This document shows, piece by piece, positions 1-64,000 of a DNA stretch of 64,000 nt. The notes under the pieces are model-generated. The model was not told the origin of the DNA and searched no databases. It saw only the letters and a list, made by a program, of their open reading frames with translations. The stretch is from Brachyhypopomus gauderio (lineage: Eukaryota; Chordata; Actinopteri; Gymnotiformes; Hypopomidae), in the NCBI RefSeq assembly GCF_052324685.1, contig NC_135213.1, forward strand, positions 41,784,200 to 41,848,199, given 5' to 3'. The stretch's first letter is position 1. Each line of letters opens with the position of its first letter. Position numbers and translations under genes: made by a program.

Positions 1-295
1 TTGACTCACTGTTGCCACTCCTCTTTTACCATCGTCAGTTTGTGGACTTATGATAGGAAAAACTCAAAGAATCTTGGTGACCTACAGGTTTGATTCATCT
101 GCCTTCCTAGTTAAGTCATGCGAACCATTTGCTGCAAAATTGGCTTTAGCTACATTGGCAATTCATTTTGTCTTCGTATTCCAGTGCATTGTACCGAACT
201 GCAATATCCATCTTAGATCAACTGAGATTTTGCATTTCTCTCTTTCCCACATGCAAGTTCTGAATTTCTTGGCACACATTACTGCTTTGCATCTA

Positions 296-611
296 CTAAA
301 AGCACTCCAGAGAAAGCTTCACTTCATACGTTCATGAGGTAGCTGTCGTTTGTACTTGTATTTTGGTGGTATTTTTGTTTTTTTTTTGTTTGTGTGCGTT
401 GTTTGTCTACTCTTGGAACATCCTGTGATTGGTTAGGGTAGGATTAGAGTTTAATTACGTTGGCCTCAGATTCTGGTTAATTCCAGGCTTCTTGTGCTAA
501 CCTTGTTGTTTGTTAGCTGTTGTTGGCAGTAATTAGTTGCTGCAGGTGCACTTGCCGCCATGCTCCAAGGAGTGAATTGGGGGCGGATACATTTTTTCTC
601 CAGCTTTGTTA
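296..611. repeat. 316-bp block present only in long cassettes
   Basis: Long cassettes carry this block between the Asp and Met genes; short ones jump directly from TTTGCATCTA to GTTCTTCCTC. It is bounded by TA at both sides (294-295 and 610-611), so it could be a TA-flanked insertion such as a small Tc1/mariner-like non-autonomous element, or a deletion through TA microhomology in the short units. Terminal inverted similarity is weak at best. It has a variable T run and no gene. Other copies: 2272-2588, 4249-4563, 6224-6539, 8200-8515, 24109-24424, 27745-28060, 29721-30037, 31698-32014, 35333-35647, 37308-37623, 40944-41259, 42920-43235, 44886-45202, 48521-48836, 50497-50813, 54134-54449, 57770-58085, 63068-63385. 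Confidence 0.8.
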
Positions 612-642
612 GTTCTTCCTCAGCCTCGCTTCTTCTTTCCTA

Positions 643-715
643 GCCTCGTTAGCGCAGTAGGTAGCGCGTCAGTCTCATAATCTGAAGGTCGTGAGTTCGA
701 CCCTCACACGGGGCA
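643..715 (+). tRNA. tRNA-Met(CAT), elongator type, cassette 1
   Basis: 73 nt, read by Pol III to give elongator methionine tRNA. The acceptor stem GCCTCGT pairs with ACGGGGC, the D stem is GCGC/GCGC, the anticodon CAT is at 676-678, and the T arm GTGAG-TTCGACC-CTCAC holds the B box. The discriminator is A and no CCA is encoded. It is close to the vertebrate elongator tRNA-Met sequence as I know it. A T5 run at 724-728 is the likely terminator. Long spacer upstream. Confidence 0.97.
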
Positions 716-723
716 GCAGAAGC

Positions 724-728
724 TTTTT
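724..728 (+). terminator. Pol III T5 terminator of tRNA-Met
   Basis: Five T residues start 9 nt after the tRNA-Met 3' end. The run recurs at the same distance after the other tRNA-Met copies. Confidence 0.8.
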
Positions 729-1298
729 GAAAAGATTGACGAGCCCCCAAAAGATGCTCAAACGCTCTTTCCTTATTCACTCGCATGCTGAGCACACCCC
801 CTACCTGAAAATAGTATTGGCACATGACTCTTACAGGTCATCCCTAGTTGATTCAAGCTGTGCTTTTTCTTTTGTAAATTCGCGTGTACACAGCAAGTTG
901 TGTTGCATCCAATTCAATTCTCTCCACTGACCGTTCAGTCAATACCTTGATGGCGTCTGTATTGACACCTCTACTGAGACATCAAGCTGCCTCTTTTGAG
1001 CATGTTCGCTCCCAGATCAAACTGCAGTGTCGTGGTGCCAACACAGAATAATGGACCACGTCGGACACTTTTCACTTTTGATTCTTTTTGATTCACTTTT
1101 GATGACACGCTTTTGAATACCTGATCACCTGGAATTGGTACCAGCTTGAAGTTAATAGTGAGTAGACTTATGGAGATTCATTTATTTGAATTTTCTTCTC
1201 AAGCCATTTGCAACTCAGAAGCAATGACACTTGTGCACTCATCATTGAGCTTGAGGAAGTCCAAGGAATTGATCTCTATGTTAATCTCGCTCCGCCGA

Positions 1299-1380
1299 GC
1301 TGCGATGGCCGAGAGGTTAAGGCGTTGGACTTGAAATCCAATGGGGTTTCCCCGCGCAGGTTTGACTCCTGCTTGCAGCG
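1299..1380 (+). tRNA. tRNA-Ser(TGA), cassette 1, T-loop variant
   Basis: 82 nt with a long variable arm, as class II tRNA-Ser requires. The acceptor GCTGCGA pairs with TTGCAGC with one G-U, the anticodon TGA is at 1332-1334, the variable arm stem is GGGG/CCCC, and the discriminator is G. In this copy the T loop reads TTTGACT instead of TTCGACT, changing the invariant C56 that pairs with G19 and is part of the B box. It may be a weak or inactive gene. The first run of four T is about 57 nt downstream. Confidence 0.9.
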
Positions 1381-1774
1381 TGAGTGTCTTGTTGGGCGTG
1401 TGGAAAGAGAGAGTGTGCTCTCTTCCTGCTAGCCAGTTTTAAATATGCTTCTCATGCCATTTGCAACTTTGTGCTGCCAAACTTTAGCAGTCCTAACTGA
1501 TCCTGAAATAGTCCCAGGAATTGAGTTACAAATGGCTGCTTCGTCGTTACAATGTGTTGGCATGGAAATGCAGTGGGGTCTCTTGCAGCGTAGAGGATTA
1601 ACTTGCCTCTCTAATGTGATTTGTGATGAGACCTTATGCCACCAGTGGGGAGAGCTTGCACTCACAGGTGCTTCATCCAAAGATCTTCATGCAACATAGC
1701 GATGTCTTGTTTCAGGTAAAAGAAAAAGTGCCACATTCTTTCATGGCCGGTCACTGGTTGCTCCGCCTTGCGCT

Positions 1775-1778
1775 AAAA
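1775..1778 (-). terminator. Pol III T4 terminator of tRNA-Asp
   Basis: Read on the minus strand, four T residues lie 6 nt after the tRNA-Asp 3' end. The same run follows the other Asp copies. Confidence 0.75.
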
Positions 1779-1784
1779 GAGGGT

Positions 1785-1856
1785 CTCCCCGTCGGGGAAT
1801 CGAACCCCGGTCTTCCGCGTGACAGGCGGAGATACTATCCACTATACTAACGAGGA
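1785..1856 (-). tRNA. tRNA-Asp(GTC), cassette 1
   Basis: 72 nt on the minus strand. The acceptor TCCTCGT pairs with ACGGGGA, the anticodon GTC is at 1821-1823, the anticodon stem is TCCGC/GCGGA, the T arm is CGGGG-TTCGATT-CCCCG, and the discriminator is G. It closely matches vertebrate tRNA-Asp as I know it. A T4 run on its own strand (A4 on + at 1775-1778) lies just past the 3' end as terminator. Confidence 0.97.
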
Positions 1857-1878
1857 CACGTGCTGTGTCTCGCAGTGA

Positions 1879-1896
1879 TGCTGAGTCAGGTGACGT
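1879..1896. promoter_or_regulatory. MARE-like and CRE-like motifs upstream of tRNA-Asp
   Basis: TGCTGAGTCA (1879-1888) matches a Maf/AP-1 type element and TGACGT (1891-1896) is a CRE core. They lie 22-40 bp upstream of the tRNA-Asp 5' end and recur in the other cassettes. Function is inferred only; tRNA promoters are mainly internal. Confidence 0.25.
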
Positions 1897-2619
1897 GCAC
1901 TTGTCCCCTTGATTTTAAAGTACTCTGAATCATTGTGCCTGCAAGGAGGTGGTAAAAAGAACACATTGTGGTGATATTGACTCACTGTTGCCACTCCTCT
2001 TTTACCATCGTCAGTTTGTGGACTTATGATAGGAAAAACTCAAAGAATCTTGGTGACCTACAGGTTTGATTCATCTGCCTTCCTAGTTAAGTCATGCGAA
2101 CCATTTGCTGCAAAATTGGCTTTAGCTACATTGGCAATTCATTTTGTCTTTGTATTCCAGTGCATTGTACCGAACTGCAATATCCATCTTAGATCAACTG
2201 AGATTTTGCATTTCTCTCTTTCCCACATGCAAGTTCTGAATTTCTTGGCACACATTACTGCTTTGCATCTACTAAAAGCACTCCAGAGAAAGCTTCACTT
2301 CATACCTTCATGAGGTAGGTGTCGTTTGTACTTGTATTTTGGTGGTATTTTTGTTTTTTTTTTTGTTTGTGTGCGTTGTTTGTCTACTCTTGGAACATCC
2401 TGTCATTGGTTAGGGTAGGATTAGAGTTTAATTACGTTGGCCTCAGATTCTGGTTAATTCCAGGCTTCTTGTGCTAACCTTGTTGTTTGTTAGCTGTTGT
2501 TGGCAGTAATTAGTTGCTGCAGGTGCACTTGCCGCCATGCTCCAAGGAGTGAATTGGGGGCGGATACATTTTTTCTCCAGCTTTGTTAGTTCTTCCTCAG
2601 CCTCGCTTCTTCTTTACTA

Positions 2620-2692
2620 GCCTCGTTAGCGCAGTAGGTAGCGCGTCAGTCTCATAATCTGAAGGTCGTGAGTTCGACCCTCACACGGGGCA
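2620..2692 (+). tRNA. tRNA-Met(CAT), cassette 2
   Basis: Standard copy with no change seen in stems or internal boxes. Long spacer upstream. Confidence 0.97.
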
Positions 2693-3275
2693 GCAGAAGC
2701 TTTTTGAAAAGATTGACGAGCCCCCAAAAGATGCTCAAACGCTCTTTCCTTATTCACTCGCATGCTGAGCACACCCCCTACCTGAAAATAGTATTGGCAC
2801 ATGACTCTTACAGGTCATCCCTAGTTGATTCAAGCTGTGCTTTTTCTTTTGTAAATTCGCGTGTACACAGCAAGTTGTGTTGCATCCAATTCAATTCTCT
2901 CCACTGACCGTTCAGTCAATACCTTGATGGCGTCTGTATTGACACCTCTACTGAGACATCAAGCTGCCTCTTTTGAGCATGTTCGCTCCCAGATCAAACT
3001 GCAGTGTCGTGGTGCCAACACAGAATAATGGACCACGTCGGACACTTTTCACTTTTGATTCTTTTTGATTCACTTTTGATGACACGCTTTTGAATACCTG
3101 ATCACCTGGAATTGGTACCAGCTTGAAGTTAATAGTGAGTAGACTTATGGAGATTCATTTATTTGAATTTTCTTCTCAAGCCATTTGCAACTCAGAAGCA
3201 ATGACACTTGTGCACTCATCATTGAGCTTGAGGAAGTCCAAGGAATTGATCTCTATGTTACTCTCACTCCGCCGA

Positions 3276-3357
3276 GCTGCGATGGCCGAGAGGTTAAGGC
3301 GTTGGACTTGAAATCCAATGGGGTTTCCCCGCGCAGGTTCGACTCCTGCTTGCAGCG
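3276..3357 (+). tRNA. tRNA-Ser(TGA), cassette 2
   Basis: Standard copy with T loop TTCGACT, so the B box is intact here, unlike cassette 1. Confidence 0.97.
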
Positions 3358-3761
3358 TGAGTGTCTTGTTGGGCGTGTGGAAAGAGAGACTGTGCTCTCT
3401 TCCTGCTAGCCAGTTTTAAATATGCTTCTCATGCCATTTGCAACTTTGTGCTGCCAAACTTTAGCAGTCCTAACTGATCCTGAAATAGTCCCAGGAATTG
3501 AGTTACAAATGGCTGCTTCGTCGTTACAATGTGTTGGCATGGAAATGCAGTGGGGTCTCTTACAGCGTAGAGGATTAACTTGCCTCTCTAATGTGATTTG
3601 TGATGAGACCTTATGCCACCAGTGGGGAGAGCTTGCACTCACAGGTGCTTCATCCAAAGATCTTCATGCAACATAGCGATGTCTTGTTTCAGGTAAAAGA
3701 AAAAGTGCCACATTCTTTCATGGCCGGTCACTGGTTGCTCCGCCTTGCGCTAAAAGAGGGT

Positions 3762-3833
3762 CTCCCCGTCGGGGAATCGAACCCCGGTCTTCCGCGTGAC
3801 AGGCGGAGATACTATCCACTATACTAACGAGGA
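3762..3833 (-). tRNA. tRNA-Asp(GTC), cassette 2
   Basis: Standard copy with all stems paired. Confidence 0.97.
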
Positions 3834-4594
3834 CACGTGCTGTGTCTCGCAGTGATGCTGAGTCAGGTGACGTGCACTTGTCCCCTTGATTTTAAAGTAC
3901 TCTGAATCATTGTGCCTGCAAGGAGGTGGTAAAAAGAACACATTGTGGTGATATTGACTCACTGTTGCCACTCCTCTTTTACCATCGTCAGTTTGTGGAC
4001 TTATGATAGGAAAAACTCAAAGAATCTTGGTGACCTACAGGTTTGATTCATCTGCCTTCCTAGTTAAGTCATGCGAACCATTTGCTGCAAAATTGGCTTT
4101 AGCTACATTGGCAATTCATTTTGTCTTCGTATTCCAGTGCATTGTACCGAACTGCAATATCCATCTTAGATCAACTGAGATTTTGCATTTCTCTCTTTCC
4201 CACATGCAAGTTCTGAATTTCTTGGCACACATTACTGCTTTGCATCTACTAAAAGCACTCCAGAGAAAGCTTCACTTCATACCTTCATGAGGTAGGTGTC
4301 GTTTGTACTTGTATTTTGGTGGTATTTTTGTTTTTTTTTGTTTGTGTGCGTTGTTTGTCTACTCTTGGAACATCCTGTGATTGGTTAGGGTAGGATTAGA
4401 GTTTAATTACGTTGGCCTCAGATTCTGGTTAATTCCAGGCTTCTTGTGCTAACCTTGTTGTTTGTTAGCTGTTGTTGGCAGTAATTAGTTGCTGCAGGTG
4501 CACTTGCCGCCATGCTCCAAGGAGTGAATTGGGGGCGGATACATTTTTTCTCCAGCTTTGTTAGTTCTTCCTCAGCCTCGCTTCTTCTTTCCTA

Positions 4595-4667
4595 GCCTCG
4601 TTAGCGCAGTAGGTAGCGCGTCAGTCTCATAATCTGAAGGTTGTGAGTTCGACCCTCACACGGGGCA
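4595..4667 (+). tRNA. tRNA-Met(CAT), cassette 3
   Basis: The variable loop reads AGGTT instead of AGGTC, which changes position 48 only. Long spacer upstream. Confidence 0.95.
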
Positions 4668-5250
4668 GCAGAAGCTTTTTGAAAAGATTGACGAGCCCCC
4701 AAAAGATGCTCAAACGCTCTTTCCTTATTCACTCGCATGCTGAGCACACCCCCTACCTGAAAATAGTATTGGCACATGACTCTTACAGGTCATCCCTAGT
4801 TGATTCAAGCTGTGCTTTTTCTTTTGTAAATTCGCGTGTACACAGCAAGTTGTGTTGCATCCAATTCAATTCTCTCCACTGACCGTTCAGTCAATACCTT
4901 GATGGCGTCTGTATTGACACCTCTACTGAGACATCAAGCTGCCTCTTTTGAGCATGTTCGCTCCCAGATCAAACTGCAGTGTCGTGGTGCCAACACAGAA
5001 TAATGGACCACGTCGGACACTTTTCACTTTTGATTCTTTTTGATTCACTTTTGATGACACGCTTTTGAATACCTGATCACCTGGAATTGGTACCAGCTTG
5101 AAGTTAATAGTGAGTAGACTTATGGAGATTCATTTATTTGAATTTTCTTCTCAAGCCATTTGCAACTCAGAAGCAATGACACTTGTGCACTCATCATTGA
5201 GCTTGAGGAAGTCCAAGGAATTGATCTCTATGTTACTCTCGCTCCGCCGA

Positions 5251-5332
5251 GCTGCGATGGCCGAGAGGTTAAGGCGTTGGACTTGAAATCCAATGGGGTT
5301 TCCCCGCGCAGGTTCGACTCCTGCTTGCAGCG
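5251..5332 (+). tRNA. tRNA-Ser(TGA), cassette 3
   Basis: Standard copy with an intact T loop. Confidence 0.97.
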
Positions 5333-5736
5333 TGAGTGTCTTGTTGGGCGTGTGGAAAGAGAGAGTGTGCTCTCTTCCTGCTAGCCAGTTTTAAATATGC
5401 TTCTCATGCCATTTGCAACTTTGTGCTGCCAAACTTTAGCAGTCCTAACTGATCCTGAAATAGTCCCAGGAATTGAGTTACAAATGGCTGCTTCGTCGTT
5501 ACAATGTGTTGGCATGGAAATGCAGTGGGGTCTCTTGCAGCGTAGAGGATTAACTTGCCTCTCTAATGTGATTTGTGATGAGACCTTATGCCACCAGTGG
5601 GGAGAGCTTGCACTCACAGGTGCTTCATCCAAAGATCTTCATGCAACATAGCGATGTCTTGTTTCAGGTAAAAGAAAAAGTGCCACATTCTTTCATGGCC
5701 GGTCACTGGTTGCTCCGCCTTGCGCTAAAAGAGGGT

Positions 5737-5808
5737 CTCCCCGTCGGGGAATCGAACCCCGGTCTTCCGCGTGACAGGCGGAGATACTATCCACTATACT
5801 AACGAGGA
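5737..5808 (-). tRNA. tRNA-Asp(GTC), cassette 3
   Basis: Standard copy. Confidence 0.97.
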
Positions 5809-6570
5809 CACGTGCTGTGTCTCGCAGTGATGCTGAGTCAGGTGACGTGCACTTGTCCCCTTGATTTTAAAGTACTCTGAATCATTGTGCCTGCAAGGAG
5901 GTGGTAAAAAGAACACATTGTGGTGATATTGACTCACTGTTGCCACTCCTCTTTTACCATCGTCAGTTTGTGGACTTATGATAGGAAAAACTCAAAGAAT
6001 CTTGGTGACCTACAGGTTTGATTCATCTGCCTTCCTAGTTAAGTCATGCGAACCATTTGCTGCAAAATTGGCTTTAGCTACATTGGCAATTCATTTTGTC
6101 TTCGTATTCCAGTGCATTGTACCGAACTGCAATATCCATCTTAGATCAACTGAGATTTTGCATTTCTCTCTTTCCCACATGCAAGTTCTGAATTTCTTGG
6201 CACACATTACTGCTTTGCATCTACTAAAAGCACTCCAGAGAAAGCTTCACTTCATACGTTCATGAGGTAGCTGTCGTTTGTACTTGTATTTTGGTGGTAT
6301 TTTTGTTTTTTTTTTGTTTGTGTGCGTTGTTTGTCTACTCTTGGAACATCCTGTGATTGGTTAGGGTAGGATTAGAGTTTAATTACGTTGGCCTCAGATT
6401 CTGGTTAATTCCAGGCTTCTTGTGCTAACCTTGTTGTTTGTTAGCTGTTGTTGGCAGTAATTAGTTGCTGCAGGTGCACTTGCCGCCATGCTCCAAGGAG
6501 TGAATTGGGGGCGGATACATTTTTTCTCCAGCTTTGTTAGTTCTTCCTCAGCCTCGCTTCTTCTTTCCTA

Positions 6571-6643
6571 GCCTCGTTAGCGCAGTAGGTAGCGCGTCAG
6601 TCTCATAATCTGAAGGTCGTGAGTTCGACCCTCACACGGGGCA
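6571..6643 (+). tRNA. tRNA-Met(CAT), cassette 4
   Basis: Standard copy. Long spacer upstream; its cassette repeats cassette 1 at 5928 bp. Confidence 0.97.
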
Positions 6644-7226
6644 GCAGAAGCTTTTTGAAAAGATTGACGAGCCCCCAAAAGATGCTCAAACGCTCTTTCC
6701 TTATTCACTCGCATGCTGAGCACACCCCCTACCTGAAAATAGTATTGGCACATGACTCTTACAGGTCATCCCTAGTTGATTCAAGCTGTGCTTTTTCTTT
6801 TGTAAATTCGCGTGTACACAGCAAGTTGTGTTGCATCCAATTCAATTCTCTCCACTGACCGTTCAGTCAATACCTTGATGGCGTCTGTATTGACACCTCT
6901 ACTGAGACATCAAGCTGCCTCTTTTGAGCATGTTCGCTCCCAGATCAAACTGCAGTGTCGTGGTGCCAACACAGAATAATGGACCACGTCGGACACTTTT
7001 CACTTTTGATTCTTTTTGATTCACTTTTGATGACACGCTTTTGAATACCTGATCACCTGGAATTGGTACCAGCTTGAAGTTAATAGTGAGTAGACTTATG
7101 GAGATTCATTTATTTGAATTTTCTTCTCAAGCCATTTGCAACTCAGAAGCAATGACACTTGTGCACTCATCATTGAGCTTGAGGAAGTCCAAGGAATTGA
7201 TCTCTATGTTAATCTCGCTCCGCCGA

Positions 7227-7308
7227 GCTGCGATGGCCGAGAGGTTAAGGCGTTGGACTTGAAATCCAATGGGGTTTCCCCGCGCAGGTTTGACTCCTGC
7301 TTGCAGCG
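7227..7308 (+). tRNA. tRNA-Ser(TGA), cassette 4, T-loop variant
   Basis: Carries the same C56-to-T change (TTTGACT) as cassette 1, which marks the two as duplicates. The B box is weakened. Confidence 0.9.
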
Positions 7309-7712
7309 TGAGTGTCTTGTTGGGCGTGTGGAAAGAGAGAGTGTGCTCTCTTCCTGCTAGCCAGTTTTAAATATGCTTCTCATGCCATTTGCAACTTTGT
7401 GCTGCCAAACTTTAGCAGTCCTAACTGATCCTGAAATAGTCCCAGGAATTGAGTTACAAATGGCTGCTTCGTCGTTACAATGTGTTGGCATGGAAATGCA
7501 GTGGGGTCTCTTGCAGCGTAGAGGATTAACTTGCCTCTCTAATGTGATTTGTGATGAGACCTTATGCCACCAGTGGGGAGAGCTTGCACTCACAGGTGCT
7601 TCATCCAAAGATCTTCATGCAACATAGCGATGTCTTGTTTCAGGTAAAAGAAAAAGTGCCACATTCTTTCATGGCCGGTCACTGGTTGCTCCGCCTTGCG
7701 CTAAAAGAGGGT

Positions 7713-7784
7713 CTCCCCGTCGGGGAATCGAACCCCGGTCTTCCGCGTGACAGGCGGAGATACTATCCACTATACTAACGAGGA
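7713..7784 (-). tRNA. tRNA-Asp(GTC), cassette 4
   Basis: Standard copy. Confidence 0.97.
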
Positions 7785-8546
7785 CACGTGCTGTGTCTCG
7801 CAGTGATGCTGAGTCAGGTGACGTGCACTTGTCCCCTTGATTTTAAAGTACTCTGAATCATTGTGCCTGCAAGGAGGTGGTAAAAAGAACACATTGTGGT
7901 GATATTGACTCACTGTTGCCACTCCTCTTTTACCATCGTCAGTTTGTGGACTTATGATAGGAAAAACTCAAAGAATCTTGGTGACCTACAGGTTTGATTC
8001 ATCTGCCTTCCTAGTTAAGTCATGCGAACCATTTGCTGCAAAATTGGCTTTAGCTACATTGGCAATTCATTTTGTCTTCGTATTCCAGTGCATTGTACCG
8101 AACTGCAATATCCATCTTAGATCAACTGAGATTTTGCATTTCTCTCTTTCCCACATGCAAGTTCTGAATTTCTTGGCACACATTACTGCTTTGCATCTAC
8201 TAAAAGCACTCCAGAGAAAGCTTCACTTCATACCTTCATGAGGTAGCTGTCGTTTGTACTTGTATTTTGGTGGTATTTTTGTTTTTTTTTTGTTTGTGTG
8301 CGTTGTTTGTCTACTCTTGGAACATCCTGTGATTGGTTAGGGTAGGATTAGAGTTTAATTACGTTGGCCTCAGATTCTGGTTAATTCCAGGCTTCTTGTG
8401 CTAACCTTGTTGTTTGTTAGCTGTTGTTGGCAGTAATTAGTTGCTGCAGGTGCACTTGCCGCCATGCTCCAAGGAGTGAATTGGGGGCGGATACATTTTT
8501 TCTCCAGCTTTGTTAGTTCTTCCTCAGCCTCGCTTCTTCTTTCCTA

Positions 8547-8619
8547 GCCTCGTTAGCGCAGTAGGTAGCGCGTCAGTCTCATAATCTGAAGGTCGTGAGT
8601 TCGACCCTCACACGGGGCA
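8547..8619 (+). tRNA. tRNA-Met(CAT), cassette 5
   Basis: Standard copy. Long spacer upstream. Confidence 0.97.
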
Positions 8620-9202
8620 GCAGAAGCTTTTTGAAAAGATTGACGAGCCCCCAAAAGATGCTCAAACGCTCTTTCCTTATTCACTCGCATGCTGAGCACA
8701 CCCCCTACCTGAAAATAGTATTGGCACATGACTCTTACAGGTCATCCCTAGTTGATTCAAGCTGTGCTTTTTCTTTTGTAAATTCGCGTGTACACAGCAA
8801 GTTGTGTTGCATCCAATTCAATTCTCTCCACTGACCGTTCAGTCAATACCTTGATGGCGTCTGTATTGACACCTCTACTGAGACATCAAGCTGCCTCTTT
8901 TGAGCATGTTCGCTCCCAGATCAAACTGCAGTGTCGTGGTGCCAACACAGAATAATGGACCACGTCGGACACTTTTCACTTTTGATTCTTTTTGATTCAC
9001 TTTTGATGACACGCTTTTGAATACCTGATCACCTGGAATTGGTACCAGCTTGAAGTTAATAGTGAGTAGACTTATGGAGATTCATTTATTTGAATTTTCT
9101 TCTCAAGCCATTTGCAACTCAGAAGCAATGACACTTGTGCACTCATCATTGAGCTTGAGGAAGTCCAAGGAATTGATCTCTATGTTAATCTCGCTCCGCC
9201 GA

Positions 9203-9284
9203 GCTGCGATGGCCGAGAGGTTAAGGCGTTGGACTTGAAATCCAATGGGGTTTCCCCGCGCAGGTTCGACTCCTGCTTGCAGCG
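9203..9284 (+). tRNA. tRNA-Ser(TGA), cassette 5
   Basis: Standard copy with an intact T loop; the downstream flank has CATGTGG in place of CGTGTGG. Confidence 0.97.
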
Positions 9285-9688
9285 TGAGTGTCTTGTTGGG
9301 CATGTGGAAAGAGAGAGTGTGCTCTCTTCCTGCTAGCCAGTTTTAAATATGCTTCTCATGCCATTTGCAACTTTGTGCTGCCAAACTTTAGCAGTCCTAA
9401 CTGATCCTGAAATAGTCCCAGGAATTGAGTTACAAATGGCTGCTTCGTCGTTACAATGTGTTGGCATGGAAATGCAGTGGGGTCTCTTGCAGCGTAGAGG
9501 ATTAACTTGCCTCTCTAATGTGATTTGTGATGAGACCTTATGCCACCAGTGGGGAGAGCTTGCACTCACAGGTGCTTCATCCAAAGATCTTCATGCAACA
9601 TAGCGATGTCTTGTTTCAGGTAAAAGAAAAAGTGCCACATTCTTTCATGGCCGGTCACTGGTTGCTCCGCCTTGCGCTAAAAGAGGGT

Positions 9689-9760
9689 CTCCCCGTCGGG
9701 GAATCGAACCCCGGTCTTCCGCGTGACAGGCGGAGATACTATCCACTATACTAACGAGGA
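9689..9760 (-). tRNA. tRNA-Asp(GTC), cassette 5
   Basis: Standard copy. Confidence 0.97.
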
Positions 9761-10206
9761 CACGTGCTGTGTCTCGCAGTGATGCTGAGTCAGGTGACGT
9801 GCACTTGTCCCCTTGATTTTAAAGTACTCTGAATCATTGTGCCTGCAAGGAGGTGGTAAAAAGAACACATTGTGGTGATATTGACTCACTGTTGCCACTC
9901 CTCTTTTACCATCGTCAGTTTGTGGACTTATGATAGGAAAAACTCAAAGAATCTTGGTGACTTACAGGTTTGATTCATCTGCCTTCCTAGTTAAGTCATG
10001 CAAACAATTTGCTGCAAAATTGGCTTTAGCTACATTGGCAATTCATTTTGTCTTTGTATTCCAGTGCATTGTACCGAACTGCAATATCCATCTTAGATCA
10101 ACTGAGATTTTGCATTTCTCTCTTTCCCACATGCAAGTTCTGAATTTCTTGGCACACATTACTGCTTTGCATCTAGTTCTTCCTCAGCCTCGCTTCTTCT
10201 TTCCTA

Positions 10207-10279
10207 GCCTCGTTAGCGCAGTAGGTAGCGCGTCAGTCTCATAATCTGAAGGTCGTGAGTTCGACCCTCACACGGGGCA
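10207..10279 (+). tRNA. tRNA-Met(CAT), cassette 6
   Basis: Standard copy. The first one in the window with the short upstream spacer. Confidence 0.97.
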
Positions 10280-10862
10280 GCAGAAGCTTTTTGAAAAGAT
10301 TGACGAGCCCCCAAAAGATGCTCAAACGCTCTTTCCTTATTCACTCGCATGCTGAGCACACCCCCTACCTGAAAATAGTATTGGCACATGACTCTTACAG
10401 GTCATCCCTAGTTGATTCAAGCTGTGCTTTTTCTTTTGTAAATTCGCGTGTACACAGCAAGTTGTGTTGCATCCAATTCAATTCTCTCCACTGACCGTTC
10501 AGTCAATACCTTGATGGCGTCTGTATTGACACCTCTACTGAGACATCAAGCTGCCTCTTTTGAGCATGTTCGCTCCCAGATCAAACTGCAGTGTCGTGGT
10601 GCCAACACAGAATAATGGACCACGTCGGACACTTTTCACTTTTGATTCTTTTTGATTCACTTTTGATGACACGCTTTTGAATACCTGATCACCTGGAATT
10701 GGTACCAGCTTGAAGTTAATAGTGAGTAGACTTATGGAGATTCATTTATTTGAATTTTCTTCTCAAGCCATTTGCAACTCAGAAGCAATGACACTTGTGC
10801 ACTCATCATTGAGCTTGAGGAAGTCCAAGGAATTGATCTCTATGTTAATCTCGCTCCGCCGA

Positions 10863-10944
10863 GCTGCGATGGCCGAGAGGTTAAGGCGTTGGACTTGAAA
10901 TCCAATGGGGTTTCCCCGCGCAGGTTCGACTCCTGCTTGCAGCG
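10863..10944 (+). tRNA. tRNA-Ser(TGA), cassette 6
   Basis: Standard copy. Confidence 0.97.
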
Positions 10945-11348
10945 TGAGTGTCTTGTTGGGCGTGTGGAAAGAGAGAGTGTGCTCTCTTCCTGCTAGCCAG
11001 TTTTAAATATGCTTCTCATGCCATTTGCAACTTTGTGCTGCCAAACTTTAGCAGTCCTAACTGATCCTGAAATAGTCCCAGGAATTGAGTTACAAATGCC
11101 TGCTTCGTCGTTACAATGTGTTGGCATGGAAATGCAGTGGGGTCTCTTGCAGCGTAGAGGATTAACTTGCCTCTCTAATGTGATTTGTGATGAGACCTTA
11201 TGCCACCAGTGGGGAGAGCTTGCACTCACAGGTGCTTCATCCAAAGATCTTCATGCAACATAGCGATGTCTTGTTTCAGGTAAAAGAAAAAGTGCCACAT
11301 TCTTTCATGGCCGGTCACTGGTTGCTCCGCCTTGCGCTAAAAGAGGGT

Positions 11349-11420
11349 CTCCCCGTCGGGGAATCGAACCCCGGTCTTCCGCGTGACAGGCGGAGATACT
11401 ATCCACTATACTAACGAGGA
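11349..11420 (-). tRNA. tRNA-Asp(GTC), cassette 6
   Basis: Standard copy. Confidence 0.97.
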
Positions 11421-11866
11421 CACGTGCTGTGTCTCGCAGTGATGCTGAGTCAGGTGACGTGCACTTGTCCCCTTGATTTTAAAGTACTCTGAATCATTGT
11501 GCCTGCAAGGAGGTGGTAAAAAGAACACATTGTGGTGATATTGACTCACTGTTGCCACTCCTCTTTTACCATCGTCAGTTTGTGGACTTATGATAGGAAA
11601 AACTCAAAGAATCTTGGTGACTTACAGGTTTGATTCATCTGCCTTCCTAGTTAAGTCATGCAAACCATTTGCTGCAAAATTGGCTTTAGCTACATTGGCA
11701 ATTCATTTTGTCTTTGTATTCCAGTGCATTGTACCGAACTGCAATATCCATCTTAGATCAACTGAGATTTTGCATTTCTCTCTTTCCCACATGCAAGTTC
11801 TGAATTTCTTGGCACACATTACTGCTTTGCATCTAGTTCTTCCTCAGCCTCGCTTCTTCTTTCCTA

Positions 11867-11939
11867 GCCTCGTTAGCGCAGTAGGTAGCGCGTCAGTCTC
11901 ATAATCTGAAGGTCGTGAGTTCGACCCTCACACGGGGCA
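11867..11939 (+). tRNA. tRNA-Met(CAT), cassette 7
   Basis: Standard copy with a short upstream spacer. The cassette it starts is more divergent than most, with an extra A near 12226. Confidence 0.97.
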
Positions 11940-12523
11940 GCAGAAGCTTTTTGAAAAGATTGACGAGCCCCCAAAAGATGCTCAAACGCTCTTTCCTTAT
12001 TCACTCGCATGCTGAGCACACCCCCTACCTGAAAATAGTATTGGCACATGACTCTTACAGGTCATCCCTAGTTGATTCAAGCTGTGCTTTTTCTTTTGTA
12101 AATTCGCGTGTACACAGCAAGTTGTGTTGCATCCAATTCAATTCTCTCCACTGACCGTTCAGTCAATACCTTGATGGTGTCTGTATTGACACCTCTACTG
12201 AGACATCAAGCTGCCTCTTTGGAGCAATGTTCGCTCCCAGATCAAACTGCAGTGTCGTGGTGCCAACACAGAATAATGGACCACGTCGGACACTTTTCAC
12301 TTTTGATTCTTTTTTATTCACTTTTGATGACACGCTTTTGAATACCTGATCACCTGGAATTGGTACCAGCTTGAAGTTAATAGTGAGTAGACTTATGGAG
12401 ATTCATTTATTTGAATTTTCTTCTCAAGCCATTTGCAACTCAGAAGCAATGACACTTGTGCACTCATCATTGAGCTTGAGGAAGTCCAAGGAATTGATCT
12501 CTATGTTACTCTCGCTCTGCCGA

Positions 12524-12605
12524 GCTGCGATGGCCGAGAGGTTAAGGCGTTGGACTTGAAATCCAATGGGGTTTCCCCGTGCAGGTTCGACTCCTGCTTG
12601 CAGCG
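12524..12605 (+). tRNA. tRNA-Ser(TGA), cassette 7
   Basis: The base just before the T stem is T instead of C (CCCCGTGCAGG). Stems are intact. The copy right of the transposon shares this variant. Confidence 0.95.
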
Positions 12606-13009
12606 TGAGTGTCTTGTTGGGCGTGTGGAAAGAGAGAGTGTGCTCTCTTCCTGCTAGCCAGTTTTAAATATGCTTCTCATGCCATTTGCAACTTTGTGCT
12701 GCCAAACTTTAGCAGTCCTAACTGATCCTGAAATAGTCCCAGGAATTGAGTTACAAATGGCTGCTTCGTCGTTACAATGTGTTGGCATGGAAATGCAGTG
12801 GGGTCTCTTGCAGCGTAGAGGATTAACTTGCCTCTCTAATGTGATTTGTGATGAGACCTTATGCCACCAGTGGGGAGAGCTCGCACTCACAGGTGCTTCA
12901 TCCAAAGATCTTCATGCAACATAGCGATGTCTTGTTTCAGGTAAAAGAAAAAGTGCCACATTCTTTCATGGCCGGTCACTGGTTGCTCCGCCTTGCGCTA
13001 AAAGAGGGT

Positions 13010-13081
13010 CACCCCGTCGGGGAATCGAACCCCGGTCTTCCGCGTGACAGGCGGAGATACTATCCACTATACTAACGAGGA
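13010..13081 (-). tRNA. tRNA-Asp(GTC), cassette 7, acceptor variant
   Basis: Position 72 is U instead of A, so the terminal acceptor pair U1-A72 is lost. Other stems are intact. Confidence 0.9.
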
Positions 13082-13527
13082 CACGTGCTGTGTCTCGCAG
13101 TGATGCTGAGTCAGGTGACGTGCACTTGTCCCCTTGATTTTAAAGTACTCTGAATCATTGTGCCTGCAAGGAGGTGGTAAAAAGAACACATTGTGGTGAT
13201 ATTGACTCACTGTTGCCACTCCTCTTTTACCATCGTCAGTTTGTGGACTTATGATAGGAAAAACTCAAAGAATCTTGGTGACTTACAGGTTTGATTCATC
13301 TGCCTTCCTAGTTAAGTCATGCAAACCATTTGCTGCAAAATTGGCTTTAGCTACATTGGCAATTCATTTTGTCTTTGTATTCCAGTGCATTGTACCGAAC
13401 TGCAATATCCATCTTAGATCAACTGAGATTTTGCATTTCTCTCTTTCCCACATGCAAGTTCTGAATTTCTTGGCACACATTACTGCTTTGCATCTAGTTC
13501 TTCCTCAGCCTCGCTTCTTCTTTCCTA

Positions 13528-13540
13528 GCCTCGTTGGCGC
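13528..13540 (+). pseudogene. 5' fragment of interrupted tRNA-Met
   Basis: The first 13 nt of tRNA-Met (GCCTCGTTGGCGC) are followed directly by transposon sequence. The gene is split at the A box; the remainder resumes at 20826. Position 9 is G here, while every other tRNA-Met in the window has A. Confidence 0.93.
13534..13540 (+). repeat. Target site duplication, left copy
   Basis: TTGGCGC, identical to 20826-20832. It corresponds to tRNA-Met nucleotides 7-13. Confidence 0.9.
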
Positions 13541-13546
13541 TCATTG

Positions 13547-13561
13547 TCGACTGTCAGTCGA
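13547..13561. repeat. Near-terminal perfect inverted repeat
   Basis: TCGACTG, one T, then CAGTCGA: a 7-bp stem with a 1-nt centre, 6 bp inside the left end of the element. It may be part of the transposase recognition end. Confidence 0.5.
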
Positions 13562-13578
13562 GGTAATTCTAGGTAACT

Positions 13579-13713
13579 CTTGGTAGCGATATCCAATCAT
13601 CTTTCAGCCTGCTACCAGAATGATATCAAGAATTGGCCAATCGTTGGCCTTATCGCTATCAAGAATAGCTCGACAGACTGAATGAACCAATCACAAGACG
13701 TATCGCTTCCAAG
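13579..13713. repeat. Subterminal inverted motif copies, left end
   Basis: CTTGGTAGCGATA at 13579-13591 has two near-exact inverted partners at 13651-13663 and 13701-13713, each with one mismatch. Spaced inverted copies near an end are typical of transposase binding sites, which is inference here. Confidence 0.5.
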
Positions 13714-13747
13714 AATGGGCGATGACGACACGGTGTCAAATGCCAAT
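13593..13747 (+). promoter_or_regulatory. Four CCAAT boxes upstream of the transposase gene
   Basis: CCAAT occurs at 13593, 13637, 13687 and 13743, each followed by C. The copy at 13687 sits in AACCAATCAC, a good match to an NF-Y site. All lie within 200 bp upstream of the TATA motif. Confidence 0.5.
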
Positions 13748-13782
13748 CGCGAGCGTCTCACAGCGCTCCTCAGAATTTAAGT

Positions 13783-13788
13783 TATATA
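13783..13788 (+). promoter_or_regulatory. TATA box of transposase gene
   Basis: TATATA is followed about 33 bp later by TTCAGTTC (13813-13820), an initiator-like sequence. The likely transcription start is near 13816. Confidence 0.55.
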
Positions 13789-13815
13789 GGCGGGTTTTAG
13801 GGGAGAGTTATATTC

Positions 13816-13901
13816 AGTTCAACATTAACTTTCGTAGCTGGTCTGCGCTCGTTTCTTATACATTCTCGGACACGGACCTTTCGACGTCTACAAAGAAAAA
13901 T
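13816..13901 (+). other. Probable 5' UTR exon of transposase gene
   Basis: It runs from the initiator-like motif to a strong splice donor AAAAAT|GTAAGT at 13902. The matching acceptor would be TTCACAG ending at 15034, three bases before the start codon at 15038. The intron would be 13902-15034. Confidence 0.5.
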
Positions 13902-14333
13902 GTAAGTATAAATATAAACGTATTAAGTGTGCTAGCTTAGTAGGTTTTGTTAACGGCGCATCGCGCTATGCAAGATTACTATCCACCGTAATTCAGCTGC
14001 ATTTATATACGTAGTATTGACTTAACTCTATGATATCTATTTTTATGGAACGAAGAAAAATGTATGTGTAAATATAAACGTATTAATTGTGTAGATAAAG
14101 TGTGCTAGCTTAGTGGCTTTGCAAGATTACTATCCACCGTAATTCAGCTGCATTTATATACGTAGTATTGACTTAACTCTATGATATCTATTTTTATGGA
14201 ACGAAGAAAAATGTATGTGTAAATATAAACGTATTAATTGTGTAGATAAAGTGTGCTAGCTTAGTGGCTTTGCAAGATTACTATCCACCGTAATTCAGCT
14301 GCATTTATATACGTAGTATTGACTTAACTCTGA
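13889..14333. repeat. 151-bp tandem repeat, about three copies
   Basis: GAACGAAGAAAAATG recurs at 14048 and 14199 (period 151); a diverged first copy begins near 13890 and overlaps the splice donor. The repeat lies in the proposed 5' UTR intron. No coding potential seen. Confidence 0.85.
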
Positions 14334-14410
14334 TATCTGAACGCCATATCAACCACTTAGTCATAGCATCGGGGCTTAACCACCTTGCAACCACTTTTTG
14401 ATGACAAAAC

Positions 14411-14872
14411 GGCATTTACATTCACCTGGGAAAAGTACAACTGCTTTTAAAACCAGAAGTCCCAGTAATTTCAACTATAGAGTTTAGAAAGACTTAGTCC
14501 AGATGTGCAAATGTGGCCATTGCCTGGCATTTACATTCACCTGGGAAAAGTCCTGAAAGGGTCAAAAGACCCTTAATCCAGACTGACTACCCTGATGGCT
14601 CCAAATCAATATCTCTTCATTTGCAAATGTGGCCATTGCCTGGCATTTACATTCACCTGGGAAAAGCCCTGAAAGGGTCAAAAGACCCTTAATCCAGACT
14701 GACTACCCTGATGGCTCCAAATCAATATCTCTTCATTTGCAAATGTGGCCATTGCCTGGCATTTACATTCACCTGGGAAAAGCCCTGAAAGGGTCAAAAG
14801 ACCCTTAATCCAGACTGACTACCCTGATGGCTCCAAATCAATATCTCTTCATTTGCAAATGTAGCCATGACC
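14411..14872. repeat. 116-bp tandem repeat, three copies plus a partial
   Basis: GGCATTTACATTCACCTGGG starts at 14411 (diverged partial), 14526, 14642 and 14758, with exact 116-bp spacing among the last three. It contains a short palindrome-like GGGTCAAAAGACCC. Non-coding, inside the proposed 5' UTR intron. Confidence 0.88.
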
Positions 14873-15034
14873 CTTCTCTGGGACTTCTAGTGTTAAATGT
14901 TCATGGACATGTTTTATTTATTCATTTATTCTCTGAATTATTTGTTTTTACACTTTTACATGTTCTAATAATACTTCATAATAAATAATAATTATTATAA
15001 TAATTATAACTATTTAATAATACTCTATTCACAG
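14873..15034. other. AT-rich intron tail
   Basis: Very AT-rich sequence with TAATAATTATTAT-type runs, leading into the acceptor before the start codon. No other feature seen. Confidence 0.5.
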
Positions 15035-15037
15035 ACC

Positions 15038-18000
15038 ATGGAACCCATATTCAGGAAGAAAGCTGATGGCAGTCCCAATCTGTGTGACTCCAAGGCTGCC
15101 CTATGTGTGAAGGAAGCCAATAAAAAGAAGCCGTGGGCCAGAGCCATTTCTCCTGAAAAGGTGAAGGATTCTGCAAGACGGGCAGTGTTGCGCTCAGGTG
15201 GAGATCCAGGCAACGCTGTCCACGTGCTGGGTCAGCATGAGCTTCAGTTTGGAGTTTTCAGGGGTCAGACCTTCAAGTGGGTGGCTGAAAACGCCCTGGG
15301 CTACGCCGGATACCTTGTTGCTGACATGAAGAAGGAGTCTTCACAGGGGAAAGATTCCATTAACCACGCGGAAAACAAGAAGGCATTCCGTTCATATGTT
15401 GAACGTTTCCCAGAGGGCCAATATGCCATCCGGATCAAGACAGAGAAGATGTCTTGTAGCAGCACTCAGTCTGCTTCCCTGCCCTGCACCAGCACTGAGC
15501 CCAACATCAGTCCGCTGTCTACTGACCCCATGCAAGCCTGCACCAGCACTGAGTCCTCAAGCAGTCAGCTGTCTGAGCCTGTCCAGTCCTCTGACTCCTG
15601 CCAGCCTTCAGTGGCTTCAGTCTCTTCCCTGCGCACTTTGTTGGTTGGGAGAGGCAGTAGCACAAAGAGCCTAGAAAAGACAGTGAAGAGGCTCATTTCA
15701 CCCTCCAAGTTCAAACCTTGTGTGTATGAATAATGAACTCCTAGAATTTACCATGGACATAAAAGCAACCTATTTATTTGATCATGTGTTTTATCACCCA
15801 TTCCAGCTGTGTCGCTCCCTTCATTTGAACCCACTCACATGGACGACAGTGAACTGGTGACGGCTGCTGAGCAGGTGGAATCAGAACTGACAGGTAAGAT
15901 TTATTTATTTTTTATCAATACTGTATAATGTGGCTCATTACTCATTACAAATGTGATTCATGATTATTTTTCCCCCTTTCTTTTGCTTTCATCTGTTCAG
16001 TGCAGAGCAGAATTTGCCTCCCTGCTGGATGGAAACCTGCTCTTCCTATTGTAGATCAGCAGTGGATTTCCAAGGCACTTTTCAAGTGGTCACGAAATGG
16101 ACAACCAGAGTTGGACCATTCGAAAGTGGACAAGATGTGGTGGCACCCCCCTCAGCCTTCACTAACTCCCAGTGGTGTGCCAGCAATGGAGAGGTACTTT
16201 GGACATGCCTTGTTTCTCTGGATGCCGAGGAAGCTTTGGCATGTGCGGCTGTTCTGCCCCCATCCTGACTGTGGCAAGGAGGAGCTCACGTCTGCTGGAG
16301 TGCATCAGAGGATCAGGCAGGTGGTTGGTATCAGCAGCTCCTACTTCATGGCAGCAGAATACCTTGCCTGTAAGAGCTGCAAGAGGAAGGTGATCAGCTG
16401 GAGCCACAACATTGTCTGTCAGCTGGACATTGGCCATCGTGTCCAGTTTCCCTGCTTCCTCACCTCCAAGCTGGCATGTGACATGCAAGTAGTGCGGCAG
16501 ATGCATCAGAGGGGTTTGGGGAACAGCAGCAGTCAGCTCCAGAAGCAGATGGAGGAGCAGCACTCGGAGGCCTGGCTGGAGAAACAGGTCCAGTACCTCA
16601 CAGACTGCAAAGGACTCGTGAGAGCTGCATCGTCTGGACTCATCACACCTGTTGTTCTAGGGGATCTGCCACCATTACTCCAAGTCCCAAAGCATCGCTG
16701 GCTGATGCAGGTGTATGCTCAGGATGTCCTGAACAGACTAGAGGAGGTAAAGGCCTCCATCACCTCGCAGTTTGGCCGTGTGCTAAAGATGGACTCCACA
16801 AAAAAAATTGTGAGGAAGCTGGCAGGACAGAGCCGCGCAACAGCAGCTTGGGCCACCAACGTTGGCAACGAGCACGGACAAGTCATCATGTCTGTGCTCA
16901 CGGCCAGTGAAGGCTATGGCTTGGGCAAGATGATTGATGGCATCATGAAGCGCTACCGAGACGCTGGTGTGTCAACTCCAGAGGTGCTGTATGTTGACCG
17001 GGACTGCTGCGGGGCCACTCATCTCAGAAACATGTTTAAGGGATGGGAGGACATGGAGATCCGACTGGACATCTGGCACTACATGAGGAGGATAGCGGTT
17101 GGCTGCACCACTGACTCCCATGTGCTTTATGCAGGCTTCATGAACAGTCTGAGCCACTGTATTTTCATGTGGGATGAGTCTGACCTCCAGGCGCTTAAGG
17201 AGGCCAAGCGCTCAGAGCTGGAGGCAAAGTTGATGCACCCCACGGATGCAGGTGTGATGAGGAACATCACCAGAGCAGAGATGGCACTGCACTGCAAGAG
17301 GACCACTCGCAGCTGTGAGGACATCAAGGCACTTGTGACAGAGTTGATCCGGTCCTACGATGGTGAGAAGGGCTGCAACACCCTTGGCGTGCCCCTCATC
17401 AACTCTGCGAGGATGGCCGAGATCTGGAGCAGCCAAACAAAGCACATTGCCTGCATCCAGGACCCTCCGGGTGTACAACTGTACATGCAGATGGGAACCA
17501 TCCTGAAGGGGGGGCACAGTCTGCCAACGTACAGATGTGCCAGAGGTTCTACTTCCCTGGAATCCTTTCACCTGCATATGAACAGGTTCATTCCTGGTAA
17601 GCTTCCACCTATACGTTAAAGCCTTTAATGTAGTTACTTATCTAAAACCAGTCTAACAATTTCAATGTGTAATATGTTTCAGGGACCTTGGCAAGTGATA
17701 CTTTTTTCCAGGCTTACCTGGTGGATGGCCTTGCCAGGTGGAATGAAGACCGGAGACTGGCAGCTGCAGGAAAAGACCAGCCCCATTCCTACAGTGGCCT
17801 GCTTAAATATGCTGCCAACCAGCTGTCTCAGGAGGTACTGGGGAGAACACTGGTGGACTACACAGGGCCACGAAAGTATACAGGTACGCCTAAATTTACA
17901 TGATCCGAGAAATAAAAAGTAAAAAGCAGTTACTGTTGGCCTGGACATTTATGCTTCTTGTTTTTATTTTTTCTTTCAGGAGAGCTCATAGGTGTGGAGT

Positions 18001-19311
18001 ACTTATATGAGCAGACCGGCAGTGCCCTGGAAGACTATAAATTAGTCATCTTGGCTCTTGAGACTGAGGATGTGACCGTGGCAGAAGATGAAGGTTTTGA
18101 AGAGGCACAGGATTTTGAGGACTTAACTGTCCCAGCATTTGAAACAGAACCACCTGCTGTGCCATCTGCTTCTGATGCCTCCAGTGGTGTTGCATTTGCT
18201 CCTCCGGTCTCCATCTCTGCTCCTCCGGTCTCCATCTCTGCTCCTCCGGTCTCCATCTCTGCTCCTCCGGTCTCCATCTCTGCTCCTCCGGTCTCCATCT
18301 CTGCTCCTCCGGTCTCCATCTCTGCTCCTCCGGTCTCCATCTCTGCTCCTCCGGTCTCCATCTCTGCTCCCCTGGTCTCTCCACCTGCTCCTTCAAACAG
18401 CAACCCGACTTCTGCTCTTGTGGCTTCCCCTAGCCAAGATGTAAGATTTCTTCTGTTCATTCCATTAATTGGTGACTCTGATAGGCTTGTATACATGCTG
18501 CTTCCTGCTTTATCTAATCACTGTGATTCTTCATTTAGGACTCAGTGGGACCTGATAACATTGAGGGCTATAGAGCTGTGCAGAACTTGGCAGACTACCT
18601 AGTCACCCTGAAGGACCACAGCTTTGCTTTGTCGCTTGAGGAATCAAGCCACATCATCACCCTTTGGCAGGCTCTTAGTGACTATGATAAGCAGCGCATG
18701 GTATATGCTCCACGTCATCAAGCCACTTTGAACAAGGGGCGCTTCAGGGTCACTAAGAAAATTGTAGCTCCAGGCGTGGAGTCCACAAGGCGGTAAGCTG
18801 TTATGCGTAAATGCACTGGTTTACAGTGTTTATGTGTAAATGCACTGGTTTACAGTGTTTATGTGTAAATGCACTGGTTTGCAGTGTTTATGTTGGCAAA
18901 TTAATAATCATCTGTGTATATTGTGTTTTTTATTCTTTTCCAGGTGTTTTGTTGGAGCAAACAGCCCTGCACAGTGGCCAGACTGCAACAGAGTTGTGGA
19001 GGCAATCTTTGTCCGGCTGTGTATTACATTTCCAAACCCGAAAAACATCGGTGGGGTCAGGTTTGGAAGGTGGACCCTCATCTGTCGTGCTTACAAGCAC
19101 ATCAGGGAGTGCGTCTTGAGTAATGCACATGTGATGCAGGGGACCACCATCCAGCTACCAGAAGTGAATGCCACCACACTGTCAGAGTGGTGAGTCAATC
19201 AATTTTCAGATGTTAAAAAAATGTATTTAACTATATTTAATTAATATCGGGATTTATTTGTTGACAGCCATGTTCTTCTTAAAATGTCTTTTTAATTTAA
19301 TAACTGAACTC

Positions 19312-19362
<51 letters not shown>

Positions 19363-20176
19363 GTACTGCAGGCGGACTCGTTCACAGGAGTCTGATGTTC
19401 TTCATCAGGGCATCATGCCTCCAGAAGCACCAGTATCAGGTCCTACAACACAGCGGTCCACACCCCAGAAGGACAGTCTTGCCTCTCACCCCTCCACAGA
19501 CAGCCCCCATGTCTTTGTCCTGCCCCCTGACACTGCGGGGACGGCAAAGTTGAAGAGACGTTTGACCTTCACATCAGGTCCAGCTTCATCTGCTCCACCT
19601 CAGCAGAACCTGCCTGCACCTCCCCAGTGTGTCTCCTACAGCATGCCTACTGATCCTGGATTTTGTTTGGTGTATGTAGTGCCAGGACCTGGTCCAGACA
19701 GCCATAGCCAAGTGGTGGCACAAGGAGTGACACACATTATGCCTGCTACCGCCAGCCACATTATGCCTGCTACCGCCAGCCACATTATGCCTGCTACCGC
19801 CAGCCATAGCCAAGGAGTGGCACACATTATGCCTGCTACCGCCAGCCATAGCCAAGGAGTGGCACACATTATGCCTGCTACCGCTGGATCCAGTCAGGGT
19901 GCGTTGGCAGTGACCCAGATGTCAGATGTGCCATACACGACACAGCAATACCGGAAGCGGAAATTGAAAAACGAGATGGCTGGTATAAAGACCCGCAAAT
20001 ATGTTCGCCACACCAGCGCTATAATTTGCAGGAGATGCCAAAAAGAGAGGAAGCCCCCCACACATCAACAGTACTTTGGCAACTGGTATTGTGAAGAAAC
20101 TGACACCATGTCACTGGAGGATTGGAAGGCTATGCTGGTAGCACGGGGCTATGGAAAGAAGAAAGCCCCAAAATAA
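15038..20176 (+). CDS. Dada-like transposase, eight coding exons, 1446 aa
   Basis: Exons by GT-AG junctions with continuous phase: 15038-15719, 15807-15893, 16001-17596, 17683-17883, 17980-18440, 18539-18792, 18944-19189 and 19363-20176. They total 4341 nt with a single stop at the end. The start ACCATGG is a good Kozak context. The first donor, T|GTGTGTATG, is the weakest junction but the only nearby one with the right phase. Residues 342/347 and 380/383 (CPHPDC and CKSC) form a probable zinc module. The catalytic core is proposed as D521 (KMDSTKK), D589 (YVDRDCC) and E777 (SLESFHLH), with D613 and H616 (LDIWHYM) between. An acidic and repeat-rich linker follows (exon 5). The C-terminus has C1398, C1401 and C1419, a knuckle-like motif. 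It should cut and paste the element into tRNA-Met genes in the nucleus; the family call rests on context and recalled similarity, not a search. Confidence 0.82.
18198..18365 (+). repeat. Coding minisatellite, 8 x 21 bp
   Basis: Eight nearly perfect 21-bp units encode APPVSIS in exon 5, ending in a diverged APLVSPP. The unit is a multiple of three, so the frame is kept whatever the copy number. It forms a low-complexity linker in the transposase. Confidence 0.93.
18803..18889 (+). repeat. 29-bp tandem repeat in intron, 3 copies
   Basis: Units start at 18803, 18832 and 18861 in the intron between exons 6 and 7, each holding AAATGCACTGGTTT. No function seen. Confidence 0.9.
19314..19360 (+). 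repeat. (TG)n microsatellite next to exon 8 acceptor
   Basis: About 23 TG dinucleotides run directly into TAG|G of the exon 8 acceptor, replacing the usual pyrimidine-rich tract. Confidence 0.95.
19733..19886 (+). repeat. Coding repeats of HIMPATAS
   Basis: Five copies of the HIMPATA motif in exon 8, first as 24-bp units and then as 42-bp units with HSQGVA inserted. All keep the frame. A second expanded low-complexity linker of the transposase. Confidence 0.9.
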
Positions 20177-20350
20177 AAATTATGTGTCTGCATAATTGTA
20201 TATATTATAATTGTATATATGTGCCATGATTGTAAATATATTAGTAGTAGCTGTAGTGTTAGTATCTTAGTCAAGTCAAAACATTGTGTATTTGTATATA
20301 TTAAACATTGTAATTTTTTAAATTATTTGCATAGGTATCTGTAAACGTTG

Positions 20351-20450
20351 TATATATATTATATATATATTATTTATATTATAATATAATAATATATATA
20401 TATTATATATTATATATATATATTATATATATATATATATATTATATATT
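20351..20450. repeat. (TA)n-rich tract
   Basis: Imperfect TA repeat in the 3' region of the transposon, after the transposase stop codon. Confidence 0.9.
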
Positions 20451-20482
20451 GTGGATAATGTTCTCTAATGTGTTGTGTTTTT

Positions 20483-20488
20483 AATAAA
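20483..20488 (+). terminator. Candidate polyadenylation signal
   Basis: AATAAA about 306 bp after the stop codon. Further AATAAA copies lie near 20516 and 20549, each within a short repeat ATCGTTCATAATAAATGTGTT. Another overlaps the stop codon itself, so the true end of the transcript is open. Confidence 0.45.
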
Positions 20489-20597
20489 AGTGCCTGGTTG
20501 GTTTTATCGTTCATAATAAATGTGTTGTGTTTGGATTTATCGTTCATAATAAATGTGTTCTGTTTTAAACATGTGTCTGGTTGGTTTTATCGTTTAT

Positions 20598-20740
20598 AAT
20601 ATCACGCATTTCCTTTATATTTAACCAATTTATAAATATGTAATATCACCCGCTTCCTTTGTATTTAAGTATTTATGAACGTGTCCGATAATATCGCGCA
20701 TTTCCTTTGCATTTAACTATTTCCAAACTTGTCCGATGCG
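20598..20740. repeat. Subterminal repeats, right end of transposon
   Basis: AATATC followed by a CGC-TTCCTTT-TATTTAA pattern occurs at 20598, 20642 and 20690, spaced 44-48 bp and diverged. They lie 85-230 bp inside the right end. Possible transposase binding sites, by inference. Confidence 0.5.
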
Positions 20741-20825
20741 GGATTCGATACGATGCTCGACTGGGCGAATCTTAGTAATTGTTTACTATTAATAGCGCCG
20801 AAACCTCGACACACACGCGCAGTCC

Positions 20826-20832
20826 TTGGCGC
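20826..20832 (+). repeat. Target site duplication, right copy
   Basis: TTGGCGC, identical to 13534-13540. Confidence 0.9.
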
Positions 20833-20892
20833 AGTAGGTAGCGCGTCAGTCTCATAATCTGAAGGTCGTGAGTTCGACCCTCACACGGGGCA
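20826..20892 (+). pseudogene. 3' part of interrupted tRNA-Met, A and B boxes kept
   Basis: Nucleotides 7-73 of tRNA-Met(CAT). The six missing acceptor bases are replaced by CAGTCC from the transposon end, which cannot pair with ACGGGGC. Both internal Pol III boxes and the T5 terminator remain, so it could still be transcribed but not fold into a normal tRNA. Confidence 0.9.
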
Positions 20893-21475
20893 GCAGAAGC
20901 TTTTTGAAAAGATTGACGAGCCCCCAAAAGATGCTCAAACGCTCTTTCCTTATTCACTCGCATGCTGAGCACACCCCCTACCTGAAAATAGTATTGGCAC
21001 ATGACTCTTACAGGTCATCCCTAGTTGATTCAAGCTGTGCTTTTTCTTTTGTAAATTCGCGTGTACACAGCAAGTTGTGTTGCATCCAATTCAATTCTCT
21101 CCACTGACCGTTCAGTCAATACCTTGATGGCGTCTGTATTGACACCTCTACTGAGACATCAAGCTGCCTCTTTGGAGCATGTTCGCTCCCAGATCAAACT
21201 GCAGTGTCGTGGTGCCAACACAGAATAATGGACCACGTCGGACACTTTTCACTTTTGATTCTTTTTGATTCACTTTTGATGACACGCTTTTGAATACCTG
21301 ATCACCTGGAATTGGTACCAGCTTGAAGTTAATAGTGAGTAGACTTATGGAGATTCATTTATTTGAATTTTCTTCTCAATCCATTTGCAACTCAGAAGCA
21401 ATGACACTTGTGCACTCATCATTGAGCTTGAGGAAGTCCAAGGAATTGATCTCTATGTTACTCTCGCTCCGCCGA

Positions 21476-21557
21476 GCTGCGATGGCCGAGAGGTTAAGGC
21501 GTTGGACTTGAAATCCAATGGGGTTTCCCCGTGCAGGTTCGACTCCTGCTTGCAGCG
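21476..21557 (+). tRNA. tRNA-Ser(TGA), cassette 8
   Basis: Has the GTGCAGG variant before the T stem, as in cassette 7. A G-to-T change downstream makes CTTTTTG at 21567-21573, giving a T5 terminator 11 nt after the gene that most Ser copies lack. Confidence 0.95.
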
Positions 21558-21567
21558 TGAGTGTCTT

Positions 21568-21572
21568 TTTGG
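21568..21572 (+). terminator. Gained T5 terminator after tRNA-Ser
   Basis: Most cassettes read CTTGTTG here. Only this cassette and the one at 41947 have the T5 run. Confidence 0.6.
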
Positions 21573-21961
21573 GCGTGTGGAAAGAGAGAGTGTGCTCTCT
21601 TCCTGCTAGCCAGTTTTAAATATGCTTCTCATGCCATTTGCAACTTTGTGCTGCCAAACTTTAGCAGTCCTAACTGATCCTGAAATAGTCCCAGGAATTG
21701 AGTTACAAATGGCTGCTTCGTCGTTACAATGTGTTGGCATGGAAATGCAGTGGGGTCTCTTGCAGCGTAGAGGATTAACTTGCCTCTCTAATGTGATTTG
21801 TGATGAGACCTTATGCCACCAGTGGGGAGAGCTCGCACTCATAGGTGCTTCATCCAAAGATCTTCATGCAACATAGCGATGTCTTGTTTCAGGTAAAAGA
21901 AAAAGTGCCACATTCTTTCATGGCCGGTCACTGGTTGCTCCGCCTTGCGCTAAAAGAGGGT

Positions 21962-22033
21962 CACCCCGTCGGGGAATCAAACCCCGGTCTTCCGCGTGAC
22001 AGGCGGAGATACTATCCACTATACTAACGAGGA
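21962..22033 (-). tRNA. tRNA-Asp(GTC), cassette 8, two changes
   Basis: U at position 72 breaks the terminal pair, and the T loop is TTTGATT, losing C56. Probably weakly expressed or non-functional. Confidence 0.82.
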
Positions 22034-22479
22034 CAAGTGCTGTGTCTCGCAGTGATGCTGAGTCAGGTGACGTGCACTTGTCCCCTTGATTTTAAAGTAC
22101 TCTGAATCATTGTGCCTGCAAGGAGGTGGTAAAAAGAACACATTGTGGTGATATTGACTCACTGTTGCCACTCCTCTTTTACCATCGTCAGTTTGTGGAC
22201 TTATGATAGGAAAAACTCAAAGAATCTTGGTGACCTACAGGTTTGATTCATCTGCCTTCCTAGTTAAGTCATGCAAACCATTTGCTGCAAAATTGGCTTT
22301 AGCTACATTGGCAATTCATTTTGTCTTTGTATTCCAGTGCATTGTACCGAACTGCAATATCCATCTTAGATCAACTGAGATTTTGCATTTCTCTCTTTCC
22401 CACATGCAAGTTCTGAATTTCTTGGCACACATTACTGCTTTGCATCTAGTTCTTCCTCAGCCTCGCTTCTTCTTTCCTA

Positions 22480-22552
22480 GCCTCGTTAGCGCAGTAGGTA
22501 GCGCGTCAGTCTCATAATCTGAAGGTCGTGAGTTCGACCCTCACACGGGGCA
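22480..22552 (+). tRNA. tRNA-Met(CAT), cassette 9
   Basis: Standard copy with a short upstream spacer. The first intact Met right of the transposon. Confidence 0.97.
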
Positions 22553-23135
22553 GCAGAAGCTTTTTGAAAAGATTGACGAGCCCCCAAAAGATGCTCAAAC
22601 GCTCTTTCCTTATTCACTCGCATGCTGAGCACACCCCCTACCTGAAAATAGTATTGGCACATGACTCTTACAGGTCATCCCTAGTTGATTCAAGCTGTGC
22701 TTTTTCTTTTGTAAATTCGCGTGTACACAGCAAGTTGTGTTGCATCCAATTCAATTCTCTCCACTGACCGTTCAGTCAATACCTTGATGGCGTCTGTATT
22801 GACACCTCTACTGAGACATCAAGCTGCCTCTTTTGAGCATGTTCGCTCCCAGATCAAACTGCAGTGTCGTGGTGCCAACACAGAATAATGGACCACGTCG
22901 GACACTTTTCACTTTTGATTCTTTTTGATTCACTTTTGATGACACGCTTTTGAATACCTGATCACCTGGAATTGGTACCAGCTTGAAGTTAATAGTGAGT
23001 AGACTTATGGAGATTCATTTATTTGAATTTTCTTCTCAAGCCATTTGCAACTCAGAAGCAATGACACTTGTGCACTCATCATTGAGCTTGAGGAAGTCCA
23101 AGGAATTGATCTCTATGTTAATCTCGCTCCGCCGA

Positions 23136-23217
23136 GCTGCGATGGCCGAGAGGTTAAGGCGTTGGACTTGAAATCCAATGGGGTTTCCCCGCGCAGGTTC
23201 GACTCCTGCTTGCAGCG
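23136..23217 (+). tRNA. tRNA-Ser(TGA), cassette 9
   Basis: Standard copy. Confidence 0.97.
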
Positions 23218-23621
23218 TGAGTGTCTTGTTGGGCGTGTGGAAAGAGAGAGTGTGCTCTCTTCCTGCTAGCCAGTTTTAAATATGCTTCTCATGCCATTTG
23301 CAACTTTGTGCTGCCAAACTTTAGCAGTCCTAACTGATCCTGAAATAGTCCCAGGAATTGAGTTACAAATGGCTGCTTCGTCGTTACAATGTGTTGGCAT
23401 GGAAATGCAGTGGGGTCTCTTGCAGCGTAGAGGATTAACTTGCCTCTCTAATGTGATTTGTGATGAGACCTTATGCCACCAGTGGGGAGAGCTTGCACTC
23501 ACAGGTGCTTCATCCAAAGATCTTCATGCAACATAGCGATGTCTTGTTTCAGGTAAAAGAAAAAGTGCCACATTCTTTCATGGCCGGTCACTGGTTGCTC
23601 CGCCTTGCGCTAAAAGAGGGT

Positions 23622-23693
23622 CTCCCCGTCGGGGAATCGAACCCCGGTCTTCCGCGTGACAGGCGGAGATACTATCCACTATACTAACGAGGA
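23622..23693 (-). tRNA. tRNA-Asp(GTC), cassette 9
   Basis: Standard copy. Confidence 0.97.
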
Positions 23694-24455
23694 CACGTGC
23701 TGTGTCTCGCAGTGATGCTGAGTCAGGTGACGTGCACTTGTCCCCTTGATTTTAAAGTACTCTGAATCATTGTGCCTGCAAGGAGGTGGTAAAAAGAACA
23801 CATTGTGGTGATATTGACTCACTGTTGCCACTCCTCTTTTACCATCGTCAGTTTGTGGACTTATGATAGGAAAAACTCAAAGAATCTTGGTGACCTACAG
23901 GTTTGATTCATCTGCCTTCCTAGTTAAGTCATGCGAACCATTTGCTGCAAAATTGGCTTTAGCTACATTGGCAATTCATTTTGTCTTCGTATTCCAGTGC
24001 ATTGTACCGAACTGCAATATCCATCTTAGATCAACTGAGATTTTGCATTTCTCTCTTTCCCACATGCAAGTTCTGAATTTCTTGGCACACATTACTGCTT
24101 TGCATCTACTAAAAGCACTCCAGAGAAAGCTTCACTTCATACCTTCATGAGGTAGGTGTCGTTTGTACTTGTATTTTGGTGGTATTTTTGTTTTTTTTTT
24201 GTTTGTGTGCGTTGTTTGTCTACTCTTGGAACATCCTGTGATTGGTTAGGGTAGGATTAGAGTTTAATTACGTTGGCCTCAGATTCTGGTTAATTCCAGG
24301 CTTCTTGTGCTAACCTTGTTGTTTGTTAGCTGTTGTTGGCAGTAATTAGTTGCTGCAGGTGCACTTGCCGCCATGCTCCAAGGAGTGAATTGGGGGCGGA
24401 TACATTTTTTCTCCAGCTTTGTTAGTTCTTCCTCAGCCTCGCTTCTTCTTTCCTA

Positions 24456-24528
24456 GCCTCATTAGCACAGTAGGTAGCGCGTCAGTCTCATAATCTGAAG
24501 GTCGTGAGTTCGACCCTCACACGGGGCA
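24456..24528 (+). tRNA. tRNA-Met(CAT), cassette 10, G6A and G12A
   Basis: A at position 6 mismatches the acceptor stem and A at position 12 mismatches the D stem (A12-C23). Long spacer upstream. Likely a poor gene. Confidence 0.85.
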
Positions 24529-25111
24529 GCAGAAGCTTTTTGAAAAGATTGACGAGCCCCCAAAAGATGCTCAAACGCTCTTTCCTTATTCACTCGCATG
24601 CTGAGCACACCCCCTACCTGAAAATAGTATTGGCACATGACTCTTACAGGTCATCCCTAGTTGATTCAAGCTGTGCTTTTTCTTTTGTAAATTCGCGTGT
24701 ACACAGCAAGTTGTGTTGCATCCAATTCAATTCTCTCCACTGACCGTTCAGTCAATACCTTGATGGCGTCTGTATTGACACCTCTACTGAGACATCAAGC
24801 TGCCTCTTTGGAGCATGTTCGCTCCCAGATCAAACTGCAGTGTCGTGGTGCCAACACAGAATAATGGACCACGTCGGACACTTTTCACTTTTGATTCTTT
24901 TTGATTCACTTTTGATGACACGCTTTTGAATACCTGATCACCTGGAATTGGTACCAGCTTGAAGTTAATAGTGAGTAGACTTATGGAGATTCATTTATTT
25001 GAATTTTCTTCTCAAGCCATTTGCAACTCAGAAGCAATGACACTTGTGCACTCATCATTGAGCTTGAGGAAGTCCAAGGAATTGATCTCTATGTTACTCT
25101 CGCTCCACCGA

Positions 25112-25193
25112 GCTGCGATGGCCGAGAGGTTAAGGCGTTGGACTTGAAATCCAATGGGGTTTCCCCGCGCAGGTTCGACTCCTGCTTGCAGCG
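25112..25193 (+). tRNA. tRNA-Ser(TGA), cassette 10
   Basis: Standard gene body; the upstream flank reads CTCCACC instead of CTCCGCC. Confidence 0.97.
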
Positions 25194-25597
25194 TGAGTGT
25201 CTTGTTGGGCGTGTGGAAAGAAAGAGTGTGCTCTCTTCCTGCTAGCCAGTTTTAAATATGCTTCTCATGCCATTTGCAACTTTGTGCTGCCAAACTTTAG
25301 CAGTCCTAACTGATCCTGAAATAGTCCCAGGAATTGAGTTACAAATGGCTGCTTCGTCGTTACAATGTGTTGGCATGGAAATGCAGTGGGGTCTCTTGCA
25401 GCTTAGAGGATTAACTTGCCTCTCTAATGTGATTTGTGATGAGACCTTATGCCACCAGTGGGGAGAGCTTGCACTCACAGGTGCTTCATCCAAAGATCTT
25501 CATGCAACATAGTGATGTCTTGTTTCAGGTAAAAGAAAAAGTGCCACATTCTTTCATGGCCGGTCACTGGTTGCTCCGCCTTGCGCTAAAAGAGGGT

Positions 25598-25669
25598 CTC
25601 CCCGTCGGGGAATCGAACCCCGGTCTTCCGCGTGACAGGCGGAGATACTATCCACTATACTAACGAGGA
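25598..25669 (-). tRNA. tRNA-Asp(GTC), cassette 10
   Basis: Standard copy. Confidence 0.97.
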
Positions 25670-26115
25670 CACGTGCTGTGTCTCGCAGTGATGCTGAGTC
25701 AGGTGACGTGCACTTGTCCCCTTGATTTTAAAGTACTCTGAATCATTGTGCCTGCAAGGAGGTGGTAAAAAGAACACATTGTGGTGATATTGACTCACTG
25801 TTGCCACTCCTCTTTTACCATCGTCAGTTTGTGGACTTATGATAGGAAAAACTCAAAGAATCTTGGTGACCTACAAGTTTGATTCATCTGCCTTCCTAGT
25901 TAAGTCATGCAAACCATTTGCTGCAAAATTGGCTTTAGCTACATTGGCAATTCATTTTGTCTTTGTATTCCAGTGCATTGTACCGAACTGCAATATCCAT
26001 CTTAGATCAACTGAGATTTTGCATTTCTCTCTTTCCCACATGCAAGTTCTGAATTTCTTGGCACACATTACTGCTTTGCATCTAGTTCTTCCTCAGCCTC
26101 GCTTCTTCTTTCCTA

Positions 26116-26188
26116 GCCTCGTTAGCGCAGTAGGTAGCGCGTCAGTCTCATAATCTGAAGGTCGTGAGTTCGACCCACACACGGGGCA
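26116..26188 (+). tRNA. tRNA-Met(CAT), cassette 11, T-stem mismatch
   Basis: The 3' T-stem strand is CACAC instead of CTCAC, giving an A52-A62 mismatch. Short spacer upstream. Confidence 0.9.
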
Positions 26189-26771
26189 GCAGAAGCTTTT
26201 TGAAAAGATTGACGAGCCCCCAAAAGATGCTCAAATGCTCTTTCCTTATTCACTCGCATGCTGAGCACACCCCCTACCTGAAAATAGTATTGGCACATGA
26301 CTCTTACAGGTCATCCCTAGTTGATTCAAGCTGTGCTTTTTCTTTTGTAAATTCGCGTGTACACAGCAAGTTGTGTTGCATCCAATTCAATTCTCTCCAC
26401 TGACCGTTCAGTCAATACCTTGATGGCGTCTGTATTGACACCTCTACTGAGACATCAAGCTGCCTCTTTGGAGCATGTTCGCTCCCAGATCAAACTGCAG
26501 TGTCGTGGTGCCAACACAGAATAATGGACCACGTCGGACACTTTTCACTTTTGATTCTTTTTGATTCACTTTTGATGACACGCTTTTGAATACCTGATCA
26601 CCTGGAATTGGTACCAGCTTGAAGTTAATAGTGAGTAGACTTATGGAGATTCATTTATTTGAATTTTCTTCTCAAGCCATTTGCAACTCAGAAGCAATGA
26701 CACTTGTGCACTCATCATTGAGCTTGAGGAAGTCCAAGGAATTGATCTCTATGTTACTCTCGCTCCACCGA

Positions 26772-26853
26772 GCTGCGATGGCCGAGAGGTTAAGGCGTTG
26801 GACTTGAAATCCAATGGGGTTTCCCCGCGCAGGTTCGACTCCTGCTTGCAGCG
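26772..26853 (+). tRNA. tRNA-Ser(TGA), cassette 11
   Basis: Standard gene body with the CTCCACC flank. Confidence 0.97.
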
Positions 26854-27257
26854 TGAGTGTCTTGTTGGGCGTGTGGAAAGAGAGAGTGTGCTCTCTTCCT
26901 GCTAGCCAGTTTTAAATATGCTTCTCATGCCATTTGCAACTTTGTGCTGACAAACTTTAGCAGTCCTAACTGATCCTGAAATAGTCCCAGTAATTGAGTT
27001 ACAAATGGCTGCTTCGTCGTTACAATGTGTTGGCATGGAAATGCAGTGGGGTCTCTTGCAGCGTAGAGGATTAACTTGCCTCTCTAATGTGATTTGTGAT
27101 GAGACCTTATGCCACCAGTGGGGAGAGCTTGCACTCACAGGTGCTTCATCCAAAGATCTTCATGCAACATAGCGATGTCTTGTTTCAGGTAAAAGAAAAA
27201 GTGCCACATTCTTTCATGGCCGGTCACTGGTTGCTCCGCCTTGCGCTAAAAGAGGGT

Positions 27258-27329
27258 CTCCCCGTCAGGGAATCGAACCCCGGTCTTCCGCGTGACAGGC
27301 GGAGATACTATCCACTATACTAACGAGGA
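27258..27329 (-). tRNA. tRNA-Asp(GTC), cassette 11
   Basis: The 3' T-stem strand is CCCTG, leaving a G-U wobble. Otherwise standard. Confidence 0.93.
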
Positions 27330-28091
27330 CACGTGCTGTGTCTCGCAGTGATGCTGAGTCAGGTGACGTGCACTTGTCCCCTTGATTTTAAAGTACTCTG
27401 AATCATTGTGCCTGCAAGGAGATGGTAAAAAGAACACATTGTGGTGATATTGACTCACTGTTGCCACTCCTCTTTTACCATCGTCAGTTTGTGGACTTAT
27501 GATAGGAAAAACTCAAAGAATCTTGGTGACCTACAGGTTTGATTCATCTGCCTTCCTAGTTAAGTCATGCGAACCATTTGCTGCAAAATTGGCTTTAGCT
27601 ACATTGGCAATTCATTTTGTCTTCGTATTCCAGTGCATTGTACCGAACTGCAATATCCATCTTAGATCAACTGAGATTTTGCATTTCTCTCTTTCCCACA
27701 TGCAAGTTCTGAATTTCTTGGCACACATTACTGCTTTGCATCTACTAAAAGCACTCCAGAGAAAGCTTCACTTCATACCTTCATGAGGTAGCTGTCGTTT
27801 GTACTTGTATTTTGGTGGTATTTTTGTTTTTTTTTTGTTTGTGTGCGTTGTTTGTCTACTCTTGGAACATCCTGTGATTGGTTAGGGTAGGATTAGAGTT
27901 TAATTACGTTGGCCTCAGATTCTGGTTAATTCCAGGCTTCTTGTGCTAACCTTGTTGTTTGTTAGCTGTTGTTGGCAGTAATTAGTTGCTGCAGGTGCAC
28001 TTGCTGCCATGCTCCAAGGAGTGAATTGGGGGCGGATACATTTTTTCTCCAGCTTTGTTAGTTCTTCCTCAGCCTCGCTTCTTCTTTCCTA

Positions 28092-28164
28092 GCCTTGTTA
28101 GCGCAGTAGGTAGCGCGTCAGTCTCATAATCTGAAGGTCGTGAGTTCGACCCTCACACGGGGCA
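28092..28164 (+). tRNA. tRNA-Met(CAT), cassette 12, C5T
   Basis: Acceptor GCCTTGT has a wobble U5-G68 in place of C-G. Long spacer upstream. Confidence 0.94.
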
Positions 28165-28747
28165 GCAGAAGCTTTTTGAAAAGATTGACGAGCCCCCAAA
28201 AGATGCTCAAACGCTCTTTCCTTATTCACTCGCATGCTGAGCACACCCCCTACCTGAAAATAGTATTGGCACATGACTCTTACAGGTCATCCCTAGTTGA
28301 TTCAAGCTGTGCTTTTTCTTTTGTAAATTCGCGTGTACACAGCAAGTTGTGTTGCATCCAATTCAATTCTCTCCACTGACCGTTCAGTCAATACCTTGAT
28401 GGCGTCTGTATTGACACCTCTACTGAGACATCAAGCTGCCTCTTTGGAGCATGTTCGCTCCCAGATCAAACTGCAGTGTCGTGGTGCCAACACAGAATAA
28501 TGGACCACGTCGGACACTTTTCACTTTTGATTCTTTTTGATTCACTTTTGATGACACGCTTTTGAATACCTGATCACCTGGAATTGGTACCAGCTTGAAG
28601 TTAATAGTGAGTAGACTTATGGAGATTCATTTATTTGAATTTTCTTCTCAAGCCATTTGCAACTCAGAAGCAATGACACTTGTGCACTCATCATTGAGCT
28701 TGAGGAAGTCCAAGGAATTGATCTCTATGTTACTCTCGCTCCGCCGA

Positions 28748-28829
28748 GCTGCGATGGCCGAGAGGTTAAGGCGTTGGACTTGAAATCCAATGGGGTTTCC
28801 CCGCGCAGGTTCGACTCCTGCTTGCAGCG
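28748..28829 (+). tRNA. tRNA-Ser(TGA), cassette 12
   Basis: Standard copy. Confidence 0.97.
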
Positions 28830-29233
28830 TGAGTGTCTTGTTGGGCGTGTGGAAAGAGAGAGTGTGCTCTCTTCCTGCTAGCCAGTTTTAAATATGCTTC
28901 TCATGCCATTTGCAACTTTGTGCTGACAAACTTTAGCAGTCCTAACTGATCCTGAAATAGTCCCAGGAATTGAGTTACAAATGGCTGCTTCGTCGTTACA
29001 ATGTATTGGCATGGAAATGCAGTGGGGTCTCTTGCAGCGTAGAGGATTAACTTGCCTCTCTAATGTGATTTGTGATGAGACCTTATGCCACCAGTGGGGA
29101 GAGCTCGCACTCACAGGTGCTTCATCCAAAGATCTTCATGCAACATAGCGATGTCTTGTTTCAGGTAAAAGAAAAAGTGCCACATTCTTTCATGGCCGGT
29201 CACTGGTTGCTCCGCCTTGCGCTAAAAGAGGGT

Positions 29234-29305
29234 CTCCCCGTCGGGGAATCGAACCCCGGTCTTCCGCGTGACAGGCGGAGATACTATCCACTATACTAAC
29301 GAGGA
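29234..29305 (-). tRNA. tRNA-Asp(GTC), cassette 12
   Basis: Standard copy. Confidence 0.97.
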
Positions 29306-30068
29306 CACGTGCTGTGTCTCGCAGTGATGCTGAGTCAGGTGACGTGCACTTGTCCCCTTGATTTTAAAGTACTCTGAATCATTGTGCCTGCAAGGAGGTG
29401 GTAAAAAGAACACATTGTGGTGATATTGACTCACTGTTGCCACTCCTCTTTTACCATCGTCAGTTTGTGGACTTATGATAGGAAAAACTCAAAGAATCTT
29501 GGTGACCTACAGGTTTGATTCATCTGCCTTCCTAGTTAAGTCATGCGAACCATTTGCTGCAAAATTGGCTTTAGCTACATTGGCAATTCATTTTGTCTTC
29601 GTATTCCAGTGCATTGTACCGAACTGCAATATCCATCTTAGATCAACTGAGATTTTGCATTTCTCTCTTTCCCACATGCAAGTTCTGAATTTCTTGGCAC
29701 ACATTACTGCTTTGCATCTACTAAAAGCACTCCAGAGAAAGCTTCACTTCATACCTTCATGAGGTAGGTGTCGTTTGTACTTGTATTTTGGTGGTATTTT
29801 TGTTTTTTTTTTTGTTTGTGTGCGTTGTTTGTCTACTCTTGGAACATCCTGTGATTGGTTAGGGTAGGATTAGAGTTTAATTACGTTGGCCTCAGATTCT
29901 GGTTAATTCCAGGCTTCTTGTGCTAACCTTGTTGTTTGTTAGCTGTTGTTGGCAGTAATTAGTTGCTGCAGGTGCACTTGCCGCCATGCTCCAAGGAGTG
30001 AATTGGGGGCGGATACATTTTTTCTCCAGCTTTGTTAGTTCTTCCTCAGCCTCGCTTCTTCTTTCCTA

Positions 30069-30141
30069 GCCTCGTTAGCGCAGTAGGTAGCGCGTCAGTC
30101 TCATAATCTGAAGGTCGTGAGTTCGACCCTCACACGGGGCA
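30069..30141 (+). tRNA. tRNA-Met(CAT), cassette 13
   Basis: Standard copy. Long spacer upstream. Confidence 0.97.
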
Positions 30142-30724
30142 GCAGAAGCTTTTTGAAAAGATTGACGAGCCCCCAAAAGATGCTCAAACGCTCTTTCCTC
30201 ATTCACTCGCATGCTGAGCACACCCCCTACCTGAAAATAGTATTGGCACATGACTCTTACAGGTCATCCCTAGTTGATTCAAGCTGTGCTTTTTCTTTTT
30301 TAAATTCGCGTGTACACAGCAAGATGTGTTGCATCCAATTCAATTCTCTCCACTGACCGTTCAGTCAATACCTTGATGGCGTCTGTATTGACACCTCTAC
30401 TGAGACATCAAGCTGCCTCTTTGGAGCATGTTCGCTCCCAGATCAAACTGCAGTGTCGTGGTGCCAACACAGAATAATGGACCACGTCGGACACTTTTCA
30501 CTTTTGATTCTTTTTGATTCACTTTTGATGACACGCTTTTGAATACCTGATCACCTGGAATTGGTACCAGCTTGAAGTTAATAGTGAGTAGACTTATGGA
30601 GATTCATTTATTTGAATTTTCTTCTCAAGCCATTTGCAACTCAGAAGCAATGACACTTGTGCACTCATCATTGAGCTTGAGGAAGTCCAAGAAATTGATC
30701 TCTATGTTACTCTCGCTCCGCCGA

Positions 30725-30806
30725 GCTGCGATGGCCGAGAGGTTAAGGCGTTGGACTTGAAATCCAATGGGGTTTCCCCGCGCAGGTTCGACTCCTGCTT
30801 GCAGCG
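30725..30806 (+). tRNA. tRNA-Ser(TGA), cassette 13
   Basis: Standard copy; the upstream flank has CAAGAAATTG, shared only with the cassette at 43913. Confidence 0.97.
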
Positions 30807-31210
30807 TGAGTGTCTTGTTGGGCGTGTGGAAAGAGAGAGTGTGCTCTCTTCCTGCTAGCCAGTTTTAAATATGCTTCTCATGCCATTTGCAACTTTGTGC
30901 TGCCAAACTTTAGCAGTCCTAACTGATCCTGAAATAGTCCCAGGAATTGAGTTACAAATGGCTGCTTCGTCGTTACAATGTGTTGGCATGGAAATGCAGT
31001 GGGGTCTCTTGCAGCGTAGAGGATTAACTTGCCTCTCTAATGTGATTTGTGATGAGACCTTATGCCACCAGTGGGGAGAGCTCGCACTCACAGGTGCTTC
31101 ATCCAAAGATCTTCATGCAACATAGCGATGTCTTGTTTCAGGTAAAAGAAAAAGTGCCACATTCTTTCATGGCCGGTCACTGGTTGCTCCACCTTGCGCT
31201 AAAAGAGGGT

Positions 31211-31282
31211 CTCCCCGTCGGGGAATCGAACCCCGGTCTTCCGCGTGACAGGCGGAGATACTATCCACTATACTAACGAGGA
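31211..31282 (-). tRNA. tRNA-Asp(GTC), cassette 13
   Basis: Standard copy. Confidence 0.97.
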
Positions 31283-32045
31283 CACGTGCTGTGTCTCGCA
31301 GTGATGCTGAGTCAGGTGACGTGCACTTGTCCCCTTGATTTTAAAGTACTCTGAATCATTGTGCCTGCAAGGAGGTGGTAAAAAGAACACATTGTGGTGA
31401 TATTGACTCACTGTTGCCACTCCTCTTTTACCATCGTCAGTTTGTGGACTTATGATAGGAAAAACTCAAAGAATCTTGGTGACCTACAGGTTTGATTCAT
31501 CTGCCTTCCTAGTTAAGTCATGCGAACCATTTGCTGCAAAATTGGCTTTAGCTACATTGGCAATTCATTTTGTCTTCGTATTCCAGTGCATTGTACCGAA
31601 CTGCAATATCCATCTTAGATCAACTGAGATTTTGCATTTCTCTCTTTCCCAAATGCAAGTTCTGAATTTCTTGGCACACATTACTGCTTTGCATCTACTA
31701 AAAGCACTCCAGAGAAAGCTTCACTTCATACCTTCATGAGGTAGGTGTCGTTTGTACTTGTATTTTGGTGGTATTTTTGTTTTTTTTTTTGTTTGTGTGC
31801 ATTGTTTGTCTACTCTTGGAACATCCTGTGATTGGTTAGGGTAGGATTAGAGTTTAATTACGTTGGCCTCAGATTCTGGTTAATTCCAGGCTTCTTGTGC
31901 TAACCTTGTTGTTTGTTAGCTGTTGTTGGCAGTAATTAGTTGCTGCAGGTGCACTTGCCGCCATGCTCCAAGGAGTGAATTGGGGGCGGATACATTTTTT
32001 CTCCAGCTTTGTTAGTTCTTCCTCAGCCTCGCTTCTTCTTTCCTA

Positions 32046-32118
32046 GCCTCGTTAGCACAGTAGGTAGCGCGTCAGTCTCATAATCTGAAGGTCGTGAGTT
32101 CGACCCTCACACGGGGCA
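32046..32118 (+). tRNA. tRNA-Met(CAT), cassette 14, G12A
   Basis: D-stem mismatch A12-C23, which also lies in the A box. Long spacer upstream. Confidence 0.9.
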
Positions 32119-32701
32119 GCAGAAGCTTTTTGAAAAGATTGACGAGCCCCCAAAAGATGCTCAAACGCTCTTTCCTTATTCACTCGCATGCTGAGCACAC
32201 CCCCTACCTGAAAATAGTATTGGCACATGACTCTTACAGGTCATCCCTAGTTGATTCAAGCTGTGCTTTTTCTTTTGTAAATTCGCGTGTACACAGCAAG
32301 TTGTGTTGCATCCAATTCAATTCTCTCCACTGACCGTTCAGTCAATACCTTGATGGCGTCTGTATTGACACCTCTACTGAGACATCAAGCTGCCTCTTTG
32401 GAGCATGTTCGCTCCCAGATCAAACTGCAGTGTCGTGGTGCCAACACAGAATAATGGACCACGTCGGACACTTTTCACTTTTGATTCTTTTTGATTCACT
32501 TTTGATGACACGCTTTTGAATACCTGATCACCTGGAATTGGTACCAGCTTGAAGTTAATAGTGAGTAGACTTATGGAGATTCATTTATTTGAATTTTCTT
32601 CTCAAGCCATTTGCAACTCAGAAGCAATGACACTTGTGCACTCATCATTGAGCTTGAGGAAGTCCAAGGAATTGATCTCTATGTTACTCTCGCTCCGCCG
32701 A

Positions 32702-32783
32702 GCTGCGATGGCCGAGAGGTTAAGGCGTTGGACTTGAAATCCAATGGGGTTTCCCCGCGCAGGTTAGACTCCTGCTTGCAGCG
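32702..32783 (+). tRNA. tRNA-Ser(TGA), cassette 14, C56A
   Basis: The T loop is TTAGACT, losing invariant C56 and spoiling the B box. Likely weak or silent. Confidence 0.85.
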
Positions 32784-33185
32784 TGAGTGTCTTGTTGGGC
32801 GTGTGGAAAGAGAGTGTGCTCTCTTCCTGCTAGCCAGTTTTAAATATGCTTCTCATGCCATTTGCAACTTTGTGCTGCCAAACTTTAGCAGTCCTAACTG
32901 ATCCTGAAATAGTCCCAGGAATTGAGTTACAAATGGCTGCTTCGTCGTTACAATGTGTTGGCATGGAAATGCAGTGGGGTCTCTTGCAGCTTAGAGGATT
33001 AACTTGCCTCTCTAATGTGATTTGTGATGAGACCTTATGCCACCAGTGGGGAGAGCTTGCACTCACAGGTGCTTCATCCAAAGATCTTCATGCAACATAG
33101 TGATGTCTTGTTTCAGGTAAAAGAAAAAGTGCCACATTCTTTCATGGCCGGTCACTGGTTGCTCCGCCTTGCGCTAAAAGAGGGT

Positions 33186-33257
33186 CTCCCCGTCGGGGAA
33201 TCGAACCCCGGTCTTCCGCGTGACAGGCGGAGATACTATCCACTATACTAACGAGGA
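33186..33257 (-). tRNA. tRNA-Asp(GTC), cassette 14
   Basis: Standard copy. Confidence 0.97.
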
Positions 33258-33703
33258 CACGTGCTGTGTCTCGCAGTGATGCTGAGTCAGGTGACGTGCA
33301 CTTGTCCCCTTGATTTTAAAGTACTCTGAATCATTGTGCCTGCAAGGAGGTGGTAAAAAGAACACATTGTGGTGATATTGACTCACTGTTGCCACTCCTC
33401 TTTTACCATCGTCAGTTTGTGGACTTATGATAGGAAAAACTCAAAGAATCTTGGTGACCTACAGGTTTGATTCATCTGCCTTCCTAGTTAAGTCATGCAA
33501 ACCATTTGCTGCAAAATTGGCTTTAGCTACATTGGCAATTCATTTTGTCTTTGTATTCCAGTGCATTGTACCGAACTGCAATATCCATCTTAGATCAACT
33601 GAGATTTTGCATTTCTCTCTTTCCCACATGCAAGTTCTGAATTTCTTGGCACACATTACTGCTTTGCATCTAGTTCTTCCTCAGCCTCGCTTCTTCTTTC
33701 CTA

Positions 33704-33776
33704 GCCTCGTTAGCGCAGTAGGTAGCGCGTCAGTCTCATAATCTGAAGGTCGTGAGTTCGACCCTCACACGGGGCA
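33704..33776 (+). tRNA. tRNA-Met(CAT), cassette 15
   Basis: Standard copy. Short spacer upstream. Confidence 0.97.
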
Positions 33777-34359
33777 GCAGAAGCTTTTTGAAAAGATTGA
33801 CGAGCCCCCAAAAGATGCTCAAACGCTCTTTCCTTATTCACTCGCATGCTGAGCACACCCCCTACCTGAAAATAGTATTGGCACATGACTCTTACAGGTC
33901 ATCCCTAGTTGATTCAAGCTGTGCTTTTTCTTTTGTAAATTCGCGTGTACACAGCAAGTTGTGTTGCATCCAATTCAATTCTCTCCACTGACCGTTCAGT
34001 CAATACCTTGATGGCGTCTGTATTGACACCTCTACTGAGACATCAAGCTGCCTCTTTTGAGCATGTTCGCTCCCAGATCAAACTGCAGTGTCGTGGTGCC
34101 AACACAGAATAATGGACCACGTCGGACACTTTTCACTTTTGATTCTTTTTGATTCACTTTTGATGACACGCTTTTGAATACCTGATCACCTGGAATTGGT
34201 ACCAGCTTGAAGTTAATAGTGAGTAGACTTATGGAGATTCATTTATTTGAATTTTCTTCTCAAGCCATTTGCAACTCAGAAGCAATGACACTTGTGCACT
34301 CATCATTGAGCTTGAGGAAGTCCAAGGAATTGATCTCTATGTTAATCTCGCTCCGCCGA

Positions 34360-34441
34360 GCTGCGATGGCCGAGAGGTTAAGGCGTTGGACTTGAAATCC
34401 AATGGGGTTTCCCCGCGCAGGTTCGACTCCTGCTTGCAGCG
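34360..34441 (+). tRNA. tRNA-Ser(TGA), cassette 15
   Basis: Standard copy. Confidence 0.97.
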
Positions 34442-34845
34442 TGAGTGTCTTGTTGGGCGTGTGGAAAGAGAGAGTGTGCTCTCTTCCTGCTAGCCAGTTT
34501 TAAATATGCTTCTCATGCCATTTGCAACTTTGTGCTGCCAAACTTTAGCAGTCCTAACTGATCCTGAAATAGTCCCAGGAATTGAGTTACAAATGGCTGC
34601 TTCGTCGTTACAATGTGTTGGCATGGAAATGCAGTGGGGTCTCTTGCAGCGTAGAGGATTAACTTGCCTCTCTAATGTGATTTGTGATGAGACCTTATGC
34701 CACCAGTGGGGAGAGCTTGCACTCACAGGTGCTTCATCCAAAGATCTTCATGCAACATAGCGATGTCTTGTTTCAGGTAAAAGAAAAAGTGCCACATTCT
34801 TTCATGGCCGGTCACTGGTTGCTCCGCCTTGCGCTAAAAGAGGGT

Positions 34846-34917
34846 CTCCCCGTCGGGGAATCGAACCCCGGTCTTCCGCGTGACAGGCGGAGATACTATC
34901 CACTATACTAACGAGGA
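34846..34917 (-). tRNA. tRNA-Asp(GTC), cassette 15
   Basis: Standard copy. Confidence 0.97.
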
Positions 34918-35678
34918 CACGTGCTGTGTCTCGCAGTGATGCTGAGTCAGGTGACGTGCACTTGTCCCCTTGATTTTAAAGTACTCTGAATCATTGTGCC
35001 TGCAAGGAGGTGGTAAAAAGAACACATTGTGGTGATATTGACTCACTGTTGCCACTCCTCTTTTACCATCGTCAGTTTGTGGACTTATGATAGGAAAAAC
35101 TCAAAGAATCTTGGTGACCTACAGGTTTGATTCATCTGCCTTCCTAGTTAAGTCATGCGAACCATTTGCTGCAAAATTGGCTTTAGCTACATTGGCAATT
35201 CATTTTGTCTTCGTATTCCAGTGCATTGTACCGAACTGCAATATCCATCTTAGATCAACTGAGATTTTGCATTTCTCTCTTTCCCACATGCAAGTTCTGA
35301 ATTTCTTGGCACACATTACTGCTTTGCATCTACTAAAAGCACTCCAGAGAAAGCTTCACTTCATACCTTCATGAGGTAGCTGTCGTTTGTACTTGTATTT
35401 TGGTGGTATTTTTGTTTTTTTTTTTTTGTGTGCGTTGTTTGTCTACTCTTGGAACATCCTGTGATTGGTTAGGGTAGGATTAGAGTTTAATTACGTTGGC
35501 CTCAGATTCTGGTTAATTCCAGGCTTCTTGTGCTAACCTTGTTGTTTGTTAGCTGTTGTTGGCAGTAATTAGTTGCTGCAGGTGCACTTGCCGCCATGCT
35601 CCAAGGAGTGAATTGGGGGCGGATACATTTTTTCTCCAGCTTTGTTAGTTCTTCCTCAGCCTCGCTTCTTCTTTCCTA

Positions 35679-35751
35679 GCCTCGTTAGCACAGTAGGTAG
35701 CGCGTCAGTCTCATAATCTGAAGGTCGTGAGTTCGACCCTCACACGGGGCA
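35679..35751 (+). tRNA. tRNA-Met(CAT), cassette 16, G12A
   Basis: D-stem mismatch A12-C23. Long spacer upstream with a rearranged T run. Confidence 0.9.
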
Positions 35752-36334
35752 GCAGAAGCTTTTTGAAAAGATTGACGAGCCCCCAAAAGATGCTCAAACG
35801 CTCTTTCCTTATTCACTCGCATGCTGAGCACACCCCCTACCTGAAAATAGTATTGGCACATGACTCTTACAGGTCATCCCTAGTTGATTCAAGCTGTGCT
35901 TTTTCTTTTGTAAATTCGCGTGTACACAGCAAGTTGTGTTGCATCCAATTCAATTCTCTCCACTGACCGTTCAGTCAATACCTTGATGGCGTCTGTATTG
36001 ACACCTCTACTGAGACATCAAGCTGCCTCTTTGGAGCATGTTCGCTCCCAGATCAAACTGCAGTGTCGTGGTGCCAACACAGAATAATGGACCACGTCGG
36101 ACACTTTTCACTTTTGATTCTTTTTGATTCACTTTTGATGACACGCTTTTGAATACCTGATCACCTGGAATTGGTACCAGCTTGAAGTTAATAGTGAGTA
36201 GACTTATGGAGATTCATTTATTTGAATTTTCTTCTCAAGCCATTTGCAACTCAGAAGCAATGACACTTGTGCACTCATCATTGAGCTTGAGGAAGTCCAA
36301 GGAATTGATCTCTATGTTACTCTCGCTCCGCCGA

Positions 36335-36416
36335 GCTGCGATGGCCGAGAGGTTAAGGCGTTGGACTTGAAATCCAATGGGGTTTCCCCGTGCAGGTTCG
36401 ACTCCTGCTTGCAGCG
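36335..36416 (+). tRNA. tRNA-Ser(TGA), cassette 16
   Basis: GTGCAGG variant before the T stem; stems intact. Confidence 0.95.
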
Positions 36417-36820
36417 TGAGTGTCTTGTTGGGCGTGTGGAAAGAAAGAGTGTGCTCTCTTCCTGCTAGCCAGTTTTAAATATGCTTCTCATGCCATTTGC
36501 AACTTTGTGCTGCCAAACTTTAGCAGTCCTAACTGATCCTGAAATAGTCCCAGGAATTGAGTTACAAATGGCTGCTTCGTCGTTACAATGTGTTGGCATG
36601 GAAATGCAGTGGGGTCTGTTGCAGCTTAGAGGATTAACTTGCCTCTCTAATGTGATTTGTGATGAGACCTTATGCCACCAGTGGGGAGAGCTCGCACTCA
36701 CAGGTGCTTCATCCAAAGATCTTCATGCAACATAGCGATGTCTTGTTTCAGGTAAAAGAAAAAGTGCCACATTCTTTCATGGCCGGTCACTGGTTGCTCC
36801 GCCTTGCGCTAAAAGAGGGT

Positions 36821-36892
36821 CTCCCCGTCGGGGAATCGAACCCCGGTCTTCCGCGTGACAGGCGGAGATACTATCCACTATACTAACGAGGA
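36821..36892 (-). tRNA. tRNA-Asp(GTC), cassette 16
   Basis: Standard copy. Confidence 0.97.
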
Positions 36893-37654
36893 CACGTGCT
36901 GTGTCTCGCAGTGATGCTGAGTCAGGTGACGTGCACTTGTCCCCTTGATTTTAAAGTACTCTGAATCATTGTGCCTGCAAGGAGGTGGTAAAAAGAACAC
37001 ATTGTGGTGATATTGACTCACTGTTGCCACTCCTCTTTTACCATCGTCAGTTTGTGGACTTATGATAGGAAAAACTCAAAGAATATTGGTGACCTACAGG
37101 TTTGATTCATCTGCCTTCCTAGTTAAGTCATGCGAACCATTTGCTGCAAAATTGGCTTTAGCTACATTGGCAATTCATTTTGTCTTCGTATTCCAGTGCA
37201 TTGTACCGAACTGCAATATCCATCTTAGATCAACTGAGATTTTGCATTTCTCTCTTTCCCACATGCAAGTTCTGAATTTCTTGGCACACATTACTGCTTT
37301 GCATCTACTAAAAGCACTCCAGAGAAAGCTTCACTTCATACCTTCATGAGGTAGGTGTCGTTTGTACTTGTATTTTGGTGGTATTTTTGTTTTTTTTTTG
37401 TTTGTGTGCGTTGTTTGTCTACTCTTGGAACATCCTGTGATTGGTTAGGGTAGGATTAGAGTTTAATTACGTTGGCCTCAGATTCTGGTTAATTCCAGGC
37501 TTCTTGTGCTAACCTTGTTGTTTGTTAGCTGTTGTTGGCAGTAATTAGTTGCTGCAGGTGCACTTGCCGCCATGCTCCAAGGAGTGAATTGGGGGCGGAT
37601 ACATTTTTTCTCCAGCTTTGTTAGTTCTTCCTCAGCCTCGCTTCTTCTTTCCTA

Positions 37655-37727
37655 GCCTCATTAGCACAGTAGGTAGCGCGTCAGTCTCATAATCTGAAGG
37701 TCGTGAGTTCGACCCTCACACGGGGCA
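37655..37727 (+). tRNA. tRNA-Met(CAT), cassette 17, G6A and G12A
   Basis: Same two changes as the copy at 24456, offset 13199. Long spacer upstream. Confidence 0.85.
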
Positions 37728-38310
37728 GCAGAAGCTTTTTGAAAAGATTGACGAGCCCCCAAAAGATGCTCAAACGCTCTTTCCTTATTCACTCGCATGC
37801 TGAGCACACCCCCTACCTGAAAATAGTATTGGCACATGACTCTTACAGGTCATCCCTAGTTGATTCAAGCTGTGCTTTTTCTTTTGTAAATTCGCGTGTA
37901 CACAGCAAGTTGTGTTGCATCCAATTCAATTCTCTCCACTGACCGTTCAGTCAATACCTTGATGGCGTCTGTATTGACACCTCTACTGAGACATCAAGCT
38001 GCCTCTTTGGAGCATGTTCGCTCCCAGATCAAACTGCAGTGTCGTGGTGCCAACACAGAATAATGGACCACGTCGGACACTTTTCACTTTTGATTCTTTT
38101 TGATTCACTTTTGATGACACGCTTTTGAATACCTGATCACCTGGAATTGGTACCAGCTTGAAGTTAATAGTGAGTAGACTTATGGAGATTCATTTATTTG
38201 AATTTTCTTCTCAAGCCATTTGCAACTCAGAAGCAATGACACTTGTGCACTCATCATTGAGCTTGAGGAAGTCCAAGGAATTGATCTCTATGTTACTCTC
38301 GCTCCACCGA

Positions 38311-38392
38311 GCTGCGATGGCCGAGAGGTTAAGGCGTTGGACTTGAAATCCAATGGGGTTTCCCCGCGCAGGTTCGACTCCTGCTTGCAGCG
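38311..38392 (+). tRNA. tRNA-Ser(TGA), cassette 17
   Basis: Standard gene body with the CTCCACC flank, as at 25112. Confidence 0.97.
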
Positions 38393-38796
38393 TGAGTGTC
38401 TTGTTGGGCGTGTGGAAAGAAAGAGTGTGCTCTCTTCCTGCTAGCCAGTTTTAAATATGCTTCTCATGCCATTTGCAACTTTGTGCTGCCAAACTTTAGC
38501 AGTCCTAACTGATCCTGAAATAGTCCCAGGAATTGAGTTACAAATGGCTGCTTCGTCGTTACAATGTGTTGGCATGGAAATGCAGTGGGGTCTCTTGCAG
38601 CTTAGAGGATTAACTTGCCTCTCTAATGTGATTTGTGATGAGACCTTATGCCACCAGTGGGGAGAGCTTGCACTCACAGGTGCTTCATCCAAAGATCTTC
38701 ATGCAACATAGTGATGTCTTGTTTCAGGTAAAAGAAAAAGTGCCACATTCTTTCATGGCCGGTCACTGGTTGCTCCGCCTTGCGCTAAAAGAGGGT

Positions 38797-38868
38797 CTCC
38801 CCGTCGGGGAATCGAACCCCGGTCTTCCGCGTGACAGGCGGAGATACTATCCACTATACTAACGAGGA
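38797..38868 (-). tRNA. tRNA-Asp(GTC), cassette 17
   Basis: Standard copy. Confidence 0.97.
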
Positions 38869-39314
38869 CACGTGCTGTGTCTCGCAGTGATGCTGAGTCA
38901 GGTGACGTGCACTTGTCCCCTTGATTTTAAAGTACTCTGAATCATTGTGCCTGCAAGGAGGTGGTAAAAAGAACACATTGTGGTGATATTGACTCACTGT
39001 TGCCACTCCTCTTTTACCATCGTCAGTTTGTGGACTTATGATAGGAAAAACTCAAAGAATCTTGGTGACCTACAAGTTTGATTCATCTGCCTTCCTAGTT
39101 AAGTCATGCAAACCATTTGCTGCAAAATTGGCTTTAGCTACATTGGCAATTCATTTTGTCTTTGTATTCCAGTGCATTGTACCGAACTGCAATATCCATC
39201 TTAGATCAACTGAGATTTTGCATTTCTCTCTTTCCCACATGCAAGTTCTGAATTTCTTGGCACACATTACTGCTTTGCATCTAGTTCTTCCTCAGCCTCG
39301 CTTCTTCTTTCCTA

Positions 39315-39387
39315 GCCTCGTTAGCGCAGTAGGTAGCGCGTCAGTCTCATAATCTGAAGGTCGTGAGTTCGACCCACACACGGGGCA
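39315..39387 (+). tRNA. tRNA-Met(CAT), cassette 18, T-stem mismatch
   Basis: A52-A62 mismatch shared with the copy at 26116. Short spacer upstream. Confidence 0.9.
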
Positions 39388-39970
39388 GCAGAAGCTTTTT
39401 GAAAAGATTGACGAGCCCCCAAAAGATGCTCAAATGCTCTTTCCTTATTCACTCGCATGCTGAGCACACCCCCTACCTGAAAATAGTATTGGCACATGAC
39501 TCTTACAGGTCATCCCTAGTTGATTCAAGCTGTGCTTTTTCTTTTGTAAATTCGCGTGTACACAGCAAGTTGTGTTGCATCCAATTCAATTCTCTCCACT
39601 GACCGTTCAGTCAATACCTTGATGGCGTCTGTATTGACACCTCTACTGAGACATCAAGCTGCCTCTTTGGAGCATGTTCGCTCCCAGATCAAACTGCAGT
39701 GTCGTGGTGCCAACACAGAATAATGGACCACGTCGGACACTTTTCACTTTTGATTCTTTTTGATTCACTTTTGATGACACGCTTTTGAATACCTGATCAC
39801 CTGGAATTGGTACCAGCTTGAAGTTAATAGTGAGTAGACTTATGGAGATTCATTTATTTGAATTTTCTTCTCAAGCCATTTGCAACTCAGAAGCAATGAC
39901 ACTTGTGCACTCATCATTGAGCTTGAGGAAGTCCAAGGAATTGATCTCTATGTTACTCTCGCTCCACCGA

Positions 39971-40052
39971 GCTGCGATGGCCGAGAGGTTAAGGCGTTGG
40001 ACTTGAAATCCAATGGGGTTTCCCCGCGCAGGTTCGACTCCTGCTTGCAGCG
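39971..40052 (+). tRNA. tRNA-Ser(TGA), cassette 18
   Basis: Standard gene body with the CTCCACC flank. Confidence 0.97.
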
Positions 40053-40456
40053 TGAGTGTCTTGTTGGGCGTGTGGAAAGAGAGAGTGTGCTCTCTTCCTG
40101 CTAGCCAGTTTTAAATATGCTTCTCATGCCATTTGCAACTTTGTGCTGACAAACTTTAGCAGTCCTAACTGATCCTGAAATAGTCCCAGTAATTGAGTTA
40201 CAAATGGCTGCTTCGTCGTTACAATGTGTTGGCATGGAAATGCAGTGGGGTCTCTTGCAGCGTAGAGGATTAACTTGCCTCTCTAATGTGATTTGTGATG
40301 AGACCTTATGCCACCAGTGGGGAGAGCTTGCACTCACAGGTGCTTCATCCAAAGATCTTCATGCAACATAGCGATGTCTTGTTTCAGGTAAAAGAAAAAG
40401 TGCCACATTCTTTCATGGCCGGTCACTGGTTGCTCCGCCTTGCGCTAAAAGAGGGT

Positions 40457-40528
40457 CTCCCCGTCAGGGAATCGAACCCCGGTCTTCCGCGTGACAGGCG
40501 GAGATACTATCCACTATACTAACGAGGA
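40457..40528 (-). tRNA. tRNA-Asp(GTC), cassette 18
   Basis: T-stem G-U wobble as in the copy at 27258. Confidence 0.93.
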
Positions 40529-41290
40529 CACGTGCTGTGTCTCGCAGTGATGCTGAGTCAGGTGACGTGCACTTGTCCCCTTGATTTTAAAGTACTCTGA
40601 ATCATTGTGCCTGCAAGGAGATGGTAAAAAGAACACATTGTGGTGATATTGACTCACTGTTGCCACTCCTCTTTTACCATCGTCAGTTTGTGGACTTATG
40701 ATAGGAAAAACTCAAAGAATCTTGGTGACCTACAGGTTTGATTCATCTGCCTTCCTAGTTAAGTCATGCGAACCATTTGCTGCAAAATTGGCTTTAGCTA
40801 CATTGGCAATTCATTTTGTCTTCGTATTCCAGTGCATTGTACCGAACTGCAATATCCATCTTAGATCAACTGAGATTTTGCATTTCTCTCTTTCCCACAT
40901 GCAAGTTCTGAATTTCTTGGCACACATTACTGCTTTGCATCTACTAAAAGCACTCCAGAGAAAGCTTCACTTCATACCTTCATGAGGTAGCTGTCGTTTG
41001 TACTTGTATTTTGGTGGTATTTTTGTTTTTTTTTTGTTTGTGTGCGTTGTTTGTCTACTCTTGGAACATCCTGTGATTGGTTAGGGTAGGATTAGAGTTT
41101 AATTACGTTGGCCTCAGATTCTGGTTAATTCCAGGCTTCTTGTGCTAACCTTGTTGTTTGTTAGCTGTTGTTGGCAGTAATTAGTTGCTGCAGGTGCACT
41201 TGCTGCCATGCTCCAAGGAGTGAATTGGGGGCGGATACATTTTTTCTCCAGCTTTGTTAGTTCTTCCTCAGCCTCGCTTCTTCTTTCCTA

Positions 41291-41363
41291 GCCTTGTTAG
41301 CGCAGTAGGTAGCGCGTCAGTCTCATAATCTGAAGGTCGTGAGTTCGACCCTCACACGGGGCA
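41291..41363 (+). tRNA. tRNA-Met(CAT), cassette 19, C5T
   Basis: Acceptor wobble as at 28092. Long spacer upstream. Confidence 0.94.
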
Positions 41364-41946
41364 GCAGAAGCTTTTTGAAAAGATTGACGAGCCCCCAAAA
41401 GATGCTCAAACGCTCTTTCCTTATTCACTCGCATGCTGAGCACACCCCCTACCTGAAAATAGTATTGGCACATGACTCTTACAGGTCATCCCTAGTTGAT
41501 TCAAGCTGTGCTTTTTCTTTTGTAAATTCGCGTGTACACAGCAAGTTGTGTTGCATCCAATTCAATTCTCTCCACTGACCGTTCAGTCAATACCTTGATG
41601 GCGTCTGTATTGACACCTCTACTGAGACATCAAGCTGCCTCTTTGGAGCATGTTCGCTCCCAGATCAAACTGCAGTGTCGTGGTGCCAACACAGAATAAT
41701 GGACCACGTCGGACACTTTTCACTTTTGATTCTTTTTGATTCACTTTTGATGACACGCTTTTGAATACCTGATCACCTGGAATTGGTACCAGCTTGAAGT
41801 TAATAGTGAGTAGACTTATGGAGATTCATTTATTTGAATTTTCTTCTCAAGCCATTTGCAACTCAGAAGCAATGACACTTGTGCACTCATCATTGAGCTT
41901 GAGGAAGTCCAAGGAATTGATCTCTATGTTACTCTCGCTCCGCCGA

Positions 41947-42028
41947 GCTGCGATGGCCGAGAGGTTAAGGCGTTGGACTTGAAATCCAATGGGGTTTCCC
42001 CGTGCAGGTTCGACTCCTGCTTGCAGCG
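41947..42028 (+). tRNA. tRNA-Ser(TGA), cassette 19
   Basis: GTGCAGG variant and gained downstream T5 run, matching cassette 8 rather than its positional partner at 28748. Confidence 0.95.
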
Positions 42029-42432
42029 TGAGTGTCTTTTTGGGCGTGTGGAAAGAGAGAGTGTGCTCTCTTCCTGCTAGCCAGTTTTAAATATGCTTCT
42101 CATGCCATTTGCAACTTTGTGCTGCCAAACTTTAGCAGTCCTAACTGATCCTGAAATAGTCCCAGGAATTGAGTTACAAATGGCTGCTTCGTCGTTACAA
42201 TGTGTTGGCATGGAAATGCAGTGGGGTCTCTTGCAGCGTAGAGGATTAACTTGCCTCTCTAATGTGATTTGTGATGAGACCTTATGCCACCAGTGGGGAG
42301 AGCTTGCACTCACAGGTGCTTCATCCAAAGATCTTCATGCAACATAGCGATGTCTTGTTTCAGGTAAAAGAAAAAGTGCCACATTCTTTCATGGCCGGTC
42401 ACTGGTTGCTCCGCCTTGCGCTAAAAGAGGGT

Positions 42433-42504
42433 CACCCCGTCGGGGAATCAAACCCCGGTCTTCCGCGTGACAGGCGGAGATACTATCCACTATACTAACG
42501 AGGA
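42433..42504 (-). tRNA. tRNA-Asp(GTC), cassette 19, two changes
   Basis: U72 and loss of C56, the same pair of changes as cassette 8 at 21962. Confidence 0.82.
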
Positions 42505-43266
42505 CACGTGCTGTGTCTCGCAGTGATGCTGAGTCAGGTGACGTGCACTTGTCCCCTTGATTTTAAAGTACTCTGAATCATTGTGCCTGCAAGGAGGTGG
42601 TAAAAAGAACACATTGTGGTGATATTGACTCACTGTTGCCACTCCTCTTTTACCATCGTCAGTTTGTGGACTTATGATAGGAAAAACTCAAAGAATCTTG
42701 GTGACCTACAGGTTTGATTCATCTGCCTTCCTAGTTAAGTCATGCAAACCATTTGCTGCAAAATTGGCTTTAGCTACATTGGCAATTCATTTTGTCTTTG
42801 TATTCCAGTGCATTGTACCGAACTGCAATATCCATCTTAGATCAACTGAGATTTTGCATTTCTCTCTTTCCCACATGCAAGTTCTGAATTTCTTGGCACA
42901 CATTACTGCTTTGCATCTACTAAAAGCACTCCAGAGAAAGCTTCACTTCATACCTTCATGAGGTAGCTGTCGTTTGTACTTGTATTTTGGTGGTATTTTT
43001 GTTTTTTTTTTTTTTGTGTGCGTTGTTTGTCTACTCTTGGAACATCCTGTGATTGGTTAGGGTAGGATTAGAGTTTAATTACGTTGGCCTCAGATTCTGG
43101 TTAATTCCAGGCTTCTTGTGCTAACCTTGTTGTTTGTTAGCTGTTGTTGGCAGTAATTAGTTGCTGCAGGTGCACTTGCCGCCATGCTCCAAGGAGTGAA
43201 TTGGGGGCGGATACATTTTTTCTCCAGCTTTGTTAGTTCTTCCTCAGCCTCGCTTCTTCTTTCCTA

Positions 43267-43339
43267 GCCTCGTTAGCACAGTAGGTAGCGCGTCAGTCTC
43301 ATAATCTGAAGGTCGTGAGTTCGACCCTCACACGGGGCA
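43267..43339 (+). tRNA. tRNA-Met(CAT), cassette 20, G12A
   Basis: D-stem mismatch A12-C23. Long spacer upstream. Confidence 0.9.
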
Positions 43340-43912
43340 GCAGAAGCTTTTTGAAAAGATTGACGAGCCCCCAAAAGATGCTCAAACGCTCTTTCCTTAT
43401 TCACTCGCATGCTGAGCACACCCCCTACCTGAAAATAGTATTGGCACATGACTCTTACAGGTCATCCCTAGTTGATTCAAGCTGTGCTTTTTCTTTTGTA
43501 AATTCGCGTGTACACAGCAAGTTGTGTTGCATCCAATTCAATTCTCTCCACTGACCGTTCAGTCAATACCTTGATGGCGTCTGTATTGACACCTCTACTG
43601 AGACATCAAGCTGCCTCTTTGGAGCATGTTCGCTCCCAGATCAAACTGCAGTGTCGTGGTGCCAACACAGAATAATGGACCACGTCGGACACTTTTCACT
43701 TTTGATTCACTTTTGATGACACGCTTTTGAATACCTGATCACCTGGAATTGGTACCAGCTTGAAGTTAATAGTGAGTAGACTTATGGAGATTCATTTATT
43801 TGAATTTTCTTCTCAAGCCATTTGCAACTCAGAAGCAATGACACTTGTGCACTCATCATTGAGCTTGAGGAAGTCCAAGAAATTGATCTCTATGTTACTC
43901 TCGCTCCGCCGA

Positions 43913-43994
43913 GCTGCGATGGCCGAGAGGTTAAGGCGTTGGACTTGAAATCCAATGGGGTTTCCCCGCGCAGGTTCGACTCCTGCTTGCAGCG
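43913..43994 (+). tRNA. tRNA-Ser(TGA), cassette 20
   Basis: Standard copy; 10 bp are missing in the spacer upstream near 43.70 kb. Confidence 0.97.
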
Positions 43995-44398
43995 TGAGTG
44001 TCTTGTTGGGCGTGTGGAAAGAGAGAGTGTGCTCTCTTCCTGCTAGCCAGTTTTAAATATGCTTCTCATGCCATTTGCAACTTTGTGCTGCCAAACTTTA
44101 GCAGTCCTAACTGATCCTGAAATAGTCCCAGGAATTGAGTTACAAATGGCTGCTTCGTCGTTACAATGTGTTGGCATGGAAATGCAGTGGGGTCTCTTGC
44201 AGCGTAGAGGATTAACTTGCCTCTCTAATGTGATTTGTGATGAGACCTTATGCCACCAGTGGGGAGAGCTCGCACTCACAGGTGCTTCATCCAAAGATCT
44301 TCATGCAACATAGCGATGTCTTGTTTCAGGTAAAAGAAAAAGTGCCACATTCTTTCATGGCCGGTCACTGGTTGCTCCACCTTGCGCTAAAAGAGGGT

Positions 44399-44470
44399 CT
44401 CCCCGTCGGGGAATCGAACCCCGGTCTTCCGCGTGACAGGCGGAGATACTATCCACTATACTAACGAGGA
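44399..44470 (-). tRNA. tRNA-Asp(GTC), cassette 20
   Basis: Standard copy. Confidence 0.97.
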
Positions 44471-45233
44471 CACGTGCTGTGTCTCGCAGTGATGCTGAGT
44501 CAGGTGACGTGCACTTGTCCCCTTGATTTTAAAGTACTCTGAATCATTGTGCCTGCAAGGAGGTGGTAAAAAGAACACATTGTGGTGATATTGACTCACT
44601 GTTGCCACTCCTCTTTTACCATCGTCAGTTTGTGGACTTATGATAGGAAAAACTCAAAGAATCTTGGTGACCTACAGGTTTGATTCATCTGCCTTCCTAG
44701 TTAAGTCATGCGAACCATTTGCTGCAAAATTGGCTTTAGCTACATTGGCAATTCATTTTGTCTTCGTATTCCAGTGCATTGTACCGAACTGCAATATCCA
44801 TCTTAGATCAACTGAGATTTTGCATTTCTCTCTTTCCCAAATGCAAGTTCTGAATTTCTTGGCACACATTACTGCTTTGCATCTACTAAAAGCACTCCAG
44901 AGAAAGCTTCACTTCATACCTTCATGAGGTAGGTGTCGTTTGTACTTGTATTTTGGTGGTATTTTTGTTTTTTTTTTTGTTTGTGTGCATTGTTTGTCTA
45001 CTCTTGGAACATCCTGTGATTGGTTAGGGTAGGATTAGAGTTTAATTACGTTGGCCTCAGATTCTGGTTAATTCCAGGCTTCTTGTGCTAACCTTGTTGT
45101 TTGTTAGCTGTTGTTGGCAGTAATTAGTTGCTGCAGGTGCACTTGCCGCCATGCTCCAAGGAGTGAATTGGGGGCGGATACATTTTTTCTCCAGCTTTGT
45201 TAGTTCTTCCTCAGCCTCGCTTCTTCTTTCCTA

Positions 45234-45306
45234 GCCTCGTTAGCACAGTAGGTAGCGCGTCAGTCTCATAATCTGAAGGTCGTGAGTTCGACCCTCACAC
45301 GGGGCA
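45234..45306 (+). tRNA. tRNA-Met(CAT), cassette 21, G12A
   Basis: D-stem mismatch A12-C23. Long spacer upstream. Confidence 0.9.
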
Positions 45307-45889
45307 GCAGAAGCTTTTTGAAAAGATTGACGAGCCCCCAAAAGATGCTCAAACGCTCTTTCCTTATTCACTCGCATGCTGAGCACACCCCCTACCTGAA
45401 AATAGTATTGGCACATGACTCTTACAGGTCATCCCTAGTTGATTCAAGCTGTGCTTTTTCTTTTGTAAATTCGCGTGTACACAGCAAGTTGTGTTGCATC
45501 CAATTCAATTCTCTCCACTGACCGTTCAGTCAATACCTTGATGGCGTCTGTATTGACACCTCTACTGAGACATCAAGCTGCCTCTTTGGAGCATGTTCGC
45601 TCCCAGATCAAACTGCAGTGTCGTGGTGCCAACACAGAATAATGGACCACGTCGGACACTTTTCACTTTTGATTCTTTTTGATTCACTTTTGATGACACG
45701 CTTTTGAATACCTGATCACCTGGAATTGGTACCAGCTTGAAGTTAATAGTGAGTAGACTTATGGAGATTCATTTATTTGAATTTTCTTCTCAAGCCATTT
45801 GCAACTCAGAAGCAATGACACTTGTGCACTCATCATTGAGCTTGAGGAAGTCCAAGGAATTGATCTCTATGTTACTCTCGCTCCGCCGA

Positions 45890-45971
45890 GCTGCGATGGC
45901 CGAGAGGTTAAGGCGTTGGACTTGAAATCCAATGGGGTTTCCCCGCGCAGGTTAGACTCCTGCTTGCAGCG
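45890..45971 (+). tRNA. tRNA-Ser(TGA), cassette 21, C56A
   Basis: T loop TTAGACT; duplicate of the copy at 32702. Confidence 0.85.
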
Positions 45972-46373
45972 TGAGTGTCTTGTTGGGCGTGTGGAAAGAG
46001 AGTGTGCTCTCTTCCTGCTAGCCAGTTTTAAATATGCTTCTCATGCCATTTGCAACTTTGTGCTGCCAAACTTTAGCAGTCCTAACTGATCCTGAAATAG
46101 TCCCAGGAATTGAGTTACAAATGGCTGCTTCGTCGTTACAATGTGTTGGCATGGAAATGCAGTGGGGTCTCTTGCAGCTTAGAGGATTAACTTGCCTCTC
46201 TAATGTGATTTGTGATGAGACCTTATGCCACCAGTGGGGAGAGCTTGCACTCACAGGTGCTTCATCCAAAGATCTTCATGCAACATAGTGATGTCTTGTT
46301 TCAGGTAAAAGAAAAAGTGCCACATTCTTTCATGGCCGGTCACTGGTTGCTCCGCCTTGCGCTAAAAGAGGGT

Positions 46374-46445
46374 CTCCCCGTCGGGGAATCGAACCCCGGT
46401 CTTCCGCGTGACAGGCGGAGATACTATCCACTATACTAACGAGGA
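46374..46445 (-). tRNA. tRNA-Asp(GTC), cassette 21
   Basis: Standard copy. Confidence 0.97.
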
Positions 46446-46891
46446 CACGTGCTGTGTCTCGCAGTGATGCTGAGTCAGGTGACGTGCACTTGTCCCCTTG
46501 ATTTTAAAGTACTCTGAATCATTGTGCCTGCAAGGAGGTGGTAAAAAGAACACATTGTGGTGATATTGACTCACTGTTGCCACTCCTCTTTTACCATCGT
46601 CAGTTTGTGGACTTATGATAGGAAAAACTCAAAGAATCTTGGTGACCTACAAGTTTGATTCATCTGCCTTCCTAGTTAAGTCATGCAAACCATTTGCTGC
46701 AAAATTGGCTTTAGCTACATTGGCAATTCATTTTGTCTTTGTATTCCAGTGCATTGTACCGAACTGCAATATCCATCTTAGATCAACTGAGATTTTGCAT
46801 TTCTCTCTTTCCCACATGCAAGTTCTGAATTTCTTGGCACACATTACTGCTTTGCATCTAGTTCTTCCTCAGCCTCGCTTCTTCTTTCCTA

Positions 46892-46964
46892 GCCTCGTTA
46901 GCGCAGTAGGTAGCGCGTCAGTCTCATAATCTGAAGGTCGTGAGTTCGACCCTCACACGGGGCA
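46892..46964 (+). tRNA. tRNA-Met(CAT), cassette 22
   Basis: Standard copy. Short spacer upstream. Confidence 0.97.
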
Positions 46965-47547
46965 GCAGAAGCTTTTTGAAAAGATTGACGAGCCCCCAAA
47001 AGATGCTCAAACGCTCTTTCCTTATTCACTCGCATGCTGAGCACACCCCCTACCTGAAAATAGTATTGGCACATGACTCTTACAGGTCATCCCTAGTTGA
47101 TTCAAGCTGTGCTTTTTCTTTTGTAAATTCGCGTGTACACAGCAAGTTGTGTTGCATCCAATTCAATTCTCTCCACTGACCGTTCAGTCAATACCTTGAT
47201 GGCGTCTGTATTGACACCTCTACTGAGACATCAAGCTGCCTCTTTGGAGCATGTTCGCTCCCAGATCAAACTGCAGTGTCGTGGTGCCAACACAGAATAA
47301 TGGACCACGTCGGACACTTTTCACTTTTGATTCTTTTTGATTCACTTTTGATGACACGCTTTTGAATACCTGATCACCTGGAATTGGTACCAGCATGAAG
47401 TTAATAGTGAGTAGACTTATGGAGATTCATTTATTTGAATTTTCTTCTCAAGCCATTTGCAACTCAGAAGCAATGACACTTGTGCACTCATCATTGAGCT
47501 TGAGGAAGTCCAAGGAATTGATCTCTATGTTACTCTCGCTCCGCCGA

Positions 47548-47629
47548 GCTGCGATGGCCGAGAGGTTAAGGCGTTGGACTTGAAATCCAATGGGGTTTCC
47601 CTGCGCAGGTTCGACTCCTGCTTGCAGCG
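47548..47629 (+). tRNA. tRNA-Ser(TGA), cassette 22
   Basis: The variable-arm stem has CCCT in place of CCCC, a G-U wobble. Otherwise standard. Confidence 0.94.
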
Positions 47630-48033
47630 TGAGTGTCTTGTTGGGTGTGTGGAAAGAGAGAGTGTGCTCTCTTCCTGCTAGCCAGTTTTAAATATGCTTC
47701 TCATGCCATTTGCAACTTTGTGCTGACAAACTTTAGCAGTCCTAACTGATCCTGAAATAGTCCCAGGAATTGAGTTACAAATGGCTGCTTCGTCGTTACA
47801 ATGTGTTGGCATGGAAATGCAGTGGGGTCTCTTGCAGCGTAGAGGATTAACTTGCCTCTCTAATGTGATTTGTGATGAGACCTTATGCCACCAGTGGGGA
47901 GAGCTCGCACTCACAGGTGCTTCATCCAAAGATCTTCATGCAACATAGCGATGTCTTGTTTCAGGTAAAAGAAAAAGTGCCACATTCTTTCATGGCCAGT
48001 CACTGGTTGCTCCGCCTTGCGCTAAAAGAGGGT

Positions 48034-48105
48034 CTCCCCGTCGGGGAATCGAACCCCGGTCTTCCGCGTGACAGGCGGAGATACTATCCACTATACTAAC
48101 GAGGA
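48034..48105 (-). tRNA. tRNA-Asp(GTC), cassette 22
   Basis: Standard copy. Confidence 0.97.
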
Positions 48106-48867
48106 CACGTGCTGTGTCTCGCAGTGATGCTGAGTCAGGTGACGTGCACTTGTCCCCTTGATTTTAAAGTACTCTGAATCATTGTGCCTGCAAGGAGGTG
48201 GTAAAAAGAACACATTGTGGTGATATTGACTCACTGTTGCCACTCCTCTTTTACCATCGTCAGTTTGTGGACTTATGATAGGAAAAACTCAAAGAATCTT
48301 GGTGACCTACAGGTTTGATTCATCTGCCTTCCTAGTTAAGTCATGCGAACCATTTGCTGCAAAATTGGCTTTAGCTACATTGGCAATTCGTTTTGTCTTC
48401 GTATTCCAGTGCATTGTACCGAACTGCAATATCCATCTTAGATCAACTGAGATTTTGCATTTCTCTCTTTCCCACATGCAAGTTCTGAATTTCTTGGCAC
48501 ACATTACTGCTTTGCATCTACTAAAAGCACTCCAGAGAAAGCTTCACTTCATACCTTCATGAGGTAGGTGTCGTTTGTACTTGTATTTTGGTGGTATTTT
48601 TGTTTTTTTTTTGTTTGTGTGCGTTGTTTGTCTACTCTTGGAACATCCTGTGATTGGTTAGGGTAGGATTAGAGTTTAATTACGTTGGCCTCAGATTCTG
48701 GTTAATTCCAGGCTTCTTGTGCTAACCTTGTTGTTTGTTAGCTGTTGTTGGCAGTAATTAGTTGCTGCAGGTGCACTTGCCGCCATGCTCCAAGGAGTGA
48801 ATTGGGGGCGGATACATTTTTTCTCCAGCTTTGTTAGTTCTTCCTCAGCCTCGCTTCTTCTTTCCTA

Positions 48868-48940
48868 GCCTCGTTAGCGCAGTAGGTAGCGCGTCAGTCT
48901 CATAATCTGAAGGTCGTGAGTTCGACCCTCACACGGGGCA
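48868..48940 (+). tRNA. tRNA-Met(CAT), cassette 23
   Basis: Standard copy. Long spacer upstream. Confidence 0.97.
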
Positions 48941-49523
48941 GCAGAAGCTTTTTGAAAAGATTGACGAGCCCCCAAAAGATGCTCAAACGCTCTTTCCTTA
49001 TTCACTCGCATGCTGAGCACACCCCCTACCTGAAAATAGTATTGGCACATGACTCTTACAGGTCATCCCTAGTTGATTCAAGCTGTGCTTTTTCTTTTGT
49101 AAATTCGCGTGTACACAGCAAGTTGTGTTGCATCCAATTCAATTCTCTCCACTGACCGTTCAGTCAATACCTTGATGGCGTCTGTATTGACACCTCTACT
49201 GAGACATCAAGCTGCCTCTTTGGAGCATGTTCGCTCCCAGATCAAACTGCAGTGTCGTGGTGCCAACACAGAATAATGGACCACGTCGGACACTTTTCAC
49301 TTTTGATTCTTTTTGATTCACTTTTGATGACACGCTTTTGAATACCTGATCACCTGGAATTGGTACCAGCTTGAAGTTAATAGTGAGTAGACTTATGGAG
49401 ATTCATTTATTTGAATTTTCTTCTCAAGCCATTTGCAACTCAGAAGCAATGACACTTGTGCACTCATCATTGAGCTTGAGGAAGTCCAAGGAATTGATCT
49501 CTATGTTACTCTCGCTCCGCCGA

Positions 49524-49605
49524 GCTGCGATGGCCGAGAGGTTAAGGCGTTGGACTTGAAATCCAATGGGGTTTCCCCGCGCAGGTTAGACTCCTGCTTG
49601 CAGCG
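49524..49605 (+). tRNA. tRNA-Ser(TGA), cassette 23, C56A
   Basis: T loop TTAGACT; B box spoiled. Confidence 0.85.
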
Positions 49606-50009
49606 TGAGTGTCTTGTTGGGCGTGTGGAAAGAAAGAGTGTGCTCTCTTCCTGCTAGCCAGTTTTAAATATGCTTCTCATGCCATTTGCAACTTTGTGCT
49701 GCCAAACTTTAGCAGTCCTAACTGATCCTGAAATAGTCCCAGGAATTGAGTTACAAATGGCTGCTTCGTCGTTACAATGTGTTGGCATGGAAATGCAGTG
49801 GGGTCTCTTGCAGCTTAGAGGATTAACTTGCCTCTCTAATGTGATTTGTGATGAGACCTTATGCCACCAGTGGGGAGAGCTTGCACTCACAGGTGCTTCA
49901 TCCAAAGATCTTCATGCAACATAGTGATGTCTTGTTTCAGGTAAAAGAAAAAGTGCCACATTCTTTCATGGCCGGTCACTGGTTGCTCCGCCTTGCGCTA
50001 AAAGAGGGT

Positions 50010-50081
50010 CTCCCCGTCGGGGAATCGAACCCCGGTCTTCCGCGTGACAGGCGGAGATACTATCCACTATACTAACGAGGA
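50010..50081 (-). tRNA. tRNA-Asp(GTC), cassette 23
   Basis: Standard copy. Confidence 0.97.
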
Positions 50082-50844
50082 CACGTGCTGTGTCTCGCAG
50101 TGATGCTGAGTCAGGTGACGTGCACTTGTCCCCTTGATTTTAAAGTACTCTGAATCATTGTGCCTGCAAGGAGGTGGTAAAAAGAACACATTGTGGTGAT
50201 ATTGACTCACTGTTGCCACTCCTCTTTTACCATCGTCAGTTTGTGGACTTATGATAGGAAAAACTCAAAGAATCTTGGTGACCTACAAGTTTGATTCATC
50301 TGCCTTCCTAGTTAAGTCATGCAAACCATTTGCTGCAAAATTGGCTTTAGCTACATTGGCAATTCATTTTGTCTTTGTATTCCAGTGCATTGTACCGAAC
50401 TGCAATATCCATCTTAGATCAACTGAGATTTTGCATTTCTCTCTTTCCCACATGCAAGTTCTGAATTTCTTGGCACACATTACTGCTTTGCATCTACTAA
50501 AAGCACTCCAGAGAAAGCTTCACTTCATACCTTCATGAGGTAGGTGTCGTTTGTACTTGTATTTTGGTGGTATTTTTGTTTTTTTTTTTGTTTGTGTGCG
50601 TTGTTTGTCTACTCTTGGAACATCCTGTGATTGGTTAGGGTAGGATTAGAGTTTAATTACGTTGGCCTCAGATTCTGGTTAATTCCAGGCTTCTTGTGCT
50701 AACCTTGTTGTTTGTTAGCTGTTGTTGGCAGTAATTAGTTGCTGCAGGTGCACTTGCCGCCATGCTCCAAGGAGTGAATTGGGGGCGGATACATTTTTTC
50801 TCCAGCTTTGTTAGTTCTTCCTCAGCCTCGCTTCTTCTTTCCTA

Positions 50845-50917
50845 GCCTCGTTAGCACAGTAGGTAGCGCGTCAGTCTCATAATCTGAAGGTCGTGAGTTC
50901 GACCCTCACACGGGGCA
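50845..50917 (+). tRNA. tRNA-Met(CAT), cassette 24, G12A
   Basis: D-stem mismatch A12-C23. Long spacer upstream. Confidence 0.9.
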
Positions 50918-51500
50918 GCAGAAGCTTTTTGAAAAGATTGACGAGCCCCCAAAAGATGCTCAAACGCTCTTTCCTTATTCACTCGCATGCTGAGCACACC
51001 CCCTACCTGAAAATAGTATTGGCACATGACTCTTACAGGTCATCCCTAGTTGATTCAAGCTGTGCTTTTTCTTTTGTAAATTCGCGTGTACACAGCAAGT
51101 TGTGTTGCATCCAATTCAATTCTCTCCACTGACCGTTCAGTCAATACCTTGATGGCGTCTGTATTGACACCTCTACTGAGACATCAAGCTGCCTCTTTGG
51201 AGCATGTTCGCTCCCAGATCAAACTGCAGTGTCGTGGTGCCAACACAGAATAATGGACCACGTCGGACACTTTTCACTTTTGATTCTTTTTGATTCACTT
51301 TTGATGACACGCTTTTGAATACCTGATCACCTGGAATTGGTACCAGCTTGAAGTTAATAGTGAGTAGACTTATGGAGATTCATTTATTTGAATTTTCTTC
51401 TCAAGCCATTTGCAACTCAGAAGCAATGACACTTGTGCACTCATCATTGAGCTTGAGGAAGTCCAAGGAATTGATCTCTATGTTACTCTCGCTCCGCCGA

Positions 51501-51582
51501 GCTGCGATGGCCGAGAGGTTAAGGCGTTGGACTTGAAATCCAATGGGGTTTCCCCGCGCAGGTTAGACTCCTGCTTGCAGCG
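51501..51582 (+). tRNA. tRNA-Ser(TGA), cassette 24, C56A
   Basis: T loop TTAGACT, so both + strand tRNAs of this cassette carry damaging changes. Confidence 0.85.
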
Positions 51583-51986
51583 TGAGTGTCTTGTTGGGCG
51601 TGTGGAAAGAAAGAGTGTGCTCTCTTCCTGCTAGCCAGTTTTAAATATGCTTCTCATGCCATTTGCAACTTTGTGCTGCCAAACTTTAGCAGTCCTAACT
51701 GATCCTGAAATAGTCCCAGGAATTGAGTTACAAATGGCTGCTTCGTCGTTACAATGTGTTGGCATGGAAATGCAGTGGGGTCTCTTGCAGCTTAGAGGAT
51801 TAACTTGCCTCTCTAATGTGATTTGTGATGAGACCTTATGCCACCAGTGGGGAGAGCTTGCACTCACAGGTGCTTCATCCAAAGATCTTCATGCAACATA
51901 GTGATGTCTTGTTTCAGGTAAAAGAAAAAGTGCCACATTCTTTCATGGCCGGTCACTGGTTGCTCCGCCTTGCGCTAAAAGAGGGT

Positions 51987-52058
51987 CTCCCCGTCGGGGA
52001 ATCGAACCCCGGTCTTCCGCGTGACAGGCGGAGATACTATCCACTATACTAACGAGGA
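51987..52058 (-). tRNA. tRNA-Asp(GTC), cassette 24
   Basis: Standard copy. Confidence 0.97.
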
Positions 52059-52504
52059 CACGTGCTGTGTCTCGCAGTGATGCTGAGTCAGGTGACGTGC
52101 ACTTGTCCCCTTGATTTTAAAGTACTCTGAATCATTGTGCCTGCAAGGAGGTGGTAAAAAGAACACATTGTGGTGATATTGACTCACTGTTGCCACTCCT
52201 CTTTTACCATCGTCAGTTTGTGGACTTATGATAGGAAAAACTCAAAGAATCTTGGTGACCTACAAGTTTGATTCATCTGCCTTCCTAGTTAAGTCATGCA
52301 AACCATTTGCTGCAAAATTGGCTTTAGCTACATTGGCAATTCATTTTGTCTTTGTATTCCAGTGCATTGTACCGAACTGCAATATCCATCTTAGATCAAC
52401 TGAGATTTTGCATTTCTCTCTTTCCCACATGCAAGTTCTGAATTTCTTGGCACACATTACTGCTTTGCATCTAGTTCTTCCTCAGCCTCGCTTCTTCTTT
52501 CCTA

Positions 52505-52577
52505 GCCTCGTTAGCGCAGTAGGTAGCGCGTCAGTCTCATAATCTGAAGGTCGTGAGTTCGACCCTCACACGGGGCA
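52505..52577 (+). tRNA. tRNA-Met(CAT), cassette 25
   Basis: Standard copy. Short spacer upstream. Confidence 0.97.
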
Positions 52578-53160
52578 GCAGAAGCTTTTTGAAAAGATTG
52601 ACGAGCCCCCAAAAGATGCTCAAACGCTCTTTCCTTATTCACTCGCATGCTGAGCACACCCCCTACCTGAAAATAGTATTGGCACATGACTCTTACAGGT
52701 CATCCCTAGTTGATTCAAGCTGTGCTTTTTCTTTTGTAAATTCGCGTGTACACAGCAAGTTGTGTTGCATCCAATTCAATTCTCTCCACTGACCGTTCAG
52801 TCAATACCTTGATGGCGTCTGTATTGACACCTCTACTGAGACATCAAGCTGCCTCTTTGGAGCATGTTCGCTCCCAGATCAAACTGCAGTGTCGTGGTGC
52901 CAACACAGAATAATGGACCACGTCGGACACTTTTCACTTTTGATTTTTTTTGATTCACTTTTGATGACACGCTTTTGAATACCTGATCACCTGGAATTGG
53001 TACCAGCATGAAGTTAATAGTGAGTAGACTTATGGAGATTCATTTATTTGAATTTTCTTCTCAAGCCATTTGCAACTCAGAAGCAATGACACTTGTGCAC
53101 TCATCATTGAGCTTGAGGAAGTCCAAGGAATTGATCTCTATGTTACTCTCGCTCCGCCGA

Positions 53161-53242
53161 GCTGCGATGGCCGAGAGGTTAAGGCGTTGGACTTGAAATC
53201 CAATGGGGTTTCCCCGCGCAGGTTCGACTCCTGCTTGCAGCG
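53161..53242 (+). tRNA. tRNA-Ser(TGA), cassette 25
   Basis: Standard copy; downstream TGTGTGG variant shared with the copy at 56797. Confidence 0.97.
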
Positions 53243-53646
53243 TGAGTGTCTTGTTGGGTGTGTGGAAAGAGAGAGTGTGCTCTCTTCCTGCTAGCCAGTT
53301 TTAAATATGCTTCTCATGCCATTTGCAACTTTGTGCTGACAAACTTTAGCAGTCCTAACTGATCCTGAAATAGTCCCAGGAATTGAGTTACAAATGGCTG
53401 CTTCGTCGTTACAATGTGTTGGCATGGAAATGCAGTGGGGTCTCTTGCAGCGTAGAGGATTAACTTGCCTCTCTAATGTGATTTGTGATGAGACCTTATG
53501 CCACCAGTGGGGAGAGCTCGCACTCACAGGTGCTTCATCCAAAGATCTTCATGCAACATAGCGATGTCTTGTTTCAGGTAAAAGAAAAAGTGCCACATTC
53601 TTTCATGGCCAGTCACTGGTTGCTCCGCCTTGCGCTAAAAGTGGGT

Positions 53647-53718
53647 CTCCCCGTCGGGGAATCGAACCCCGGTCTTCCGCGTGACAGGCGGAGATACTAT
53701 CCACTATACTAACGAGGA
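53647..53718 (-). tRNA. tRNA-Asp(GTC), cassette 25
   Basis: Standard body; the flank reads AAAAGTGGGT, shared with 57283 and 60921. Confidence 0.97.
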
Positions 53719-54480
53719 CACGTGCTGTGTCTCGCAGTGATGCTGAGTCAGGTGACGTGCACTTGTCCCCTTGATTTTAAAGTACTCTGAATCATTGTGC
53801 CTGCAAGGAGGTGGTAAAAAGAACACATTGTGGTGATATTGACTCACTGTTGCCACTCCTCTTTTACCATCGTCAGTTTGTGGACTTATGATAGGAAAAA
53901 CTCAAAGAATCTTGGTGACCTACAGGTTTGATTCATCTGCCTTCCTAGTTAAGTCATGCGAACCATTTGCTGCAAAATTGGCTTTAGCTACATTGGCAAT
54001 TCATTTTGTCTTCGTATTCCAGTGCATTGTACCGAACTGCAATATCCATCTTAGATCAACTGAGATTTTGCATTTCTCTCTTTCCCACATGCAAGTTCTG
54101 AATTTCTTGGCACACATTACTGCTTTGCATCTACTAAAAGCACTCCAGAGAAAGCTTCACTTCATACCTTCATGAGGTAGGTGTCGTTTGTACTTGTATT
54201 TTGGTGGTATTTTTGTTTTTTTTTTGTTTGTGTGCGTTGTTTGTCTACTCTTGGAACATCCTGTGATTGGTTAGGGTAGGATTAGAGTTTAATTACGTTG
54301 GCCTCAGATTCTGGTTAATTCCAGGCTTCTTGTGCTAACCTTGTTGTTTGTTAGCTGTTGTTGGCAGTAATTAGTTGCTGCAGGTGCACTTGCCGCCATG
54401 CTCCAAGGAGTGAATTGGGGGCGGATACATTTTTTCTCCAGCTTTGTTAGTTCTTCCTCAGCCTCGCTTCTTCTTTCCTA

Positions 54481-54553
54481 GCCTCGTTAGCGCAGTAGGT
54501 AGCGCGTCAGTCTCATAATCTGAAGGTCGTGAGTTCGACCCTCACACGGGGCA
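54481..54553 (+). tRNA. tRNA-Met(CAT), cassette 26
   Basis: Standard copy. Long spacer upstream. Confidence 0.97.
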
Positions 54554-55136
54554 GCAGAAGCTTTTTGAAAAGATTGACGAGCCCCCAAAAGATGCTCAAA
54601 CGCTCTTTCCTTATTCACTCGCATGCTGAGCACACCCCCTACCTGAAAATAGTATTGGCACATGACTCTTACAGGTCATCCCTAGTTGATTCAAGCTGTG
54701 CTTTTTCTTTTGTAAATTCGCGTGTACACAGCAAGTTGTGTTGCATCCAATTCAATTCTCTCCACTGACCGTTCAGTCAATACCTTGATGGCGTCTGTAT
54801 TGACACCTCTACTGAGACATCAAGCTGCCTCTTTGGAGCATGTTCGCTCCCAGATCAAACTGCAGTGTCGTGGTGCCAACACAGAATAATGGACCACGTC
54901 GGACACTTTTCACTTTTGATTCTTTTTGATTCACTTTTGATGACACGCTTTTGAATACCTGATCACCTGGAATTGGTACCAGCTTGAAGTTAATAGTGAG
55001 TAGACTTATGGAGATTCATTTATTTGAATTTTCTTCTCAAGCCATTTGCAACTCAGAAGCAATGACACTTGTGCACTCATCATTGAGCTTGAGGAAGTCC
55101 AAGGAATTGATCTCTATGTTACTCTCGCTCCGCCGA

Positions 55137-55218
55137 GCTGCGATGGCCGAGAGGTTAAGGCGTTGGACTTGAAATCCAATGGGGTTTCCCCGCGCAGGTT
55201 AGACTCCTGCTTGCAGCG
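55137..55218 (+). tRNA. tRNA-Ser(TGA), cassette 26, C56A
   Basis: T loop TTAGACT; B box spoiled. Confidence 0.85.
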
Positions 55219-55622
55219 TGAGTGTCTTGTTGGGCGTGTGGAAAGAAAGAGTGTGCTCTCTTCCTGCTAGCCAGTTTTAAATATGCTTCTCATGCCATTT
55301 GCAACTTTGTGCTGCCAAACTTTAGCAGTCCTAACTGATCCTGAAATAGTCCCAGGAATTGAGTTACAAATGGCTGCTTCGTCGTTACAATGTGTTGGCA
55401 TGGAAATGCAGTGGGGTCTCTTGCAGCTTAGAGGATTAACTTGCCTCTCTAATGTGATTTGTGATGAGACCTTATGCCACCAGTGGGGAGAGCTTGCACT
55501 CACAGGTGCTTCATCCAAAGATCTTCATGCAACATAGTGATGTCTTGTTTCAGGTAAAAGAAAAAGTGCCACATTCTTTCATGGCCGGTCACTGGTTGCT
55601 CCGCCTTGCGCTAAAAGAGGGT

Positions 55623-55694
55623 CTCCCCGTCGGGGAATCGAACCCCGGTCTTCCGCGTGACAGGCGGAGATACTATCCACTATACTAACGAGGA
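55623..55694 (-). tRNA. tRNA-Asp(GTC), cassette 26
   Basis: Standard copy. Confidence 0.97.
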
Positions 55695-56140
55695 CACGTG
55701 CTGTGTCTCGCAGTGATGCTGAGTCAGGTGACGTGCACTTGTCCCCTTGATTTTAAAGTACTCTGAATCATTGTGCCTGCAAGGAGGTGGTAAAAAGAAC
55801 ACATTGTGGTGATATTGACTCACTGTTGCCACTCCTCTTTTACCATCGTCAGTTTGTGGACTTATGATAGGAAAAACTCAAAGAATCTTGGTGACCTACA
55901 AGTTTGATTCATCTGCCTTCCTAGTTAAGTCATGCAAACCATTTGCTGCAAAATTGGCTTTAGCTACATTGGCAATTCATTTTGTCTTTGTATTCCAGTG
56001 CATTGTACCGAACTGCAATATCCATCTTAGATCAACTGAGATTTTGCATTTCTCTCTTTCCCACATGCAAGTTCTGAATTTCTTGGCACACATTACTACT
56101 TTGCATCTAGTTCTTCCTCAGCCTCGCTTCTTCTTTCCTA

Positions 56141-56213
56141 GCCTCGTTAGCGCAGTAGGTAGCGCGTCAGTCTCATAATCTGAAGGTCGTGAGTTCGACC
56201 CTCACACGGGGCA
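56141..56213 (+). tRNA. tRNA-Met(CAT), cassette 27
   Basis: Standard copy. Short spacer upstream. Confidence 0.97.
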
Positions 56214-56796
56214 GCAGAAGCTTTTTGAAAAGATTGACGAGCCCCCAAAAGATGCTCAAACGCTCTTTCCTTATTCACTCGCATGCTGAGCACACCCCCT
56301 ACCTGAAAATAGTATTGGCACATGACTCTTACAGGTCATCCCTAGTTGATTCAAGCTGTGCTTTTTCTTTTGTAAATTCGCGTGTACACAGCAAGTTGTG
56401 TTGCATCCAATTCAATTCTCTCCACTGACCGTTCAGTCAATACCTTGATGGCGTCTGTATTGACACCTCTACTGAGACATCAAGCTGCCTCTTTGGAGCA
56501 TGTTCGCTCCCAGATCAAACTGCAGTGTCGTGGTGCCAACACAGAATAATGGACCACGTCGGACACTTTTCACTTTTGATTTTTTTTGATTCACTTTTGA
56601 TGACACGCTTTTGAATACCTGATCACCTGGAATTGGTACCAGCATGAAGTTAATAGTGAGTAGACTTATGGAGATTCATTTATTTGAATTTTCTTCTCAA
56701 GCCATTTGCAACTCAGAAGCAATGACACTTGTGCACTCATCATTGAGCTTGAGGAAGTCCAAGGAATTGATCTCTATGTTACTCTCGCTCCGCCGA

Positions 56797-56878
56797 GCTG
56801 CGATGGCCGAGAGGTTAAGGCGTTGGACTTGAAATCCAATGGGGTTTCCCCGCGCAGGTTCGACTCCTGCTTGCAGCG
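56797..56878 (+). tRNA. tRNA-Ser(TGA), cassette 27
   Basis: Standard copy. Confidence 0.97.
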
Positions 56879-57282
56879 TGAGTGTCTTGTTGGGTGTGTG
56901 GAAAGAGAGAGTGTGCTCTCTTCCTGCTAGCCAGTTTTAAATATGCTTCTCATGCCATTTGCAACTTTGTGCTGACAAACTTTAGCAGTCCTAACTGATC
57001 CTGAAATAGTCCCAGGAATTGAGTTACAAATGGCTGCTTCGTCGTTACAATGTGTTGGCATGGAAATGCAGTGGGGTCTCTTGCAGCGTAGAGGATTAAC
57101 TTGCCTCTCTAATGTGATTTGTGATGAGACCTTATGCCACCAGTGGGGAGAGCTCGCACTCACAGGTGCTTCATCCAAAGATCTTCATGCAACATAGCGA
57201 TGTCTTGTTTCAGGTAAAAGAAAAAGTGCCACATTCTTTCATGGCCAGTCACTGGTTGCTCCGCCTTGCGCTAAAAGTGGGT

Positions 57283-57354
57283 CTCCCCGTCGGGGAATCG
57301 AACCCCGGTCTTCCGCGTGACAGGCGGAGATACTATCCACTATACTAACGAGGA
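57283..57354 (-). tRNA. tRNA-Asp(GTC), cassette 27
   Basis: Standard body with the AAAAGTGGGT flank. Confidence 0.97.
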
Positions 57355-58116
57355 CACGTGCTGTGTCTCGCAGTGATGCTGAGTCAGGTGACGTGCACTT
57401 GTCCCCTTGATTTTAAAGTACTCTGAATCATTGTGCCTGCAAGGAGGTGGTAAAAAGAACACATTGTGGTGATATTGACTCACTGTTGCCACTCCTCTTT
57501 TACCATCGTCAGTTTGTGGACTTATGATAGGAAAAACTCAAAGAATCTTGGTGACCTACAGGTTTGATTCATCTGCCTTCCTAGTTAAGTCATGCGAACC
57601 ATTTGCTGCAAAATTGGCTTTAGCTACATTGGCAATTCATTTTGTCTTCGTATTCCAGTGCATTGTACCGAACTGCAATATCCATCTTAGATCAACTGAG
57701 ATTTTGCATTTCTCTCTTTCCCACATGCAAGTTCTGAATTTCTTGGCACACATTACTGCTTTGCATCTACTAAAAGCACTCCAGAGAAAGCTTCACTTCA
57801 TACCTTCATGAGGTAGGTGTCGTTTGTACTTGTATTTTGGTGGTATTTTTGTTTTTTTTTTGTTTGTGTGCGTTGTTTGTCTACTCTTGGAACATCCTGT
57901 GATTGGTTAGGGTAGGATTAGAGTTTAATTACGTTGGCCTCAGATTCTGGTTAATTCCAGGCTTCTTGTGCTAACCTTGTTGTTTGTTAGCTGTTGTTGG
58001 CAGTAATTAGTTGCTGCAGGTGCACTTGCCGCCATGCTCCAAGGAGTGAATTGGGGGCGGATTCATTTTTTCTCCAGCTTTGTTAGTTCTTCCTCAGCCT
58101 CGCTTCTTCTTTACTA

Positions 58117-58189
58117 GCCTCGTTAGCGCAGTAGGTAGCGCGTCAGTCTCATAATCTGAAGGTCGTGAGTTCGACCCTCACACGGGGCA
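58117..58189 (+). tRNA. tRNA-Met(CAT), cassette 28
   Basis: Standard copy; the leader reads TTTACTAG as in cassette 2. Long spacer upstream. Confidence 0.97.
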
Positions 58190-58772
58190 GCAGAAGCTTT
58201 TTGAAAAGATTGACGAGCCCCCAAAAGATGCTCAAACGCTCTTTCCTTATTCACTCGCATGCTGAGCACACCCCCTACCTGAAAATAGTATTGGCACATG
58301 ACTCTTACAGGTCATCCCTAGTTGATTCAAGCTGTGCTTTTTCTTTTGTAAATTCGCGTGTACACAGCAAGTTGTGTTGCATCCAATTCAATTCTCTCCA
58401 CTGACCGTTCAGTCAATACCTTGATGGCGTCTGTATTGACACCTCTACTGAGACATCAAGCTGCCTCTTTTGAGCATGTTCGCTCCCAGATCAAACTGCA
58501 GTGTCGTGGTTCCAACACAGAATAATGGACCACGTCGGACACTTTTCACTTTTGATTCTTTTTGATTCACTTTTGATGACACGCTTTTGAATACCTGATC
58601 ACCTGGAATTGGTACCAGCTTGAAGTTAATAGTGAGTAGACTTATGGAGATTCATTTATTTGAATTTTCTTCTCAAGCCATTTGCAACTCAGAAGCAATG
58701 ACACTTGTGCACTCATCATTGAGCTTGAGGAAGTCCAAGGAATTGATCTCTATGTTACTCTCGCTCCGCCGA

Positions 58773-58854
58773 GCTGCGATGGCCGAGAGGTTAAGGCGTT
58801 GGACTTGAAATCCAATGGGGTTTCCCCGCGCAGGTTCGACTCCTGCTTGCAGCG
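58773..58854 (+). tRNA. tRNA-Ser(TGA), cassette 28
   Basis: Standard copy. Confidence 0.97.
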
Positions 58855-59258
58855 TGAGTGTCTTGTTGGGCGTGTGGAAAGAGAGAGTGTGCTCTCTTCC
58901 TGCTAGCCAGTTTTAAATATGCTTCTCATGCCATTTGCAACTTTGTGCTGCCAAACTTTAGCAGTCCTAACTGATCCTGAAATAGTCCCAGGAATTGAGT
59001 TACAAATGGCTGCTTCGTCGTTACAATGTGTTGGCATGGAAATGCAGTGGGGTCTCTTGCAGCGTAGAGGATTAACTTGCCTCTCTAATGTGATTTGTGA
59101 TGAGACCTTATGCCACCAGTGGGGAGAGCTCGCACTCACAGGTGCTTCATCCAAAGATCTTCATGCAACATAGCGATGTCTTGTTTCAGGTAAAAGAAAA
59201 AGTGCCACATTCTTTCATGGCCGGTCACTGGTTGCTCCGCCTTGCGCTAAAAGAGGGT

Positions 59259-59330
59259 CTCCCCGTCGGGGAATCGAACCCCGGTCTTCCGCGTGACAGG
59301 CGGAGATACTATCCACTATACTAACGAGGA
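59259..59330 (-). tRNA. tRNA-Asp(GTC), cassette 28
   Basis: Standard copy. Confidence 0.97.
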
Positions 59331-59776
59331 CACGTGCTGTGTCTCGCAGTGATGCTGAGTCAGGTGACGTGCACTTGTCCCCTTGATTTTAAAGTACTCT
59401 GAATCATTGTGCCTGCAAGGAGGTGGTAAAAAGAACACATTGTGGTGATATTGACTCACTGTTGCCACTCCTCTTTTACCATCGTCAGTTTGTGGACTTA
59501 TGATAGGAAAAACTCAAAGAATCTTGGTGACCTACAAGTTTGATTCATCTGCCTTCCTAGTTAAGTCATGCAAACCATTTGCTGCAAAATTGGCTTTAGC
59601 TACATTGGCAATTCATTTTGTCTTTGTATTCCAGTGCATTGTACCGAACTGCAATATCCATCTTAGATCAACTGAGATTTTGCATTTCTCTCTTTCCCAC
59701 ATGCAAGTTCTGAATTTCTTGGCACACATTACTGCTTTGCATCTAGTTCTTCCTCAGCCTCGCTTCTTCTTTCCTA

Positions 59777-59849
59777 GCCTCGTTAGCGCAGTAGGTAGCG
59801 CGTCAGTCTCATAATCTGAAGGTCGTGAGTTCGACCCTCACACGGGGCA
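59777..59849 (+). tRNA. tRNA-Met(CAT), cassette 29
   Basis: Standard copy. Short spacer upstream. Confidence 0.97.
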
Positions 59850-60432
59850 GCAGAAGCTTTTTGAAAAGATTGACGAGCCCCCAAAAGATGCTCAAACGCT
59901 CTTTCCTTATTCACTCGCATGCTGAGCACACCCCCTACCTGAAAATAGTATTGGCACATGACTCTTACAGGTCATCCCTAGTTGATTCAAGCTGTGCTTT
60001 TTCTTTTGTAAATTCGCGTGTACACAGCAAGTTGTGTTGCATCCAATTCAATTCTCTCCACTGACCGTTCAGTCAATACCTTGATGGCGTCTGTATTGAC
60101 ACCTCTACTGAGACATCAAGCTGCCTCTTTGGAGCATGTTCGCTCCCAGATCAAACTGCAGTGTCGTGGTGCCAACACAGAATAATGGACCACGTCGGAC
60201 ACTTTTCACTTTTGATTCTTTTTGATTCACTTTTGATGACACGCTTTTGAATACCTGATCACCTGGAATTGGTACCAGCTTGAAGTTAATAGTGAGTAGA
60301 CTTATGGAGATTCATTTATTTGAATTTTCTTCTCAAGCCATTTGCAACTCAGAAGCAATGACACTTGTGCACTCATCATTGAGCTTGAGGAAGTCCAAGG
60401 AATTGATCTCTATGTTACTCTCGCTCCGCCGA

Positions 60433-60514
60433 GCTGCGATGGCCGAGAGGTTAAGGCGTTGGACTTGAAATCCAATGGGGTTTCCCCGCGCAGGTTCGAC
60501 TCCTGCTTGCAGCG
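60433..60514 (+). tRNA. tRNA-Ser(TGA), cassette 29
   Basis: Standard copy; small length change downstream (GAAAAAGAGAGATTG). Confidence 0.97.
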
Positions 60515-60920
60515 TGAGTGTCTTGTTGGGCGTGTGGAAAAAGAGAGATTGTGCTCTCTTCCTGCTAGCCAGTTTTAAATATGCTTCTCATGCCATTTGC
60601 AACTTTGTGCTGACAAACTTTAGCAGTCCTAACTGATCCTGAAATAGTCCCAGGAATTGAGTTACAAATGGCTGCTTCGTCGTTACAATGTGTTGGCATG
60701 GAAATGCAGTGGGGTCTCTTGCAGCGTAGAGGATTAACTTGCCTCTCTAATGTGATTTGTGATGAGACCTTATGCCACCAGTGGGGAGAGCTCGCACTCA
60801 CAGGTGCTTCATCCAAAGATCTTCATGCAACATAGCGATGTCTTGTTTCAGGTAAAAGAAAAAGTGCCACATTCTTTCATGGCCAGTCACTGGTTGCTCC
60901 GCCTTGTGCTAAAAGTGGGT

Positions 60921-60992
60921 CTCCCCGTCGGGGAATCGAACCCCGGTCTTCCGCGTGACAGGCGGAGATACTATCCACTATACTAACGAGGA
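60921..60992 (-). tRNA. tRNA-Asp(GTC), cassette 29
   Basis: Standard body with the AAAAGTGGGT flank. Confidence 0.97.
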
Positions 60993-61438
60993 CACGTGCT
61001 GTGTCTCACAGTGATGCTGAGTCAGGTGACGTGCACTTGTCCCCTTGATTTTAAAGTACTCTGAATCATTGTGCCTGCAAGGAGGTGGTAAAAAGAACAC
61101 ATTGTGGTGATATTGACTCACTGTTGCCACTCCTCTTTTACCATCGTCAGTTTGTGGACTTATGATAGGAAAAACTCAAAGAATCTTGGTGACCTACAAG
61201 TTTGATTCATCTGCCTTCCTAGTTAAGTTATGCAAACCATTTGCTGCAAAATTGGCTTTAGCTACATTGGCAATTCATTTTGTCTTTGTATTCCAGTGCA
61301 TTGTACCGAACTGCAATATCCATCTTAGATCAACTGAGATTTTGCATTTCTCTCTTTCCCACATGCAAGTTCTGAATTTCTTGGCACACATTACTGCTTT
61401 GCATCTAGTTCTTCCTCAGCCTCGCTTCTTCTTTCCTA

Positions 61439-61511
61439 GCCTCGTTAGCGCAGTAGGTAGCGCGTCAGTCTCATAATCTGAAGGTCGTGAGTTCGACCCT
61501 CACACGGGGTA
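61439..61511 (+). tRNA. tRNA-Met(CAT), cassette 30, C72T
   Basis: The first acceptor pair becomes G1-U72. Other stems are intact. Short spacer upstream. Confidence 0.93.
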
Positions 61512-62094
61512 GCAGAAGCTTTTTGAAAAGATTGACGAGCCCCCAAAAGATGCTCAAACGCTCTTTCCTTATTCACTCGCATGCTGAGCACATCCCCTAC
61601 CTGAAAATAGTATTGGCACATGACTCTTACAGGTCATCCCTAGTTGATTCAAGCTGTGCTTTTTCTTTTGTAAATTCGCGTGTACACAGCAAGTTGTGTT
61701 GCATCCAATTCAATTCTCTCCACTGACCGTTCAGTCAATACCTTGATGGCGTCTGTATTGACACCTCTACTGAGACATCAAGCTGCCTCTTTGGAGCATG
61801 TTCGCTCCCAGATCAAACTGCAGTGTCGTGGTGCCAACACAGAATAATGGACCACGTCGGACACTTTTCACTTTTGATTCTTTTTGATTCACTTTTGATG
61901 ACACGCTTTTGAATACCTGATCACCTGGAATTGGTACCAGCTTGAAGTTAATAGTGAGTAGACTTAAGGAGATTCATTTATTTGAATTTTCTTCTCAAGC
62001 CATTTGCAACTCAGAAGCAATGACACTTGTGCACTCATCATTGAGCTTGAGGAAGTCCAAGGAATTGATCTCTATGTTACTCTCGCTCCGCCGA

Positions 62095-62176
62095 GCTGCG
62101 ATGGCCGAGAGGTTAAGGCGTTGGACTTGAAATCCAATGGGGTTTCCCCGCGCAGGTTCGACTCCTGCTTGCAGCG
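62095..62176 (+). tRNA. tRNA-Ser(TGA), cassette 30
   Basis: Standard copy. Confidence 0.97.
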
Positions 62177-62580
62177 TGAGTGTCTTGTTGGGCGTGTGGA
62201 AAGAGAGAGTGTGCTCTCTTCCTGCTAGCCAGTTTTAAATATGCTTCTCATGCCATTTGCAACTTTGTGCTGCCAAACTTTAGCAGTCCTAACTGATCCT
62301 GAAATAGTCCCAGGAATTGAGTTACAAATGGCTGCTTCGTCGTTACAATGTGTTGGCATGGAAATGCAGTGGGGTCTCTTGCAGCGTAGAGGATTAACTT
62401 GCCTCTCTAATGTGATTTGTGATGAGACCTTATGCCACCAGTGGGGAGAGCTCGCACTCACAGGTGCTTCATCCAAAGATCTTCATGCAACATAGCGATG
62501 TCTTGTTTCAGGTAAAAGAAAAAGTGCCACATTCTTTCATGGCCGGTCACTGGTTGCTCCGCCTTGCGCTAAAAGAGGGT

Positions 62581-62652
62581 CTCCCCGTCGGGGAATCGAA
62601 CCCCGGTCTTCCGCGTGACAGGCGGAGATACTATCCACTATACTAACGAGGA
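62581..62652 (-). tRNA. tRNA-Asp(GTC), cassette 30
   Basis: Standard copy; the last Asp gene in the window. Confidence 0.97.
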
Positions 62653-63416
62653 CACGTGCTGTGTCTCGCAGTGATGCTGAGTCAGGTGACGTGCACTTGT
62701 CCCCTTGATTTTAAAGTACTCTGAATCATTGTGCCTGCAAGGAGGTGGTAAAAAGAACACATTGTGGTGATATTGACTCACTGTTGCCACTCCTCTTTTA
62801 CCATCGTCAGTTTGTGGACTTATGATAGGAAAAACTCAAAGAATCTTGGTGACCTACAGGTTTGATTCATCTGCCTTCCTAGTTAAGTCATGCGAACCAT
62901 TTGCTGCAAAATTGGCTTTAGCTACATTGGCAATTCATTTTGTCTTTGTATTCCAGTGCATTGTACCGAACTGCAATATCCATCTTAGATCAACTGAGAT
63001 TTTGCATTTCTCTCTTTCCCACATGCAAGTTCTGAATTTCTTGGCACACATTACTGCTTTGCATCTACTAAAAGCACTCCAGAGAAAGCTTCACTTCATA
63101 CCTTCATGAGGTAGCTGTCGTTTGTACTTGTATTTTGGTGGTATTTTTGTTTTTTTTTTTTGTTTGTGTGCGTTGTTTGTCTACTCTTGGAACATCCTGT
63201 GATTGGTTAGGGTAGGATTAGAGTTTAATTACGTTGGCCTCAGATTCTGGTTAATTCCAGGCTTCTTGTGCTAACCTTGTTGTTTGTTAGCTGTTGTTGG
63301 CAGTAATTAGTTGCTGCAGGTGCACTTGCCGCCATGCTCCAAGGAGTGAATTGGGGGCGGATACATTTTTTCTCCAGCTTTGTTAGTTCTTCCTCAGCCT
63401 CGCTTCTTCTTTCCTA

Positions 63417-63489
63417 GCCTCGTTAGCACAGTAGGTAGCGCGTCAGTCTCATAATCTGAAGGTCGTGAGTTCGACCCTCACACGGGGCA
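63417..63489 (+). tRNA. tRNA-Met(CAT), cassette 31, G12A
   Basis: D-stem mismatch A12-C23. Long spacer upstream. The window ends before the Ser and Asp genes of this cassette. Confidence 0.9.
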
Positions 63490-64000
63490 GCAGAAGCTTT
63501 TTGAAAAGATTGACGAGCCCCCAAAAGATGCTCAAACGCTCTTTCCTTATTCACTCGCATGCTGAGCACACCCCCTACCTGAAAATAGTATTGGCACATG
63601 ACTCTTACAGGTCATCCCTAGTTGATTCAAGCTGTGCTTTTTCTTTTGTAAATTCGCGTGTACACAGCAAGTTGTGTTGCATCCAATTCAATTCTCTCCA
63701 CTGACCGTTCAGTCAATACCTTGATGGCGTCTGTATTGACACCTCTACTGAGACATCAAGCTGCCTCTTTGGAGCATGTTCGCTCCCAGATCAAACTGCA
63801 GTGTCGTGGTGCCAACACAGAATAATGGACCACGTCGGACACTTTTCACTTTTGATTCTTTTTGATTCACTTTTGATGACACGCTTTTGAATACCTGATC
63901 ACCTGGAATTGGTACCAGCTTGAAGTTAATAGTGAGTAGACTTATGGAGATTCATTTATTTGAATTTTCTTCTCAAGCCATTTGCAACTCAGAAGCAATG

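Follow-up and report, generated by a model that had tools for sequence, protein, structure and literature searches.

The window (the whole stretch of 64,000 nucleotides that was analyzed) contains an element, at positions 13541..20826 of the plus strand, that interrupts, directly after nucleotide 13 and in the same orientation, a tRNA-Met gene belonging to an array of Met, Ser, and Asp tRNA genes. We interpret it, with a probability of roughly 0.93, as a complete DNA transposon of the Dada superfamily that has moved recently; the mechanism of insertion and the carry-over of a flanking hexamer, both considered below, form part of the same explanation.

The left flank, GCCTCGTTGGCGC (13528..13540, plus strand), corresponds to nucleotides 1 to 13 of tRNA-Met, as judged from the sequence and from comparison with 30 further tRNA-Met genes in the window, and its last base is 13540. 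On the right side, the tRNA resumes as TTGGCGCAGTAGG, and this fragment (20827..20892, plus strand; nucleotides 8 to 73) is still scored as a tRNA by Rfam, albeit at 46 bits versus 66.8 bits for an intact neighbor. The joined flanks yield a gap-free array unit of 1660 bp with 99.5% identity to the unit at 11349, showing that the empty site is exactly restored and bearing out the insertion point at nucleotide 13 proposed in the initial annotation. The surrounding tRNA array is long and fish-like. In the window, the word TTGGCGC is confined to the two sides of the element (13534 and 20826), and its counterparts in the 30 remaining tRNA-Met genes differ from it (TTAGCGC in 22 and TTAGCAC in 8).

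The initial annotation described identical 7-bp duplications bounding an element of 7285 bp. The flanking repeat is indeed present, but its length is more likely 6 bp, with TGGCGC on the left (13535..13540, plus strand) and on the right (20827..20832, plus strand), because only then are the sub-terminal inverted repeats of the word GTCGAGGT equidistant from both ends, occupying positions 17 to 24 at the 5′ end (13557..13564, plus strand) and the same positions counted from the 3′ end (20803..20810, minus strand). The 7-bp alternative was set aside for this lack of symmetry, and the element length is hence taken as 7286 bp. The 5′ repeat is found in all 6 copies with both ends read, to which both element ends are common. 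For this symmetric arrangement, random pairing inside the element gave a rate of 5/10000 (P = 0.0005; 20000 trials). A search for terminal inverted repeats in the element returned none beyond this 8-bp word, so that the element displays the Dada trait of short sub-terminal repeats without terminal ones, along with a target duplication in the range of 6 to 7 bp (both flanks are TGGCGC in 5 of the 6 tRNA-Met copies). Dada elements are further characterized by a sub-terminal word that recurs, equally spaced, in the target gene. The word GTCAGTC at 5′ positions 13 to 19 (13553..13559, plus strand) recurs at nucleotides 26 to 32 of tRNA-Met, at an equal distance from the duplication (P about 0.002), but overlaps the inverted repeat only partly. 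No such run shared with tRNA-Met is present at the 3′ end of the element, and the end of a diverged relative found at tRNA-Arg matches its own tRNA target no better; covariation of element and target between the tRNA-Met and tRNA-Arg families received no support from this comparison.

A count in the genome from which the window derives (796.5 Mb) gave 8 near-identical copies. Six of these, with both ends read, all lie in tRNA-Met after nucleotide 13, in agreement with the expectation that other copies would occupy the same tRNA-Met position and with the specificity of Dada elements for multicopy small RNA genes as targets. One of the other 2 has the 5′ flank TAGCTC, which we take to be tRNA-Lys-like, and the fetched stretches of the other, C9, were without readable ends. 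The flank counts given here refer to the 6 tRNA-Met copies, leaving out C1 (5′ end only), C9 and the diverged relatives C62, C14, and C13. Over 4320 aligned coding bases, 8 substitutions separate the window copy from that at C3:41771820, and 18 over 4341 separate it from that on C212. The transposase frame is open in at least 3 genome copies, and the family is apparently young. Three copies (C3:41730318, 41704874, and 41654498) have a near-identical 2.5-kb insert in common, indicating a single ancestral copy that was subsequently duplicated, so that at most 4 independent insertion events are seen.

Thus, tRNA-Met stands as the target in 6 copies, but the element family is not strictly limited to it, given the tRNA-Lys-like flank and a diverged relative whose 5′ end adjoins nucleotides 1 to 13 of tRNA-Arg, at TGGAGC versus TGGCGC in the intact tRNA-Arg. 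The C62 relatives are damaged, arranged head-to-tail and next to an intact tRNA-Arg. No tRNA fragment was found in the 5′ flank of the C14 relative and no RNA gene in the 9.9-kb stretch searched for the C16 relative, approximately half of which consists of N, while the C67 relative lies within a tRNA-Ala array unit but outside the tRNA genes, with an unreadable target. Beyond this genome, viral contigs contained no relatives, and 7 pattern matches in other genome contigs yielded none that was confirmed.

The flanking hexamer is at odds with the target. An exact-match search of the genome for tRNA-Met recovered 357 matches with TTAGCGC and none with GTTGGCGC, yet TGGCGC is found in all 6 left flanks and in 5 of the 6 right flanks, the sixth being TAGCGC; the latter lies close to an N stretch, and this one-sided flank may be an assembly effect. 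Flank replacement has been reported, as an unexplained phenomenon, for Dada-tA and Dada-tY (PMC8869645; for Dada-tA also PMC3706591), and TGGCGC is a published target in tRNA-Arg and tRNA-Asn (PMC8869645). We infer, with less certainty than the class assignment and from at most 4 events, that the TGGCGC beside the element likewise came from an earlier site and replaced the TAGCGC of the target. That the hexamer travels with the element as part of the mobile unit, and thereby documents which tRNA gene hosted it before, is a tentative proposal to which we give slightly less than even odds. The transposase would cut 6 bases outside the element, the donor bases would move as single-strand tails, and these would pair imperfectly with the 6-base target gap and be sealed in, converting TAGCGC to TGGCGC on one or both sides. 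If so, a Dada family could drift between tRNA targets.

A less likely alternative is that a tRNA-Met gene had by chance acquired an A-to-G change (TGGCGC) and received a single insertion, after which unequal crossing-over and gene conversion in the tandem array multiplied the occupied unit. The common descent of the 3 insert-bearing copies fits such a history, as do the right flanks of the 4 long-unit copies, which are only 0 to 3 substitutions apart in 1040 bp, and copies within one array could convert one another. However, the exact matches include no uninserted GTTGGCGC gene against the 357 with TTAGCGC, the window copy resides in a different, short unit type, and its right flank is 5 to 6 substitutions from the other occupied units, about as far as many empty units are from each other (0 to 10). 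Furthermore, the 1660-bp occupied unit has only 4 private variants, of which 1 falls in the 6-bp repeat (4 × 6/1660 = 1.4%). Still less probable is a transposase that prefers TGGCGC and chose rare variant tRNA-Met genes, each insertion destroying the variant it used: according to the literature, Dada-tN and Dada-tR target this hexamer (PMC8869645), and the diverged relative sits at TGGAGC of a tRNA-Arg with TGGCGC in its intact form, but the exact matches searched contain no such variant, and the near-identical copy with TAGCTC as its 5′ flank indicates that TGGCGC is not required.

The protein encoded by the element had been described as an uninterrupted DDE-type transposase of 1446 residues. 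The length is exactly confirmed, whereas there is no single uninterrupted reading frame in the DNA, the frame being split over 8 predicted coding exons, all on the plus strand (15038..15719, 15807..15893, 16001..17596, 17683..17883, 17980..18440, 18539..18792, 18944..19189, and 19363..20176), by 7 GT-AG introns with matching phases; the G+C content is 0.51 to 0.54 in exons versus 0.28 to 0.36 in introns. Exon 5 contains a 21-bp coding repeat. Also on the plus strand are a TATA-like box (13783..13790), presumed from its position to belong to the transposase promoter, a presumed 5′ UTR intron (13902..15034; GTAAGT to CACAG) ending directly 5′ of ACCATGG, and a candidate polyadenylation signal, AATAAA (20483..20488). 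Exon 3 encodes an N-terminal CCCC finger (C342, C347, C380, and C383; spacing 5-33-3), most of the DUF6729 domain and the putative catalytic residues, namely, a DDE triad of D521, D589, and E777 with a DxxH motif after the second D (DIWH, D613 to H616). Exon 8 encodes a C-terminal CCHC finger (C1398, C1401, H1410, and C1419; spacing 3-9-9) and the stop codon. In the literature searched, DUF6729 had no tie to Dada. An NCBIfam search with the transposase gave no matches; Pfam matches of 6 exon pieces to PF24339 (E = 0.11) and PF02800 (E = 0.082) were below threshold and taken as chance, as was one match in a PDB sequence search (E = 1.7), which gave none with a lower E-value.

These features support the assignment to Dada made in the initial annotation, based on published residue numbers and one relative in the same genome. 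Dada-U6_DR has D-D and D-E spacings of 68 and 176 and finger spacings of 5-35-3 (CCCC) and 3-10-9 (CCHC) (PMC3706591); the D521-D589 spacing is likewise 68, D-E, at 188, counts against the assignment, and the fingers deviate by the shorter middle spacings given above. The relative, whose DDE region shows 51% identity, interrupts a U6 gene, is bounded on either side by GCGAAA, and has TCTTCTCTG close to its end. Duplications of GCGAAA in U6 and the end word TCTTCTCTG are the published Dada-U6 signature (PMC3706591), and, judged by target, duplication, and end word, this relative is Dada-U6. It is highly improbable that an element of another DDE superfamily landed in the tRNA gene by chance, which could explain a single insertion and would fit a C/DxxH motif common to hAT, MuDR, P, and Kolobok (PMC8869645), but not 6 insertions at one position, DUF6729 as the only Pfam match of the 1446-residue protein, or the identity with the U6-inserted relative.

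As a Dada transposon, the element would be transcribed by RNA polymerase II into a spliced transposase mRNA, and the transposase would bind the sub-terminal repeats, excise the element and, reading the DNA downstream of the cut, place it in the A box of a tRNA gene (nucleotides 8 to 13) by a cut staggered by 6 bp. Loss of one tRNA gene among several hundred copies would presumably be tolerated, and the tRNA-Met array may represent a set of "safe sites" for the element. Because they pick fixed sites in multicopy RNA genes, Dada elements are a model for targeted integration. The genome makes flank replacement testable, with an apparently young family whose frames are open, several hundred empty targets that are nearly identical to one another, and flanks that disagree with these targets; the question is whether insertion duplicates the bases of the target or imports bases along with the element.

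The novelty of the insertion site is small, since tRNA nucleotides 8 to 13 are already known as a Dada site, including in tRNA-Met (PMC8869645). The element resembles Dada-tN and Dada-tR (PMC8869645) in this position, the 6-bp repeats, the hexamer TGGCGC and the presence of tRNA-Met among the targets, but, in a comparison by published description, differs in that the tRNA-Met genes have TAGCGC whereas the flanks have TGGCGC. Dada-tK and Dada-tY (PMC8869645) use the same position, with a target, TAGCTC, identical to the 5′ flank of one near-identical copy, and Dada-tY also displays flank replacement; here, however, tRNA-Met holds 6 of the 7 copies whose 5′ end was read, and the presumed replacement is TGGCGC rather than TGGCGG. 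Flank replacement of the kind proposed here, sometimes on one side only, is known from Dada-tA (PMC3706591, PMC8869645), but that element inserts into tRNA-Ala at the anticodon region and in the reverse orientation, unlike the A-box region and same orientation found here. Finally, Dada-U6 (PMC3706591) has the same domain order and key residues, consistent with the DDE-region identity to the U6-inserted element of this genome, but differs in target gene, sub-terminal repeat, and hexamer.

A tandem tRNA-Met/tRNA-Ser/tRNA-Asp array, with units of approximately 1660 or 1976 bp, fills the window, and the 7286-bp element (13541–20826) splits one tRNA-Met gene after nucleotide 13, the position that the initial annotation proposed. 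Without the element and one copy of the flanking 6-bp repeat (TGGCGC on both sides), the flanks form a gap-free 1660-bp unit with 99.5% identity to the unit at 11349; no second match to the element was found in the rest of the 64-kb window. The 2 unit lengths (1–64000) differ by a block of approximately 315 bp, which starts approximately 33 bp upstream of tRNA-Met. The 3′ tRNA fragment (20827–20892) has a complete A box, with nt 8–13 restored by the duplication, as well as a B box and a T run, and could still be transcribed from the 3′ end of the element; its Rfam score is 46 bits versus 66.8 bits for an intact neighbour.

The duplication, originally proposed as 7 bp, is better read as 6 bp, which places GTCGAGGT at positions 17–24 from either end, whereas with 7 bp the equal-distance match between the ends does not exceed 2 bases. 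At the 5′ end, element positions 13–19 and tRNA-Met nt 26–32 share the word GTCAGTC at equal distance. Such runs of at least 7 with the target gene occur at 0.19% of element positions, and the same comparison with tRNA-Ser and tRNA-Asp genes yields runs of 2–3. This likeness between end and target is only suggestive: the 3′ run against tRNA-Met is 3, the match is one of several comparisons, and in a diverged tRNA-Arg relative the agreement with its own target is no closer than that with tRNA-Met.

The 1446-residue length predicted for the transposase holds, but its frame is interrupted, consisting of 8 exons joined at GT–AG introns and followed by a stop, with a G+C content of 0.51–0.54 in exons versus 0.28–0.36 in introns. 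Some exons contain arrays that repeat every 21, 24, or 42 bp, each a multiple of three; the coding repeats at 18197–18379 and 19721–19884 vary among genome copies by 21 and 42 bp, in frame. Residues 267–500 match Pfam DUF6729 (E = 1.8e-88), of which the literature searched makes no mention.

Searching the 796.5-Mb assembly containing the window with exon 3 revealed 8 near-identical copies, 7 of them full matches at 99–100% identity and 1 split by an insert. As anticipated, copies share the tRNA-Met position: all 6 with both ends read (the window copy, C3:41771820, C3:41730318, C3:41704874, C3:41654498, and C212:76289, a count that leaves out the copies on contigs C1 and C9) lie at nt 13. The C1:20507 copy stops at element position 4480, with no 3′ end found as far as C1:43300; its 5′ flank, GCCCGGCTAGCTC, is presumably tRNA-Lys nt 1–13. 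When exons were joined at the window copy's boundaries, 3 copies had open frames (1446, 1439, and 1467 codons), C3:41730318 and C3:41704874 carried an internal stop at codon 1061, and the C1 copy lacked exons 6–8; C3:41654498 is broken within exon 3, and its joined reading carries no meaning. The element has spread recently, with coding substitutions between the window copy and C3:41771820 or C212 numbering 8 in 4320 and 18 in 4341 aligned bases, respectively.

The flanking letters differ from those of the target. In the window, each of the remaining 30 tRNA-Met genes has either TTAGCGC or TTAGCAC, and TTAGCGC followed by tRNA-Met nt 14–40 has 357 exact matches genome-wide (about 100 listed by place), one being the right flank of C3:41771820. 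By contrast, GTTGGCGC followed by the same nucleotides has none in the whole genome; this pattern is one base longer at its start, keeping out right flanks of insertions, and both patterns are exact, so that genes with additional changes escape. TGGCGC stands to the left of all 6 insertions and to the right of 5, the exception being TAGCGC near a stretch of N. We favour, at about even odds, the reading that the element carries its own TGGCGC over the target's TAGCGC. The main rival is that a rare tRNA-Met variant was hit once and the array then duplicated. In its favour, C3:41730318, C3:41704874, and C3:41654498 share a near-identical insert of approximately 2.5 kb (L040, 224–2500; L041, 188–2600; L043, 945–3485) at one place and thus derive from one ancestral copy. 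The L043 insert has the same 357 bp at its start and end, as in a small LTR-type element. Short units hold the window copy and C3:41771820, and long units the other 4. From these arrangements, the insertion events seen number at most 4, and exchange within the array could reduce them further, which weakens the case for replacement but does not remove it.

The encoded protein would move the element by cut-and-paste transposition, probably recognising the A box through its DNA sequence, and insertion may be tolerated owing to the number of tRNA genes.

The proposed kinship to Dada is supported by a relative on contig C148, 51% identical in the DDE region, which sits in a U6 gene (L064, 925–8370; transposase opposite to U6) in the order U6 to GCGAAA, element, GCGAAA, remaining U6. 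It carries TCTTCTCTG near its end, described in PMC3706591 as the mark of Dada-U6; together with the DDE identity, this site and mark anchor the superfamily name. The C148 relative is one of the other Dada-like families (31–57% identity) among the exon-3 matches listed. A diverged relative (L048, L039), 73% identical over the 5′ 126 bp, has GGGCCAGTGGAGC, tRNA-Arg nt 1–13 with one change, at its 5′ end, and L037 holds damaged, head-to-tail relatives adjoining an intact tRNA-Arg gene.

tRNA-Met is already counted among the genes entered by Dada (PMC8869645), a paper containing neither TAGCGC nor the name Dada-tM; searches of largely open-access literature found no paper on this target other than this work, PMC3706591, and general works. 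For Dada-tN and Dada-tR the published target is TGGCGC; in Dada-tA and Dada-tY target letters are often replaced, at times on one side, with no mechanism offered (PMC8869645). According to PMC3706591, Dada-U6 and Dada-U1 have sub-terminal repeats without terminal ones. Against the residue set described there, the transposase has counterparts of the CCCC finger, D521, D589, DIWH at 613, E777, and the CCHC finger; the two D residues lie 68 apart in the element as in the published set, whereas the D-to-E distance is 188 in the element and 176 in that set.
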